Positions 1-64,000 of a stretch of 64,000 nt of DNA are shown here, piece by piece. Source of the stretch: Pontibacillus chungwhensis (lineage in GTDB: Bacteria; Bacillota; Bacilli; Bacillales; BH030062); the NCBI RefSeq assembly GCF_030166655.1, contig NZ_CP126446.1, positions 3,410,001 to 3,474,000 of the forward strand, read 5' to 3'. The first letter of the stretch is position 1; each line of letters opens with the position of its first letter. Below the pieces are notes generated by a model. The model had not been told where the DNA came from. It worked only from the letters and a program-made list of their open reading frames with translations, and made no database searches. Both the position numbers and the translations under genes were made by a program.

Positions 1-929
1 TATAGTAAGCCACCAATTGCAGAGAATTGATCAAATACCCAGACCAAACCATCTGTAATCGTGTTACCAAGACCAAACATTAACGGTCCGATTGCAATAA
101 AGGTTAAGAATCCTGTTACAAGTAAAGCGACAGGACCTACAACAAGTAACTGTACGGAATCCGGTATCCGGTTACGTAGGAACACTTCAATCTTCGCTAA
201 TACGTAAGAAGCTAATAACACCGGAAGAACCTGACCTTGATACCCGATCTTCTCGACTTCAAGTCCGAATAAATTCCACGTTGGCACTCGGCCTTCTTTC
301 ACAGCATTTCCGTAGTCCCATGCGTTCAAAAGCTCTGGATGGACAAGGATTAAACCAAGTACGATACCAAGTAGCGGATTCCCGCCAAATTTCTTAACCG
401 CTGACCAACCGATCAGTCCGGGCAAGAAGGCAAAGGCCGTGTTCGCAATTAAATTAATAATGCCAGCTAGGTCTGCCCACTGCGGGTGCACGGCAATAAG
501 AGATTGCCCATCATAAAAGATATCCTCTTGAGCGAGGATGTTGTGAATCCCCATTAGAAGTCCGGCGGTAACAATGGCCGGTAGAATTGGGATGAAAATA
601 TCCGCAAGTGTCTTAATGGCTTTTTGAAGCGGATTCATTTTTTCAGAAGATGCTTGTTTCACATCATCTTTACTTGCTTCTCCAACGCCTAACTCCACCA
701 TCTCTTTGTAAACCTTATCTACAGTCCCTTGACCAATTACGACTTGGAACTGTCCATTTGTTGAGAACGATCCCTTAACCGCTTCCAATTTTTCTAATTC
801 TTCTTGATTCACTTTACTTTCATCATGCAAAGATAACCGTAAACGAGTCACACAGTGTGTAGCAGCTTGTATATTTTCTTTGCCACCAACTTGCTCGATA
901 ATTTGTTGAGCTTGTTTTTTTAAGTTCAT
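1..929 (-). CDS. treP: Trehalose-specific PTS EIIBC component, 5' part only
   Basis: The gene runs off the window edge, so only about the first 309 codons are seen. The product would import and phosphorylate trehalose as part of the phosphoenolpyruvate phosphotransferase system in the membrane. An N-terminal EIIB domain (about residues 1-85) carries the phosphocysteine motif THCVTRLR near residue 26. A linker rich in K, E and S leads to the EIIC membrane domain, with segments such as LADIFIPILPAIVTAGLL and NPLLGIVLGLILVHP. These segments match my memory of B. subtilis TreP closely. The ATG start follows a GGGAGAGGGGAT ribosome site. Upstream lie two TreR-like palindromes and a cre-like site, which support trehalose over sucrose or beta-glucoside as substrate. 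treA and treR would be expected beyond the window but are not visible. Confidence 0.88.
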   Translation of the reverse strand, partial: MNLKKQAQQIIEQVGGKENIQAATHCVTRLRLSLHDESKVNQEELEKLEAVKGSFSTNGQFQVVIGQGTVDKVYKEMVELGVGEASKDDVKQASSEKMNPLQKAIKTLADIFIPILPAIVTAGLLMGIHNILAQEDIFYDGQSLIAVHPQWADLAGIINLIANTAFAFLPGLIGWSAVKKFGGNPLLGIVLGLILVHPELLNAWDYGNAVKEGRVPTWNLFGLEVEKIGYQGQVLPVLLASYVLAKIEVFLRNRIPDSVQLLVVGPVALLVTGFLTFIAIGPLMFGLGNTITDGLVWVFDQFSAIGGLL

Positions 930-964
930 AGTGATCCCCTCTCCCACTATAATCTGATTCTATA

Positions 965-978
965 TAAAAACGCTTTCT
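965..978 (-). promoter_or_regulatory. cre-like CcpA site before treP
   Basis: On the minus strand this reads AGAAAGCGTTTTTA, which fits 12 of 14 positions of the cre consensus TGWAANCGNTNNCW. It lies between the proximal TreR-like palindrome and the treP start, where roadblock-type catabolite repression would work. CcpA binding is inferred. Confidence 0.5.
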
Positions 979-986
979 TAATAACT

Positions 987-996
987 TGTATATACA
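987..996. promoter_or_regulatory. TreR-like operator, promoter-proximal copy
   Basis: Perfect palindrome TGTATATACA upstream of treP. It matches the TTGTATATACAA type of palindrome known for the GntR-family repressor TreR of B. subtilis. A second identical copy lies 32 bp away, about three helical turns, as expected for paired operators on one face of the DNA. Confidence 0.65.
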
Positions 997-1018
997 TGAT
1001 AGCGCATCCAATTTAATT

Positions 1019-1028
1019 TGTATATACA
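1019..1028. promoter_or_regulatory. TreR-like operator, distal copy
   Basis: Second copy of the palindrome TGTATATACA. Four further flanking bases also match the first copy (TTGTATATACAT in both). The pair brackets the region where the treP promoter must lie, but I could not pick a convincing -35/-10 pair. Confidence 0.65.
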
Positions 1029-1145
1029 TCTATTTAATTTCAGAATATTTTATTTTTTTTGAGCGCATAACTCCTCTGAAAACCCAGTCTAACTAGGTTT
1101 AATTCCAAGAGCAGGGGTGTAAAGTATACAAAAGGAGATGATCGT

Positions 1146-1523
1146 ATGAAAAAGAAGCATTTGGTGTTCTATGACGCTCAGTGTCCATTCTGTTATCACG
1201 TAAAACTTGTCCTTAGGAAATTGGATTGGTTTAACAAAGTAGATTGGGTATCCGTCCAAGAAGTAGATGAAGCGCCTGTCGAGTACCCATACTTACAATA
1301 CCGCGACATTTATGATGAAATTCATATGCTGACTTCTTCAGGCAGTTTAAAAGAAGGGTACTACGCAATTCGTAAACTCCTAAGCTCCCTTCCGCTAACC
1401 GTGCCTATTAGTCTTCTGCTCTACATTCCCTTTGCAGATCGTGTCGGGTCGCCCCTTTACAAATGGTTCTCCCGCCACCGCTATCAATGGTTTGGTCAGT
1501 ACAATGAGCCTCGCTATGCATAA
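1146..1523 (+). CDS. DCC-family thiol-disulfide oxidoreductase (DUF393)
   Basis: A 125-residue protein with the family's N-terminal YDAQCPFC motif, in which two cysteines separated by two residues form the presumed redox site. The family is predicted to be thioredoxin-like, but substrates are not established. The C-terminal half contains the usual R-x-LL...PL pattern and ends with YKWFSRHRYQWFG. The start follows a good ribosome site (AAAGGAG, 8 bases before the ATG). The gene stands alone between treP and a dehydrogenase gene and ends at a strong terminator, so it is probably monocistronic. Confidence 0.8.
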   Translation: MKKKHLVFYDAQCPFCYHVKLVLRKLDWFNKVDWVSVQEVDEAPVEYPYLQYRDIYDEIHMLTSSGSLKEGYYAIRKLLSSLPLTVPISLLLYIPFADRVGSPLYKWFSRHRYQWFGQYNEPRYA

Positions 1524-1546
1524 GGGTTCAGTAAAGAGATAACGGA

Positions 1547-1580
1547 AAGGCCAAGGAACCAGAGTTCCTTGGCCTTTTTA
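1547..1580 (+). terminator. Terminator after the DCC-family gene
   Basis: GGCCAAGGAAC pairs perfectly with GTTCCTTGGCC around a 4-base loop, followed by TTTTTAT. It sits 23 bases after the stop codon. Confidence 0.9.
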
Positions 1581-1716
1581 TATCGTTTTATATGCTCCAT
1601 TTCACACCTAACAGTTCCATATTTTTGAATAAAACAAAGAGGAATAGCTCGTTTTTTGTCGAATATGTTAAATAGATCCAGTAAATGAGCTCTTGGAATT
1701 TGAAGGAGGATAAATA

Positions 1717-2610
1717 ATGGACTATAAACAGATTACGATTGCGGGCGGTGGGGTTTTAGGAAGTCAAATCGCCTTTCAATCCGCCTTTTATGGATTTGAA
1801 GTTACCGTTTACGACATTACCGAAGAGGCTTTAGAAGAAACGGATAACCGATTCAAAAAGTATATGGGAATTTACCAGAACGCTCTCGAGGCAACAGAAG
1901 AACAAGTGGACGCTACATATAAACGTATAAGTATGTCTACAGACCTCAAAGAAGCGGTAAAACAAGCAGATTTGGTTGTAGAAGCGATACCGGAAGTGGT
2001 GGCCATTAAAGAAGAGTTCTACACGAAACTTGGGAAGTTAGCACCTGACCATACAGTCTTCGCTTCCAACTCTTCAACATTTTTACCGAGTCAATTCGCT
2101 GAATTCACAGGCCGCCCTGAAAAATTCTTAGCCCTGCACTTTGCTAATGAAATTTGGAATAACAACATCGGAGAAGTCATGAAACACGAAGGAACAGACG
2201 AGAAACACTTTGAAGATCTATTAGAATTTGCAGGAGCAATCGGAATGGTACCGATCCCGATCTATAAAGAACAACCAGGATACATCTTAAATTCCCTATT
2301 AGTCCCCTTACTATCAGCCGCACAAAGCTTACTCATCAAAGGCGTATCAGACCCTGAAACCATCGACAGAACATGGATGATCTCAACAGGCGCACCCGTC
2401 GGACCATTCGCCTTCCTAGACATCATCGGCCTACACACTCCGTACAACCTCCAAAAAGCCAAAGGAGACGCAGGAGACGAAGAAGCAGCCAAAATCGCCG
2501 AATACCTAAAAACCGAATACATCGACAAAGGTCACACAGGCAAACTAGCCGGAAAAGGATTCTATGACTACCCAAACCCACGTTACCGGGAGAAAGACTT
2601 TTTGAAGTAA
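1717..2610 (+). CDS. 3-hydroxyacyl-CoA dehydrogenase family protein
   Basis: A 297-residue NAD-dependent dehydrogenase of the 3-hydroxybutyryl-CoA dehydrogenase family. The N-terminal Rossmann fold starts with TIAGGGVLGSQIA (G-x-G-x-x-G type) and has an acidic residue at the end of the second strand (VYDI), indicating NAD rather than NADP. SNSSTFLPS and LALHFANEIW correspond to the conserved Ser and catalytic His region, and the helical C-terminal domain includes YILNSLLVPLLSAA. It lacks neighbours from beta-oxidation or butanoate pathways, so the real substrate could be a different beta-hydroxy acid. AAGGAGGAT lies 7 bases before the ATG. The 3' third is unusually A- and C-rich at third codon positions compared with its 5' part. 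Confidence 0.82.
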   Translation: MDYKQITIAGGGVLGSQIAFQSAFYGFEVTVYDITEEALEETDNRFKKYMGIYQNALEATEEQVDATYKRISMSTDLKEAVKQADLVVEAIPEVVAIKEEFYTKLGKLAPDHTVFASNSSTFLPSQFAEFTGRPEKFLALHFANEIWNNNIGEVMKHEGTDEKHFEDLLEFAGAIGMVPIPIYKEQPGYILNSLLVPLLSAAQSLLIKGVSDPETIDRTWMISTGAPVGPFAFLDIIGLHTPYNLQKAKGDAGDEEAAKIAEYLKTEYIDKGHTGKLAGKGFYDYPNPRYREKDFLK

Positions 2611-2701
2611 GGAGCACAACCTTTAGATAATTTTATTTTTCTTTTGTAAAGCGAAGCAGATCTTTGGGTCGTTTCGTATTTCCGTTTCCCCCTAATATGG
2701 A

Positions 2702-2828
2702 TAGGTGGTTCGGGAAATTGCGAGACTCCTGTGGCAATAGGAGCCTAGGGGAGACCCCACAGAGAGCGTAGCGAACGAGGAGGCTTCCCAGCTCGCCACG
2801 GAAAGCGAGTGATTTCCCGAACCACCTA
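2702..2828. repeat. Long palindromic repeat, class 1, copy A
   Basis: A 127-bp element between two genes. Its ends are complementary (TAGGTGGTTCGGGAAAT and ATTTCCCGAACCACCTA). Inside are the class landmarks GCGAGACTCC, GAGACCCC, GAGGAGGCT, CAGCTCGCC and GGAAAGCGAGT. Copies B and C near 19.3-19.6 kb have the same landmarks but different end arms. No protein is encoded. The rest of the gap from 2611 to 2944 holds nothing else I can identify. Confidence 0.85.
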
Positions 2829-2944
2829 CGCTCAAATTCCGGCAAACGGAAACATGAAGGAATGACTTTAAACCCCGGTGGTACAATACTTTTATAGGAT
2901 GTTATAATGAGACGTACAATAATAAAAGAACACCTGGAGGCTTT

Positions 2945-3382
2945 ATGCTAACATTTGAACAAAAACTAGCGATTATAGAATCTTTCCCGGAATTAAAACG
3001 TAACGACGTCTCCCTTGGACGCGTCAATTTCCACTACGAAGAAAGCGTGATGGATAAGAAAAACGTCGTCTATCACCTGCACCCCAATGGAAACGGCTTT
3101 GTTTTCGGCTATTATATTGATGGCGTAGAAACTGATGACCGCGGCATGGTCAACATCCGCGACTTCTCAGAAGAAGACATCAAGGCCATCGTTCGCGATG
3201 CCATTGATTCATTATCTCAGCCAGACCAGGAAACATGGGTCAACGACGAAGGACATACACTAGCACTTGTATTCGACTTTGACCTTTGGAATATCTATGC
3301 AGGAGACATGCTCGACGGAACCTTCCCGACCTACTCTGCTGCTACAGATTACCTGGAACAAGAAGGCTTCAAGCGTCAATAA
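2945..3382 (+). CDS. Conserved hypothetical protein, 145 aa
   Basis: I do not recognise a named family. The protein is soluble, with no signal peptide or membrane segment. It has a short helical start (FEQKLAIIESFPELKRND), a central beta-rich part with YHLHPNGNGFVFGYYIDG, and an acidic C-terminal half. A run of aromatic and acidic residues, ALVFDFDLWNIYAGDMLDG, looks like a conserved core. The ATG follows CTGGAGG at a good distance, and a strong hairpin ends the transcript. Base and codon use resemble the neighbours, so it looks native. The coding potential is convincing; the function is unknown. Confidence 0.7.
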   Translation: MLTFEQKLAIIESFPELKRNDVSLGRVNFHYEESVMDKKNVVYHLHPNGNGFVFGYYIDGVETDDRGMVNIRDFSEEDIKAIVRDAIDSLSQPDQETWVNDEGHTLALVFDFDLWNIYAGDMLDGTFPTYSAATDYLEQEGFKRQ

Positions 3383-3389
3383 CCTCAAA

Positions 3390-3427
3390 TAAACAGTGCC
3401 TATTCCTTGTTGGAATAGGCACTGTTT
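3390..3427. terminator. Bidirectional terminator between convergent genes
   Basis: AAACAGTGCCTATTCC pairs with GGAATAGGCACTGTTT, with A- and T-runs on both sides. It serves the 145-aa gene on the plus strand and the hydrolase gene on the minus strand. Confidence 0.9.
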
Positions 3428-4162
3428 TTAGTTTGCGAGCCAATTACTGATCAGTTCAACCGTCTGATCTCGCTGCTTTTCGCCTGAAATGGTTGCTTTT
3501 TGGTCCCCTTCTTGAAACCCATAGCTACCAAATTGACCGTGGTTCGCTCCGCCTAAGTCAATATAGGTATGATCTTCCGGTACGTAATTTTTTCCTTCTT
3601 TATATTTCTCGCGGTTCATTACCCCATCGTTCTCTCCTGTGATCGACAAGAAAGACAAGTCCGTGCCACTAAGGTCACCGCCTTCATCCGGGTAAGCACC
3701 AAGTAAAAAGATGCCTTCAAGGAGATCTTCATGTTCCGCAGCGTATCTCGCCGCCATGGCTCCACCTAATGAATGTCCCCCAATGACGTAAGAGCGATTC
3801 CCCTTTTCTTCTATTAACTCATCTGCCTTATCTTGAGCCAGCACGGCCAAATTAAGAGGCATCTTCAAAATGTAAGTCGGATACCCGTTTTCAGCAAGCT
3901 TATGAGCCAACGGAGCATAACTCTCTGGCTCCACTAAACCACCCGGATAGAAAAGAATGCTCGTGTCTTCCGCTTCTGTTGGAAGAAAGGAAATCCAGTC
4001 GCCCTTTTGCTCTACATCTATTTCATTTGTTCCTTTCATAGCTTCAATCGCTACTTGTGTGGGTTCATAAGGCTGTAAATAAACATACCCTGCAATCCCA
4101 ACGGCTATAACAAGAACGCCTAACAAGGCTAAGAGCTTTTGCCACCACTTCCACTTCTTCAT
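3428..4162 (-). CDS. Membrane-anchored alpha/beta hydrolase
   Basis: A 244-residue enzyme of the alpha/beta hydrolase fold (dienelactone hydrolase-like). A basic N-terminus (MKKWKWWQK) followed by LLALLGVLVIAVGIAGYVYL anchors it with the catalytic domain outside the cell. GGHSLGGAMAARYA contains the nucleophile Ser; ITGENDG supplies the likely acid and GGANHGQFG the His, completing the triad. The substrate is unknown. An ATG 69 bases further upstream is possible, but the chosen start has a GTAGGTGG ribosome site and begins directly with the signal anchor. It faces the CPBP protease gene divergently. Confidence 0.82.
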   Translation of the reverse strand: MKKWKWWQKLLALLGVLVIAVGIAGYVYLQPYEPTQVAIEAMKGTNEIDVEQKGDWISFLPTEAEDTSILFYPGGLVEPESYAPLAHKLAENGYPTYILKMPLNLAVLAQDKADELIEEKGNRSYVIGGHSLGGAMAARYAAEHEDLLEGIFLLGAYPDEGGDLSGTDLSFLSITGENDGVMNREKYKEGKNYVPEDHTYIDLGGANHGQFGSYGFQEGDQKATISGEKQRDQTVELISNWLAN

Positions 4163-4290
4163 CACGCCACCTACTCTGTGTTGTTTTGTTACCAGCTTAT
4201 CACAGAAACAAACCTTTTTACTGTCCCACACTCCCTTATGTTCAAAATAACACTTTTAGTGTAAAATGTAACTAAAAAGGAGTTGGTACT

Positions 4291-4947
4291 ATGAATCGGG
4301 CCAAAATCGTCGTTGGGACCTCTTTTCTTGTTAGTCTGTTTCTATATATCTTCGAACAAGGTATCGGCATGCCTTATCCGGTAAAAACAGCTGTTAAACT
4401 CCTCTTGTTCATCGGAGTCCCTTTTCTATTCTATGCGTACTTCCCTAAACCACATCTGAAAAAGAAAAAAGAACAATGGAAATCTCCACTGCTCTTCGGC
4501 ATTGTAGCGTTTGTTGTTCTCCTATGTAGTTATTGGCTAACGAAAGATCTGATTGATTTTACAGAAATACGATCTTATCTTAAAAGGGACCTTGGCATAA
4601 CACCTACAACCTTTTATGCTGTCGGGTTTTATATCATTCTCGGTAACTCTTGGATCGAAGAATGGTTCTTCCGGGGTTTTATCTTTCAAAACCTTCTATC
4701 CCTTGGTAAAAGACGGATTGGATATGTATATTCGTCAGGTTTATTTGCGTTGTACCATTTAGCAAGTATTCAAGGGTGGTTCTCTCTTCCCCTTACACTG
4801 GTGGCACTTGCAGGATTGTTTGGCATTGGCATGTTTTTCTCTTTCTTAACGGAGAAGGCAGGAACGTATAAAGGATCTTGGATAGTCCACATGATCGCCG
4901 ATCTTGCTATTATACTTATTGGGTTACATGCCTTCGGTTGGTACTAG
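4291..4947 (+). CDS. CPBP family intramembrane glutamic endopeptidase
   Basis: A 218-residue polytopic membrane protein of the CPBP (CAAX protease, bacteriocin-processing) family. It has about six hydrophobic segments. The three signature motifs are present: IEEWFFRG (E-E-x-x-x-R), ALYHLASIQGW with the motif-2 His, and SWIVHMIAD with the motif-3 His followed by Asp rather than the more usual Asn. Members cleave substrates inside membranes, but the substrate here cannot be inferred. AAAGGAG precedes the ATG. The stop codon overlaps the 3' end of the lipoprotein gene on the other strand by four bases. Confidence 0.85.
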   Translation: MNRAKIVVGTSFLVSLFLYIFEQGIGMPYPVKTAVKLLLFIGVPFLFYAYFPKPHLKKKKEQWKSPLLFGIVAFVVLLCSYWLTKDLIDFTEIRSYLKRDLGITPTTFYAVGFYIILGNSWIEEWFFRGFIFQNLLSLGKRRIGYVYSSGLFALYHLASIQGWFSLPLTLVALAGLFGIGMFFSFLTEKAGTYKGSWIVHMIADLAIILIGLHAFGWY

Positions 4948-5339
4948 ATTGTACTCATCTGACGGTCTTCCACTTGATGTTCCATCAGCTTCAGATCCTC
5001 TCGATCAGGGTCATACTCATACTTCCAGTAGTTCTTATATTCCTGTCCATCTTGCTCCCACGTTTTCTGTAAATAGATAATATAGGAATTGTCTTTGTTC
5101 TCTACCTTTACGTCTGAAGAAAAAGTTGTATCTAGCTTGCCAGCACTTTGGGTTTGGACGATTTTGGCTTCTTCATCACTTCCTTGGAGCGCCGGGAAAT
5201 CAGGATGTCTTAATAACGCCTCTTCCAGCGCTTCATTGGAATGTTCTTCTACTCCGTTACTCGTTGAACTAGAGGAACATCCGGCTGCTATAACAAGAGA
5301 AAGCATGAGAGTTATATAGGTCAACAGATGTCTTTTCAA
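4944..5339 (-). CDS. Small lipoprotein of unknown function
   Basis: A 131-residue predicted lipoprotein. The chosen TTG start follows GGAGGAGGG by 8 bases and gives the signal peptide MKRHLLTYITLMLSLVIAAG, with cysteine directly after AAG as the lipidation site (lipobox IAAGC). A longer frame to an ATG 33 bases upstream would bury the ribosome site. The mature part is acidic and rich in E, D, Q and Y, including WEQDGQEYKNYWKYEYD. I recognise no family. The 3' end overlaps the convergent protease gene. Confidence 0.7.
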   Translation of the reverse strand: MKRHLLTYITLMLSLVIAAGCSSSSTSNGVEEHSNEALEEALLRHPDFPALQGSDEEAKIVQTQSAGKLDTTFSSDVKVENKDNSYIIYLQKTWEQDGQEYKNYWKYEYDPDREDLKLMEHQVEDRQMSTI

Positions 5340-5451
5340 TACGAAATCCCTCCTCCCCACTCCCATACCCATCTCACATAAATCTACTCCTTTTCCTTTT
5401 AGAATTTTTATATGCTAAAGTAAAAAAGAATCTACATACTAGGAGTCGATT

Positions 5452-6471
5452 ATGATGAAACCCATACAAACTGCACTGATTGGATACGGATTATCTGGCC
5501 AAGTCTTTCATGCTCCCTTCTTAAAGACGATGCCTCAATATGAACTCGTAGCCGTATCTACATCTAAAGCAGAAAAAGCCAAGCAAGAGTTAGGGGATGT
5601 GACGGTTGTAGCCACGCCTGAAGATATTGTACAAGACAAAGAGATTGAGCTTGTTATCATTACAGCCCCAAATGAATATCACTATCCGTTGGCAAAGGCT
5701 GCCCTAAAAGCCGGGAAACATGTTGTCATGGAAAAGCCCTTTGTCGTCCATAGCCAAGAAGGAAAAGAATTAGTAGAAATCGCTAAAGATCAAGAGCGAA
5801 TCATTAGCCCTTTCCATAACAGACGTTGGGATGATGACTTCTTAACCGTCAAAAAGTTAATCTCAAGCGGTGCACTCGGGCAGATCACAAGTTACGAAGC
5901 CCACTATGACCGATACCGCCCACAAGTACGGGATCGCTGGAGAGAGAAAGATGTTCCTGGAGCTGGGATATTATATGACCTGGGGGCACATCTTATTGAT
6001 CAAGCTCTTCATCTGTTCGGCAAACCGGATCAAGTTCATGGAATAACGAAAGCTCAGCGTGCTGGGGCTGAAGTGGATGATTACTTTCACATTATGCTTG
6101 AGTACAGTCCTTTACAAGTCATCCTTCACTCGAGTTCATTTGTACGCGCAGCGGGCCCTAAATTCGAGGTCCATGGAACAGAAGGAAGCTTCATTAAATA
6201 CGGAACAGATCCTCAGGAGAATCAGTTAAAAGAAGGAAAGGTACCAGGAGATGACGGATGGGGAGTAAGCCATGAAGAAAATGATGGTGTACTCACAAAT
6301 GACAAGCATCCAGAAGGGATACGGATTCCGACAGAGACCGGCCGTTATGAATCGTATTACGAACAATTAGCGGAAGGGATTCGCAAGGGTGAGTCCCTGC
6401 CTGTTACAGGTCAGGAAGGACTTGAGGTTATTGAAATCATAGAGTCTATTCTACAAGCATCCCGGCCCTAA
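5452..6471 (+). CDS. iolW: Gfo/Idh/MocA oxidoreductase, IolW-like
   Basis: A 339-residue NAD(P)-dependent dehydrogenase. The N-terminal Rossmann fold begins ALIGYGLSGQVFHAPF, and EKPFV carries the catalytic-region Lys typical of the family. Stretches such as HNRRWDDDFLTVKKLIS, YDLGAHLIDQALHLFG and the YRP...RWREK segment agree well with B. subtilis IolW (YvaA), the NADP-dependent scyllo-inositol dehydrogenase. Related E. coli proteins of the YdgJ/YhhX group look similar, so the sugar substrate remains uncertain. It has no inositol genes beside it. AGGAGTCGATT precedes the start. Confidence 0.78.
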   Translation: MMKPIQTALIGYGLSGQVFHAPFLKTMPQYELVAVSTSKAEKAKQELGDVTVVATPEDIVQDKEIELVIITAPNEYHYPLAKAALKAGKHVVMEKPFVVHSQEGKELVEIAKDQERIISPFHNRRWDDDFLTVKKLISSGALGQITSYEAHYDRYRPQVRDRWREKDVPGAGILYDLGAHLIDQALHLFGKPDQVHGITKAQRAGAEVDDYFHIMLEYSPLQVILHSSSFVRAAGPKFEVHGTEGSFIKYGTDPQENQLKEGKVPGDDGWGVSHEENDGVLTNDKHPEGIRIPTETGRYESYYEQLAEGIRKGESLPVTGQEGLEVIEIIESILQASRP

Positions 6472-6597
6472 TGTGCTGAAGTAACCGCTAGTAAAATGCA
6501 CTTTGAAAGACAATGCTTTTGGCCTCGTGATAAACTAAACTTGTTCTTAAATTGAGATTCTCAAGATAAATAGGAACCAATGAAGGAGGCCATACAG

Positions 6598-7719
6598 ATG
6601 AGTGATCGTAAATATATGTTTGATTCCTACTCGTTACCGTCTGGCGTAACGTTAAAAAACCGTGTGCTACTTGCACCTATGACAAACTTCTTGTCTAATG
6701 ATGATGGAAGTGTATCAGATAAAGAACTAGAATATTATAAACGCCGTTCCGGTGGCGTAGGCGCCGTTATTACGGCTTGTGCAAACGTAAATGAGTACGG
6801 GAAAGGCTTTGACGGTGAGATCGGCGTTCACCGTGACGACCTGATTCCAAGCCTAAGCAAATTAGCTGATGCGATTCATGAGAAAGGTTCAAAAGCCATT
6901 CTTCAAATTTTCCATGGCGGTCGCATGTGCCCTCCACATCTTATCCCAAATGAAGATGTAGTAAGCGCAAGTGCCGTGGCTGCCCTTCGTCCTAATTCCC
7001 CTACTCCAAGGGAAATGACGGAAGAAGAAATTCAGCAAACCATCGCTGACTTCGGCGAGGCTACACGCCGCGCAATTGAAGCCGGCTTTGACGGTGTTGA
7101 AATTCACGGAGCGAATACGTATCTGTTACAACAGTTCTTCTCTCCACACTCTAACCGCCGGGAAGACCAGTGGGGCGGTTCTGTAGAAGACCGTATGAAC
7201 TTCCCTCTAGCTGTAGTAGAATCGGTAAAAGCTGCTGTATCACAGCATGCGAAGAATGAGTTTGTAGTAGGTTACCGTTTATCTCCTGAAGAACGTGAAG
7301 AACCAGGAATTACAATGGACGATACGCTACAGCTTGTAGATGTCCTAGCTAAACAAGACCTGGATTACCTTCACATTTCACTGTCTAGCTTTAATCAAGG
7401 ATCTATGAGAGATGAGAATGATACACGCCCACGTATTGATCTGATTCAAGAACGTGTAGGTAACATCATCCCTGTGATGGGCGTTGGTAGTCTCCATACA
7501 CCAGACGACGTAGAAGGTGCTCTTGAAAAAGTGCCAATGGTTTCCCTTGGCCGTGAGATGCTAATGGAGCCAGACTGGGTCGAAAAAGTAGCCAAAGGCG
7601 AAGAAGACCAAATCCGTACAGCAATGAAGCTAAATCAACAAGAAGAACTAGCCATTCCAGAACCAATGTGGACCAACATCCTAAGCGTTCCAAACTGGTT
7701 CCCTAAAGAAGAAGAATAA
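6598..7719 (+). CDS. NADH:flavin oxidoreductase, old yellow enzyme family
   Basis: A 373-residue FMN enzyme of the old yellow enzyme family, similar to B. subtilis YqiG. The TIM-barrel starts with LPSGVTLKNRVLLAPMTNFLS. The FMN- and substrate-contacting segments ILQIFHGGRM, FDGVEIHGANTYLLQQFFSPHSNRRED and GVGSLHTPDD are all present. These proteins reduce activated C=C bonds such as enones or nitro-compounds. The ATG used here follows AAGGAGG by 8 bases; another ATG 18 bases upstream lies before the ribosome site and is rejected. A strong hairpin follows the gene. Confidence 0.87.
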   Translation: MSDRKYMFDSYSLPSGVTLKNRVLLAPMTNFLSNDDGSVSDKELEYYKRRSGGVGAVITACANVNEYGKGFDGEIGVHRDDLIPSLSKLADAIHEKGSKAILQIFHGGRMCPPHLIPNEDVVSASAVAALRPNSPTPREMTEEEIQQTIADFGEATRRAIEAGFDGVEIHGANTYLLQQFFSPHSNRREDQWGGSVEDRMNFPLAVVESVKAAVSQHAKNEFVVGYRLSPEEREEPGITMDDTLQLVDVLAKQDLDYLHISLSSFNQGSMRDENDTRPRIDLIQERVGNIIPVMGVGSLHTPDDVEGALEKVPMVSLGREMLMEPDWVEKVAKGEEDQIRTAMKLNQQEELAIPEPMWTNILSVPNWFPKEEE

Positions 7720-7741
7720 ATTTATATCTTATCTATAAACC

Positions 7742-7775
7742 AAGAGCTGCCTCCATCTAGGAGGCAGCTCTTTTC
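7742..7775 (+). terminator. Terminator after the old yellow enzyme gene
   Basis: AAGAGCTGCCTCC pairs with GGAGGCAGCTCTT across a 5-base loop, followed by TTTTC. Confidence 0.9.
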
Positions 7776-7786
7776 ACTTTATGACA

Positions 7787-7875
7787 GGGTGCCAGACACC
7801 CTTTACCCCTTCACAGCACTACCACGTGTCAGACACGCTTTATCTCTTCACAGCACTACCGCGTGTCTGACACGC
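7787..7875. repeat. Cluster of three GTGTCNGACAC elements
   Basis: Three short palindromic units lie in the gap between converging transcripts: GGGTGCCAGACACCC at 7787, CGTGTCAGACACG at 7825 and GCGTGTCTGACACGC at 7861. They are joined by near-repeats of CTTCACAGCACTACC. Other copies occur near 12.8, 43.4, 47.5, 48.8 and 58.6 kb. Confidence 0.8.
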
Positions 7876-7893
7876 TTCAGTACTTTACTGCAT

Positions 7894-7931
7894 AAAAAAG
7901 CCCCTTCATCCGGCCGAATGAAGGGGCTTTT
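7894..7931 (-). terminator. Terminator of the glycolytic operon
   Basis: On the minus strand AAAAGCCCCTTCATTC pairs with GGATGAAGGGGCTTTT around a GGCC-containing loop, ending in TTTTTTATG, directly after eno. Confidence 0.92.
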
Positions 7932-7943
7932 GGTTATAACCTA

Positions 7944-10787
<2,844 letters not shown>

Positions 10788-10795
<8 letters not shown>

Positions 10796-11549
10796 GTTTA
10801 CCTGCCTCCACTAGAGATAAGAAAGAATCAGGTTGTAAGCTTGCGCCACCTACTAGGGCACCATCAATATCAGATTGAGACATAAGTTCGTCAACATTAG
10901 CTGGTTTTACGCTACCGCCGTACTGAATACGGATCGCTTCTGCTGGTTCGCTGCCTGCAAACTCGCTTACTACTTTACGGATAGAAGCACACATTGCGTT
11001 CGCATCTTCAGCTGTAGCTGTCTTACCAGTACCGATTGCCCAGATAGGCTCATAAGCAATGATGACATCTTTAACTTGTTCATTTGTTAGGTCTTTAAGA
11101 GCAGCTTTCACTTGTGTTTCTACAACAGATTCAGCTTCACCGTTTTCACGTTGTTCATCTGTTTCGCCTACACAAACGATTGGTACAAGATTGTGTTTGA
11201 ATGCAGCGTGTGTCTTTTTGTTAACAGTTTCGTCTGTTTCAGCAAACAGTTCACGACGCTCAGAGTGACCTAGAACAACGTATGTTACTCCAAGATCTTT
11301 AAGCATTTCAGGACTTACTTCACCTGTGAATGCTCCACTCTCTTCAAAGTGCATGTTCTGCGCACCAATTTTAAGATCTGTACCTTCTGCTTGTTGAACA
11401 AGTTTAGGAAGGTATGGGAAAGGTGCTACAACAACAGATTCTACTTGATCGAATGAAGGAACTTGACCTTTTACTTCGTCAACGAACTGTGTAGCTTCGC
11501 CCATTAGCTTGTTCATTTTCCAGTTACCTGCAATGACTTGTTTACGCAT
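10788..11549 (-). CDS. tpiA: Triosephosphate isomerase
   Basis: Interconverts dihydroxyacetone phosphate and glyceraldehyde 3-phosphate. The 253-residue TIM barrel shows GNWKMNK (catalytic Lys), VLGHSERRE (catalytic His), [14 protein letters not shown] (catalytic Glu and flexible loop 6) and the phosphate-binding QYGGSVKP and GALVGGASL. The gene sits 16 bases after pgk with AGGTGAGGTGA before the ATG. Its end overlaps gpmI. Order and spacing are as in other Bacillus glycolytic operons. Confidence 0.98.
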
Positions 11550-11565
11550 ACTGTCACCTCACCTA

Positions 11566-12756
11566 TTATTTATCGTTTAATGCTACTACGCCTGGAAGAT
11601 CTTTACCTTCCATGAACTCTAGAGATGCTCCGCCACCTGTAGAGATGTGGTCCATCTGATCAGCATAACCAAACTTCTCAACAGCTGCTGCAGAGTCACC
11701 GCCACCGATTACAGAATAGCCTTCTGTTTGACCTAGAGCTTCTGCAACGCCTTTTGTTCCGTTAGCGAATGTTTCAAGCTCGAAGACACCCATTGGACCG
11801 TTCCAGATCACTAGCTTAGAGTTCTTCACGATATCAGAGTATAGTTCGATTGTTTTTGGACCAATGTCCATTGCTTCCCAATCAGCTGGGATACTATCGA
11901 TGTTTACCACTTGTGTGTTTGCATCGTTAGAGAAATCATCGCCAACGATTACATCTTGTGGCATGTAGAAATTAACCCCTTTTTCTTTGGCTTTTTCCAT
12001 ATATTGCTTCGCAAGATCGATCTTATCTTCTTCAAGAAGAGATTTACCAATTTCGTAGCCTTGAGCTTTCACGAATGTGTAAGCAAGGCCGCCGCCGATA
12101 ATCAAGTTATCAACTTTCTCAATTAGGTGATCGATTACGCCGATTTTGTCCTTAACTTTCGCACCACCGATGATGGCAGTGAAAGGACGCTCAGGGTCTT
12201 TTAACGCATTTCCAAGGACGCGTAATTCTTTTTCCATTAAGAAGCCAGCTACTGCTGGAAGGTGATGAGCAATCCCTTCTGTAGAAGCGTGCGCACGGTG
12301 AGCTGCACCGAATGCATCATTTACATAAAGGTCTGCTAAATTAGCGAATTGTTTCGCAAGTTCTGCGTCGTTCTTTTCCTCACCCGGATAGAAACGAACA
12401 TTCTCAAGAAGAAGTACATCGCTATTTTCCATTTCAGAAATAGCTTTGTCCACTTCACTTCCGTAAGCTTCATCCGTCTTTGTAACGGTTTGGCCAAGTA
12501 GGTCACTTAGGCGTTTCGCTACTGGATCAAGGCGAAGTTCATCAACGGCTTCACCTTTCGGACGACCAAGGTGACTAGCTAAGATTACTTTTGCACCTTG
12601 TTCAGTTAAATGCTGGATTGTTGGTAACGCTGCACGGATGCGCGTGTCGTCAGTTACTTCACCATCTTGCATAGGTACGTTGAAATCAACGCGGCAGAAA
12701 ACTTTCTGGCCTTTTACATCTACATCCTGGATGGTTTTTTTCTCATTCACGTTCAC
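11566..12756 (-). CDS. pgk: Phosphoglycerate kinase
   Basis: Forms ATP and 3-phosphoglycerate from 1,3-bisphosphoglycerate. The 396-residue protein has the signature [11 protein letters not shown] near residue 19, SHLGRPKGE, the linker region and the nucleotide-binding [12 protein letters not shown] and [14 protein letters not shown] segments. The start is a GTG 8 bases after AAAGGAGGT. It is separated from gapA by about 270 bases holding a strong hairpin, so pgk and downstream genes may be transcribed at a lower level than gapA. Confidence 0.97.
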
Positions 12757-12790
12757 GGATGAGGACCTCCTTTAATATTTTCCTTGGAAT

Positions 12791-12803
12791 GTGTCTAACA
12801 CCC
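12791..12803. repeat. Degenerate GTGTCNGACAC element
   Basis: GTGTCTAACACCC lies between pgk and gapA and differs from the consensus of the short palindromic elements at one centre base. It is single here and not strongly palindromic. Confidence 0.4.
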
Positions 12804-12930
12804 CTGTATGTACGTTTCCTTTTATTGAAGAAGACAAACGTGTAACAAGGGTTTGATTTGAATTCATAAAAAGAGTCAAATGGTAAAAATGTGGTGGGCT
12901 TCCATTCTTTTCATGCTTCTATCAAACAAA

Positions 12931-12973
12931 CATCGCAAAGGAGGAGGTTGCTCTCCTCCTGCACTTTGCGATG
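12931..12973 (-). terminator. Hairpin between gapA and pgk, possible partial terminator
   Basis: CATCGCAAAG and CTTTGCGATG form a 10-bp stem enclosing an inner GAGGAG/CTCCTC stem. Read on the minus strand it is followed by TTTGTTTG, a weak U-tract. It lies within the glycolytic operon, 57 bases after gapA, so it probably gives partial termination or stabilises the gapA 3' end rather than ending the operon. Confidence 0.6.
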
Positions 12974-13029
12974 GACACACATAATTTATACGGTTAACAG
13001 GAGTTGTTTTCCTGCTTATTTACGAAAAC

Positions 13030-14037
13030 TTAAAGACCTTTTTTCGCAAGGTATACAGCTAAGTCTACACAACGGTTAGAGTAGCCGCTCTCGTTATCGT
13101 ACCAAGAAACAACTTTAACCATGTTCTTCTCGATGCTTAGAGTTGAAGCTGCATCAATTGTAGAAGAAGCTGGGTTACCATTGTAGTCGCTAGAAACTAG
13201 CTCTTCTTCGCTGTAGCCAAGGATTCCTTTAAGGTCGCCTTCTGCTGCTTCTTTAAGAGCTTGGTTAACTTCTTCAGCTGTAGCATCAGTATCTAATTCA
13301 GCTACAAGGTCAACTAGAGATACGTTTGGCGTTGGAACACGCATAGCCATACCAGTTAGTTTACCTTCCATTTCAGGCATTACTTTCGCTACGGCTTGAG
13401 CAGCACCTGTAGTTGTTGGGATGATGTTTTGTCCAGCAGCACGAGCACGACGGTAGTCCTTATGTGGAAGGTCAAGGATTTGTTGGTCGTTCGTGTAAGA
13501 GTGGATTGTTGTCATCATACCGCGCTTAAGACCGAATTTGTCATTAAGAACTTTAGCATATGGTGCTAAGCAGTTTGTCGTACAAGAAGCGTTAGAGATT
13601 ACGTGGTGGCTAGCTGGGTCGTAAGAATCTTCGTTAACACCCATAACTACTGTAAGGTCTTCGCCTTTAGCAGGTGCAGAGATGATAACTTTTTTCGCGC
13701 CAGCATCGATGTGTTTTTTAGCATCGTCACGCTGAGTGAAGCGACCAGTAGATTCGATTACGATATCTACACCAAGATCTCCCCATCCAAGGTTAGCAGG
13801 GTCACGTTCAGAAAGAACTGTGATCTCTTTGCCACCGATTACAAGGTTAGATCCGTTAACTGTTACTTTCTCATCCAGTTGACCGTGTACAGAGTCATAC
13901 TGAAGAAGGTGAGCAAGCATGTTAGCGTCTGTTAAGTCGTTGATCGCTACTACTTCTACCTCGTCGTTTTTAAGAGACGCGCGGAATACGTTACGTCCGA
14001 TACGTCCAAAACCGTTAATACCAATTCTGATTGCCAT
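13030..14037 (-). CDS. gapA: Glyceraldehyde-3-phosphate dehydrogenase, glycolytic
   Basis: NAD-dependent oxidation of glyceraldehyde 3-phosphate. The 335-residue protein begins [16 protein letters not shown], has the active-site [15 protein letters not shown] with catalytic Cys near residue 152, the phosphate-binding segment with [13 protein letters not shown], and ends [22 protein letters not shown]. Adjacency to cggR marks it as the catabolic GapA rather than the gluconeogenic GapB. The ribosome site is AAGGAGGAA. The 42-base gap after cggR is where B. subtilis cleaves its cggR-gapA mRNA; I cannot tell from sequence whether the same happens here. Confidence 0.98.
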
Positions 14038-14079
14038 GAAAAATTCCTCCTTAAGGTATATAGGTGTTTCTATTTCTAT

Positions 14080-15108
14080 CTAAAGGGAAGATCCCTTTAT
14101 TAGCTCTTTTGCTGCACTCTCATCGGTAATGAGTACATTGGATTGCCCCAGGTTAAAATAAGAAGAAATCGCCTTTGCTTTTGATTTACCACCTGCGACA
14201 GCAATAACACAATTAGTATGTTGTAAATCTTCTAATTGAATTCCTACTGTTCGCACTTTGTGCACAATATGGCCTTCTTCATTAAAATAATACCCGAAAG
14301 CCTCCCCTACAGCCTTTCCCTCTTGGATCGTGTCTATAACTTCTTGTGGCGTTTTTCGTCGTTCCGCCATCGTAATGGCATCACCAATACCATGAACAAC
14401 AACACCTGCACCACGAATCAGTTCTAACACGTCCTTAATAGAAGGTTCTTCGATAATGGTCTGATAGGATTCTTCACTGAGTGGATCAGGCACATAAAGA
14501 AGACGGTACGTTCCATTCGCTTTCTTTGCCATTTCAGCGCAAATGGTATTCGCTTGATTCTCCATGTGTTCCCCAAGTCCACCTCGGGCCGGGACAAATA
14601 AACAGTTTCCTGCTTGTTCAAGCGGAGTCATCATTTCAGCCACAGCTGCAATAGTTCCCCCACCGGTTACAGCTACTGTGTCGTCTCTACGAAGAATTTC
14701 CTTCATATACCGAACACACGCCTTACCCATTTCTTGTTTCACCCATGAGAGTTCATCGCTATCCCCAGGTACGATGACTACGTGATCGAGTTGTAAACGT
14801 TGTTTGACTTTTTGCTCCAAATCTTTGAAACCTCTTAATTCGTTCATGAACGTTTCCAGCTGAACGATTACATTCTTGCCAGTATTCGTCACATGCATTC
14901 CTTTCGTCGTCACTTCAATTAAACCTTGTTCATGTAAAAGGTCAATTTCCGTTCTGACGGTTCGTTCTGCAATGTTTAAATGATCAGCAAGACTTCTTCG
15001 TCCAATTGGTTCCATAAGCTGAATTAATGTTAGGGTTTCATATCTTCGTTGCATAATTGATAGTAAATCGGGGAATAGTTTACTCTGTAAGTCAATTAAT
15101 GCCCTCAT
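14080..15108 (-). CDS. cggR: Central glycolytic genes regulator CggR
   Basis: SorC/DeoR-type repressor of the glycolytic operon; in B. subtilis its DNA binding is relieved by fructose-1,6-bisphosphate. The 342-residue protein has an N-terminal winged helix (RRSLADHLNIAERTVRTEIDLLHEQGLI) and a sugar-phosphate isomerase-like effector domain with VAVTGGGTIAAVAE and VVHGIGDA. The ATG chosen follows AAAGGAGC by 6 bases and aligns with the B. subtilis start; the open frame extends 81 bases further upstream but through the operator. It heads the operon, with promoter and operator just before it. Confidence 0.95.
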   Translation of the reverse strand: MRALIDLQSKLFPDLLSIMQRRYETLTLIQLMEPIGRRSLADHLNIAERTVRTEIDLLHEQGLIEVTTKGMHVTNTGKNVIVQLETFMNELRGFKDLEQKVKQRLQLDHVVIVPGDSDELSWVKQEMGKACVRYMKEILRRDDTVAVTGGGTIAAVAEMMTPLEQAGNCLFVPARGGLGEHMENQANTICAEMAKKANGTYRLLYVPDPLSEESYQTIIEEPSIKDVLELIRGAGVVVHGIGDAITMAERRKTPQEVIDTIQEGKAVGEAFGYYFNEEGHIVHKVRTVGIQLEDLQHTNCVIAVAGGKSKAKAISSYFNLGQSNVLITDESAAKELIKGSSL

Positions 15109-15143
15109 GGAAAAGCTCCTTTGCTGTATGTAAGCTGCAGCGG

Positions 15144-15179
15144 GAGCTTTTTCGTCCCGCCTTGACGTATTCTGTCCCG
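15144..15179 (-). promoter_or_regulatory. CggR operator
   Basis: Read on the minus strand: CGGGAC-N6-CGTC-N4-CGGGAC-N6-GCTC. The B. subtilis operator is CGGGAC-N6-TGTC-N4-CGGGAC-N6-TGTC, so both CGGGAC half sites and all spacings are exact and only the TGTC halves have diverged. It starts about 35 bases downstream of the predicted transcription start, as in B. subtilis, and precedes cggR. Confidence 0.88.
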
Positions 15180-15220
15180 CTCGGGCCAAAAAAATACCTC
15201 AACGACAAGCTTACATATTT

Positions 15221-15249
15221 ATTGTATCAGTCCCCATACCCCCTTGCAA
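15221..15249 (-). promoter_or_regulatory. Sigma-A promoter of the cggR-gapA operon
   Basis: Minus strand TTGCAA (15244-15249), 17-base spacer, TACAAT (15221-15226). The start would be near 15214, leaving a leader of about 105 bases containing the CggR operator. Confidence 0.82.
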
Positions 15250-15257
15250 CAGACTTG

Positions 15258-15506
15258 CTAGCCCTTTTTTCTTTGTAAACGGTTACTTAAAGAAAAAAGA
15301 TCGATTTTCCCATAATCGACTTCTTTCCCGTCTATTTCTACTACAGGGATCATGAGACCGTATCGTTCAATTAACTCATCCTCTTCATAAATATCCCTTT
15401 CCCGGATCACAAAATCATAATCATAGGATAGCGTTTCAATTGATTCTTTAGCTTCATCACACAACGGACAATCTTTCTTCGTATATAAAACAATAGTCGT
15501 CGTCAA
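15258..15506 (-). CDS. Glutaredoxin-like protein
   Basis: An 82-residue thioredoxin-fold protein. The start TTG follows GAGGGGGTGA by 4 bases and gives an N-terminus LTTTIVLYTKKDCPLCDEAKE, where C-P-L-C is the redox pair at the start of helix 1. PVVEIDG is the cis-proline segment near residue 55. It belongs to the glutaredoxin-like DUF836 type. The start overlaps the last bases upstream of the sigL stop by being only 4 bases after it, so it is probably cotranscribed with sigL. Its end lies just upstream of the cggR promoter. Confidence 0.8.
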   Translation of the reverse strand: MTTTIVLYTKKDCPLCDEAKESIETLSYDYDFVIRERDIYEEDELIERYGLMIPVVEIDGKEVDYGKIDLFSLSNRLQRKKG

Positions 15507-15510
15507 GACG

Positions 15511-16785
15511 TCACCCCCTCTTCTTTCTTTTAGTAGACGATGGTATGTATAGGGATTCCCGATATTTTGCCACAGTTCTTCTTGAAATGTAAATACCAAA
15601 TTGATCATAAAGCATTTGGCTTAACGTTTGATCAGAATATGGCTTTTGTTTATTCTCCGTTCGAATCGTTTCTTTTAATAAATGTTTAATGGCTTCCGTT
15701 GACGTTTCTTGTCCATTCCTCATCCTCAAACCTTGTTGAAAGAAATCCCTTAAAGGCACAATTCCTTGTGGAGATTGAACATATTTATGACGAACAGCCC
15801 TGCTTATAGTAGATACATGAACCCCCGATACCTCAGCCACTTCTCTCATTCGTAGGGATTGCATCTCTTTAGCCCCATATTCAAAGAAAGGGACCTGTCT
15901 CTTTACGATCTCTTCCATAATAGCTTTCATATTCTGTTTCCTCTGCTCAATAGCCATCTGCAGCCACTTAGCATGTTGATACTTTTCTTCTAAATAAGCA
16001 GATGCTTCTTGATGTTCGTTTGATAAGGCGTACATTTCTTCATCGACGACCACTTTAGGTGTATTCCAAGGAGATAGTCTGACTACCCATTCGCCTTTTA
16101 CTTTCAACACTTCTCCATCCGGGACAATATAATCCTCTTTCACGGAGGAATACTGAATCCCTGGCCTAGGGTGGCAAGTCTGAATGACTTCTATTGCACG
16201 CTTTGCCTCTTCCATCGAAATTCCGTACTCATCTTGGATAGACTCCATGTCCTGGTCCGCCACCCATTGAATATGGTCATAGACGAGCTGAATCATATAC
16301 ATAGGATGTTGGTCCCGTTTTAATTGAATCGCAATACACTCTTGAAGCGACCTTGCTCCAACTCCAGCAGGGTGCAAAGATTGGATAAATGACAAAGCCT
16401 CTTCCGTTTCTGCTAAAGAAGCCCCACATACCTTGCTCCACTCTTCCACAGTGATATCCAAATAGCCATGATCATTAAGAGAATCGATACCGTATTGGAC
16501 CAAAGGAAGAAGAGTAGAAGGGATCGCACTTTCTACCAGCTGATCTTGCAAATGATCATGAAAGGACTTTTCTTGCACAGATTGAACGAACTCCAAGGAA
16601 CCACTCTGTCCCCCTTTTGGAATCGGAGAAGTAACAGACACTTCAATGAGAGGATTTACTTCGGCTTGGTCTTGAAGAAAGCGTACAAGGTCTTGTCCGT
16701 TATAAGCTAGCATTTCAATAGCTTGACTCAACCTTTGCGTCATCTTCCATGTTAACCGCTGCTCTTGATTCAATTGATGCTTCAC
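15511..16785 (-). CDS. sigL: RNA polymerase sigma-54 factor
   Basis: Directs RNA polymerase to -24/-12 promoters with AAA+ activators; in B. subtilis SigL serves levanase, arginine, branched-chain and acetoin catabolism. The 424-residue protein has the N-terminal Gln/Leu-rich activator-interacting region (LTWKMTQRLSQAIEMLAY), the core-binding region, the helix-turn-helix MREVAEVSGVHVSTISRAV and the RpoN box SRRTVAKYRE, which has Ser where the usual first residue is Ala. The GTG start follows GGAGGT. No sigma-54 activator is visible in this window. Confidence 0.95.
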   Translation of the reverse strand: MKHQLNQEQRLTWKMTQRLSQAIEMLAYNGQDLVRFLQDQAEVNPLIEVSVTSPIPKGGQSGSLEFVQSVQEKSFHDHLQDQLVESAIPSTLLPLVQYGIDSLNDHGYLDITVEEWSKVCGASLAETEEALSFIQSLHPAGVGARSLQECIAIQLKRDQHPMYMIQLVYDHIQWVADQDMESIQDEYGISMEEAKRAIEVIQTCHPRPGIQYSSVKEDYIVPDGEVLKVKGEWVVRLSPWNTPKVVVDEEMYALSNEHQEASAYLEEKYQHAKWLQMAIEQRKQNMKAIMEEIVKRQVPFFEYGAKEMQSLRMREVAEVSGVHVSTISRAVRHKYVQSPQGIVPLRDFFQQGLRMRNGQETSTEAIKHLLKETIRTENKQKPYSDQTLSQMLYDQFGIYISRRTVAKYRESLYIPSSTKRKKRG

Positions 16786-17005
16786 ACAGACCTCCGCCCT
16801 TCCTAGAAAACGATTTCATTTACTATTATAGCAAATCTATTTATATAGAAGAAAGCCGCTTCCCTCCCATAATCGGACTACTAATCCCCGCTTTATATTA
16901 AAAGGTCCGTTGCGAAAAGAGTGCTTGGGGCGGCTGGCGATATGTAATTGAACGGCCCGGCTTTTTAAGCAATCAATCCTAGGCTTATCCAAAGATTATT
17001 AAACG

Positions 17006-17038
17006 AAAAAGCCCGAAGCGGAAATTCCACTTCAGGCT
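17006..17038 (-). terminator. Terminator of the 48-aa gene
   Basis: Minus strand GCCTGAAGTGGAA and TTCCGCTTCGGGC pair with two G-T wobbles, followed by TTTTTCG. It lies 28 bases after the stop of the small gene. The rest of 16786-17005 shows no gene or clear signal. Confidence 0.8.
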
Positions 17039-17065
17039 TCATCTCTTCCATAGAGCTATATTTCT

Positions 17066-17212
17066 TTACTCTTTACCTTCTTTTTCATCCGAATCTTCTT
17101 CCAAGTTATGTTTAGCCTCGTTTTCGGCCATAATCTTCTCTCTTCTGCGGTCTAGCATTTCTTCTTTCTGTTCAGGTGTTAAGTGACGTCCTCGATCAAA
17201 GCGATTGAACAT
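17066..17212 (-). CDS. Small charged protein, 48 aa
   Basis: A short open frame with all marks of a gene: ATG 8 bases after AAAGGTGG, a continuous 48-codon reading frame and a terminator after the stop. The product begins MFNRFDRGRHLTPEQKEEML and continues with a highly charged helix, DRRREKIMAENEAKHN, then an acidic tail. It has no membrane segment or cysteine. I do not recognise a family. It is isolated between sigL and a tRNA gene. Confidence 0.65.
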   Translation of the reverse strand: MFNRFDRGRHLTPEQKEEMLDRRREKIMAENEAKHNLEEDSDEKEGKE

Positions 17213-17297
17213 ATTCTTTTCCACCTTTCATGATAACTAGATTAATTTTACATTTATCCATTTCCTTTAAACGGCATTAGATAAACCTCGCGATACG

Positions 17298-17336
17298 CAA
17301 AACGCCTTCTCTCAATGTGAGAGAAGGCGTTTTTAT
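17298..17336 (-). terminator. Terminator after tRNA-Arg
   Basis: AAAACGCCTTCTCTC pairs perfectly with GAGAGAAGGCGTTTT around ACATT on the minus strand, then TTTGCG. It starts 4 bases beyond the tRNA 3' end. Confidence 0.88.
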
Positions 17337-17339
17337 AAG

Positions 17340-17415
17340 CGCGCTCGAGAGGATTCGAACCCCCGACAGACGTAGGACCGGAACCTACCGCTCTATCCTG
17401 CTGAGCTACGAGCGC
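17340..17415 (-). tRNA. tRNA-Arg, anticodon CCG
   Basis: A 76-base cloverleaf: acceptor GCGCTCG pairs with CGAGCGC, D-arm GCTC/GAGC, anticodon stem GTAGG/CCTAC with loop TTCCGGT (anticodon CCG, reading CGG), and T-arm with GGTTCGAATCC. The 3' CCA is not encoded; the discriminator base is G. It is a single tRNA gene with its own terminator. Confidence 0.95.
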
Positions 17416-17535
17416 ATGTCATTAATTTTTCAGGACATATTTCATTATACGGTTCCCATTTTGAAAATTCAAGACCCATTTCACCCTGTATGACCTCTAC
17501 CGCTTTTGGAGATGCTATCTTCGAGGTGATGTTCT

Positions 17536-17946
17536 ATGTCATTGGCGGTTGGTATATGGGTATGCTTAATCTTTTCATTAATAATAATCGGAGGGCTTGG
17601 TATATTTCGTTATCCCATTCCTAGTTTACAAGATGATTCGTACGAGCCTCCTCATCATTCCCCAGGTCTTCGTAAAACTTACTATTCTCTTAGATGTTAC
17701 GGATTTCTTCCTTATACCCATGTTAAAGTAGGAAGAGTTCAAGTAGATCTTGCTTTGCTAGATGTGAAAGTTGCCATTTTATTTTATAAACCTGAAGATC
17801 TATTGCATCCTGTGAGGAAACGCCGTTTGAAGAAGAGGACTAAATTCTTAATTCGAAATGGGTGGAATGTATGGGAGGTAAGAGAGAAGGATTTGTCGAA
17901 GAATATTCATCAGGCGATCTGGCAAATACGAGCCCTTAGAAAATAA
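17536..17946 (+). CDS. Membrane-anchored protein with possible nuclease-like fold
   Basis: A 136-residue protein of unknown function. One N-terminal hydrophobic segment, WVCLIFSLIIIGGLGIF, is followed by about 110 cytoplasmic or external residues rich in Arg, Lys and Tyr. The segment VQVDLALLDVKVAILFY, then KRRLKKRTKFLIRNGWNVWEVRE, resembles the beta-strand, Asp, helix, G-W-x-V-x pattern of DUF559/Vsr-like PD-(D/E)xK proteins. The second acidic and Lys residues of the active site are not clearly conserved, so it may be inactive or unrelated. The start has GAGGTGAT 6 bases upstream. Confidence 0.6.
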   Translation: MSLAVGIWVCLIFSLIIIGGLGIFRYPIPSLQDDSYEPPHHSPGLRKTYYSLRCYGFLPYTHVKVGRVQVDLALLDVKVAILFYKPEDLLHPVRKRRLKKRTKFLIRNGWNVWEVREKDLSKNIHQAIWQIRALRK

Positions 17947-18074
17947 CGCTTATGAACGTTTAGCTTTATAGAAATGGGGAAAAAATGATTGTATGTGTAG
18001 CCGGAGCTACATACACTAATATAAGGGATCAAAAGGTCATCTACATAGTAAGCAACAAAACATCAATCCTTTTG

Positions 18075-18091
18075 TTTGACCTTTTTTGACC
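18075..18091 (-). promoter_or_regulatory. CtsR operator of clpP
   Basis: Minus strand GGTCAAA-AAA-GGTCAAA, an exact match to the CtsR heptad direct repeat. It overlaps the -35 hexamer of the clpP promoter, as expected for repression of clp genes that is lifted by heat or protein stress. Confidence 0.92.
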
Positions 18092-18104
18092 TTGCATGTA
18101 TGAT
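18076..18104 (+). promoter_or_regulatory. clpP: Sigma-A promoter of clpP
   Basis: TTGACC (18076-18081), 17-base spacer, TATGAT (18099-18104). The -35 lies inside the CtsR box. Confidence 0.8.
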
Positions 18105-18160
18105 AAAATTAATTCGGTACTTACTTAGTGTTAGAACACGATTTAAAGGAGGAGAATTTC

Positions 18161-18748
18161 ATGAATTTAATCCCTACAGTTATTGAACAAACAAACCGCG
18201 GTGAACGTGCATACGATATTTATTCACGTCTACTGAAAGACCGTATCATTATGCTTGGTAGCGCGATTGACGACAACGTAGCTAACTCAATTGTAGCACA
18301 AATGCTTTTCCTACAAGCAGAAGATCCAGAGAAGGATATTTCTCTATACATTAACTCTCCAGGCGGCTCCATCACGGCTGGTATGGCGATTTATGACACA
18401 ATGCAGTTCATCAAGCCAAATGTAGCAACAATCTGCACAGGTATGGCAGCTTCTATGGGTGCTTTCCTTCTAGCAGCTGGTGAACCAGGAAAACGCTCTG
18501 CGCTTCCTAACAGTGAAGTCATGATTCACCAACCACTTGGCGGAACTCAAGGTCAGGCATCTGACATTGAAATCCACGCAAAACGCATCATCAAAATGCG
18601 TGAGAAACTGAACCAAATCCTTTCTGAGCGCACAGGTCAAGACCTATCCGTCATCGAACGCGACACAGACCGTGACAACTTCATGACCGCTCAAGAAGCA
18701 AAAGATTACGGCCTAATTGACAACGTATTCGAACGTAGCCAAGGCTAA
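18161..18748 (+). CDS. clpP: ATP-dependent Clp protease proteolytic subunit
   Basis: Serine protease that forms the tetradecameric barrel used with ClpC, ClpX or ClpE. The 195-residue protein has the catalytic Ser in [12 protein letters not shown] (near residue 97), His in [12 protein letters not shown], and Asp in [15 protein letters not shown]. The ATG follows AAAGGAGGAG at the right distance and gives [20 protein letters not shown], the normal ClpP start; a longer frame adds 11 residues through the ribosome site and is rejected. The gene is monocistronic, with promoter, CtsR box and terminator around it. Confidence 0.98.
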
Positions 18749-18761
18749 TTCATGCATTAGA

Positions 18762-18796
18762 AAAAGACCGCACTGATTATAATCAGTGCGGTCTTT
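18762..18796. terminator. Terminator after clpP
   Basis: AAAGACCGCACTGATTA pairs perfectly with TAATCAGTGCGGTCTTT. It ends clpP and, in the other direction, the membrane protein gene. Confidence 0.92.
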
Positions 18797-18797
18797 C

Positions 18798-19184
18798 TTA
18801 TGCGTAAACTTTCACCTTCGCAGAATCCCAAAGCCAAATAAATAGCGCTGTACTTACAACGTAAACATACCACTCCGGAGTAACAAATGGCGATTGATAC
18901 TCATTTAATAATGGGTTTATTAACAAATGCACAAGAAAAGACCCCACCAAAAAGGAAAGGAAATACTTCAGGCTATAATTTCGATCGCCGATCTTACGTT
19001 GTAAATAGATAAGAATAGGAAGAGCAAATAATAAATAGAGTAGAAAGAAAACGGCAAAGACTAAGAAGATCGCAAAGATCATTCCTTTTGAAACATCTGC
19101 CATGAAGCTTAATTCTACAATTAAATAAAAGAACGTCATAGACACAGCTGCTAGTAATATAATGACTAGATTTCGTTTATTCAT
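18798..19184 (-). CDS. Four-helix membrane protein of unknown function
   Basis: A 128-residue integral membrane protein with about four segments: residues 6-25, 36-60, 74-92 and 104-121. It has few charged loops and no motif I can link to a family. The ATG follows GAGGTGAT by 3 bases, a rather short spacing. It converges on clpP. Upstream on the minus strand lie two palindromic repeats and no obvious partner gene, so the function cannot be inferred. Confidence 0.65.
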   Translation of the reverse strand: MNKRNLVIILLAAVSMTFFYLIVELSFMADVSKGMIFAIFLVFAVFFLLYLLFALPILIYLQRKIGDRNYSLKYFLSFLVGSFLVHLLINPLLNEYQSPFVTPEWYVYVVSTALFIWLWDSAKVKVYA

Positions 19185-19300
19185 GAGATCACCTCTTCGA
19201 CTTCACTCATGAACTTTCCCTCTATCTCCCCATCAAAAACGCTCCTTTTTTTGCCTCCGTTCAACAGTGTAGTTAGGGCCGTTATGTTTAATGAGCGTTT

Positions 19301-19417
19301 GGGGTGTCTGGGGAACGACTCGCTTTCCACGGGCGAGCTGTCGAGCCTCCTCACTTCGTTGCGGGGTCTCGTCGACCTCTTTCTCCCGTAGGAGTCTCCC
19401 CGTTCCCCAGACACCCC
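19301..19417. repeat. Long palindromic repeat, class 1, copy B
   Basis: A 117-bp element inverted relative to copies A and C. Arms GGGGTGTCTGGGGAACG and CGTTCCCCAGACACCCC are perfectly complementary but unlike the arms of the other copies. The inner landmarks (GAGACTCC, GAGACCCC, GAGGAGGCT, CAGCTCGCC, GGAAAGCGAGT) are shared on the minus strand. Confidence 0.85.
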
Positions 19418-19502
19418 TGGCTAGAATTTTACGAACGGCCTTCAGCTTAAGGCCGGCAAAAAAGAAGGCATTTCCTATGTTTCCGTTATTCCCATTACAG
19501 AA

Positions 19503-19632
19503 AAGGTGGGCCTGGAAACTGCGAGACTCCCGTGGGCAGAAGAGCCTAGGTGAGACCCCGGAAGCCGGCTTTGCCGGCTGAGGAGGCTCACCAGCTCCCC
19601 ACAGGAAAGCGAGTAGTTTCCAGGCCCACCTT
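19503..19632. repeat. Long palindromic repeat, class 1, copy C
   Basis: A 130-bp element with arms AAGGTGGGCCTGGAAACT and AGTTTCCAGGCCCACCTT. It contains the class landmarks and an extra inner hairpin GCCGGCTTTGCCGGC. With copy B it fills the 19185-19677 gap; open frames crossing these repeats are chance products. Confidence 0.87.
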
Positions 19633-19677
19633 CCACTCATCTAAAGTTAACGGAAACAGCGCCCAAACTATGCCAGG

Positions 19678-20454
19678 TCAATAATGACCTAGCAAGCCTT
19701 TATTCATAGCTAGGCGTTCGCAGAATCGGTAGAGGACGATTCCTAAAATGGCATAAAAGATCCCATTCCCGATTAACCACGAATAGTCTACCCATGAAAA
19801 GTCACCAAGAGTATACCCATGAATCATAATGTGGCGCATCATATCGACTCCTTTTACAAAAGGAGCAAAAACAAGGTAAGGGGCGACGGAAAGAGGCACA
19901 AAAGCGAATGCCATTAAGATAAATTGCAAGATTTGTAGGAACGCGTCTACTTGCTTAAAGATGACAGAGATCCCCGCTATAATAAAGCTCACACCGATCA
20001 TACTGATGATTGTAAGAAGGAGAATTGGAATGATCGCTCCTATATTTAGATGTAACCATTCTCCTGTCGTCATCATAGAAGCGAAGATGAGTACAATCAT
20101 TATGGCCAGGTGGATTGCTACCATTCCGAATACACGAGCTAACAGAATTCGCCATGCAGCGATTGGTGACATGTACAACTGCTCTAGGGTTCCGCGCATA
20201 GCTTCCATTGTGATAGCTCCGCCAGTGGATTGGAGTGTCATCATCGCGAAATACCAAAAGACATAGTTAACAATGATATATTGCGTATTTGCAGAAGCTT
20301 CAGCCGGGTCTCCTACTACTTGTATGCCAAAGAATAGAGCAAGGAATATAATATAAAACGTAGCCAATAAACTTAATGTATTCGGTAAATAACGCTTCAT
20401 TTCTATAAATTCTTTCTTTGTATTCACACGCAATACCTGGAGGAAACTACTCAT
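19678..20454 (-). CDS. ABC transporter permease
   Basis: A 258-residue ABC-2-type permease with about six membrane segments. NTLSLLATFYIIFLALFF starts the membrane part, the central helices resemble NatB/DrrB-type exporters, and TGGAITMEAMRGTLEQLYMSP is the conserved cytoplasmic loop that contacts the ATPase in this family. It overlaps the ATP-binding gene by 4 bases (ATGA), so the two are coupled. Together they would export an unknown substrate, possibly a drug, lipid or ion. Confidence 0.85.
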   Translation of the reverse strand: MSSFLQVLRVNTKKEFIEMKRYLPNTLSLLATFYIIFLALFFGIQVVGDPAEASANTQYIIVNYVFWYFAMMTLQSTGGAITMEAMRGTLEQLYMSPIAAWRILLARVFGMVAIHLAIMIVLIFASMMTTGEWLHLNIGAIIPILLLTIISMIGVSFIIAGISVIFKQVDAFLQILQFILMAFAFVPLSVAPYLVFAPFVKGVDMMRHIMIHGYTLGDFSWVDYSWLIGNGIFYAILGIVLYRFCERLAMNKGLLGHY

Positions 20455-21404
20455 GAGACCGCCTCCTCTTTCACTAACCTTCTAAACACTTGCTCAAAAT
20501 TCACTTGGGTTCGATTAATCGTCTCAATCCCTGTTCGATTGATACTCAGGATGTTCATTAGCTCATAAATAGCTTCTTCGTGTTCTAGGTTCACTTCTAA
20601 GGTTAGGTCTTGGAGGTTATAGATTGGGAATTGCTGCTCTAGCTTGGTGAGTTGTTCTTCGGTGAGGGGTTCTTTTAATAGAATATCGTAAGCGCTCGTT
20701 TCGAAAAGCTGCAAAAGGTGCTGCACGTATTCATCCGCAATTACTTTTCCACTATTTATAATAACCGTACGCTTACATAGCTCTTGAACGACAGCCATGT
20801 CATGTGTACTAATAATAATTGTCTTTCCCTCTTCTTCTGCAATGTGCTTTAGCAAAGAACGGACCTCATAACTCGTTTCCACATCTAACCCTAGGGTTGG
20901 TTCATCTAGTAAAATCACATCTGTATCAGCCATTAAAGCTACAGCAATGGCAAGCTTCTGCTGCATACCTCGAGAAAGGTTATTCACAATTTCATGTCGT
21001 TTTTCTTCTAATCGAAAAAGGTGGAGAAGGTGATCGATTCGCGTTTTGGCCTCTTTCTTCCTCATCCCACGATTTCCTGAAAAGTACTCGAGATTCTCTT
21101 CTACAGTTAGCCGCCAATATACATTTCGATTTCCTTCTAGTACCGCACTTATATGGCGTAAGGCCTTATTTCGCTCTTTCACGCTATCATACCCGTTAAT
21201 GTGAATAGAACCTTGATCAGGCACAAGAAGTCCACAAATGCTTTTAATCGTGGTCGTTTTCCCTGCACCGTTTGGTCCTAAAAGACCTACGATTTCTCCT
21301 CTCCCCACAGAGAAAGACACACCATCTACAGCTATAAATTCTTCTTTGGTTTTCCGCTTCTTATACCCTTTCCGAATACCGTTTACTTCAATAATGGTTT
21401 CCAT
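20451..21404 (-). CDS. ABC transporter ATP-binding protein
   Basis: A 317-residue ATPase partner of the following permease gene. Walker A is GLLGPNGAGKTTTIKS (about residue 40), the signature is LSRGMQQKLAIA, Walker B is DVILLDEPTLGLD and the switch His is in IISTHDM. A C-terminal extension of about 100 residues follows, typical of DrrA/NatA-like exporters. GGGAGGAT precedes the ATG. Upstream, 21405-21584 shows a TATAAT at about 21436 on the minus strand that may be its -10, but no good -35. Confidence 0.9.
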   Translation of the reverse strand: METIIEVNGIRKGYKKRKTKEEFIAVDGVSFSVGRGEIVGLLGPNGAGKTTTIKSICGLLVPDQGSIHINGYDSVKERNKALRHISAVLEGNRNVYWRLTVEENLEYFSGNRGMRKKEAKTRIDHLLHLFRLEEKRHEIVNNLSRGMQQKLAIAVALMADTDVILLDEPTLGLDVETSYEVRSLLKHIAEEEGKTIIISTHDMAVVQELCKRTVIINSGKVIADEYVQHLLQLFETSAYDILLKEPLTEEQLTKLEQQFPIYNLQDLTLEVNLEHEEAIYELMNILSINRTGIETINRTQVNFEQVFRRLVKEEAVS

Positions 21405-21584
21405 ATAATCCTCCCTTTACCGTTTCTATACCCCTATTATAGTTTCCATTTCCAATTCCCTCCTCCTACCTAAGGGGAGATTTTGCTCCGCCTCTGGTCG
21501 GAACTTGCTTTGGAATTAGTGAATTGCCAAGCATATGAAACGATAAAAAGCATCCGCTATCATCCTTACGTCTAAAAGCACATA

Positions 21585-21627
21585 AAAAGCTCGAGAATCG
21601 ATTCCATATCGATCCTCGAGCTTTGTT
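21585..21627 (-). terminator. Terminator of crh
   Basis: Minus strand AAAGCTCGAGGATCGAT pairs with ATCGATTCTCGAGCTTT (one mismatch) followed by TTATG. It lies 35 bases after crh. Confidence 0.85.
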
Positions 21628-21661
21628 GTTCATTTCTTCACATTCAATTCATCACGAACAC

Positions 21662-21916
21662 CTATTGGCTGGTCACAAACTCCACGAGCTTCTCAATAGC
21701 GTTATCCTGATCTGTTCCTTCTGCTTGAAGTTTAATCGTTTCTCCTGGTCCAACGGCAACACTCATGAGTCCCATAATACTCTTCGCATTTACTCGTTTC
21801 CCCTCTTTTTCTAAAAAGATATCGGATGAAAAGCGATTGGCTTCCTGGACGAATAATGCAGCTGGCCTAGCTTGTAATCCGGTACTTAATTCTACTGTTA
21901 CAGACCGCTCGATCAC
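21662..21916 (-). CDS. crh: Catabolite repression HPr-like protein Crh
   Basis: An 84-residue HPr homologue. The phosphorylatable His15 of HPr is replaced by Gln (STGLQARPA), so it cannot pass phosphate in the sugar transport chain, while the regulatory Ser46 site AKSIMGLMSV remains. In Bacillus, Crh phosphorylated by HprK acts as a second corepressor of CcpA. hprK is encoded in this same window. It follows whiA as in B. subtilis but is separated by a terminator, so it may have its own promoter. Confidence 0.95.
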   Translation of the reverse strand: MIERSVTVELSTGLQARPAALFVQEANRFSSDIFLEKEGKRVNAKSIMGLMSVAVGPGETIKLQAEGTDQDNAIEKLVEFVTSQ

Positions 21917-21966
21917 TCCAATTCTCCTCTCTCTGTCATCTATTTAGGTAAAAATAGTCCTTATTT

Positions 21967-21980
21967 CGAAAGCGCTATCA
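21967..21980 (-). promoter_or_regulatory. Possible cre site before crh
   Basis: Minus strand TGATAGCGCTTTCG fits 12 of 14 cre consensus positions. It lies about 50 bases upstream of crh. If functional it would be a feedback on a CcpA cofactor. No promoter hexamers are convincing nearby. Confidence 0.35.
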
Positions 21981-21992
21981 CATCTTTGTAAG

Positions 21993-22019
21993 AAAAAACG
22001 CTTCCGATAAGAAGCGTCG
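21993..22019 (-). terminator. Terminator between whiA and crh
   Basis: Minus strand GACGCTTC, loop TTATCG, GAAGCGTT, then TTTTTC. It marks the end of the yvcI-rapZ-yvcK-whiA unit. Confidence 0.8.
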
Positions 22020-22071
22020 AAATTTTAAGATTATTATACCACGAACCCCGTAAAAAAGGAATGAAAATCCG

Positions 22072-23016
22072 TTATTTAGCGGCAAGTTCTCCTTTTCGAA
22101 GTTTGTCAGCAAATTCATCTATTTTGCGAAGCCTATGATTAATACCAGACTTACTTATAGTAGGAGACATCAGTTCTCCCAATTCTTTAAGCGTCACATC
22201 CTGGTGTTGAACGCGGAGGACGGCAAGTTCTTGTAATTTATCTGGTAAAGCTTCTAGTCCTACTGTACCTTGAATCAATTTTATATTTTCGACTTGGCGG
22301 AATGCTGCACCAATCGTTTTATTTAGATTCGCGGTTTCGCAGTTCACCAGACGATTCACGGAATTTCTCATATCACGCATAATACGGACGTCTTCAAACT
22401 TAAGGAGCGCCTGGTGACCTCCAATGATATTGAGGAATTCTGTTATCTTCTCAGCCTCTTTTAAATAGCAAATGTAACCCTTGCGTCGTTCGATCGCTCG
22501 TGCATGAAGATCGAACTGATTCATCAGTTCACAGAGAGATTCGTTATGATCTTCATAAAACGTGAAGATCTCCATGTGATAGGAAGACGTTTCCGGATTA
22601 TTAACAGAGCCGCCCGCGAGGAACGCTCCACGTAAATAAGCGCGCATACAGCAGGATTTCTGCTGATATTTCTTTGAGATTGTACGAATCAGTGTAAAGG
22701 GCTCTTCTAATATTTCTAAATCCTTTAACAGAGTTCGAACATTCTCTTTCATACGCACAATATAGACGTTATTTTTCTTTAAACGCATTTTCTTTCGTAC
22801 TAAAAGCTCGACAGGAAGCTCGTACAATTTCTTTACGAGTGTATAAATCCGACGTGCAATGGCTGCATTTTCCGTTTGGACATCTAAAATGTAGTTCCGA
22901 TTGGAAAACGAGATGGAGCCATTCATTCGGATTAATGCTGCTAATTCAGCTTCCATGCAGCACGGCTCCACTTCGATGCCGGTTAATTCTTTTTTGGTTT
23001 CAGAAGCAAATGACAA
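22072..23016 (-). CDS. whiA: DNA-binding protein WhiA
   Basis: Homologue of Streptomyces WhiA and B. subtilis YvcL, linked to cell division and chromosome segregation. The 314-residue protein has a LAGLIDADG-endonuclease-like N-terminal domain without catalytic acids, including [20 protein letters not shown], and a C-terminal helix-turn-helix with [26 protein letters not shown]. The TTG start gives [13 protein letters not shown], matching the B. subtilis start; a GTG 9 bases upstream overlaps the ribosome site AGGAGGTGA. It follows yvcK by 37 bases. Confidence 0.95.
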
Positions 23017-23053
23017 CCCTCTCACCTCCTCTACACCAATATTCTATTATGAA

Positions 23054-24016
23054 CTACGACTGATTTAGCATAGAAAATAATAGTTTGGCGACTTTTGTTG
23101 TATCGTGGCGTAATGACGTTTGATTTGGATCAATAATATCGCCTTCAATGACGTTAATGCCCATTTTACGTAATTGATCTTGATCGTTAATAACAGGCGA
23201 TGCATGTTCAACAGCGTACATCTCCCGCACTTCACCATCAATCACCTGGTTATGAACAATAATGGAATGAAGGCATCCTTCTCCAATATGATCTTGAATC
23301 GCCTGCACATGATCAGATGCTGTGTAATCCGTTGTTTCTCCGTACTGAGTCATCACATTACACACGTAGACAACTTCACCTTGCGTTTCGCGTAAAGCAT
23401 CTCCGATTTGAGACACAATCATATTGGGTAAAGTACTTGTATATAAACTCCCAGGCGCAATAACAACCAAGTCTGCTTCTTTCACGGCTTTAACCGCTTC
23501 AGGCAGTGGTTGAACAGGCTCAGGGCTTAGAAAGACTCGTTTGATCTTCTTGCCTGATGCAGGAATCTTTGACTCACCTGAAACGACAGACCCATCCATC
23601 ATTTCAGCATGAAGGAACATATTTTGGTTTGCAATAGGATAAATATTTCCTTTTACGTTTAAAACACGAGAGATCTCCTTTATGCCGTGAAAGAAATCAC
23701 CAGTGATTGAATTCATAGCAGCCAGCAGTAGATTTCCCATAGAATGGCCAGATAGTCCATTACCATTCGCAAAACGATGCTGGAATAAGTCCAAAAGCAT
23801 CGGTTCCGCATCAGATAATGCAGCTATGACATTCCGAATATCACCTGGAGCTGGCATCGATAACTCTTCACGTAAACGTCCAGAGCTTCCCCCATCATCA
23901 GCAACTGTAACAATGGCTGACAGGTCAATTGGGAAGGACTTTAAACCTCTTAGCAAGACCGGCATCCCTGTCCCTCCCCCAAGTACAACCACTCGAGGCA
24001 AAGCTGTTTTTGGCAT
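23054..24016 (-). CDS. yvcK: Gluconeogenesis factor YvcK/CofD-like protein
   Basis: A 320-residue protein of the CofD/YvcK family, required in B. subtilis for growth on gluconeogenic carbon sources and for cell shape, and known to bind UDP-sugars. The N-terminal VVLGGGTGMPVLLRGLK is the nucleotide-binding loop; ADDGGSSGRLREE and GHSMGNLLLAAM are family motifs. It starts 2 bases after rapZ and precedes whiA, the usual conserved trio. Confidence 0.95.
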   Translation of the reverse strand: MPKTALPRVVVLGGGTGMPVLLRGLKSFPIDLSAIVTVADDGGSSGRLREELSMPAPGDIRNVIAALSDAEPMLLDLFQHRFANGNGLSGHSMGNLLLAAMNSITGDFFHGIKEISRVLNVKGNIYPIANQNMFLHAEMMDGSVVSGESKIPASGKKIKRVFLSPEPVQPLPEAVKAVKEADLVVIAPGSLYTSTLPNMIVSQIGDALRETQGEVVYVCNVMTQYGETTDYTASDHVQAIQDHIGEGCLHSIIVHNQVIDGEVREMYAVEHASPVINDQDQLRKMGINVIEGDIIDPNQTSLRHDTTKVAKLLFSMLNQS

Positions 24017-24018
24017 AG

Positions 24019-24903
24019 TTATTTTCCCTTTCTTTTATCGACGTCTCGGTGGGTAACGTGCGCAACATAGTCTTTCGAAAAGTGGTTGGCAATATGTTCA
24101 GCAATGGCTACGGATCGGTGCTGTCCACCTGTGCAGCCAATGGCAATGACAAGCTGACTCTTCCCTTCCCTTTTGTATTGCGGCAACATATACCCTAATA
24201 AGTCGAGCAGCTTCTCCAAGAACTGATTGGTTTCCGTCCATTTAAAGACATATGTGGATACCTCTTCATCTAAACCGGTTAACGGACGCATTTGTTCCAC
24301 ATAGTGCGGATTAGGCAGAAAACGAACATCAAATACAAGATCAGCATCAATCGGCAAGCCGTATTTAAATCCAAAGGAAACGACTTGCACAGAGAAAACT
24401 TGTTGAGTTTTCTCCGCATAAGATTCAAGAATGCGCTCCCGAAGCTCACGCGGCTTCAGTTTTGTTGTATCTATAATTTGTTGGGCACGCCCACGTAATT
24501 CATCCAACATGAGGCGTTCTTGCTGTATGCCTTCCATTGGCAACCCTTCCGGAGCCAATGGATGAGATCTACGGGTTTCCTTATAACGGGATACAAGCGA
24601 TTGGTTCTCTGCGTCGAGGAACAGAATGTGTTCGTTCAATCCGTCTTCTTTAGACAAACGGTCCAGCGCTTCAAACAGCGTATCGAAGAACTCTCTTCCC
24701 CGCAAATCCATAACAAGGGCGACTTTCTGTATATTATTCTTAGGATCCTTCATTAATTCTAAGAACTTTGGAAGTAGCGCAGGCGGCAAATTATCCACAC
24801 AGAAAAAGCCCAAATCTTCAAAGCTTTGAACTGCGACTGTTTTTCCGGCACCAGACATTCCTGTAATGATTACGAGTTGGGTATCTTGTGTTTGATCTAC
24901 CAT
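24019..24903 (-). CDS. rapZ: RNase adapter/nucleotide-binding protein RapZ (YvcJ)
   Basis: A 294-residue P-loop protein. Walker A is [12 protein letters not shown] near residue 15, and the C-terminal domain has [14 protein letters not shown]. In E. coli, RapZ directs RNase E to the GlmZ RNA; B. subtilis YvcJ has GTPase activity and a role in competence, so the adapter role should not be assumed here. It lies between the NUDIX gene and yvcK. Confidence 0.95.
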
Positions 24904-24921
24904 GTTTCCATCGCTCCCTTT

Positions 24922-25386
24922 TTATGGATTCATTGGATCAAGTGTAACATCTAATAACTCAAAATCCGTTGTGTACATAAAGGTGCCATATAGTATTGAA
25001 TCATTGTTTAATATATGTTGAAGATAGTACTTGTCTCCTTCAGCCATAGGCTTTTTCAGAACCTCTGGCACAGGTACCCATTCAAGATCCCCTTCAGGAC
25101 TTTCTCCCTTCAACGTTCCTGTATAATCTTCACTGTAAAACGTGAACATCATCCATTCATGAGCTACCTCTTCACCGTCTTTCATAATGAAGGTAAATAC
25201 ACTACGAAGCTGTGGATCTTTAAGTGTTAACCCTGTTTCTTCTCTGTATTCCCGTGCTGCTGTTTCTTTTATATGCTCTCCCTGCTCCATCTTCCCACCA
25301 GGTACGACATACCAGCCCCTGCGCGGTTTCTTGAGCATCAATACTTCATCGTTTTTCCGTAAAACTGTATTCGTAACTCGCTGCAC
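24922..25386 (-). CDS. yvcI: NUDIX hydrolase YvcI
   Basis: A 154-residue NUDIX protein. The NUDIX box begins GGKMEQGEHIKETAAREYRE and continues E-T-G-L, with all catalytic glutamates. B. subtilis YvcI is a similar 8-oxo-dGTPase/NTP hydrolase-like enzyme of uncertain substrate. The GTG start after GAGGTGA gives VQRVTNTVLRKND, matching the family's LQRVTN start; the open frame continues upstream without a ribosome site. It heads the yvcI-rapZ-yvcK-whiA unit. Two tandem repeats lie directly upstream. Confidence 0.9.
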   Translation of the reverse strand: MQRVTNTVLRKNDEVLMLKKPRRGWYVVPGGKMEQGEHIKETAAREYREETGLTLKDPQLRSVFTFIMKDGEEVAHEWMMFTFYSEDYTGTLKGESPEGDLEWVPVPEVLKKPMAEGDKYYLQHILNNDSILYGTFMYTTDFELLDVTLDPMNP

Positions 25387-25453
25387 ATTATTCACCTCAT
25401 TTAAAAAATGCGAGAGGCATTCTTCTTTTATTATACTATGATTTATTAGGTTA

Positions 25454-25569
25454 GAAAAGCGCAGGCGACTGTTCAGCCCCGTACGCATAAGTAAGCTGAC
25501 GGAAGTTCGCGTAGCGAACTGTAGGCAGATTGCTTATGACGCTAGGGGCTAGGAGCCAGAGCTAGACAT
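25454..25569. repeat. Long palindromic repeat, class 2, tandem copy 1
   Basis: Starts GAAAAGCGCAGGCG and ends AGCCAGAGCTAGACAT. Inner arms CAGCCCC/GGGGCT, CATAAG/CTTATG and GTTCGC/GCGAAC pair with each other. The direct neighbour copy has the same outline with different, again complementary, arms. Confidence 0.85.
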
Positions 25570-25688
25570 GAAAAGCGCAGGCGGGGAAGGTTAGGGCCGT
25601 ACGGATAAGCAAGATACTGTAAGTTCGCGTAGCGAACTGAAAGTAGATTGCTTATCGCGCTAGGCCCTCCCCGCCAGAGCTAGACACC
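25570..25688. repeat. Long palindromic repeat, class 2, tandem copy 2
   Basis: Starts GAAAAGCGCAGGCGGGGA and ends CCAGAGCTAGACACC. Arms AGGGCC/GGCCCT, GATAAGCAA/TTGCTTATC and AGTTCGC/GCGAACT pair. Shared end motifs link it to the three copies in the glpD leader. The rest of 25387-25900 holds a terminator and no gene. Confidence 0.85.
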
Positions 25689-25716
25689 AAAACCGCCGAC
25701 CGCTTATCTCATTAGA

Positions 25717-25753
25717 CAAAAAAAGGGGCACAGGCATTATGCCTGTGCCAAAT
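25717..25753 (-). terminator. Terminator of trxB
   Basis: Minus strand GGCACAGGCAT, loop AAT, ATGCCTGTGCC-like arm, then CCTTTTTTTG. It lies about 150 bases after trxB; the space between shows nothing recognisable. Confidence 0.85.
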
Positions 25754-25900
25754 ATATTTATTAAAAGGGGGTCAATTAGTTAATTATATTGTACCCCATA
25801 ATTGTTTCATGCGTGTTACAGCAGAATTAAAATGCTATTACGTTTCATTACGTACAGTAACAAGCATCTTTACAATTGCATAAACCCTTACATGAAACGC

Positions 25901-26914
<1,014 letters not shown>

Positions 26915-26942
26915 CTATCGATATGCTCATGAGGGTATTTTT

Positions 26943-27959
26943 TTACCCTTCTTGCCACGGTCCGCCTTGTTCTGCTAGATTTGGGTGCCTTGTGCATCCT
27001 TCTTCCCATAGGCTTAACGCCTTAGAAGGTTCTCCGGTGTGGTAGGCTGCAATACTAAACCATTTATAATAAGATAAGTGGCCTTTCAGCTTTCCTTTTT
27101 CTAACCGACAAAAACGATCATAAGCAGCTTCATATTCCCCTACCTGGGTTAAAGTGGCCGCTACACGAAGTTTTTGTTGTTCACCAATAGGATACACATT
27201 TCGAAGTTTTTGTATGTGTGCCTGACTTTCTTCTATTCTGCCCTGCTGGTAATAGAACACAGCCAGGTTACACATGGAGTGAAGGGATAACGGTTCACGC
27301 TCGTGCCGCTCTTCCTCTAGCTCTATTGCTTCTTGCTCGTCACCCGCGAAAAAGAGACATACGGCATAATCATGTTTAGCCGAAACGAAATCAGGGAATA
27401 AGCGAATCATATCTTCTAAAACCGGCAAAGCTTCTTTCCATTGCTGACGCTCCATATAATAGAAAGCTGATTCTTGATGCATCATGAGTTCATCTTCTTC
27501 TTCAAATGCCCAATCGTCGTCTTCGTCCTCTTCTTCCTCTATATCCAAAACAGAGATTAATTGCTCTGCTTCTTCTTTAAAATCGCCTTCAGGCGCTTTA
27601 TTTAAATATTCTTTCGCATATTTCTTCGCATCCTGAAACAATCCTAAATGAGCATAATTATTCGAAATAAGGTAATAACAATCGACATATTCATGTCCGA
27701 AATCTGCTAATACGTTCATTAAAATCTGATTAGCTGTATGATATTCCCCTGTCTCTGTATGCACAACAGAAAGCTGACACTGATATACAGGCTGTTTCGG
27801 AGAAAGCTCGACTGCTCGACGCAACCACTTAGAAGCCTTTCCAAATTCTCGCTTTCTGAATGCACGAACACCTTTAGTGAAATAAAATTCCCCTTCAGGT
27901 GTAAACGGGATTATATTATCAACTACAGCTTCTCCAGTATTGTTGTTTGAAGTATGCAT
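26943..27959 (-). CDS. yvcD: Tetratricopeptide-repeat protein, YvcD-like
   Basis: A 338-residue soluble protein built mostly of TPR helices, for example FYFTKGVRAFRKREFGKASKW and LHSMCNLAVFYYQQGRIEE, with a very acidic linker (about residues 142-157, rich in E and D). No enzymatic domain is seen. The ATG follows AGGAGGA by 5 bases; an upstream ATG 30 bases earlier has no ribosome site. By position, between hisI and trxB, it matches B. subtilis yvcD, although that protein is longer. Function is unknown; TPR proteins usually bind other proteins. Confidence 0.82.
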   Translation of the reverse strand: MHTSNNNTGEAVVDNIIPFTPEGEFYFTKGVRAFRKREFGKASKWLRRAVELSPKQPVYQCQLSVVHTETGEYHTANQILMNVLADFGHEYVDCYYLISNNYAHLGLFQDAKKYAKEYLNKAPEGDFKEEAEQLISVLDIEEEEDEDDDWAFEEEDELMMHQESAFYYMERQQWKEALPVLEDMIRLFPDFVSAKHDYAVCLFFAGDEQEAIELEEERHEREPLSLHSMCNLAVFYYQQGRIEESQAHIQKLRNVYPIGEQQKLRVAATLTQVGEYEAAYDRFCRLEKGKLKGHLSYYKWFSIAAYHTGEPSKALSLWEEGCTRHPNLAEQGGPWQEG

Positions 27960-27998
27960 GTAGGTCCTCCTATCTTCGAACCGTAACATTCCTTTAGC

Positions 27999-28008
27999 AG
28001 TATACCAT
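27999..28008 (-). promoter_or_regulatory. Extended -10 promoter before yvcD
   Basis: Minus strand ATGGTATACT: a TG one base upstream of TATACT, 40 bases before the gene start. No good -35 is seen, which is usual for extended -10 promoters. It allows yvcD-trxB transcription independent of the his operon, which has no clear terminator. Confidence 0.5.
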
Positions 28009-28055
28009 ATTTGTAAAGGGGATTATAGGAGGGATTCCGTTTTTATCCATGCCCT

Positions 28056-28685
28056 TTACTTTTTACGATTTCTTCCTTCTAAGGCTCCAAGAACATCATC
28101 GAATGGAACACCTCGTTCAGTCAGAAGCATCAGCGTGTGGAATAACAGATCTGCCGTTTCCCATGTTAACTCTTCAGGATCATTGTTTTTGGCCGCGATG
28201 ATCACTTCTCCAGCTTCTTCGCCAACTTTTTTCAGAATACGGTCTACACCCTCCTGAAACAGCTGAGAAGTATAAGAACCCTCCGGCAACGTTGCTAAAC
28301 GCTCTGCCAACGTACTCTGTAGATCATCTAAAATTTGATAACGATTGCTCTTCGCAACCGACTCGTTTCCATATACCGTCTCGTGGAAACAGGAGTAATC
28401 CCCTTTATGACAAGCCGGCCCTTCCGGAATGACCTGAAGCAAAACGGCGTCCTGATCACAGTCATATTTCATTGATTGGATAGACTGAGTATTCCCGGAT
28501 GTAGCTCCTTTATGCCATAACTCCTGACGAGAACGGCTGTATAAGTGTGTTTCTCCAGTCACTACCGATTTTCGAACTGCCTCTTCATTCATATAAGCAA
28601 GAGTCAGAACTTCTTTACTACGTGCATCTTGTATAATCGCTGGTACTAGCCCTTTTTCATCAAATTGGATCGCCTCTACATTCAT
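28056..28685 (-). CDS. hisI: Bifunctional phosphoribosyl-AMP cyclohydrolase/phosphoribosyl-ATP pyrophosphatase
   Basis: Catalyses steps 2 and 3 of histidine synthesis. The 209-residue protein fuses a HisI domain (residues 1-110; metal-binding cysteines in [14 protein letters not shown] and [12 protein letters not shown]) to a HisE domain (residues 115-205; [14 protein letters not shown] and [13 protein letters not shown]). It is the last gene of the his operon and overlaps hisF by 4 bases. No good terminator follows; weak dyad symmetry without a U-tract separates it from the yvcD promoter. Confidence 0.97.
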
Positions 28686-29440
28686 CGTACATGCACCCCA
28701 TTTTCTCTAAGTTCTTCTTTTACCTTTTGAACAGATGTTTCTTTGTAGTGGAAGATCGAAGCAGCTAAAGCAGCATCCGCATCTACTTCATTAAATACAT
28801 CAACGAAATGCTCCGCGTTGCCTGCACCACCTGAAGCGATAACCGGGACATCGACCACTTGCTGCACGGCCTTAAGGAGCCCTAAGTCAAATCCAGTTTT
28901 CTCGCCGTCTTGATCCATACTTGTTAATAGTATTTCTCCGGCCCCACGTTCGACGACGTGCTTAGCCCAATCGCACACTTCCCATTCCGTGGCATTTCTA
29001 CCACCGTGCGTATAGACGCGCCAAGAGCCGATGGATTCATCGAAGCGAGCATCTATGGCCACAACAATACATTGCGCTCCGAAGAAATTTGATCCTTCTG
29101 TTATAAGTTCAGGCTTACGGACCGCTGCAGAATTTAAGGAAACTTTATCCGCCCCAGCTCTCAAGATAGCCCGCATATCCTCAAGCGAACCAATTCCGCC
29201 GCCGACAGTGAAAGGGATCGCGAGTGTTCCTGCTACTTCTCTAACGACTTCAATCATGGTTTTACGTCCTTCATGTGAAGCTGAAATATCTAGAAATACA
29301 AGCTCATCAGCGCCCTGCTCATCATAGACCGTAGCCAGTTCGACCGGATCGCCTGCATCACGGATCTGGACAAATTGAATTCCTTTTACCACACGCCCGT
29401 CTTTTACATCTAAACATGGGATAATCCTTTTTGTGAGCAC
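28682..29440 (-). CDS. hisF: Imidazole glycerol phosphate synthase cyclase subunit
   Basis: Forms imidazole glycerol phosphate and AICAR from PRFAR and ammonia delivered by HisH. The 252-residue TIM barrel has the catalytic Asp in [15 protein letters not shown] and in [14 protein letters not shown], and phosphate-binding GGGIGS and ASGGAGN. Its start overlaps hisA by one base. It forms the heterodimer with the product of hisH two genes upstream. Confidence 0.98.
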
Positions 29441-30174
29441 TACGAATTCACCTCATCTAAGGCTTGTCGCAGGGGAAGTTCTTTTGTATAAATGGCTTTG
29501 CCTACGATCGCACCGCCAACATTTTGATTCTCATATCTCTTTAGTTCCACAAGATCAGCAATGTTCCTGACACCACCTGAAGCGATGACTTCTTTCCCCG
29601 TTTGCTTCGCTAAATCAACGATTTGATCTGTACTAGGACCACTCATCATACCATCCTTAGAGATATCCGTATAAATGAACGTTTCCACTCCTGCTTCTGC
29701 AAAGTACTGGCCAACTTCAACGGCTGTTCGATCCGATTTTGTAAGCCAGCCATCAGTTGCCACATACCCATCTCGAGCATCTAAGCCAATCGCAATTTTG
29801 CTTCCATACTCAGCGACTAGCTCTTTTGTTAATTCAGGATTAGAAATCGCCAAACTCCCGATAATAACCCGATCCACACCTCGATCTAAGTAATAGGCAG
29901 CATCCTCTTTATTCCGGATGCCTCCTCCCATCTGCACCTTTACAGATAGCTCGTTTACAACGCTCAGAATATGGTCAGCATTAATTCGCTTGCCTTCTTT
30001 GGCACCATCTAAATCAACCATATGGATCCACTCAGCGCCCTGGTCTTTAAAACCTTTTGCTACTTCAAATGGAGAGTCACCATAGATGGTCTCTTTATCG
30101 AAATCTCCTTGTTCTAACCGTACACATTTTCCGTTTTTCATATCAATTGCTGGATAGATTGTAAATGAACTCAT
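29440..30174 (-). CDS. hisA: ProFAR isomerase
   Basis: Amadori-type isomerisation of ProFAR to PRFAR, step 4 of histidine synthesis. The 244-residue TIM barrel has catalytic Asp in [14 protein letters not shown] and in [14 protein letters not shown], with phosphate-binding GGGIRN and ASGGVRN. It overlaps hisH by 4 bases at its start and hisF by one base at its end. Confidence 0.98.
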
Positions 30175-30812
30175 GATTCGTCTCCTCTCTCTTGGACAAG
30201 GTTACAGAAGTTACGTAAGATCGTCATTCCCGTTTTGCCACTCTTCTCCGGGTGGAACTGGGCCCCAAACACATTCGCTCGTCCTACAACGGCAGGGACC
30301 TCTGTTTCGTATCTGGCACTTGCAATGATGTCTTCCTGTTGCTTAGCTTGAGCATAATAGGAATGTACAAAGTATACATAACCATCTTCGATTGAGTCGA
30401 GAAGGGGGGATTTCGGTTGGTGCTGGTCCAGGTGATTCCAACCCATATGAGGAACCTTGAAACGATTCCCGTCAGCATCTTTACCGGTGAAGCGAACAAT
30501 ACTGCCTGGCAGCAACCCTAAACCTTCTGTAAAGCCGCCTTCTTCACTTTCATCAAACAGAAGCTGCATACCTAAACAGATGCCTAGTAACGGCTTCCCG
30601 TTTCCTACTTTAGATAGAATAAATTCTTTCATCCCTGTTTCTTCAAGGGACTTCATCGCATCAGGGAATGCGCCTACACCAGGAAGGATCAACCCTTCAC
30701 ATTGAGCTAACTGCTCCGGGTCGTCTGTTAGAACATACGGAACGTCTAAACGTTCTAACGCCTTCGAAACGCTAAATAAATTCCCCATCCCGTAGTCAAT
30801 AATTCCGATCAT
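30171..30812 (-). CDS. hisH: Imidazole glycerol phosphate synthase glutaminase subunit
   Basis: Class I glutamine amidotransferase that supplies ammonia to HisF. The 213-residue protein begins [18 protein letters not shown], has the nucleophile Cys in [12 protein letters not shown] and the His-Glu pair in AQFHPEKSG. The ATG comes directly after the hisB stop codon, so the ribosome site lies within hisB. Confidence 0.98.
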
Positions 30813-31406
30813 TTACAGACTCCCTTTCGTCGACATAATGCCCTGGATACGAGGATCAATCTGAGTCGCTTCGTCCAGCGCACGAGCAGTGGCTTTAAAT
30901 ATGGCTTCAATGATGTGGTGGGTGTTCGTTCCATGATGAACAACGATATGTAAATTCATTCTGGCTTCTAAAGCAAGCTTCCAGAAAAACTCATGAACAT
31001 TTTCTGTATCAAACGTGCCCACTTTCGCAGCTGGTAATTCCGCTTTCCACTCAAGGTGTGGGCGATCACTAAGATCCACCGCTACCGTTACAAGCGTTTC
31101 ATCCATCGGAAGAGAGAACGATCCATAACGTTTGATTCCTGCTTTGTCTAACAGTGCTTCTCTTAAAGCTCGCCCAAGGCAAATGCCAATATCCTCTGTT
31201 AGGTGATGGTCATCCACCTCCACATCTCCTTTTCCTTCAACTGTTAGATCAAAGAATCCATGTTTTTTAAATAACTCAAGCATATGAGTAAGAAACGGAA
31301 CCTGCGTGTTGATCGTGCCTTTTCCTGTCCCGTCAATTGCTAAATCAAGAGAGATGTTGGTTTCCCCTGTTTCACGTTCAATTCGACTAACTCGTTCTTC
31401 TGTCAT
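30813..31406 (-). CDS. hisB: Imidazoleglycerol-phosphate dehydratase
   Basis: Mn-dependent dehydratase, step 6 of histidine synthesis. The 197-residue monofunctional form has the two metal-binding motifs [14 protein letters not shown] and [15 protein letters not shown]; no histidinol-phosphatase domain is fused, as in other Firmicutes. It overlaps the hisD stop by 4 bases. Confidence 0.98.
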
Positions 31407-32680
31407 GACTCATCTGACCCCTTTCTCGTCTCTACTGCACGGGCGTGTGCTTCTAGTCCTTCTAGTCTCGCAAAGCGAGCAATCTTATCAGCGTTCTTCT
31501 CATAGGAAGTTTTGCTGTAGTAAATCACACTAGATTTCTTCACAAAGTCATCCACATTTAAAGGGCTTGAGAATCGTGCGGTACCACTTGTCGGCAATAC
31601 GTGGTTCGGTCCAGCAAAGTAGTCTCCGATCGGTTCCGAACTAAATCGACCTAAAAAGATCGCCCCGGCATGTTTAATTTTCCCTAAAAGCATAAAAGGA
31701 TCTTCCGTCTGAATTTCTAAGTGCTCTGGACCTAAACGGTTCACTGCATCGATCGCTTGTGCCAAGTTATCGCAAACAACAATACCTCCGTAGTCTTTAA
31801 CACTCGCTTCGGCAATCGCTTTTCGAGGAAGTGTTGCTAACTGTCGTTCAACTTCCAAGGAAACCTCATCAGCTAGCGTTTTAGAAGAGGTAACGAGAAC
31901 GCTTGATGAACGGGCATCGTGCTCTGCTTGTGATAACAAATCAGCCGCGATGTCTTCTGCCCTGGCTGTATCATCGGCTAATACAACAATTTCACTTGGA
32001 CCGGCAATCATATCAATATCAACGTCCCCAAAGACTTCCCGCTTCGCAAGAGCGACATAAACGTTGCCAGGCCCGACAATTTTATCAACAGGCTGAATGG
32101 ATTCTGTTCCATAAGCAAGAGCCGCAACGGCTTGCGCTCCTCCTGCTTTGTAAATTTCTTTAACGCCTGCAATTTCAGCAGCGACAAGCACTCCTGCTGG
32201 CAATGTGCCTTCTTCAGATGGAGGGGAGACCATAACGATTCGTTCTACACCAGCTACAATAGCAGGCATGACGTTCATGAACACAGATGAAGGGTAAGCT
32301 GCTGTTCCACCTGGCACATAGACACCCACCGCATCAAGAGGCGTAATCTTTTGCCCAAGTATGGTCCCGTCCTCGTCTGTATCAAACCAGGAATTCCGAA
32401 CTTGTTTTAAGTGAAAGGCACGAATGTTAGCGCACGCTTCTTCAAGGATCGCTATATCTTCTGAATCTAACTGACTGCGCGCTTCCTGAAACTCTTCCTC
32501 CGATACAGCCAAACTACTCAAGTCAGCTCCATCTAGCTGTTTCGTATAGGACAAGACAGCTTGGTCTTTTTGTTTTTTGACGTCGGATAGAATGGTTCGA
32601 ACCGTAGCCCGTTGTTCCTCTGTTCCTCCGTCCACCGTTCGCTTAAATGCATCCAAATTGTCCGGCGTAATGATCTTCAT
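31403..32680 (-). CDS. hisD: Histidinol dehydrogenase
   Basis: Zn enzyme that oxidises histidinol to histidine in two NAD-dependent steps. The 425-residue protein has [34 protein letters not shown], the signature [16 protein letters not shown] and the metal/substrate region [12 protein letters not shown], with [16 protein letters not shown] near the end. The ATG follows AAGGAGGT; an in-frame ATG 27 bases upstream overlaps the hisG end and lacks a ribosome site. Confidence 0.98.
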
Positions 32681-32693
32681 AGTTCCGACCTCC

Positions 32694-33314
32694 TTACACG
32701 TACTCACTCAGCGCTTCAATCAGCGGGTCGAGTTGTTCATTTTTGATCCGATAACTAACAGGATTCACAATAAAGCGGGATGTAATATCCGCTATTCTTT
32801 CATACTCAACAAGTCCATTTTCACGAAGGGTCTGACCTGATGAAACGATATCCACGATCCGGTCTGTCAAACCAATAAGGGGTGCCAATTCAATGGAACC
32901 ATTCAGAGGAATGATTTCAATTTGTTCACCTTGCTCACGGAAATACTCGGATGCAACACGAGGATACTTCGTCGCAATCTTCGGAGCAATCTTGCTAAGC
33001 GGCTTGTCAGGCAACCCGGCTACAGCGAGGTAACATCCACTTATGTTTAAGTCTAGCACTTCGTACACATCGCGGTCCTGTTCTAATAGGACATCTTTAC
33101 CCGCAATTCCGCAGTCTGCAGCTCCGTATTCAACATAGGTGACCACATCCATCGGTTTCGCCATCATTAGGCGTACTTTATATTCAGGAAATTCTAAGAT
33201 CAATTTCCTTGAATCCTCAACATCTGTGAAATCATAGCCAACTTTCTGCAGAAGTTCAGCAGCCTCTTCAAAAATTCTTCCCTTTGGCATGGCGATCGTT
33301 AACCAATTATTCAA
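32694..33314 (-). CDS. hisG: ATP phosphoribosyltransferase catalytic subunit, short form
   Basis: First step of histidine synthesis, joining ATP and PRPP. The 206-residue short form lacks the C-terminal regulatory domain and needs HisZ, which is encoded just before it. Motifs include [13 protein letters not shown] and the PRPP loop region [14 protein letters not shown]. The TTG start follows GAAGGGGGCG and lies within the last 8 bases of hisZ. Confidence 0.97.
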
Positions 33315-34479
33315 CAGAAGCGCCCCCTTCCGTCATATCAATTACTTGTTTGTAGCTGTTTTGTCCTTCTTCATAGTACGCTTTGTTCTGCAAAATCACT
33401 CGTTCTCCTTCAGTTCGCAGTTCTTGCGCGACTTGTAACCCCTGGTCAAAGGTATGCGGCTCATACATTACAAGAATAGGCCCCTTGTCACTCGCATGTT
33501 GTTCCATAGCTTCAACTAAGCGATCCACCCGTATCGCAAATCCTGTTGCTGAAGCTTTCGATTGGAAGGTTGGAAGCAACTGGTCATACCGACCGCCGTT
33601 ACATAGAAGCGATCCTAAATGAGGCGCATACCCCTCAAACAAGATACCTGTGTAATAGCTCATATGGCTAATGAGGTTTAAATCAAAGGAGACATAGTCA
33701 CTCACCCCATACGACTCAAGGAGCTGCTGCAACTGTTTTAATTCTCTCGTCGCTTGGTGACAAGCTCCATTGGTCGTGATCTCTTCGGCTGTTGCTAAGA
33801 CATCTTTCTGACCTCTTAAAGAAAGCAGTTGTTTCATTCTGGCTTTATTATCATCAGAAAGATCAACTTGCCCTAATGCTTTACGGAAACCAACATAATT
33901 CTTTCTATATAAATAACGGAGGAATTCTTCTTGAGTTTCCTCTTCGTCGCCGAACACTTCTTTCAATAACCCTTTCACGTAACCAATATGGCCTACCGTT
34001 AACTGAAACTCTTCAAGACCGGCTGCCTTAAGCGTTTCAATTTGCAAAGCAATGACTTCTGCATCAGCGTATACCGAGTTCTCCCCAATATACTCTACAC
34101 CGACTTGCTCAAATTGCGCCGGTTTGCCCCCTTCAATCTGTTGAGCGCGAAAGACTGGACCATCGTAACTTAAACGAAGAGGATATCCTTGCTCCTTCAG
34201 CTGAGACGCTGCTACACGTGCAATCGGCGCTGTCAGATCCGGGCGAAGAACTAGTGTGTGCCCTTGTTGGTCCAGTAATTTAAATAATTGCGTTTCTTCA
34301 ATTGCACTAGCCTCTCCGACCGTTTCTAAGTATTCCATCATCGGGGTATCAAGAAATTTGTATCCCCAGGATTCAATTTTATAGGAAACAGCTTCACGAG
34401 CTTTTCGTTTCTGTTGATAGAAAAAAGGAAGCGTATCTCGCATTCCTAGTGGTTTTTCGAACGTAAGACGATTTGTCAA
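33307..34479 (-). CDS. hisZ: ATP phosphoribosyltransferase regulatory subunit
   Basis: A 390-residue class II aminoacyl-tRNA-synthetase-like paralogue of HisRS that forms a complex with short HisG and carries histidine feedback regulation. Motifs include [42 protein letters not shown] and [12 protein letters not shown]. It lacks the C-terminal anticodon-binding domain of true HisRS. It starts with TTG after GAGAGGGGCA and is the first gene of the operon. Confidence 0.95.
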
Positions 34480-34545
34480 AACAATGTGCCCCTCTCTAAT
34501 TCCGTTGATTTGAGTAAAATAATCAAAATCCTTTAGCGTGCTAAT

Positions 34546-34574
34546 ACGATAACATGATAAAGAAAGATCGTCAA
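34546..34574 (-). promoter_or_regulatory. Sigma-A promoter of the his operon
   Basis: Minus strand TTGACG (34569-34574), 17-base spacer, TATCGT (34546-34551). The leader is only about 60 bases. I see no T-box motif or His-rich leader peptide, so control may rest on HisZ feedback or an unseen repressor. Confidence 0.65.
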
Positions 34575-34657
34575 CGAATCTATCTTTCCCCTCTACGTCT
34601 TATCTTCCCCAAAACTATAGAGAGCAAAGCCGGAATTCATACCAAGGATGAGGAGCA

Positions 34658-34686
34658 TTGAGGGTATAAATATTAATTTTTATCAT
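34658..34686 (+). promoter_or_regulatory. Candidate sigma-A promoter of the NIF3/CutA-like gene
   Basis: TTGAGG (34658-34663), 17-base spacer, TATCAT (34681-34686), on the plus strand about 100 bases before the gene. A GATAAAAT near 34749 is an alternative -10 closer to the start. Confidence 0.45.
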
Positions 34687-34786
34687 GTATATATCTGAGA
34701 GTGCTTCAAATGATAGGAGGTGTTCATTAGCCGCTTTAATAAAGGTGTGATAAAATTTTTGTGAGTAAAGATTTGGAGGAAATAAC

Positions 34787-35137
34787 ATGAAATTATTACC
34801 GATCTATCGAATCAGGACCTTTGTGGTGCCTGAACACTTAGAGAATGTAATTGAAGGCGTCTTAGCGATCGACGAGCTGAAATATGGAAATTATAAAAAT
34901 GTCGCCTGGCATTCAAATGATGGAGTCGAACAATTCGTTCCTTCTGAAGACGCCGTCCCAACAGAAGGAGAAGCCGGGGAGAGGACAAAAGTAACATCGG
35001 TCCGATTAGAGTTTTCTATTCCAAGAGATGAAGACCTGTTAAAGCGCATCATAGAAGAAGGCATTTACCCAAACCATCCTTGGGATGAGCCCGTTGTACA
35101 AGTGACAGAAGAACAGGAAGCTCGTAGACACCAATAA
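34787..35137 (+). CDS. NIF3/CutA-like small protein
   Basis: A 116-residue protein resembling the ferredoxin-like YqfO/CutA-type domain found inserted in NIF3 proteins and as stand-alone proteins. The fit is the pattern of F-V-V-P-E near residue 12, G-N-Y-x-N-V-A-W around residue 36, E-Q-F-x-P, and a C-terminal H-P-W-D-E-P-V-V-Q-V. The stand-alone form has no established biochemical role. The ATG follows TTGGAGGAAAT. It is divergent from the his operon, and a bidirectional terminator follows. Confidence 0.7.
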   Translation: MKLLPIYRIRTFVVPEHLENVIEGVLAIDELKYGNYKNVAWHSNDGVEQFVPSEDAVPTEGEAGERTKVTSVRLEFSIPRDEDLLKRIIEEGIYPNHPWDEPVVQVTEEQEARRHQ

Positions 35138-35183
35138 ACTACAGTTATCGGTTACGAATTGTAATGAACAAAGACAAAGGAAC

Positions 35184-35219
35184 AAAAAAAGACGAAACCC
35201 ATTCGATTTCGTCTTTTTT
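35184..35219. terminator. Bidirectional terminator between convergent genes
   Basis: AAAAAAAGACGAAA and TTTCGTCTTTTTT form a stem over a 9-base loop. It serves the NIF3/CutA-like gene and bioB. Confidence 0.9.
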
Positions 35220-35242
35220 CTTATATTCAATTGATGAACCTA

Positions 35243-36229
35243 TCACACAAGCTCTTCCTCTTTGACATAATCGATCTCAAACCCTAAATCTCTTATCATT
35301 TGGTGATCTTCCGTACTCTCTTGCCCATCCGTTGTTAAATAATCCCCCACAAAGATTGAATTAGCCGGATAAAGGCCTAGCGGTTGTAAACTTCGCAAAT
35401 TAACTTCACGTCCGCCTGAGACACGAATTTCCTTCGTCGGATTGATAAAGCGAAATAAGCTTAACACCTTCAAACAGTATGTAGGAGAAAGCTCGTCTGT
35501 CCCTTCAAGAGCCGTGCCATCAATAGCGTGAAGGAAATTGACAGGTATGGAATCAGCGTCTAACGCTTTTAACGCACGCGCCATATCCACAACATCCTCT
35601 TTTGTTTCTTTCATTCCGACAATGACTCCAGAACAAGGAGAAATTCCGGCTTCTTTTGCATAATTGACCGTTCCGACTCGATCCTCATACGTATGACTCG
35701 TTGTAATCGCCTCATGATGGTTCTCTGACGTATTTACGTTATGGTTATACCGATCGACGCCTGCTTCCTTTAACTGCTTTGCCTGCTCAGGCTTTAAGAT
35801 CCCGAGGCATGCACAGATTTTAAGGTCATACGTTTCTTTAATTTCTTTAACAGCTGAGGTAACGATATTCAATTCCCTTGTTGTCGGCCCGCGGCCACTA
35901 GCTACAATGCAATACGTTCCGGAATGTAAGCGGTGAGCTTGCTCAGCCCCTTTCATAATCGTTTCTTTATCCATCATGCGATATTTCTGAATAGGAGCTT
36001 TTGAATCGATCGATTGAGCACAGTATCCACAGTTCTCAGGGCAAAACCCAGATTTCGTGTTGATAATCATATTGAGTTTCACTTTATTCCCATAATAATG
36101 CTTCCTTACCTGGTAGGCACTATGAAGTAAATCGAGCAACTCATCATCCGGGCAATCCAAGACAGCAATTGCTTCCTGATCTGTCAGTTCTTCTCCTTGC
36201 AACACCTTTTCAGCTAACTTCCCCCACAT
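35243..36229 (-). CDS. bioB: Biotin synthase
   Basis: Radical SAM enzyme that inserts sulfur into dethiobiotin. The 328-residue protein has the cluster motif C-P-E-N-C-G-Y-C (three cysteines in the 3-2 spacing), [21 protein letters not shown], and the [2Fe-2S]-ligand Arg region [11 protein letters not shown]. It is cotranscribed with bioY, 22 bases upstream. The other biotin genes (bioW, A, F, D) are not here, so whether the cell makes biotin or only converts imported dethiobiotin cannot be told from this window. Confidence 0.96.
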
Positions 36230-36251
36230 CCTACTTCCCCCTATCCTATAG

Positions 36252-36857
36252 TTACGCTACGGATTTACGTCTTTCTCGTCTGAACTGACTGTTTGCCAAC
36301 ACACTTCGTTCAAGACGCAATCCAAGGAATGCCGCCACCACACTTAACGCAATATCTTTTGGTAACGGGAACATCATCCAACCCCAGGCCATTGTATAGG
36401 TAAAACCTTCCGGAGCATCAAACCACAGAACATAAGCGGCATACATCCAATTCGTACCGAAAATGTAGTTAAAGGCCATCCCAATGAGACCGGCCGCAAT
36501 GTACATAGGCAATGTACGCTTCTTCTCAACAATTTTTCCAGCAATATATGCCACTGCAATATAAGAAATGATAAAGCCGAACGTAGGTCCAAGCAGCATA
36601 CCTGCTCCACCTTTAAATTGTGCAAATATAGGCGTACCTGCTAACCCGAGTAACATGTAAACTAGCATCGAGAATGCTCCAAGGCGACTCCCAAGAACCA
36701 ACCCTGCTAGTATAGCGAAGAAAGTCTGTAATGTAATCGGTACCCCACCAATGACCATAAACGGAGCAATACTGGTGATATTAGCCCCCACAGCCATCAT
36801 AGCAACAAACAAACTCCCCATTGTAATGTCTAAAGCTGTCCACTTCCTCATTCCCAT
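36252..36857 (-). CDS. bioY: Biotin transporter S component BioY
   Basis: A 201-residue membrane protein of the BioY family, the substrate-binding subunit of an ECF-type biotin transporter. It has six hydrophobic segments, the family motif [16 protein letters not shown] and a C-terminal [14 protein letters not shown]. The ATG follows GGGAGGAAAGAGA. The BirA operator upstream shows it is the first gene of a biotin-repressed bioY-bioB unit. ECF energising genes are not in the window. Confidence 0.94.
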
Positions 36858-36876
36858 TCTCTTTCCTCCCTTTCAT

Positions 36877-36905
36877 TGTTAACTAAAACAACTCATTGGT
36901 TAACA
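36877..36905. promoter_or_regulatory. BirA operator of bioY-bioB
   Basis: TGTTAAC-N15-GTTAACA, the classical inverted repeat bound by the biotin repressor BirA in Bacillus. It ends 20 bases before the bioY start. A minus-strand TATGAT near 36926 could be the -10, but the -35 is weak. Confidence 0.9.
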
Positions 36906-37032
36906 TTTAAAGATAGAGTATCATAGATTGGGAGAAATTTCATTAGAAAATTTTCTTTCTCACCTCTCACCCAGAGAATTGCTTCAAGAAAAGAAGTAGC
37001 ATATTAAGCACACCTCGACATGTTAAGACAAA

Positions 37033-37075
37033 TAAAAAAACCTATAAGCGCTAGGTCTTCCTAGCACTTATAGGC
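37033..37075 (-). terminator. Terminator of the 271-aa membrane protein gene
   Basis: Minus strand CCTATAAGTGCTAGG and CCTAGCGCTTATAGG form a long stem with one mismatch, followed by TTTTTTT. Confidence 0.9.
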
Positions 37076-37891
37076 TTACATACTTCGGCGGTGATTGATC
37101 ATATACAAGAAAAGCTGCAACGACTCTGGCATGGCCTCTTGGTCATAGCGTTGTAAGAGAAATCCTGATTTAGAGCCGAAACGATCTGCGGCTTCAAGGG
37201 GGATGGCATCTTTTTTCATTTCAACTACGCTCAATTGTTCTGGATTTAATACGGTAATCGTGTCCATAAACTTATCGGGTGTAGCTTGCCATAACAAGTG
37301 GTCTTGTTCGTACATATAAAATTCTAATCCTCCGCCTTTTCTCCACACTTCTTCCATATAGAAAGCAAGCGAATCATCTGGAGTTTTCACAAAATACCGT
37401 CCCTTTAGCCCACCTTTTTTCTCAATCTTAAAGGTTAACTGGTTCTCTAAATTAAAATAAGCAAACCATCTAGGCGCAAAGGGGTGAGCATTGAGGATGG
37501 CAGCAATTCCGGAAGCAAACTTCCAATACCATGGCCCTTCTTCCTTCACATAAGAGTAAAGGTCTCCGTGCATATCATACAGACGTCCGGTGTGTTCATA
37601 CGTTACCTCCGTACTTAGAAACATCTTCATAGGCCAGCCAGTGGCAGAGGAATGTCCTACCGCGTCCACCTGCTTCTCAGCTAGCTTTGAGAAGCGAAAG
37701 TCACGAGCAGCACTCCCCATCATAGCGATCCCAATAAAGAAAAACGGTAACGCTAAAACAGCCAAATTCCAAACATTAAACGAAAAGAGAAAGGGGGATA
37801 AGAACAAGAGAAGTGTAACCCCCAGAAATATACTTCCTAATCGGACTTGCCGCTTTGCGTCATTACGCAGCAATTCTTGCATATTTTGCAT
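37076..37891 (-). CDS. Membrane protein of unknown function, 271 aa
   Basis: Two adjacent membrane segments, LGSIFLGVTLLLFLSPFLF and VWNLAVLALPFFFIGIAMM, lie near the N-terminus and are followed by about 200 soluble residues. The soluble part is rich in aromatic residues (GPWYWKFASGIAAIL, FAPRWFAYFNLENQL, GGGLEFYMYEQDHLLW) and predicted mostly beta. I do not recognise the family. The ATG used follows AAGGTGA; a TTG 18 bases upstream overlaps that site. It has its own terminator and seems to be a single-gene unit. Confidence 0.7.
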   Translation of the reverse strand: MQNMQELLRNDAKRQVRLGSIFLGVTLLLFLSPFLFSFNVWNLAVLALPFFFIGIAMMGSAARDFRFSKLAEKQVDAVGHSSATGWPMKMFLSTEVTYEHTGRLYDMHGDLYSYVKEEGPWYWKFASGIAAILNAHPFAPRWFAYFNLENQLTFKIEKKGGLKGRYFVKTPDDSLAFYMEEVWRKGGGLEFYMYEQDHLLWQATPDKFMDTITVLNPEQLSVVEMKKDAIPLEAADRFGSKSGFLLQRYDQEAMPESLQLFLYMINHRRSM

Positions 37892-37954
37892 ACCTTTCAC
37901 CTTCTTCAACTATTCTTCTTATCTATACGAATAAAAGAAGGAAAACGTTTCACA

Positions 37955-39619
37955 TTATTGAGCCGGAATCGGCGTAACCGCTTCTTCTAGTAGCTCAATA
38001 AGTTCATAAATATAGATGTCGATCTGCTCGTCAGTCCAATTGAACGTTCTAGCCATATAAGCTATTACAGATTCTTTATGCTTATGAACCCAGTGGATAT
38101 CAAAGAATAAAGCACCTGTACGGCGAATAAAGAAGTCAACTGGTTTAGCAGTTAGCTCATACTCAATGCCATATTTCAGCATCGCGAATACAAGAGGGTC
38201 TACGCCTTCACGTTCAGCTTCGTCCTGGTTGTTCTGGAAGTATTCAAATACTTTCCCTACGTTCGCACCATAAAGCTGTACAAGACCTCTTGCTTGTTCC
38301 TCAGTCAGACCATAAGCGATTCCCTCGCCTGTCTTACGCTCTTTGAATTTCTGGAATCCTTTCGCTCCGCCTACTTCACCACCGGAGATTGGAAGTTCTT
38401 TCGTTTGGCTCTTCGGATAGTCCTTGCCTGTTTCATCTTTTAACTGCTCTGTTACTAAGTTAATGACGTTTTCAGCCATTTTGCGGTAACCCGTTAATTT
38501 ACCACCAGCAATTGAAATCAGGCCAGATTCAGATTCAAAGATTTCGTCTTTACGAGAAATTTCTGATGGATCTTTCCCTTCCTCGTGAATCAATGGACGT
38601 AAACCAGCCCAGCTGGATTCTACGTCATTTGCCGTAATAGAAAGGCTTGGGAACATATAGTCAATCGCACTTAGGATATAATCGCGATCGTCGACCGTCA
38701 TTTTCGGATGCGCAATCTCACCTTCATATACGGTATCCGTAGTCCCTACATACGTTTTACCGTCACGTGGAATCGCAAAGACCATGCGATCATCTGGAGT
38801 ATCGAAATAGATTGCCTGTTGTAGAGGGAATGTTTGCTGATCAAATACAAGGTGTACCCCTTTTGTCAGCTGTAAGGTCTTCCCTTTCTTTGAACCATCT
38901 TTTTCACGCAATGTATCTACCCATGGTCCACCTGCGTTAACAATCTTCTTCGCATAAAGATGACGACGCTCACCAGATAATTGGTCTTCCACCTCAACAC
39001 CTTTTACTTTTCCTTCTTCATATAAGAAATCCACAACTTTTGTATAATTAAGAGCCTGAGCTCCTTTTTGAACAGCTTTTTTCATGACTTCAAGCGTTAG
39101 ACGAGCATCATCTGTACGGTACTCAACATAGTACCCCCCGCCTTTAAGTCCATTGCGTTTAACTAGCGGTTCACGCTTCAATGTTTCTTTCGCAGAAAGC
39201 ATTTTGCGTCGCTCACTCTTCTTAACACCTGCTAGATAGTCATACACACGAAGGCCAACGTTTGTAGAGAATGGCCCGAAATTACCACCTTTGTGGAATG
39301 GAAGTAGCATCCACTCTGGTGTCGTTACGTGAGGACCGTTTTGATAAACGATATCGCGCTCTTTACCTACCTCTGCTACCATCGCTACTTGGAACTGTTT
39401 TAAATAACGTAGACCACCGTGTACGAGTTTCGTTGAACGACTTGATGTACCAGCAGCAAAATCTTGCATCTCTAGAACACCTGTTGTTAACCCTCGCGTA
39501 GCCGAATCAAGCGCAATACCAGCACCTGTAATCCCGCCACCAATGACTAATACATCAAGGGTTTCTTTCTCCATCTCATTATAGATCTCATTTCGTTGTA
39601 AACTAGAAAATGTCTTCAT
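37955..39619 (-). CDS. glpD: Aerobic glycerol-3-phosphate dehydrogenase
   Basis: FAD enzyme at the membrane that oxidises glycerol-3-phosphate to dihydroxyacetone phosphate and feeds electrons to menaquinone. The 554-residue protein has DVLVIGGGITGAGIALD, EMQDFAAGTSSRSTKLVHGGLRYLKQF, and GLISIAGGKLTGYRKMAE, with the usual C-terminal DAO domain. It matches B. subtilis GlpD nearly end to end. GGAGCGAATATTAA precedes the ATG. The long 5' leader contains tandem repeats and a GlpP-type antitermination element. tpiA in this window would receive its product. Confidence 0.97.
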   Translation of the reverse strand: MKTFSSLQRNEIYNEMEKETLDVLVIGGGITGAGIALDSATRGLTTGVLEMQDFAAGTSSRSTKLVHGGLRYLKQFQVAMVAEVGKERDIVYQNGPHVTTPEWMLLPFHKGGNFGPFSTNVGLRVYDYLAGVKKSERRKMLSAKETLKREPLVKRNGLKGGGYYVEYRTDDARLTLEVMKKAVQKGAQALNYTKVVDFLYEEGKVKGVEVEDQLSGERRHLYAKKIVNAGGPWVDTLREKDGSKKGKTLQLTKGVHLVFDQQTFPLQQAIYFDTPDDRMVFAIPRDGKTYVGTTDTVYEGEIAHPKMTVDDRDYILSAIDYMFPSLSITANDVESSWAGLRPLIHEEGKDPSEISRKDEIFESESGLISIAGGKLTGYRKMAENVINLVTEQLKDETGKDYPKSQTKELPISGGEVGGAKGFQKFKERKTGEGIAYGLTEEQARGLVQLYGANVGKVFEYFQNNQDEAEREGVDPLVFAMLKYGIEYELTAKPVDFFIRRTGALFFDIHWVHKHKESVIAYMARTFNWTDEQIDIYIYELIELLEEAVTPIPAQ

Positions 39620-39727
39620 TTAATATTCGCTCCTTTTACCAATACTCCGATTCAGTTGCCTACAATAATGGTATACCCAAGAATCCCTTAATGTACGCTA
39701 GAGATTTTGAAGGGATGTGCCCCTTAC

Positions 39728-40092
39728 AAAAGCGGAAGGGCCCGTTTATCCCCGACCAGCTTAAGTCAAACTGCGAAATGAAGCGATTTTCTTCATGCAG
39801 CAGTTGGACTTAAGACCTCGAGGGGATGGGCCCTGCAGCTAGACGCTACCCAAAAGCGGAAGGGCCCGTCTATCCCCGACCAGCTTAAGTCAAACTGCGG
39901 AATGAAGCGATTTTCTTCATGCAGCAGTTGGACTTAAGACCTCGAGGGGATGGGCCCTGCAGCTAGACGCTATCAAAAGCGGAAGGGCCCGTCTATCCCC
40001 GACCAGCTTAAGTCAAACTGCGGAATGAAGCGATTTTCTTCATGCAGCAATTTGACTTAAGACCTCGAGGGGATGGGCCTTACAACCACGCT
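39728..40092. repeat. Three tandem class 2 palindromic repeats in the glpD leader
   Basis: Full copies begin at 39728, 39852 and 39975 (period 123-124 bases), each starting AAAAGCGGAAGGGCCCG. Each folds on itself through GGGCCC/GGGCCC, TATCCCC/GGGGAT(A), CTTAAGTC/GACTTAAG and a TGAAG/CTTCA tip. The end motif AGCTAGACGC is present in the first two and degraded in the third. A partial copy of only the 3' end precedes the array at about 39702-39727. Copies are almost identical, so the expansion is recent. On the transcribed (minus) strand they lie between the GlpP-type terminator and glpD. Confidence 0.9.
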
Positions 40093-40124
40093 CACATCAT
40101 CAGGCTCAAAGAGTACATAGGCAT

Positions 40125-40181
40125 AAAAAAAGAGACCACAAACCCCTTTACAGTTTCCCTGTAAAGGACTTGTGGTCTCTC
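40125..40181 (-). terminator. Conditional terminator in the glpD leader
   Basis: Minus strand GAGACCACAA pairs with TTGTGGTCTC, with an inner CCTTTACAG/CTGTAAAGG stem, followed by TTTTTTTATG. It stands in front of glpD, not behind a gene, and directly follows the GGAGA repeat, which fits GlpP-controlled antitermination as known for B. subtilis glpD. Confidence 0.88.
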
Positions 40182-40211
40182 CGTTTCTCCAACCGAATCG
40201 TGTTAACTTGT
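40178..40211 (-). promoter_or_regulatory. GlpP-type leader element of glpD
   Basis: On the minus strand: ACAAGTTAACA (40201-40211), 10 bases, then GGAGA-AAC-GGAGA (40178-40190) touching the terminator stem. The same modules in the same order occur before glpF. Binding by GlpP is inferred from the family's known role. Confidence 0.75.
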
Positions 40212-40217
40212 AATTTA

Positions 40218-40234
40218 ATTATAACAGAATTATA
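40218..40234 (-). promoter_or_regulatory. Two TATAAT boxes before the glpD leader
   Basis: Minus strand TATAAT occurs at 40229-40234 and again at 40218-40223, just upstream of the leader motif. Neither has a good -35 (TTAAGC at 18 bases for the upstream one). At least one is probably the glpD promoter, making glpD separable from glpFK. Confidence 0.5.
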
Positions 40235-40267
40235 CGATTTGCATACCATTCTGCTTAAAAATAAGAA

Positions 40268-41773
<1,506 letters not shown>

Positions 41774-41783
41774 TTATCTTAAA

Positions 41784-42614
41784 TTATGCGTTTGCACCTG
41801 ATGACTGAACGTCTTTGCTGTTGGCTTTCTTCAATTCTATACGTGCAGCCGTTAAAAAGATAACCAAAATGATTACGGTAAATACCCAAAAAGCTACCAT
41901 GAGATCGTTCACAAAAATGGCTTTATAGAAAAGACCGCCGTAGATTCCACCTATAATTGGTCCTAGGAATGGTACCCACGCGTATCTCCAATCTGATGTT
42001 CCCTTACCTGGAATCGGTAAAACATAGTGCGCAATACGAGGTCCGATATCACGAGCAGGGTTAATCGCATATCCTGTCGTACCACCTAGCGACATTCCGA
42101 TTGCGGTAATAAGAAGACCTACAATCGCAGGGTTTAATCCTTCTGTAAAATCATTAGCTCCAATAAATAATAATCCCATTACTAACATAAACGTTCCTAT
42201 GATTTCGCTTACAAGGTTCGATAAAGGACTTCTTATAGCCGGATCAGTTGAGAACACTGCCAACTTGGCTCCCTTATCCTCTGTTGCTTTCCAGTGCGGT
42301 AAATAGTGAAAGAACACTATGATCGCACCAAGGAATGCTCCTAAAAATTGCGCTGTTAAGTATTTTGGCACTTTACTCCATGGGAAATCTCCCACCATTG
42401 CAAACCCAAGCGTTACAGCTGGATTAATATGAGCGCCACTCACTTGTCCAACAGCGTAAACTCCAAATGTTACCGCAAGTCCCCAACCGATAGAAATTAA
42501 TACCCAACTGGTACCTTCGGCTTTGGACCCTTTAAGGACAACGCCGCCTACGACGCCACCACCAAAGATGATTAAAATCATGGTGCCAATCAATTCGCCT
42601 ATAAATTCTGTCAT
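41784..42614 (-). CDS. glpF: Glycerol uptake facilitator
   Basis: Aquaglyceroporin that lets glycerol diffuse into the cell. The 276-residue MIP protein has six membrane segments and both NPA loops: GAHINPAVTLG and GYAINPARDIGPR. The Asp after the second NPA-Arg is typical for glycerol-conducting members. It is first in the glpF-glpK unit, preceded by a promoter, a cre site and a GlpP-type leader. Confidence 0.96.
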   Translation of the reverse strand: MTEFIGELIGTMILIIFGGGVVGGVVLKGSKAEGTSWVLISIGWGLAVTFGVYAVGQVSGAHINPAVTLGFAMVGDFPWSKVPKYLTAQFLGAFLGAIIVFFHYLPHWKATEDKGAKLAVFSTDPAIRSPLSNLVSEIIGTFMLVMGLLFIGANDFTEGLNPAIVGLLITAIGMSLGGTTGYAINPARDIGPRIAHYVLPIPGKGTSDWRYAWVPFLGPIIGGIYGGLFYKAIFVNDLMVAFWVFTVIILVIFLTAARIELKKANSKDVQSSGANA

Positions 42615-42670
42615 AATATACCTTCTTTCTAAAGATGCTGGCTTAGATAGCTATACCACTTTTCGGGATA

Positions 42671-42735
42671 GAAAAAACCACACGCTTCTTGAATAGGACC
42701 CTCGTATCTTAAAAGTCCTGCAAGTGCGTGTGGTT
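42671..42735 (-). terminator. Conditional terminator in the glpF leader
   Basis: Minus strand AACCACACGC pairs with GCGTGTGGTT, with an imperfect inner stem, ending in TTTTTTCTATCC. It lies between the promoter and glpF and follows a GGAGA repeat, as in the glpD leader. Confidence 0.87.
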
Positions 42736-42766
42736 CTCCTGCTCTCCGCCACTAATGTTAACTTGT
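42735..42766 (-). promoter_or_regulatory. GlpP-type leader element of glpF
   Basis: On the minus strand: ACAAGTTAACA (42756-42766), 8 bases, then GGAGA-GCA-GGAGA (42735-42747) running directly into the terminator stem. It repeats the module order of the glpD leader. Confidence 0.75.
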
Positions 42767-42773
42767 ACTGAAC

Positions 42774-42802
42774 ACTATACTACCCATTGAAAACGCTGTC
42801 AA
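42774..42802 (-). promoter_or_regulatory. Sigma-A promoter of glpFK with overlapping cre site
   Basis: Minus strand TTGACA (42797-42802), 17-base spacer, TATAGT (42774-42779). The sequence TGACAGCGTTTTCA at 42788-42801 fits 13 of 14 cre positions and covers the -35, so CcpA would block polymerase binding. Confidence 0.88.
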
Positions 42803-42807
42803 CTTTT

Positions 42808-43353
42808 TTAGATTTCCCACAATTCTTTACGTGAAGTTGAAACAGCATGAGCGCCTGCATCTAAAGCAAGTTGAACGTCTTCTTTCGTTCGAATCAAACC
42901 GCCAGCGATTATTGGAATTTGTAGCTCTTCTTTAATTTCTGATATAAATGATGGGATAAGTCCTGGTAACACCTCAACATAGTCTGGTTGAGTTTTCTTC
43001 ATAATGGCTACATTTCGATCCAAGGCCTGACTATCAATTAAAAACAACCGTTGAATCGCCAATATATTATGTTTCTTCGCAGCTGTGATCACATTTGATC
43101 GCGTTGAGATCACACCATGGGGCTTCACTTCATGAAACAAGAACTCAAGACCGAAATCATCGTTTTTAAGCCCCTGAATTAAATCCGTATGCACAAGAAC
43201 CTTCTTACCGTGCTTGCGCGCTTTCTTAACCAACTTAGGTAAGAGCGATAACCTGGTTTCTAATAAGATAATAACCTCCTCATCACTCTCGATAAGCTGC
43301 TCAAAATGCTTCACACTCTTTACAGCCGACAAGACCCCTTTCGGCAATTCCAT
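42808..43353 (-). CDS. glpP: Glycerol uptake operon antiterminator GlpP
   Basis: RNA-binding regulator that, with glycerol-3-phosphate, lets transcription pass the terminators in glpFK and glpD leaders. The 181-residue TIM-barrel-like protein shows family segments VLVHTDLIQGLKNDDFGLEF, GVISTRSNVI, ILAIQRLFLIDSQAL, YVEVLPGLIPSFI and IIAGGLIRTKEDV. The ATG follows AAAGGAGG; an open extension upstream is not supported. It ends 6 bases before the glpF promoter with no terminator between, so glpP transcripts should enter the glpF leader. Confidence 0.94.
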   Translation of the reverse strand: MELPKGVLSAVKSVKHFEQLIESDEEVIILLETRLSLLPKLVKKARKHGKKVLVHTDLIQGLKNDDFGLEFLFHEVKPHGVISTRSNVITAAKKHNILAIQRLFLIDSQALDRNVAIMKKTQPDYVEVLPGLIPSFISEIKEELQIPIIAGGLIRTKEDVQLALDAGAHAVSTSRKELWEI

Positions 43354-43380
43354 ACCCTTTCCTCCTTTAACGTACCACCA

Positions 43381-43439
43381 CGTGCCAGACACCCTTCCTC
43401 ACACTAAAGCGTTACTAGAGTAAATGGTGTCTGACACCC
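43381..43439. repeat. Pair of GTGTCNGACAC elements
   Basis: CGTGCCAGACACCC at 43381 and GGTGTCTGACACCC at 43426, separated by 31 bases, between yvoF and glpP. Confidence 0.8.
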
Positions 43440-43495
43440 TGCTATTCTGTAACGCGGTGATGTGTTGATGGGTGGTTCATTTTCGTTTTAGATGT

Positions 43496-43526
43496 AAAAA
43501 AGGACTAGTAGTGGCTAGTCCTTTAA
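43496..43526 (-). terminator. Terminator of the hprK operon
   Basis: Minus strand AAAGGACTAG pairs with CTAGTCCTTT and is followed by TTTTAC. The first arm includes the yvoF stop codon. Confidence 0.8.
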
Positions 43527-44042
43527 AAATCCGTCTTCCTGTTGGCGTCGCTTCATTTCATCCTGGTCATAAATAACACGCATGGGGTTACCGCCGACAA
43601 AACTTCCAGCAGGAACATCTTTATGCACAAGGGTTCCGGCTGAAACGATGGCGTCATCTCCAATTGTAATCCCTGGTAAGATCGTTGAGTTGGCTCCAAT
43701 CATCACATTGCTACCGATCTTCACCTCACCCAAGCGGTACTCTTTAATGAGATACTCATGCGCTAAAATCGTTGTGTTATAACCGATCACTGTATTTCGT
43801 CCAACCGAGATTTTTTCAGGAAACATCACATCGAGCATCACCATCAGAGCAAAAGCCGCCTGGTCTCCAACGTCCATTCGGAGAAACGTGCGATACAGCC
43901 AGTTCTTTACGGGTAGAAATGGCGTATAGCGAGCCAGTTGAATGACGATAAAGTTTTTTACGACTTTCCAAAATGGCACCGTTTTATAAATGTGCCATAA
44001 CGAATTAGCCTCTTTGACACGATGACGCTCGGTGTTTCTCAT
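43515..44042 (-). CDS. yvoF: Putative acetyltransferase YvoF, hexapeptide-repeat type
   Basis: A 175-residue left-handed beta-helix acyltransferase. Hexapeptide repeats run from about residue 75 to 155: GRNTVIGYNTTI, GEVKIGSNVMIGANSTILPGITIGDDAIVSAGTLVHKDVPAGSFVGGNP. Family members acetylate sugars, maltose or antibiotics; this substrate is unknown. It is the last gene of hprK-lgt-yvoD-ppaX-yvoF, the same order as in B. subtilis, and starts 4 bases after ppaX with GGAGTGAT overlapping the preceding gene's end. Confidence 0.88.
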   Translation of the reverse strand: MRNTERHRVKEANSLWHIYKTVPFWKVVKNFIVIQLARYTPFLPVKNWLYRTFLRMDVGDQAAFALMVMLDVMFPEKISVGRNTVIGYNTTILAHEYLIKEYRLGEVKIGSNVMIGANSTILPGITIGDDAIVSAGTLVHKDVPAGSFVGGNPMRVIYDQDEMKRRQQEDGFLKD

Positions 44043-44046
44043 AGGA

Positions 44047-44688
44047 TCACTCCATCACGATTTTTAAAATATCACTCATATGCTCAAGCATATAATCTGG
44101 CTCCAAATCATCAAGCACCTGACGTCCTTTTACTGTCCAAGCTACACCAGCTGTTTTGGTACCAGCGTTTTTTCCTGCTTCGATATCATGAGTGTTGTCC
44201 CCTACCATAATCGTCTCTTCAGGATTGGCATCAAGTTCATTCATTGCCCGAACGACCGGTTCAGGATGGGGCTTCGCATGGGTGACATCATCTAACGTTA
44301 CAATCGTCTCGAATTTATCAGCGATCTTCGTCAGTTTAATTCCCATGTCTACGGTTTGCCTCATCTTCGTTGTTACAATGCCTAATTTAAACCCTGCTTG
44401 CTTAAGTTTATCAAGCGTTTCAACAACGCCATCATAAGCTTCCACAAGACGATCATGGTGCTCGTGGTTGTGCGTGCGGTACGTATTGATCATTTCTTCT
44501 ACATCTGTTTCAGGGTTGATCGTGCGTAAGCTTTCTTCAAGAGGAGGACCAATAAATTTGAGAACATCCTCTCGACCATATTTGCCAGGAGCATAGGTTT
44601 CAGCGGTATGGAGAAATGATGCAATAATTAAATCATTCGTGTTAATTAATGTTCCGTCTAAATCAAACAGAAGAGTGCGTATGGTCAT
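44047..44688 (-). CDS. ppaX: Pyrophosphatase PpaX
   Basis: HAD-family hydrolase that removes pyrophosphate formed when HprK dephosphorylates HPr-Ser-P with phosphate. The 213-residue protein has [15 protein letters not shown] (nucleophile Asp), [14 protein letters not shown], the KPHPEPV Lys and [16 protein letters not shown]. The ATG follows AAAGGAAG; the open frame continues 51 bases upstream within yvoD. It overlaps the yvoD end by 26 bases, which suggests coupling. Its position with hprK supports the name. Confidence 0.93.
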
Positions 44689-45616
44689 AGGTGGCTTCCT
44701 TTCCTTTCGATGTGGTTCGGTTCCAAATAAAACCGACAATAGCTGTTAGCCCTATAGCTGTTACCAACCGAATCAGCAACAGTGGCCACACGGGAATTCC
44801 GAGTGGAATAAAGATCAACGTATCTTCCACGACAGCGTGGCACGACACGAGAAAAATAAGCGACAAGTACATGTCTTTTTTGGAGACTCCATCTTCTTTG
44901 ACGGCTTGAATCATGAGTCCCGCTCCATAGGCGAGACCAATGACAAGACCTGCCACAAGTGTCATAGATGCATTGCGCTCTACTCCTAACACACGTGTAA
45001 AAGGAGCGAGCCAACGTGAGAACAGGTTTAACCAGTTCTTTTCTTTCAACCATTGCATCGCGACCATGAGCGGAATCACAATCGCAGCGAGTTGAACGAC
45101 ACCCATAAGAGCTGTTTTGACACCTAGCAGCGCAATCGCCACATAGCCTTCTGGATCAGGTTGCTGAGTGATTAAGCCATATTGGGCCATTTCAGACCCA
45201 CCCTGCCAAAAGACATTAATTAGTATGGCTGAAAGAAGGGCAAGTGATAAGCGAATTCCAGCGACAAACCACCATTTCACCCCAACTTTCGAAGCCACGG
45301 TCGACTCAATGAGCAAGTTATGAGAAAAAGACATCATAACAGCCATAATAAAGACTTCTTTTACACTAAAATCAAACGATACAATCGCTCCAATACCAGC
45401 GTAAAGATTTAAAAAGTTTCCTAAAACAAGCGGAATCGCCGCCTCACCTGGAAGCCCGATCCACTTCATAATCGGTGTAATTAATTCCATAATCCATTTC
45501 AACACCGGCGTAAACCGGAGAATGGTTACGAGTAAGGTCACCGGGAAAATGACTTTCCCAAGTGTCCACGTTACATTCAAACCTTGTTTCAAACCTCTTT
45601 GTAACACACCAGGCAA
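44663..45616 (-). CDS. yvoD: Nucleoside-recognition (Gate) domain membrane protein YvoD
   Basis: A 317-residue membrane protein with about eight hydrophobic segments and two copies of the Gate domain fold. Segments include [49 protein letters not shown] and [15 protein letters not shown]. Related proteins (SpmA/SpmB type) are thought to move small solutes, but the substrate is unknown. The TTG start follows GGAGGGTG. It sits between lgt and ppaX as in B. subtilis. Confidence 0.88.
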
Positions 45617-45628
45617 GGGACACCCTCC

Positions 45629-46465
45629 TTACTTGTTTACTTTATCACCTTCATAATCTCGATCAGCTTGATTTGTCTTACGACGATAAATGATAAGCGC
45701 CGACGCAAGCAGAATCAGTACAATCGAAATGACTTGTGCGGTACGTAGAGAGCCAATAATATAAAGACTGTCTGTACGCATTTGCTCAATAAAGTAGCGA
45801 CCGAACGAATACCAGATTACATAACTTAGGAACAATTCGCCACGACGTGGATTAAATCGACGTAGTACCATTAGGAATACAAACCCGAGAATATTCCACA
45901 CGGATTCATATAAGAATGTAGGGTGATACACTACGCCTTCAATACACATTTGACGGTTAATAAAGTTCGGTAAGAATTGCATGTAATTCTCATAGAAAGA
46001 CTGGGAAACAGGACCCCCGTGCGCTTCTTGGTTCATAAAGTTTCCCCAACGTCCAATAGCCTGACCTAAAATAATACTAGGTGCGGCGATATCAGCAAGC
46101 TGCCAGAACGGTAACTTACGAACACGGGCAAAAACGAGTGCGGTAGCGACTGACCCAATCAAAGCACCATGAATGGCAATACCGCCTTCCCATATAGCAA
46201 TGACATCGATCAGGGACCCATTTGCGTAGCGTTCCCATTCGAAGATGACATAGTAAATACGCGCAGAAATAATCGCGATTGGAATCGCAAATACAACTAA
46301 ATCAACAAACGTATCTTTCTTAAATCCAAGACGCTCAGATTCACGCATCGCAAGCCAAAGCCCTAGATAAGCTCCGGTTGCAATAATGACACCATACCAG
46401 TAAATCGTGAAAGGCCCAAGGTCCAGAAAGACACGACTAATTGGATCCGGACTACACGTCTGCAC
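45629..46465 (-). CDS. lgt: Prolipoprotein diacylglyceryl transferase
   Basis: Membrane enzyme that transfers diacylglycerol from phosphatidylglycerol to the lipobox cysteine of prelipoproteins. The 278-residue protein has about seven membrane segments and the signature [18 protein letters not shown] with the essential Arg and Asn region; [11 protein letters not shown] is also conserved. The GTG start follows AAAGGAGGG; the frame upstream lies within hprK. It overlaps hprK by 14 bases. The lipoprotein gene at about 5 kb encodes a potential substrate. Confidence 0.95.
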
Positions 46466-47414
46466 CCGGGAACCCTCCTTTCGATGAACCACCTTTGTTC
46501 TCGCCAATCATATCGGTTAAACGATGAGAGAATTCCTCCGCAGCATTTACACCCATGCGTTTCAGGCGGAAGTTCATCGCCGCCACTTCAATAATGACAG
46601 CCAGGTTTCGACCTGGGCGGACTGGTACCGTTGCTTTTGGTATTTCAACGTCCATAATCTTCATTGTCTCTTCTTCGAGACCAAGTCGGTCGTACTGTTT
46701 ATTCTTTTCCCAGAGCTCAAGATTAATAGCATATGTAATCCTCTTAAAGCTACGGACAGCTCCAGCACCAAACAAAGTCATTACGTTAATAATTCCTAGC
46801 CCACGGATCTCTAATAAGTGTTCAATAAGAGAAGGGGAATTCCCAATTAACGTGTCATAATCTTCCTGGCGAATCTCAACACTGTCATCAGCTACAAGAC
46901 GGTGACCCCGTTTAACCAATTCAAGCGCTGTTTCACTTTTCCCAACACCACTTTGTCCTGTGATCAATACACCGACACCGTACACATCAACAAGCACCCC
47001 ATGAATAGCTGTAAAAGGTGCAAATTTGGTTTCTAAGAAGTTTGTCAATCGACTAATAACACGAGTTGTCTTATGGGCAGATCGCATGATTGGTACTCCC
47101 GCTTCACCAGCAGCTTCAATAAGCATCTTCGGCACTTCCATACCACGGGTAATCACAATACCAGGAGTAATATCCGTACATAACTTTGCTGCACGGTCCT
47201 GCTGCTCTTCCTGATTTAATTCGTTAAAAAACGATAATTCAGTCTTCCCAAGTAGTTGCAAACGTTCAGCCGGATAGTATTTAAAATAGCCTGCCATTTC
47301 CATTCCAGGTCTTGAAATATCACTTGTAGAAATCTCACGGTGAACGCCATCCTCACCTGCTACGATTTCCAAGTTGAACTGATCCAACAAGTCCTGGGTT
47401 CGTACTTTCGACAT
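46452..47414 (-). CDS. hprK: HPr kinase/phosphorylase
   Basis: Key sensor of carbon catabolite control: phosphorylates HPr and Crh on Ser46 when glycolytic intermediates are high and reverses this with phosphate. The 320-residue protein has the Walker A loop [16 protein letters not shown] near residue 155, [11 protein letters not shown] with the catalytic Asp, the signature [11 protein letters not shown] and [18 protein letters not shown]. The N-terminal MurF-like domain is complete. It is the first gene of its operon. Confidence 0.97.
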
Positions 47415-47456
47415 ATATAAGCCTCCCTATAGGTTATCCTCAATAATCACTTCCCT

Positions 47457-47465
47457 ATTGTAGCA
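47457..47465 (-). promoter_or_regulatory. Extended -10 promoter of the hprK operon
   Basis: Minus strand TGCTACAAT: TG one base before a TACAAT hexamer, 42 bases before hprK. The -35 is poor. Confidence 0.6.
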
Positions 47466-47503
47466 TTTTTTACAAAACTCTGTGGAAACAAAACAAACAC
47501 ACG

Positions 47504-47534
47504 TAAAAAAACCCTTCACTTCTGTAAAGTGAAG
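47504..47534 (-). terminator. Terminator upstream of hprK
   Basis: Minus strand CTTCACTT, loop TACAG, AAGTGAAG, then GGTTTTTTT. It would stop transcripts coming from the yvl side or from outside the insertion sequence before they reach hprK. Confidence 0.7.
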
Positions 47535-47539
47535 AAGCG

Positions 47540-47548
47540 TGCCAGACA
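47540..47548. repeat. Left target-site duplication of the IS
   Basis: TGCCAGACA, identical to the nine bases right of the element at 48821-48829. Because the element ends are palindrome-like with the flank (CATACGGG), a 5-bp CCAGA duplication with a slightly longer element is also possible. Confidence 0.8.
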
Positions 47549-47593
47549 TACGGGTGTTGATTAACCAAATTATGTAAATTAAATTAGACAAAA

Positions 47594-47653
47594 AAAGCCA
47601 CTCACTTTAAAATGTTTCTTACCACAGAAAACAAACAAAAAGTGAGTGACTTT
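47594..47653 (+). promoter_or_regulatory. Inverted repeat masking the transposase start
   Basis: AAAGCCACTCACTTT (47594-47608) pairs at 14 of 15 positions with AAAGTGAGTGACTTT (47639-47653). The right arm ends two bases before the ATG and includes the only ribosome-site-like bases (GTGAGTGA). In RNA the stem would hide the start region. A TTGATT-17-TAAATT promoter candidate lies at 47557-47585. Confidence 0.6.
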
Positions 47654-47655
47654 AT

Positions 47656-48804
47656 ATGAACAAAATTAACACACCTATTCAAATTCTACAATCTATAATT
47701 CCTTCCAAAACCTTAGAGGAGCGGTTAGCTCAAGATTATAATTTTGAGGAAAAAGCCAGGAAATTTTCCGCGATAGACCTTCTTCATTTCTATTTAGAAG
47801 CCGGCGTGAAGCGTTGGACTGGGTATCGTGAAGGATCCGAAACGCTAGTGGAACAGGGAGATTTTGAATCCCTGAATCACTCCACGATCTCTAAAAAAGC
47901 CCAAGAAGTCCCCTATGAATTCTTTAGAGATTTATTTCAAGAATTGCTTCAGCGATTAACAACATCCCAAAAGAAAAAATTCTTAAAAGACTATTCTCTG
48001 TTCGCGATCGACTCAACAACGATTACCTTCAGACACCAAACTAGGAGCTGGGCGAAATATCGAAAACATCTCTATGCGATTAAACTCCATACAGAATTTA
48101 ATATCGATCAAAAAATGCCCACCCATGTCTTCGATACCACAGGAAAAGATAGTGATATCATGATGGCACCTTTGATCTTCTTACATAAGGATTTTCCAGC
48201 TATTCGAGTCGCTGATCGAGCCTACGGAGCTAAGGATCTTTTGGATCAACTGAGCTCAGAGGAAAAGCCGTTTGTCATTCGTCTCAAAGCCGGGATCAAA
48301 CACGACGTTCAAAGTCACAATGAATTTGACTTTAATGAAGAGTGGCCTGTCGTAGCCGATTATAACGCCTTTTTAGGCGCAAAGAATACGCAAACTACGT
48401 ATACCTATCGAATCGTTACGGTTCCAAGCGAAACGGGTGAACCGATCTATTTAGCTACAAATGTAATGGATTTAAAGGCTGAAAAGATTTCAGAGGTCTA
48501 TAAAATGCGCTGGGAAATTGAACTATTCTTTCGGTGGATCAAACAAAACTTAGACATTCCAAACCCGTTTGGAATGTCTAAGAACAAGGTTTTAAGTCAA
48601 GTATATGCGACGCTAATCGCTTACCTGTTATTACGTTCCACTTTCAATGAAACGCAGCCTAAGTGGTCAACTTATACCAAACTTTCCTTCAAGGAATTCA
48701 CTCGAAAATTTATCAAAAGCACCCTTCCAATAGAAGTTGGTATCGAAATTGGGTTGCTTCTCAAAAATTGGCGAAGTGTATCCAATTCAACTGGTAAAAT
48801 ATAG
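47656..48804 (+). CDS. IS4-family transposase
   Basis: A 382-residue DDE transposase. The catalytic residues are the Asp in FAIDSTTIT, the Asp in VADRAYGAKD, and the Glu within the exact IS4 signature Y-x2-R-x3-E-x6-K, seen as YKMRWEIELFFRWIKQNL near residue 281. The N-terminal part with STISKKAQEVPYEFFRDLF is likely DNA-binding. The frame is intact. A 16-bp perfect inverted repeat lies within the coding region at 48549-48582. Confidence 0.95.
   Translation: MNKINTPIQILQSIIPSKTLEERLAQDYNFEEKARKFSAIDLLHFYLEAGVKRWTGYREGSETLVEQGDFESLNHSTISKKAQEVPYEFFRDLFQELLQRLTTSQKKKFLKDYSLFAIDSTTITFRHQTRSWAKYRKHLYAIKLHTEFNIDQKMPTHVFDTTGKDSDIMMAPLIFLHKDFPAIRVADRAYGAKDLLDQLSSEEKPFVIRLKAGIKHDVQSHNEFDFNEEWPVVADYNAFLGAKNTQTTYTYRIVTVPSETGEPIYLATNVMDLKAEKISEVYKMRWEIELFFRWIKQNLDIPNPFGMSKNKVLSQVYATLIAYLLLRSTFNETQPKWSTYTKLSFKEFTRKFIKSTLPIEVGIEIGLLLKNWRSVSNSTGKI
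48549..48582. repeat. Perfect inverted repeat inside the transposase gene
   Basis: CTTAGACATTCCAAAC and GTTTGGAATGTCTAAG are perfectly complementary over 16 bp with a 2-base loop. They encode residues around LDIPNPFGMSK just after the catalytic Glu region. Confidence 0.85.
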
Positions 48805-48820
48805 CTAATCAACACCCGTA

Positions 48821-48869
48821 TGCCAGACACCCTTCTTTGCTTCACAGAACTAAAGGGTGTCTGACACGC
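48821..48869. repeat. Right target duplication and GTGTCNGACAC elements
   Basis: TGCCAGACA at 48821-48829 is the right copy of the target duplication and continues as TGCCAGACACCC. A second element, GGGTGTCTGACACGC, follows at 48855. With the left flank removed from the IS, an intact two-unit cluster is restored. Confidence 0.8.
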
Positions 48870-48892
48870 TTTAGTCCTCTACTATAGCGCAT

Positions 48893-48923
48893 AAAAAAAC
48901 TGACCCTTTTAAGGGTCAGTTTT
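48893..48923 (-). terminator. Terminator of yvlB-yvlD
   Basis: Minus strand AAAACTGACCCTT pairs with AAGGGTCAGTTTT and runs into TTTATG, at the yvlD stop. Confidence 0.87.
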
Positions 48924-49272
48924 AGTTCTTAGCGTCTTTGAATAGTTGGTTCAGAATTAGGTTTAAGATGGATAGTATGATGGCCGCTAGAATGGCCATT
49001 CCAAATCCTTCAATCTCGAAACTCTGTCCCAGTACGCTTTGCGTGATCATAAGCGTAATCGCATTGATCACAAATAAGAATAAACCAAGCGACAGGACTG
49101 TTATCGGTAAGGTTAAGACGACTAGAATTGGACGCACAATGACATTCAGAATCGACAGAATGAAACTTGCCAATATCGCCGTTCCAAACCCTTCTAAGTA
49201 TATGGAATCAAACAATTGATCGACAGCTATAATCGCAACCGCATTTAAAATAATACTAAAAAGCCAATTCAC
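48922..49272 (-). CDS. yvlD: Small membrane protein YvlD, phage-holin-superfamily-4 type
   Basis: A 116-residue protein with four hydrophobic segments, including TAILASFILSILNVIVRPILV and VLTLPITVLSLGLFLFVINAITLMI. The N-V-I-V-R-P-I-L-V and L-P-I-T segments are typical of this widespread family, named after holins by similarity only; no phage genes are near. It follows yvlB. In B. subtilis a PspC-like yvlC lies between; here the gap is only 23 bases, so yvlC is absent. Confidence 0.87.
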   Translation of the reverse strand: MNWLFSIILNAVAIIAVDQLFDSIYLEGFGTAILASFILSILNVIVRPILVVLTLPITVLSLGLFLFVINAITLMITQSVLGQSFEIEGFGMAILAAIILSILNLILNQLFKDAKN

Positions 49273-49295
49273 AATCCTTTCACTCCTTTGGATAC

Positions 49296-50390
49296 TTACC
49301 CTTCATTCGGATAAATCTTCACAGAGCCCGTTTTCGTTTCAGCCTCCACATGTAATATATGATCCAAATGAGGGTTCGTTTCAAATTTTAGTTCTTTCTT
49401 TAGCGTTTCTTTCTGTTCTGAGATCGTTTTAAAGTTAGGCAAATGACAATGAAGGCTTCCTAAGTTGGTGAACATTTTGCCATTCAATCGTAAGGATGGC
49501 TCAACAGTAAGGTCCACATTCCCGGTCGTGGTCTTAAAGAAACCGGTATGTCCCCGTTGACCTTCCCACACACATTGAATATTTCCATTGATGACTTGAG
49601 AATCCACTTTTCCAAAATCACCTTTTAATGTAACAGAACCGTTCATCATCTCTGTCTCGAGGTCATCACAGGTTACTTGCTCTGCTGTGATAGAACCATT
49701 TGAAGTGGATAGTTCCCACTCTCGCCCACTCATATTACGAACAACGAGGTCCCCATTAGAGGTTTTCATATCTAAATCTTGAGCCGGAAGGCCTTCTGCT
49801 TCTATTTTCCCGTTAAAAACCCGAAGCGAAACGTCTTCATATGCCTTCTCCGGAACCCAGAGGGTGACATCTGTCTTCATTTTCTTCGATTTCACCTCAA
49901 AACGCAGGTTCTTCTCATCGACTATGAAATTCTTCAAATCCATAAAGCGCTCTCTGGCCTCATCTTGATTGTTCACTTGGTACACCTTAGCTTGGCATTC
50001 AAGACGCAGATCCGCTTCTTTCCATGGTTTCATCGTGACGTTTCCATTTGCTACATCAATATAAATGTTTTGAAAATCGACTCCCTGATGTTGAAAGATA
50101 TGGTGAACGCTTTGGTAAGAGCCGAAATTAAAATCGAGATCAACGTTTTTAATTTTCTTAAATGCCTCTCCAACCAAACTTTTAAAACGCTGCTTTGTAG
50201 ATCCGGAATCATAAGCCTTTTGCCCTTGGTTAGCATTCCAATCTACTTTCTTAGAGAGGGATACAGGTTCATCCTGATCCTCTTCTACTTCACTAGCATA
50301 GTCTAATGCGTCGATTAATTCTTCCGCTTCTTCAGTGGAAATTTTCCCTTCTTGAAGCATCGTCAAAATCCGTTTTCGCTCCTCTTTCAC
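49296..50390 (-). CDS. yvlB: DUF4097 family protein YvlB
   Basis: A 364-residue protein. The N-terminal SHOCT-like helix VKEERKRILTMLQEGKISTEEAEELIDALD is followed by a repetitive beta-helix-like DUF4097 region of about 250 residues, with recurring patterns such as GNVTMKPW, NGKIEAEGLP, NGDLVVRN, NGSITAEQV, NGSVTLKGD and NGNIQCVW. In B. subtilis the yvl genes belong to envelope-stress regulons. The GTG start matches the B. subtilis N-terminus and follows GGAGAGATGG; frames upstream lack a ribosome site. Confidence 0.87.
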   Translation of the reverse strand: MKEERKRILTMLQEGKISTEEAEELIDALDYASEVEEDQDEPVSLSKKVDWNANQGQKAYDSGSTKQRFKSLVGEAFKKIKNVDLDFNFGSYQSVHHIFQHQGVDFQNIYIDVANGNVTMKPWKEADLRLECQAKVYQVNNQDEARERFMDLKNFIVDEKNLRFEVKSKKMKTDVTLWVPEKAYEDVSLRVFNGKIEAEGLPAQDLDMKTSNGDLVVRNMSGREWELSTSNGSITAEQVTCDDLETEMMNGSVTLKGDFGKVDSQVINGNIQCVWEGQRGHTGFFKTTTGNVDLTVEPSLRLNGKMFTNLGSLHCHLPNFKTISEQKETLKKELKFETNPHLDHILHVEAETKTGSVKIYPNEG

Positions 50391-50521
50391 AATCCATCTC
50401 TCCTTTATGATACTCTTTCCTTCTACGCATAACCTAACCACTCTGTTTCATATTCTTATTCTCTTTCTCGGTTAAATAGAAACATCCTTCATGGTGAGTG
50501 CATGTTTCCGTTACGTTATGT

Positions 50522-50554
50522 AAAAACCCCTACTTCTAAAAGAAGCAGGGGTTA
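50522..50554 (-). terminator. Terminator of yojF-bshB2
   Basis: Minus strand AACCCCTGCTTCT pairs with AGAAGTAGGGGTT (one mismatch) and is followed by TTTACATAACG. Confidence 0.82.
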
Positions 50555-50557
50555 CAC

Positions 50558-51220
50558 TTAAAACGTCCATTTATAAAATTCTTCGTATTTCAATAACTTA
50601 CGGCCCTCGGAATTAATCTCTTTTAAGTTCGGGCTATCACGGAATTGTTTCATCATTCCTTCCGCTTGAGAACGGTGAGCTTCAATGGCTCTCATCTTGC
50701 CTTCGAAATAATCTTCTACGTCTCTAACAATATCCGGCTCACCTAGAAGCTCACGACGATTATGCGTAATCGCCTTGGCCCATACCTCTGGACGCTTGGA
50801 CTCATCCATCATTTCAACAGCCTTAATGGCAGCAGCTCCCATAGCATCGTGGTCAGGGTGAACAGCATGACCAGGGTAAAATGTAATAACAAGGCTTGGG
50901 TTAATCTCTTCAAGACGTTGTTTTAAATCTTTCGCTACTTCATCACGATCTTCAAATTCTAACGTCTTATCGCGGTAACCAAGCATTTCTAAGTTAATAT
51001 CTAATTCCTTACACGCATCCTGAAGTTCTTTCTTACGAATTTCCGGGAGAGTTTCGCGATTAGCGAAAAAAGGGCTCCCCATGTTGCGGCCCATTTCTCC
51101 TAACGTTCCACAAAAATACGTTACAGGAATATCCTGTCCACGAAATTCAAGGATCGTACCTGAACAACCGAATGCTTCATCGTCTGGATGAGGTAAAATA
51201 ATAGCGACATGTTGATCCAT
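50558..51220 (-). CDS. bshB2: Bacillithiol biosynthesis deacetylase BshB2
   Basis: PIG-L/LmbE-type zinc deacetylase acting on N-acetylglucosaminyl-malate in bacillithiol synthesis. The 220-residue protein has the metal-binding IILPHPDDEAFGCSG near its start and YPGHAVHPDHDAMGAA further on. The ATG follows GAGAGGAAG. The preceding gene, 24 bases upstream, is the YojF homologue, the same pairing as yojF-yojG in B. subtilis, which separates it from the BshB1 paralogue. Bacillithiol is the main thiol of many Firmicutes. Confidence 0.92.
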   Translation of the reverse strand: MDQHVAIILPHPDDEAFGCSGTILEFRGQDIPVTYFCGTLGEMGRNMGSPFFANRETLPEIRKKELQDACKELDINLEMLGYRDKTLEFEDRDEVAKDLKQRLEEINPSLVITFYPGHAVHPDHDAMGAAAIKAVEMMDESKRPEVWAKAITHNRRELLGEPDIVRDVEDYFEGKMRAIEAHRSQAEGMMKQFRDSPNLKEINSEGRKLLKYEEFYKWTF

Positions 51221-51244
51221 GTTTAGCTTCCTCTCTTTCATCTA

Positions 51245-51592
51245 TTAATTAAACGGCTTCTCGCTGATTTCTAAAGCAACCATTAAACGACCTTCGTTAT
51301 CGTGACCGGCCATAAGCAAACGACCTTGATCATCGAGCTCCCAGTCTGTTAAGCCTTCTGCATAAATCCAGCCAAGTTGAGTCTTCAAGCCAACACGGAA
51401 GGATTCATGACCAATAATTTTCGCTTGCGTATATCGAACTTGAGCATTCCGAATAAATGCTCCTACATTATATGCGTTTGAGTCAAAGTGGCGCGCGTAA
51501 GCACCGTTCGTAGTTTCTAAATGAATGTAAACATCTTTATGCGCTAAATTCTCAAGCGCTTTTTGGACGTGATCGATTTGGATCGTTTCCAT
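51245..51592 (-). CDS. yojF: YojF family protein (DUF1806)
   Basis: A 115-residue soluble protein of the DUF1806 family, regularly found before bshB2. The sequence METIQIDHVQKALENLAHKD starts the protein, followed by a beta-rich core with YVHLETTNGAYA-like YIHLETTNGAYARHF and GWIYAEGLTDWELDD. No catalytic residues are known. Its persistent pairing suggests a role linked to bacillithiol, but this is inference. GAGAGGGGT precedes the ATG. Confidence 0.88.
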   Translation of the reverse strand: METIQIDHVQKALENLAHKDVYIHLETTNGAYARHFDSNAYNVGAFIRNAQVRYTQAKIIGHESFRVGLKTQLGWIYAEGLTDWELDDQGRLLMAGHDNEGRLMVALEISEKPFN

Positions 51593-51711
51593 ACGACGGA
51601 CCCCTCTCTAGAACTTGTGTCTTTCTATACCATACCCAAAATAGTGCACAATCGTCAAAGAATCTACTTTATGTATAGAGAGAGGAGAAAATCTCCCCAC
51701 CTCTTATCGCC

Positions 51712-53382
51712 TTATAGCTCAGACTTCAGATCACGTAATAGATCGATTAAACCTCTCAAACCAGCTAACCCTTCGCCATTTTGACAAGTCGATCCACCGC
51801 CAGCATTTCCAGTTCCGTTCCCATTTCCATTAAACATAAAAGCTAAGATAGCTAGGATAAGAAACAGATTATTGTCATTATAAATGCGAATGTTTGGATT
51901 TCCGATATTCTCAAGCGTTAAGTCATCTTGGTTGTATTGGCGGTTTCGTTGGTCTTGTTCTTGATCCTGTTCCTGATCTTGTTCATTGTCCTGGTCGTTT
52001 TCTTGATCTTGATCGTTGTCCTGGTCTTGCTCATTGTCTTGATCATTTTCTTGATCTTGATCGTTGTCCTGGTCTTGCTCATTGTCTTGATCATTTTCTT
52101 GATCTTGATCGTTGTCCTGGTCTTGCTCATTGTCTTGATTATTTTCTTGATCTTGATCGTTGTCCTGGTCTTGCTCATTGTCTTGATCTTGGTCGTTTTC
52201 TTGGTCTACGTCCTGGTCGTTATCTTGCTCATTATCCTGGTCTTGGTCCTGATCGTTTTCTTGATCTTGATCAAAGTCTTGATCATTATCTACATCTTGA
52301 TCCTGATCCTGATCAAAATCCTGATCGTTTTCTTGATCTTGTTCGAAGTCCTGATCATTGTCTAATTCTTGGTCCTGGTCTTGATCTTGATCTTGGTCTT
52401 GATCTTGATCCTGATCTTGATCTTGATGCTGATCCTGATCTTGATCTTGGTCTTGGTCTTGGTCTTGATCCTGGTCTTGGTCTTGATCCTGATCTTGATC
52501 TTGATCCTGATCCTGATCTTGATCCTGATCTTGGTCCTGATCTTGATCTTGATGCTGATCTTGATCCTGGTCTTGATCTTGATCCTGATCCTGATCTTGG
52601 TCCTGATCTTGGTCCTGATCTTGATCTTGATGCTGATCCTGATCTTGATCTTGATCCTGGTCTTGATCTTGATCTTGATCCTGATCTTGGTCCTGATCTT
52701 GGTCCTGATCTTGATCTTGATGCTGATCTTGATCTTGGTCTTGATCCTGGTCTTGATCTTGGTCTTGATCCTGGTCTTGATCCTGATCCTGATCTTGGTC
52801 TTGATCCTGATCCTGATCTTGGTCTTGGTCTTGATCTTGATCCTGATCCTGATCTTGATCTTGAATCTGCTTTTGTTTCTGGTCTTGGTCCTGATCTTGG
52901 TCTTGATCTTGATCCTGGTCTTGATCCTGATCTTGATCTTGGTCTTGATCCTGATCTTGGTCCTGGTCTTGCTCTTGGTCCTGATCTTGATCCTGATCTT
53001 GGTCTTGGTCCTGGTCTTGATCCTGATCTTGGTCTTGGTCTTGGTCCTGGTCTTGATCCTGATCTTGATCTTGGTCCTGATCTTGGTCTTGGTCCTGGTC
53101 CTGATCTTGGTCTTGCTCTTGGTCTTGATCCTGGTCTTGGTCTAAATCAAATTCTTGATCATTTTCTAATTCCTGATCTTGATCCTGATCTTGATCCTGA
53201 TCTTGCTCCTGGTCTTGATCTTGATCTTGATCTTGTTCCTGCTCTTGCTCATTACTATTTTCTATTTCATTATCTAACTCATTTTCTTGTTCTTGCATTT
53301 GCTTCTGAATTTGCTTTTTGAGTTTTTCAAGCTCTGCTTCTAATTTGATTAAGTGAAGATCTTTATCAAATGACATATGCAT
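51712..53382 (-). CDS. Asp-Gln repeat protein
   Basis: A 556-residue protein of unknown function with an extreme composition. Residues 1-45 form a charged amphipathic helix (MSFDKDLHLIKLEAELEKLKKQ). About 330 residues follow that are almost only alternating D and Q, broken by single H, E or K. Next is a mixed D/Q/N/E region with F and V (NDQDFEQDQEND), including four 16-residue repeats. The last 75 residues differ: ENIGNPNIRIYNDNN, a hydrophobic stretch LFLILAILAFMF, a Gly/Asn-rich linker with one Cys, and a helix GLRGLIDLLRDLKSEL. There is no signal peptide. The ATG chosen is 5 bases after AAGGAG; neighbouring in-frame GTG and ATG codons are possible. It resembles a spacer between two attachment ends; a spore-coat or surface-layer role is speculation. 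Confidence 0.85.
   Translation of the reverse strand: MHMSFDKDLHLIKLEAELEKLKKQIQKQMQEQENELDNEIENSNEQEQEQDQDQDQDQEQDQDQDQDQDQELENDQEFDLDQDQDQDQEQDQDQDQDQDQDQDQDQDQDQDQDQDQDQDQDQDQDQDQDQDQDQDQEQDQDQDQDQDQDQDQDQDQDQDQDQDQDQDQKQKQIQDQDQDQDQDQDQDQDQDQDQDQDQDQDQDQDQDQDQDQDQDQDQDQHQDQDQDQDQDQDQDQDQDQDQDQDQDQDQHQDQDQDQDQDQDQDQDQDQDQDQDQHQDQDQDQDQDQDQDQDQDQDQDQDQDQDQDQDQDQDQDQDQHQDQDQDQDQDQDQDQDQDQELDNDQDFEQDQENDQDFDQDQDQDVDNDQDFDQDQENDQDQDQDNEQDNDQDVDQENDQDQDNEQDQDNDQDQENNQDNEQDQDNDQDQENDQDNEQDQDNDQDQENDQDNEQDQDNDQDQENDQDNEQDQEQDQEQDQRNRQYNQDDLTLENIGNPNIRIYNDNNLFLILAILAFMFNGNGNGTGNAGGGSTCQNGEGLAGLRGLIDLLRDLKSEL
51997..52188. repeat. 48-bp minisatellite, four units
   Basis: Units start at 51997, 52045, 52093 and 52141 and are nearly identical, differing at single bases (first base of unit 1; one GATC to GATT change at the end of unit 3). 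Each encodes 16 residues of the type ENDQDNEQDQDNDQDQ. Such identity in a codon-degenerate protein means recent DNA-level duplication. Confidence 0.92.
52366..53250. repeat. Hexanucleotide GAYCAR tract
   Basis: On the minus strand the tract is a chain of GAYCAR hexamers (Asp-Gln codons) with both codons of each amino acid mixed. His codons replace Asp at 52426, 52552, 52630 and 52720, all spaced by multiples of 6 bp. A short KQKQIQ interruption lies near 52863-52880. Neighbouring hexamers vary at the two wobble positions, so the tract is older or more shuffled than the 48-bp units. Confidence 0.9.
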
Positions 53383-53501
53383 GTTCACTCCTTATTCATT
53401 TATACGTTAATGTATGGGATTAACCGGAATGTGTAAGGGTGCATGCCTTGAGTCAAACAACCAAATCAAGGAACTTCTCCAAAAACACTGAGCTTGCCTA
53501 C

Positions 53502-53545
53502 AAAAAAGAGGCAAAAACCATGGTAGTGGTCTTTGCCTCTTTTTT
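53502..53545 (-). terminator. Terminator of uvrBA
   Basis: Minus strand AAAAGAGGCAAA pairs with TTTGCCTCTTTT, with inner ACCA/TGGT, followed by TTG. It lies 2 bases after uvrA and ends before the Asp-Gln repeat gene. Confidence 0.87.
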
Positions 53546-53546
53546 A

Positions 53547-56423
53547 TTAGGATTTTGAAACTTTTTCGCGCTGTTTAATCTTCTCTTCCATGCGCTTACG
53601 ATCTCGTTCTAGTATGGGTCCTAAATAATAACCTGTGTAGGATTGTGTTTGTTCAGCAACTTCTTCTGGTGTACCTGTTGCAATAATTTCGCCACCATTA
53701 TCTCCGCCTTCAGGTCCCAAATCAATCAAATGATCTGCTGCTTTAATTACGTCTAAATTGTGCTCGATAATAAGAACCGTGTCTCCATTATCTACAAGGC
53801 GCTGTAACACCATTAACAACCTAGAAATATCATCAACATGTAAGCCTGTCGTCGGCTCGTCTAAAATGTACAGAGAGCGACCTGTCGAACGACGATGAAG
53901 TTCGCTTGCTAGTTTAACACGTTGGGCTTCACCACCTGATAATGTTGTGGCCGGTTGCCCCAATTTGATATATCCAAGCCCTACATCGAAAATGGTAGAC
54001 AGCTTGCGTTTAATCTTAGGAATCGCTTCAAAGAAGTCATACGCTTCTTCAATTGTCATTGCCAGAACTTCTGCAATACTCTTGCCTTTATATTTCACTT
54101 CTAACGTTTCACGATTATATCGCTTCCCGTCACACACTTCACAAGGAACATAAACGTCTGGCAAGAAGTGCATTTCAATTTTGATAATGCCATCCCCGCG
54201 ACAAGCTTCACAACGTCCACCTTTTACGTTAAAGCTAAAGCGTCCTTTTTTGTATCCTCGAATTTTAGCTTCATTCGTCTGGGCAAACACATCACGGATG
54301 TCATCAAAGACGCCTGTGTACGTTGCAGGGTTTGAGCGCGGCGTACGACCAATAGGTGATTGGTCAATATCAATGACTTTTTCTAAATGGTCAATGCCTT
54401 TCACTTCTTTATGTTTACCAGGCTTTACTTTACTCTTGTGAAGTCGTTGAGCAAGGCTTTTGTGTAAGATTTCGTTTACGAGCGTACTCTTACCAGAACC
54501 AGAGACACCTGTTACTGCTGAAAGAACGCCAAGCGGTAATTTGGCATTTACTTTCTTCAAGTTATTCTCTTCTGCTCCAACGATTTCAACATAGCGACCA
54601 TCCGGTTTACGACGCTCCTGCGGGAGTGGAATGAACTTCTCACCTGATAAATATTGCCCTGTCAGTGACCCATTGTCTTTCATTACTTCTTCAGGGGTAC
54701 CACTTGAAACAATCTGCCCCCCATGGGCTCCTGCGCCAGGGCCTATATCGATTAAGTGATCAGCGGCAAGCATCGTATCTTCATCATGCTCTACTACGAT
54801 GAGCGTATTATCTAGATCGCGCATATTTTGAAGCGTAGAGATTAGACGATCGTTGTCTCGTTGGTGAAGACCGATTGAAGGCTCATCAAGAACGTAAAGG
54901 ACTCCAGTCAGCGCTGCCCCAATCTGCGTAGCTAATCGGATACGCTGGGCTTCCCCACCAGACAGGGTACCTCCAGACCGAGATAATGTTAAATAATCTA
55001 AACCAACGTTAATCAGGAAGCTTAATCGATCACAAATCTCTTTCAAGATCATACGCGCGATCGTTTCTTCTTTTTCTGATAGCTCTACGTTATCAAAGAA
55101 GGTATAAGCTTCATGGACAGAAAGATCAGTAACTTCACCAATATGGTTTCCGTTAACAAGAACCGCTAACGGTTTTTCATCCAGACGGTATCCTTTACAT
55201 TTCGGGCACTTCTTCTGAGCCATATACTTCTCCATTTGTTCACGGATATAGTCAGAAGTCGTTTCACGGTATCTTCTTTCTACGTTTGAGATAACACCTT
55301 CAAAATAAATTTCGTTCTCTCGCACTTTGCCGAAATCATTCTCATAGCGGAAGTAAACTTTTTCATCTCCACTTCCATTAAGAATACGGTCCATCTGGTA
55401 TTCTGGAATATCTTTTACCGGCACATTCATATCAATCCCGTAATGATCACAAACGCTCTTTAACAGCTGCGGATAATATTGAGAGCTATTCGGTTCCCAA
55501 GGAGCAATCGCATGTTCATTTAACGTTAAACTCCAATCAGGAATTACAAGTTCCAAATCGACCTCAAGCTGTGTCCCAAGACCATCACATCGTGTACAAG
55601 CCCCATAAGGACTGTTGAAGGAGAACATACGAGGCTCTAACTCTCCGATGGAGAACCCACAGATCGGACAAGCGTGATGCTCGCTAAACTGCAGCTCCTC
55701 ATCATCAATAACGTCTACAATAAGATGCCCTTCCCCTAAACGGAGAGCCGTTTCAATTGAGTCAGACAGGCGTCCTGAAACACCGTCTTTAATGGCCACG
55801 CGGTCGATGACGACTTCGATCGAGTGCTTTTTATTCTTCTCAAGAGAAATATCTTCTGTTACTTCTCGCATTTCTCCGTCCACGCGGATGCGCACGTACC
55901 CTTCTTTCTTCAAATTCTCAAGAACTTTTACGTGCTGCCCTTTACGTCCTGATACAACGGGTGCTAAGATTTGCATCTTTGTTCGTTCAGGGTACTCTAA
56001 GAGCTGATCCACCATTTGCTGAACTGTTTGAGATGTAATTTCAATCCCATGGTTCGGACAAGTCGGGTGCCCCACACGCGCATAGAGGAGACGAAGATAG
56101 TCATAGATCTCCGTTACTGTCCCAACAGTTGACCTGGGGTTTTTACTCGTCGTTTTCTGGTCAATTGAAATAGCCGGTGAAAGTCCCTCGATTGAGTCTA
56201 CATCCGGTTTATCCATTTGTCCTAAAAACTGACGGGCATAGGCAGAGAGAGATTCAACGTAGCGACGCTGTCCCTCTGCATAAATCGTATCAAAAGCTAA
56301 TGAAGACTTTCCTGACCCTGATAGCCCTGTTAATACGACTAATTTATTCTTCGGTATATCAATATCAACATTTTTTAAGTTGTGGGCACGAGCCCCTTTA
56401 ATACTGATTGATTTCTGGCTCAT
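53547..56423 (-). CDS. uvrA: Excinuclease ABC subunit A
   Basis: Damage-recognition ATPase of nucleotide excision repair. The 958-residue protein has two ABC modules: Walker [16 protein letters not shown] near residue 32 and [15 protein letters not shown] near 640, two signature motifs [13 protein letters not shown] and [13 protein letters not shown], and two Walker B segments. Zinc fingers are CPICGFS...CTRCDGLG and CEACRGDG...CEVCDGKR. It follows uvrB by 8 bases. Full length agrees with B. subtilis UvrA. Confidence 0.98.
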
Positions 56424-56431
56424 GTACTAGA

Positions 56432-58411
56432 TCATCCTTCCGCTTTAAGTTCCAAGAGAAGATCTCGTAGTTCAGCAGCTCGTTCGAAGTTCAAGTCTCT
56501 TGCTGCCTGCTTCATCTCTTTCTCCATATTTTCGATCATCTTGTCTTTTTCCTTCTTGCTCATTTTTGAAACATTTGGACGGTCGTCTGTCTCTTGTGTT
56601 TCCTCAGATTCAACAGTAGCACGGATAACATCACGAATTTCTTTCTTAATCGTTGTCGGTGTAACGCCATGTTCTTCGTTATAAGCCATTTGCTTCTCAC
56701 GACGGCGATTCGTTTCATCGATCGCAATATTCATAGAATCTGTCATCTTATCAGCATACATAATGACCTGTCCGTTTTCATTACGAGCAGCACGTCCGAT
56801 CGTCTGGATTAGCGAACGCTGGGAACGAAGGAATCCTTCTTTATCTGCGTCTAAAATGGTTACAAGGGAAACTTCCGGTATGTCTAACCCTTCACGAAGC
56901 AGGTTGATTCCCACGAGCACATCGTATTTTCCTTTTCGTAGCTCCCGAATGATCTCAATACGCTCAAGCGTCTTAATTTCTGAGTGAAGGTAAGCTACTT
57001 TTATACCGATATCCTTCAGATAATCAGTGAGATCCTCTGACATTTTCTTCGTTAAGGTTGTAACAAGGACACGCTCATTTCGCTCTTTACGCATATTGAT
57101 TTCCCCGATGAGGTCATCAATTTGACCCTGAATCGGACGAACTTCAATTTTCGGATCCAGAAGACCTGTAGGACGAATAATTTGCTCGACCATTTCAGGA
57201 GAATGTTCTTGTTCGTATGGTCCAGGTGTTGCTGATACGTAAACAATTTGATTCAGTTTCTTCTCAAACTCTTCAAAACGAAGAGGGCGGTTATCAAGAG
57301 CTGAAGGCAAGCGGAAGCCGTGGTCCACAAGGACTTGTTTACGCGCCTGGTCTCCGTTGTACATCCCTCGAATTTGTGGAATCGTCACATGGGACTCATC
57401 CGCAATGACTAGAAAGTCGTCCGGGAAGTAATCTATTAATGTATAGGGTGTCGCACCTTTATCTCTTAACGTTAAATGCCTGGAGTAGTTTTCAATACCT
57501 GAACAGAAGCCCATCTCTTTCATCATTTCTAAATCATAGTTTGTGCGCTGTTCTAAGCGCTGGGCTTCTAGTAATTTATTTTGATCCTTCAATTCTTTCA
57601 ATCGTTCTTGAAGTTCACGTTCTATGTTTTTAATGGCTACTTTCATTTTCTCTTCACGGGTAACGAAGTGAGAAGCCGGGAAGATCGCTACGTGTTCTCG
57701 GTCACCGACGATTTCGCCTGTGAGTGCATCCACTTCCCTAATGCGGTCAATTTCGTCACCGAAAAATTCAACTCGTATACAATGCTCTTCACGGGAAGCT
57801 GGTATGATTTCGACAGAGTCGCCTCGCACGCGGAATGTACCACGCTGGAAGTCAATATCATTACGGGCGTACTGGATATCGACAAGGTCACGAAGGAGTT
57901 CATCACGATCTTTCTCCATGCCTGCACGAATAGAGAGCACCAAGTTGCGGTATTCTTCTGGTGAACCTAACCCGTAGATACACGAGACACTGGCAACAAT
58001 CAAGACATCCTGGCGTTCGAATAGTGCCGATGTCGCCGAGTGGCGTAGTTTATCAATCTCATCATTAATATTAGCATCCTTCTCAATGAACGTATCTGTG
58101 GAAGGAACATACGCTTCTGGCTGATAGTAGTCATAGTAACTAACGAAGTACTCCACAGCATTCTCAGGGAAGAACTCCTTAAATTCGCTGTACAGTTGGC
58201 CGGCCAATGTTTTGTTGTGAGCTATAACAAGAGTTGGTTTGTTAATCTCTTTAATAACGTTCGACATCGTAAACGTTTTACCGGTACCGGTAGCTCCAAG
58301 TAAGGTTTGATGCACCTTCCCTTCTTCAATGCCTTGCTTGATCTTCTCTATCGCTGCTGGCTGATCTCCTTGTGGTTCATATTGAGATACTAATTCAAAT
58401 TTTTTCTCCAA
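56432..58411 (-). CDS. uvrB: Excinuclease ABC subunit B
   Basis: DNA helicase-like subunit that loads on damage and recruits UvrC. The 659-residue protein has Walker [16 protein letters not shown], the beta-hairpin region [29 protein letters not shown], helicase motif [11 protein letters not shown] and the C-terminal UVR domain [20 protein letters not shown]. The TTG start follows GGAGGT by 6 bases and matches the usual N-terminus; the upstream frame has no ribosome site. It is first in uvrB-uvrA, under an SOS box. Confidence 0.98.
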
Positions 58412-58470
58412 GATGCAACCTCCATTCCTACATTCACTTTTATAACCGTAGTTTACCACAATCTCTCACT

Positions 58471-58479
58471 ATTCTAACA
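58471..58479 (-). promoter_or_regulatory. Extended -10 promoter of uvrBA
   Basis: Minus strand TGTTAGAAT: TG one base before TAGAAT. It lies just downstream of the LexA box. No good -35 is present. Confidence 0.6.
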
Positions 58480-58485
58480 TAGACG

Positions 58486-58499
58486 CGAACAAACATTCG
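58486..58499. promoter_or_regulatory. LexA (SOS) box of uvrBA
   Basis: CGAACAAACATTCG, one mismatch from the Bacillus SOS consensus CGAACRNRYGTTCG. It sits at the -35 side of the promoter, so LexA would block uvrBA until DNA damage. Confidence 0.9.
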
Positions 58500-58546
58500 A
58501 CTATTATGTTCAGAAGGCTTATCCTTCACCCTATTAAAGCACCGCA

Positions 58547-58635
58547 GGGTGTCAGACACCCTGCTATCCGCTAAAGCATTAAACGGTGTCTGACACGCTG
58601 CACTGCTTTAAAGGGGGAACGGGTGTCTGACACGC
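58547..58635. repeat. Cluster of three GTGTCNGACAC elements
   Basis: GGGTGTCAGACACCC at 58547, CGGTGTCTGACACG at 58584 and GGGTGTCTGACACGC at 58621. They fill the gap between prfC and the uvrBA promoter and resemble the cluster after the old yellow enzyme gene. Confidence 0.82.
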
Positions 58636-58655
58636 TTTCACTCTCTAAAGTATAA

Positions 58656-58685
58656 GAAAAAGCTGGTGGGGGCCACCAGCTTTTG
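58656..58685 (-). terminator. Terminator of prfC
   Basis: Minus strand AAAAGCTGGTGG pairs with CCACCAGCTTTT around a short G/C-rich loop, followed by TCTTATAC. Confidence 0.87.
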
Positions 58686-58697
58686 TTTCTACTATTA

Positions 58698-60272
58698 TTA
58701 TTGGCTATATTGGTTGACTTCAAACAGGTCGATGAGTTCAATGTCTGGATTTTTATCCTGGAACCAACGTAAGGAGAAGTCGTTTTTAAATAGAGCAAGA
58801 TAGTTGTCTTCACGGTCTTTTACAAGTAGGCTGCGGTCGTCGAACTTCGAACGATCGACTTGTTCTGAGTTCAGCCAACGAGGAATCCGTTCTCCGATAT
58901 CTTCAAAGCGGACGCCTACGTTATATTCGTTCTTCATACGATATTCAAATACATCATACTGAAGTTGTCCGACTGCCCCGATAATATACTCGTCACTGCG
59001 AAGGCTTCGGAACAACTGAATAGCCCCTTCTTGGACAAGCTGCTCAAGTCCTTTCTTGAACTGCTTCGACTTCATAACGTTCTCCACTACAACTTTCTTA
59101 AATACTTCAGGTGGGAACTGTGGCAGTTCTTCAAAGTGGAACGTATCTTTCCCTTCTACAAGCGTATCACCAATTCGGTAAACGTTCGGGTCATAAATTC
59201 CGATAATGTCACCCGCATAAGCTTCCTGAATCGTTTCCCGAGAAGAGGCAACAAACTGCTGCGTCTGAGCTAATTTAATACTCTTACCCGTTCGGTCTAA
59301 CGTAACGTTCATTCCTCTTTCAAACTTACCGGAACAAACGCGTACAAATGCCACACGGTCACGGTGAGCCGGGTTCATATTGGCTTGAATCTTAAAGATA
59401 AAGCCTGAGAACTCTTCTTTATCCGGTGAAATCATTTCACCTGAAGCCTTACGTGGTGCAGGTTGAGGGGCCATTGAGATAAATTCTTCAAAGAACGTAC
59501 GAACGCCAAATGGCGCAAGCGCACTACCGAAGAATACAGGCGTTTGCTCTCCATTCTGGACCGCATCCATAGAAAACTCAACACCAGCTCCTTCAAGCAG
59601 CTCAAGCTCTTCGAATGCACCGGCAAATGTCTCATCTTCAGCCAATTCAGGATGATCGTTAATCTCGTTATACGGAATAGACGTTTCCGTTTCATTCCCT
59701 GTGAACTGAACAAATTGGTCGTTCTGACGGTCAAGAATTCCTCTGAAACGTTTGCCCATTCCAACAGGCCAGTTCATGGCATACGTCTCAATGCCAAGCT
59801 CTGATTCAATTTCATCTAATAGATCGAAAGGATCTCGGCCTTCACGGTCTAACTTGTTAATAAACGTAAAGATCGGAATTCCGCGCATCTTACAAACTTT
59901 AAAGAGCTTAAGCGTTTGCGCCTCAATCCCCTTTGTTCCGTCAATAATCATGACAACACTATCCACGGCAGTCAGAGTACGATACGTATCCTCACTGAAA
60001 TCTTCGTGACCAGGGGTATCTAAGATATTGACCTGGTAATCTTTATAAGGAAAATTCATAACAGAAGACGTGACAGAAATACCACGCTGCTTCTCAATAT
60101 CCATCCAGTCAGATGTTGCGAATTTGCCCGTCTTTTTCCCTTTAACGGTACCTGACTCACGAATCAGGTTACCAAATAATAAGAATTTCTCTGTTAACGT
60201 TGTTTTACCAGCATCCGGGTGCGAGATAATCGCAAACGTCCGGCGCTTTTTCATTTCGTTTTGTACACTCAT
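58698..60272 (-). CDS. prfC: Peptide chain release factor 3
   Basis: Translational GTPase that removes RF1/RF2 from ribosomes after termination. The 524-residue protein has G1 [18 protein letters not shown], switch region [14 protein letters not shown]3 [15 protein letters not shown] and G4 [12 protein letters not shown], then domain II and the RF3 C-terminal domain with [21 protein letters not shown]3 is patchily distributed and absent from B. subtilis. It has its own promoter behind the kinase gene. Confidence 0.97.
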
Positions 60273-60321
60273 TGTTCATTCTCCCATCACATGATGAACT
60301 TCTCTTTTTTCACATAATAGA

Positions 60322-60359
60322 GGCCACACCTTGATCCAGAGATCAAATGGAGCGGCCTA
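60322..60359. other. Hairpin in the prfC leader
   Basis: AGGCC/GGCCT outer and TTGATC/GATCAA inner arms pair. No U-tract follows on the minus strand, so it is a leader structure rather than a terminator. It could stabilise the mRNA; no ligand-binding motif is recognised. Confidence 0.45.
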
Positions 60360-60386
60360 TCCATTTACGTCATCTTAATTTTATCA

Positions 60387-60415
60387 AACATAGCACGATA
60401 AAGTAGACAAGTCAA
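60387..60415 (-). promoter_or_regulatory. Sigma-A promoter of prfC
   Basis: Minus strand TTGACT (60410-60415), 17-base spacer, TATGTT (60387-60392). The -35 starts 3 bases after the stop codon of the kinase gene, so there is no terminator between the kinase operon and prfC. Confidence 0.75.
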
Positions 60416-60417
60416 TT

Positions 60418-63400
60418 TCACTCTTCATCCTTTGCAACTAAGATCTGACCATTCTTCTCTTGTTGTAATAACGTTCTGAGGATGGTTGTCGATAGCTTAT
60501 TCGGAGGGTAGGGTTTCGTTAAATAATGCTCAATGCCCCATTCCTCGCCTTTCGTTTTATCATCGAGAGCTGTCGAGATAAAGATCGGGATATTCTCTAA
60601 TGCCGGTCGCTTTTTAATTTCCTTAATCACATCCCAGCCATCTAATTCATCCGCAAGCATCAGATCAATTACAAATCCGTCTGGCTCATACGTATCGAGC
60701 TCACGAACCGCCGCTTCACCACTTGCGTAATGAAGCACATTGAATCCGGTCCCTTTTAACTCCTCCCGGATCAACATCGCTAGGCTATGATCATCTTCGA
60801 TCACCATAATAAGCGGCAAATCAGGGGTAAGCACACTGCCATCCCCCTCCGCATTCGGCTGAGCAAGAGGAAGGATGATCGTAAAGACGCTTCCTTTTCC
60901 GACCTCTGAACGAACAGAAATGGAGCCACCGTGGGCTTCGATGATTTCCTTAACAATGGAAAGTCCAAGACCTGTTCCACCAATCTTTCGACGCTCTGAA
61001 TTATCAATACGGTGAAACTTCTTAAACAACTTTGGCAGTTCCGGATCCGGTATGCCAAGTCCATCATCCGCAACGTGGATAAAGAGTTCCTGCTCGTTTC
61101 CGTTCATCGTCACGACCACTTTCCCTCCATTCGGAGAGAACTTAATGGCATTACTGATTAAATTCGTAAACACCTGAATCAATTTTTCCCTATCGGCCAT
61201 CACAGGCAGCTTAGAAGAATGGTTGTTAAGATAAACTTCGTGTTGTGCGGAATAAGGGAAGGAGTCAATCACTTCCTGAGCGACTTCTTCAACGTTCACC
61301 AATTCTTTCTCATATACTTGTCTCCCTGACTCCATCCGCTGCAAGTCGAGGAAATCGTTAATTAAATTCGTTAAGCGTTTCGCCTCTTTCTCAATCGTAG
61401 TCAAATACCTCTTTTGTTTCTCAGGTTTCAAATCACGATTGAGCATTAGCTCTGTATATCCAAGTACACTCGCAAGGGGCGTGCGTAGTTCATGACTCAC
61501 CGTGCTCACAAGTTCTGACTTCATTTGATCCACTTCATATTGAGACGTAATGTCGCGATGAACAAACAACGTCCCGAGGCGCTCTTCACGACGATAGATC
61601 GGTTCTGCGTACACTTCTATAATTCTTCGATCTAATCCTGCAACCTCGTATCTGTATTGAGAACTTCCGGTAGATTGGAAGATCGCTTTTTCAAAAAAGG
61701 CCTTCATTGCATCAGGCTCTTCAACCCGATCGTTGAAAAACGTCAGCCAATAGGAGAACGGTTGATTGAGGCATTTCTCACAATCCCCTGCCTCCATGAA
61801 GCTACACAGCTGATTGTTATACTGAATGAGCGCCCCTTCTTCATCAATAAACTGGATCCCTTCATTCACATTATCGATAATGTCCTGGTTCAATTGACGA
61901 CTTTGTTCCGTTTCTTCATATAAGAACAACTTCTCAAATGATAAGGAGACACGACTCAATATGCCTTCAAGCTCCAGTAATTCTTCTTCATTAAATGGCA
62001 ATCCTACACGGGTTCCGCCAAACACGGCCTGAAGTTCACCCCTCGCGTCAAAAACAGGAGCGAAGACGTCATAACTATAGAGCGTTCCCTCATGATACCC
62101 ACGTTCCCCTTCAAGCGCTTCCCTCTTCACCACATAAGGAGCTTCCGTTTCTTCTAGCCGCACGTAAACCTGTTCTTGAATAAAGGCACGCATCCGCTTA
62201 GCCGCTTCTTCTGACACGCTAATACTTGCATATTCAGAACTACCAAGCACCGTCAACATCCCTTTATCAAACGAGAAGATCTGCTGAAGCTGGAACAATA
62301 CCGTCTCAAGCAATTCATCCATGTTGAGCGTGATGGATAATGCATGGTTTAACTCATTATAGTGTTCAAGCGTAAGCTTCGTTCGATTCGTTTCTTCTAA
62401 AAGCTCTTTTAATTCTTGCTCGGCTTCCACCATATTTGTAATGTCAAACTGAATCACATAATACTGCTCGACCCCTTGACGCTCATTCTTATAAGGAACA
62501 ATCGTAGAATCCACCCAATAAAATGAGCCATCTTTCGCTCGGTTCTTCACTTCACCCTTCCAGATTCGACCTTGTCGTAACGTCTGGATCATGCTTTCAT
62601 AGAACTCTGGACGGTGCTCAGAATACATAGCAGTATGAGGCTGGCCAATAATGTCTTTCGGGCTATAACCTGAAACCTCACAAAACTTATCATTCACATC
62701 TGTAATGACTCCTTGGGTATCCGTAACGGAAAGAATCGTAGCTTCATTAATCGCCATATTTAAATTCTTAATTTCTACTACGGAATCCTCTAGCCTTTCT
62801 TGTTGCTCGGTGAGTTCATCCTGTTGAGCCTGTAACTCTTCATTATGAGCCTGCAAATCTTCTTCCCGTTCTTTAATCACAAAAGCCATAGAAGAAAGCG
62901 CATTGGCTAACGTTCCAAGCTCATCCCTACGCTTAGTGGACGGGAATGATACATCTTCTCCAAGGGCAAGTTGTTCAGAGGCTTCCGATAACTCCTGTAG
63001 CGGCTGGCCAATACTTTTAGACATCCGCTTCGTGGCAAGACTAATAATGATAAACAAGAGCACAATCAACAAACCGAGCGCATAGGTAATCCGATTTGTG
63101 TTGTCCAAAAAGGCTTCGTGCGCCTCTTCAAGCTCTCGTTCATTTGTAGCCACGATTTCCTTATTCTGAGATAGGTAACGGTTAATTTGAGAGGTTCCAT
63201 CTTCCTCTTGTGATATACTGACAAGCTCTTCGTAATCCCCATTGTCTGCGAATTCCTTAGCTGTTGGCAAAAGAGTAGTCCAGTATTTATCGACGTACTG
63301 AGAAAGATTCTGATAGACCTCCTGTTCTTCCTCGCTTAAATCATACTCTTGTAATTCTTCTAAAAGGCCGACCAGATTGGCATGAGCCTCTTGTGTGAGC

Positions 63401-63648
63401 TCCCATTCATTGTTATTCAAAAAAGCTAAATACCCTCTCGCCCTCATAATCATTTCATTATAGGATTGGGCGATTTCCTCTGCGATCTCCGTTTGATTCA
63501 CAAGGGACTCTCTCTCGTTCACATACTTCTCTTTCACCTGTGCTTGAATTGCGAGAATAATAGAAATCCCAACAAGGGCGAGCACAAAGATAGCCATCAT
63601 AATGAACTGAAATTGTCTTCTGATGCTTTTCTTAAAGAAATCACGCAT
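60418..63648 (-). CDS. Hybrid sensor histidine kinase/response regulator
   Basis: A 1076-residue multidomain kinase. Order: TM1 about 15-35; an extracellular helical domain of about 150 residues; TM2 187-205; HAMP 206-260; coiled coil to 292; PAS (295-412, NDKFCEVSGYSPKDIIGQP); GAF (about 440-585); PAS (590-705) with a C-x2-C pair in GDCEKC; HisKA with phosphoacceptor His719 in STVSHELRTPLASVLGY; HATPase with N-box NLISNAIKFSPNGG and GGTGLGLSIVKEI; and a C-terminal receiver domain with Asp995 in VIDLML. The ATG follows GGAGGA; an upstream TTG overlaps the preceding gene. It overlaps that response-regulator gene by 8 bases. The signal is unknown; the domain mix suggests phosphorelay control of a global response. 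Confidence 0.93.
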   Translation of the reverse strand: MRDFFKKSIRRQFQFIMMAIFVLALVGISIILAIQAQVKEKYVNERESLVNQTEIAEEIAQSYNEMIMRARGYLAFLNNNEWELTQEAHANLVGLLEELQEYDLSEEEQEVYQNLSQYVDKYWTTLLPTAKEFADNGDYEELVSISQEEDGTSQINRYLSQNKEIVATNERELEEAHEAFLDNTNRITYALGLLIVLLFIIISLATKRMSKSIGQPLQELSEASEQLALGEDVSFPSTKRRDELGTLANALSSMAFVIKEREEDLQAHNEELQAQQDELTEQQERLEDSVVEIKNLNMAINEATILSVTDTQGVITDVNDKFCEVSGYSPKDIIGQPHTAMYSEHRPEFYESMIQTLRQGRIWKGEVKNRAKDGSFYWVDSTIVPYKNERQGVEQYYVIQFDITNMVEAEQELKELLEETNRTKLTLEHYNELNHALSITLNMDELLETVLFQLQQIFSFDKGMLTVLGSSEYASISVSEEAAKRMRAFIQEQVYVRLEETEAPYVVKREALEGERGYHEGTLYSYDVFAPVFDARGELQAVFGGTRVGLPFNEEELLELEGILSRVSLSFEKLFLYEETEQSRQLNQDIIDNVNEGIQFIDEEGALIQYNNQLCSFMEAGDCEKCLNQPFSYWLTFFNDRVEEPDAMKAFFEKAIFQSTGSSQYRYEVAGLDRRIIEVYAEPIYRREERLGTLFVHRDITSQYEVDQMKSELVSTVSHELRTPLASVLGYTELMLNRDLKPEKQKRYLTTIEKEAKRLTNLINDFLDLQRMESGRQVYEKELVNVEEVAQEVIDSFPYSAQHEVYLNNHSSKLPVMADREKLIQVFTNLISNAIKFSPNGGKVVVTMNGNEQELFIHVADDGLGIPDPELPKLFKKFHRIDNSERRKIGGTGLGLSIVKEIIEAHGGSISVRSEVGKGSVFTIILPLAQPNAEGDGSVLTPDLPLIMVIEDDHSLAMLIREELKGTGFNVLHYASGEAAVRELDTYEPDGFVIDLMLADELDGWDVIKEIKKRPALENIPIFISTALDDKTKGEEWGIEHYLTKPYPPNKLSTTILRTLLQQEKNGQILVAKDEE

Positions 63649-64000
63649 CCAGAATATCCTCCACAAGTTCAATTAATTGAAGAGGGCTGAACGGTTTAGC
63701 CATGTAATATTGAATACCAGCAGCCTTAGACGCATCAACATCCTTTTGCTGGTTCTTAGCCGTTAGCATCATAATCTTCATGTTTTCTTTCCCTTGTAAA
63801 TCTTTAATCTTCTCCGCCACTTCAATTCCTGTCATTCCAGGCATCATATAATCTAGTATAAGAAGATCATAGTCATCGTTTTGCACTTTCTGAAAAGCTT
63901 CATTCCCATCTTCCGCTTCTTCGAGTTCGTACCCTTCTTCCTCTAATGTATCGACAATTAACATACGTAATACTTCTTCATCATCCGCGATCAAAATTCG
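63641..64000 (-). CDS. Response regulator receiver protein, N-terminus cut by window edge
   Basis: A CheY-type single receiver domain, at least 119 residues. Visible: RILIADDEEV with the acidic pocket, the phosphoacceptor Asp in LLILDYMMPGMTG, Thr in MMLTAKNQ and Lys in YYMAKPFSP. It ends at the receiver boundary with no output domain, so it probably works as a phosphorelay or signalling partner of the hybrid kinase, with which it overlaps by 8 bases. A TTG at 63994 is in frame, but the fold's first strand begins before it, so the true start lies beyond the window. Confidence 0.9.
   Translation of the reverse strand, partial: RILIADDEEVLRMLIVDTLEEEGYELEEAEDGNEAFQKVQNDDYDLLILDYMMPGMTGIEVAEKIKDLQGKENMKIMMLTAKNQQKDVDASKAAGIQYYMAKPFSPLQLIELVEDILDA

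Follow-up and report, generated by a model that had tools for sequence, protein, structure and literature searches.

The gene at position 51712..53382 on the minus strand of the window (by which we mean the whole 64,000-nucleotide stretch of Pontibacillus chungwhensis DNA that was analysed) codes for a protein in which an acidic residue and glutamine alternate over most of its length. By comparing this protein with relatives from the same order we could show that, judged from the sequences, the feature which is fixed throughout the family is a glutamine at every second residue and not the Asp–Gln dipeptide. The 21 genes probably represent a new family of low-complexity spore-coat proteins with the window gene as its extreme case. 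We consider it fairly probable that the gene product has a structural role in the spore coat or on the outermost spore surface; it would be made in the mother cell, and its core might form strands with a Gln face and an acid face.

The gene and its alternating core

The reading frame is open on the minus strand from a GTG at 53388 down to the stop codon ending at 51712 (558 aa). As this GTG overlaps the putative ribosome-binding site AAGGAG (53388..53393, minus strand), the real start is either the ATG at 53382, giving 556 aa, or the ATG at 53376, giving 554 aa, the latter being the start also found in the ortholog of genome G006 (see below). An uninterrupted gene with a ribosome site had been claimed in the preliminary description, and the ORF map together with the AAGGAG at 53393–53388 bears this out. 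Long plus-strand ORFs across the gene were rejected as composition shadows. No terminator was seen for the gene in a simple scan, and inspection by eye of the protein gave a single short hydrophobic stretch and no signal peptide. About 3 kb from the gene lies an ORF of 382 aa that is transposase-like (IS4-like by eye; 47656–48804, plus strand).

The alternating core (51949..53250, minus strand), which TRF reports as a tandem repeat, comprises 434 residues (47–480 in the numbering from the GTG), that is, 217 dipeptides without a single slip. An alternation of Asp and Gln over about 330 residues had been described before; the alternation stands, and its true length is 434 residues. The first phase consists of 183 D, 26 E, 4 H, 2 K, 1 I, and 1 N, so that an acid occupies 209 of the 217 places, all on one parity. 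The second phase consists of 187 Q, 21 N, 4 F, 3 L, and 2 V and never contains D or E. The core carries a net charge of −207, and the ends carry −5 and −2.

The DNA of the core holds 164 hexamers coding for DQ in all four spellings (GATCAA 64, GATCAG 43, GACCAA 36, and GACCAG 21). Adjacent hexamers differ at base positions 1–6 in 12, 2, 120, 55, 16, and 150 cases (transitions alone: 4, 0, 73, 11, 0, and 100), positions 3 and 6 being the wobble positions. The count of 55 at position 4 presumably reflects in large part the exchange of Q, N, L, F, and V on the second face. In the G006 ortholog the respective differences are 4, 0, 120, 80, 22, and 105; there the exchange of D and E adds to position 3 and the exchange of Q and N to positions 4 and 6. 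Because synonymous bases vary freely and the third codon positions are nearly randomised, selection acts on the protein. For the same reason the pattern is neither an effect of composition nor a repeat that arose recently in the DNA. The changes D to E and Q to H are equivalent, as each requires one third-base transversion. In the window 183 D and 26 E coexist, whereas the Q phase has 187 Q and no H (Fisher test, 3e-8, with the kinship of the units ignored), and in G006 there are 41 D and 116 E as opposed to 116 Q and no H (2e-11, kinship likewise ignored). Thus, the second face is kept as such, whereas on the first the acidic character alone is maintained.

These data also bear on a possible, though clearly less probable, alternative: at the same place and with the same timing, the core would be a disordered, swollen polyelectrolyte brush, in which the alternation is made by six-base slippage and only charge and length matter. 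The imperfect tandem units of 12 and 30 bases which TRF finds in the core would fit growth by slippage. On the contrary, the phase is held over 434 and 318 residues in the two orthologs, and D and E swap freely, whereas Q is never exchanged for H.

The ends of the protein and the ortholog in Pontibacillus

The N-terminus forms an amphipathic helix-like segment (53281..53382, minus strand) that contains LEAELEKLKKQIQKQ, is kept in G006 and resembles the LExxLxDILxQLQxQ of the relatives. Downstream of the core follow a LTLENIGNPNIRIYNDN motif with the short hydrophobic stretch LFLILAILAFMF (51832..51921, minus strand) and then a Gly/Asn linker with one Cys and a C-terminal helix-like tail (LRGLIDLLRDLKSEL; 51715..51831, minus strand). 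The proposal that two distinct ends frame a spacer agrees with their identity to the ortholog, 71% for the N-terminal and 84% for the C-terminal end, and with the similar layout of distant relatives. Relatives with conserved ends, whose absence had been named as the second of two points against the preliminary description, do turn up when the ends are searched by profile: the C-termini of the window protein and its G006 ortholog find relatives with E-values of 3.9e-8, 6.7e-5, 1.6e-4, and 1e-3.

The ortholog in G006 (P. chungwhensis BH030062) is an ORF of 428 aa in the same interval, and the gene order uvrA, alternating gene, DUF1806 (yojF), bshB2 is shared by both. Its core has 318 residues, with 116 E, 41 D, and 2 K in one phase and 116 Q, 32 N, 4 L, 4 S, and 3 F in the other, so that D is largely swapped for E. 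A search with the C-terminus finds the gene in two of eight Pontibacillus genomes; in the other six, and in G008, it is absent from the interval between uvrA and yojF. In G005 the DUF1806 protein shares 96% identity with that of the window; the interval there is short (a clean gap) and has neither such an ORF nor the promoter block described below. G001, G002, G003, and G007 carry at this place an ORF that is methyltransferase-like by eye. This patchy occurrence with the clean gap in G005 means that the gene is dispensable. Within its own genome the alternating segment matches only its own stretch at E-values of at most 10. Four weak matches in G002, G003, and G007 (E 0.04 to 1.65) are to other proteins, which do not have alternating Gln.

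The patchy presence, together with the fact that GAYCAR repeats are free of stops in several frames, could also be explained by a non-functional repeat ORF that is open by chance. We regard this as very improbable, as the variation is weighted towards the wobble positions, both ends and the promoter are kept in the ortholog, and the Q phase extends across the relatives.

Two side observations were made in these genomes. In G003 the same interval (locus L016, reverse complement 3840–4481) contains a stop-to-stop frame of 213 aa with repeats of ∼14 residues (ISVEAGVISEEVEL), a low-complexity frame which differs from the alternating gene, though it lies at the same spot. Furthermore, G003 (L031) and G002 (L033), which are other Pontibacillus species, encode acidic proteins that look secreted and consist largely of ADVDTNVEADVD-type repeats; this is another acidic low-complexity design, without alternating Gln.

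A family with glutamine at every second residue

The accepted family comprises 21 genes from 14 genomes and eight genera (labels of the tool), with some of the genes in tandem arrays. All 14 genomes belong to the order of the window, and none of the members accepted from 398 sampled genomes of the class lies outside this order. The members were collected with successive profiles, and the E-values of the later rounds come from profiles that already held relatives. Profile A1, built from the two Pontibacillus C-termini, matched 7 of 397 genomes of the order at E ≤ 0.01, with G191 (two tandem genes), G154, and G052 as new members; its matches in G036 and G264 were rejected upon reading the translation. 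Profile A3 matched 12 of 397 and added G275 as a weak member, and its six matches in G042, G115, G184, G189, G234, and G253 were dropped as non-members. In the family of G154, profile A5 gave 14 matches out of 159, eight of them accepted (G154, G519, G520, G521, G522 with six copies, G526, G538, and G539); G399, G455, G483, G489, G509, G536, and a second match in G539 were dropped. The same profile matched 1 of 24 and 1 of 35 genomes in the families of G191 and G275, in each case the genome itself alone. Profile A7 matched 13 of 397, of which seven were accepted, including G008 as a new member (2.8e-8), four (G036, G128, G174, and G349) were dropped and two, G118 and G145, were set aside as weak and do not count among the 21. 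The search of the class matched 6 of 398; G000 and G154 alone were accepted, and G128, G616, G766, and G849 were dropped. By translation the dropped loci consist of stops, membrane frames, or unrelated frames, and those of them that were checked again have no ORF of at least 60 aa with five alternating Gln. A pattern search confirmed 3 of 16 stretches, in Pontibacillus chungwhensis (G006), Bacillaceae bacterium SAS-127 (G191), and Oceanobacillus chungangensis (G154), which are the members of the family that carry names.

An origin from phages or plasmids was rejected, as tblastn searches of the window C-terminus against phages and of a G519 relative against plasmids gave no match and none of 64 pattern stretches in viral contigs was confirmed.

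When 20 members are aligned (all except G008), a common organization is found: the N-terminus, the segment LExxLxDILxQLQ, the (XQ)n stretch, D..FENxGNPxIxIKNE, a hydrophobic stretch, a polar/Gly linker, and the tail. The N-termini are often rich in Cys, His, and Tyr, and in several relatives in Cys and His. G191a and G522_6 have no C-terminal tail, and G275 has no GN(P) motif, which in G008 is replaced by NANN. The hydrophobic stretch has a strand-like (VA)n pattern in G539, G538, and G008. The window protein has the N-terminal segment followed by Q at alternate residues (here Q/N/F/L/V), features that were defined on the same genes, as well as the GN(P) motif, the short hydrophobic stretch, and the tail.

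In the 19 members from outside Pontibacillus the Q phase was measured over the zone from the first to the last QxQxQ, whose ends are thus chosen by Q. Q keeps its phase in 13 of the 19: in 11 of these it fills every place, in one 20 of 22 places, and in another 9 of 10. The alternate residue X in strict runs is most variable, with 31 L, 17 K, 17 A, 16 D, 14 Y, 12 G, 12 Q, 11 E, 10 N, 8 R, 7 W, 6 F, and rarer others. As the Q phase is filled and X varies across the relatives, Q is constant and X is free. Only the two Pontibacillus proteins have an almost wholly acidic X face, and the alternating stretches span about 19 to 434 residues across the family. These relatives also speak against the polyelectrolyte brush, as W, Y, L, F, and A are frequent at their X positions and no charged brush would result from such residues.

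The six tandem copies of G522 (L067, L076, and L078–L081) have two types of N-terminus that alternate along the array, and at one end of the array a stretch keeps the promoter block and the leader without an intact frame. The proteins of G118 and G145 (L115 and L117, matched on the minus strand) contain VHIENIGNxxVHVHID followed by a D/Q/N-rich sequence, with an NDNDND alternation in G145, and might represent another type of coat protein with alternating residues.

The promoter region

Upstream of the gene lies the putative promoter block ACCCTTACA-N15-CATACATTA (53408..53440, minus strand), which is kept between the window and G006 where the flanks diverged. The C of its −10-like element CATACATTA (53416–53408) is 34 nt upstream of the ATG at 53382 and 40 nt upstream of the ATG at 53376. 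The core CATANNNTA occurs within 100 nt upstream of 11 of the 21 genes, compared with 1.44 expected from a first-order simulation, the upstream regions not being independent, as ten stem from one genus and six of those from tandem copies. In the other ten regions the exact CATANNNTA is missing and hence is not a strict feature of the family: G191a, G526, and G275 have it one letter off at the same place, G052a has one-letter-off matches at −56 and −77 alone, G538 and G539 have CATATATAT at −92, and G191b, G052b, G522_4, and G522_6 have no CATA within 130 nt. Exactly 24 nt upstream of the CATA an ACCC is found in the window, G006, G008, G519, G520, G521, G526, and three G522 copies; at this position there is CCCC in a further, fourth one of the G522 copies, and ACAC and ATCC in G154 and G191a.

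The loose form CCCNNNCA-N15-CATANNNTR occurs once in the window, at this gene, with 0.05 expected; when two mismatches are allowed, shuffles of the window give 0.72 block matches on average. Three spellings of the block were tried, and the form CCCT-NN-CA-N15-CATANNNTR is the one that was counted, over the window plus 125 loci (511,047 bases in all, of which about 300,000 are distinct). It has 13 distinct sites: ten before family genes, one before the weak gene of G118, one where the G522 array ends in a decayed stretch, and one before a gene for a CotX protein (G029), the latter being the only site unseen when the pattern was framed on the genes that it scores. The promoter of G008, which has a G in place of the T, is not among the 13. 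The block occurs nowhere else in the loci, and a simulation of 1.95 Mb based on the window plus nine loci did not contain it at all; this specificity holds within the loci and not genome-wide, as the loci were fetched around family genes. In the CotX block the CATA is 37 nt from the start, which is the same distance as in the family. The other ten of the 11 CotX genes examined do not have the block, and one of them has CATANNNTA at −38.

For Bacillus subtilis one report gives GCATANNNTA as the −10 consensus of sigma-K and KCATANANTN as that of sigma-E (PMC3416734). CATANNNTA matches the former in its core, and many sites fit the latter. The −35 region fits poorly to the published sigma-K element KCACM with a gap of 14–16, with element lengths and gap as given in PMC517825. 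As the −35 region is off the sigma-K spacing, an activator is likely. Boxes for GerE and SpoIIID near −35 were weighed by their consensus and left out of the evidence.

Both sigma-70-like sites detected by a simple scan fall inside and downstream of the gene, and none lies upstream. This result bears on the assumption that the protein is made in vegetative cells, where it would be an acidic component of the surface or the cytosol and would buffer water or cations in a cell adapted to salt. The core net charge of −207 would suit such a role, and P. chungwhensis is termed moderately halophilic in the title of a reference. We nevertheless judge this improbable, as there is no signal peptide by eye, only one short hydrophobic stretch and no upstream sigma-70-like site in the scan, X is neutral or mixed in the relatives, and the −10 element is of the mother-cell type. 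A coat or surface role had earlier been offered as a guess, which the upstream block of mother-cell type strengthens; for the location in the spore coat, as for expression in the mother cell, our inference draws on the promoter, on the parallel with a single CotX gene, and on the fact that all members in the samples come from one order.

Comparison with known proteins

The statement that no named family has this design agrees with the scans of Pfam and NCBIfam, in which the window protein and 17 relatives (18 of the 21 members, G006, G275, and G522_6 being left aside) gave no convincing match. One set of weak matches lies entirely below the cut-offs, and few names recur between members. Weak matches of relatives, among others to Mis12, to Med1, to Peroxidase_2 (5 of 17 members, best E 9.7e-5), and to FliH (one member, best E 2.4e-5), were read as composition. 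The same applies to the MSCRAMM adhesins with SD repeats (SdrC, SdrD, ClfA, and ClfB), where the likeness consists of NCBIfam matches on the repeat with scores of 44–62 bits against cut-offs of 999–2500; unlike these adhesins, the window protein has no adhesin domain in Pfam and no wall anchor was seen. A search of the PDB with a profile of 17 members gave no sequence match. Literature searches on Gln-rich alternating spore proteins, Pontibacillus spores, and Asp–Gln repeats yielded nothing relevant by title, most subscription journals lying outside the literature covered.

Among spore proteins, the crust proteins CotX, CotV, and CotW are likewise from spore formers and likewise have a hydrophobic segment, and one CotX gene of 11 (G029) shares the promoter block. 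Homology to CotX was rejected, as hhalign of profiles A7 and A8 gave a probability of 0.3% and there is no match to Pfam Coat_X (PF07552). In addition, no (XQ)n stretch is present in 23 Coat_X matches, among the matches listed, and Coat_X is found in none of eight Pontibacillus genomes and in 9 out of 31 genomes that were searched. CotV assembles into filaments whose core is beta-structured (PMC12630357). CotB and CotG are repetitive coat components, and the serine-rich repeats of CotB are phosphorylated by CotH (PMC7821199). The family resembles them in having low-complexity repeats, and it differs in the alternation of Gln, which we did not see described for them in that source.

Spore coats also offer another role for the glutamines. 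They could be acceptors of the spore-coat transglutaminase, and the protein would then be a cross-linking substrate that glues coat layers, like GerQ in B. subtilis. The core provides nearly two hundred Gln, and a spore-coat transglutaminase acting on pre-assembled coat substrates is known (PMC6490927). We hold this explanation to be unlikely, as neither the strict period of two nor the acidic face would be required for it.

Proposed function

For the coat or surface protein with one Gln face and one acid face which we favour, the following arrangement is conceivable. Attachment or self-assembly would be the task of the two ends. Neighbouring side chains of an extended strand lie on opposite faces, so that Q at every second position would give one face made entirely of Gln. 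This face might form ladders of side-chain amides between stacked strands, leaving the other face free to vary. The variable face of the two Pontibacillus proteins is almost wholly Asp/Glu, and their stretch has grown to 318–434 residues. If the acidic face points outward, it could bind water and cations and give a dense, negative, hydrated, cation-exchanging layer, whose packing would depend on salt or on Ca/Mg: at low salt the charge of −207 would oppose packing and stacking, and the salinity of brine or calcium would screen it.

Both faces have counterparts elsewhere. In amyloid-type fibrils polar zippers are formed by Gln/Asn side-chain amide ladders between stacked strands; unlike there, half of the core residues are acidic here. 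The acidic matrix proteins of mollusc shells have alternating Asp-X with X being Ser or Gly and have been proposed to form a beta sheet with a cation-binding acidic face. They share the Asp at every second residue, whereas X is Gln in the window protein, and with organisms this unrelated the analogy is only one of how the proteins might work.

The Gln-face beta assembly is a hypothesis which structure prediction does not support. For a relative of 123 aa with 17 natural sequences AlphaFold2 gave a mean pLDDT of 50.6, which is low confidence, and predicted helices, not strands, at the start of the XQ stretch (12–47), in the hydrophobic stretch (78–95), and in the tail. The lack of a confident structure would also suit the disordered brush discussed above.

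Returning to the two-faced strand, a more far-reaching version, which we consider doubtful, is that the spore coats of bacteria use (XQ)n as a self-assembly code not recognised so far, with a constant polar-zipper face of Gln and a free face painted according to lineage, and with an acidic shell gated by salt or Ca/Mg in the spores of brine dwellers. If this were true, the free face would be aromatic, aliphatic, basic, or neutral depending on the lineage and almost pure Asp/Glu in Pontibacillus, where the acidic shell would pack in brine or upon drying and swell in fresh water. The family is a natural series in which one face is fixed and one is free, with many members under a shared promoter block. 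This series could serve to test Gln alternation as a coat builder, the residue-by-residue selection of low-complexity chains, and the tuning of the spore surface in halophiles. As a material for binding cations, too, a genetically encoded (Asp–Gln)n polymer as long as this one would be unusual.

A further repeat in the window

A second repeat was observed in the window between glpD and glpK (39727–40079, plus strand). A unit of 124 bases is present there 2.9 times with 97% matches. The unit has no Rfam match at the gathering score, and none was seen in the 125 loci by a short exact pattern. It folds as a long hairpin (−56.5 kcal/mol, z −7) and is possibly a mobile palindromic element.
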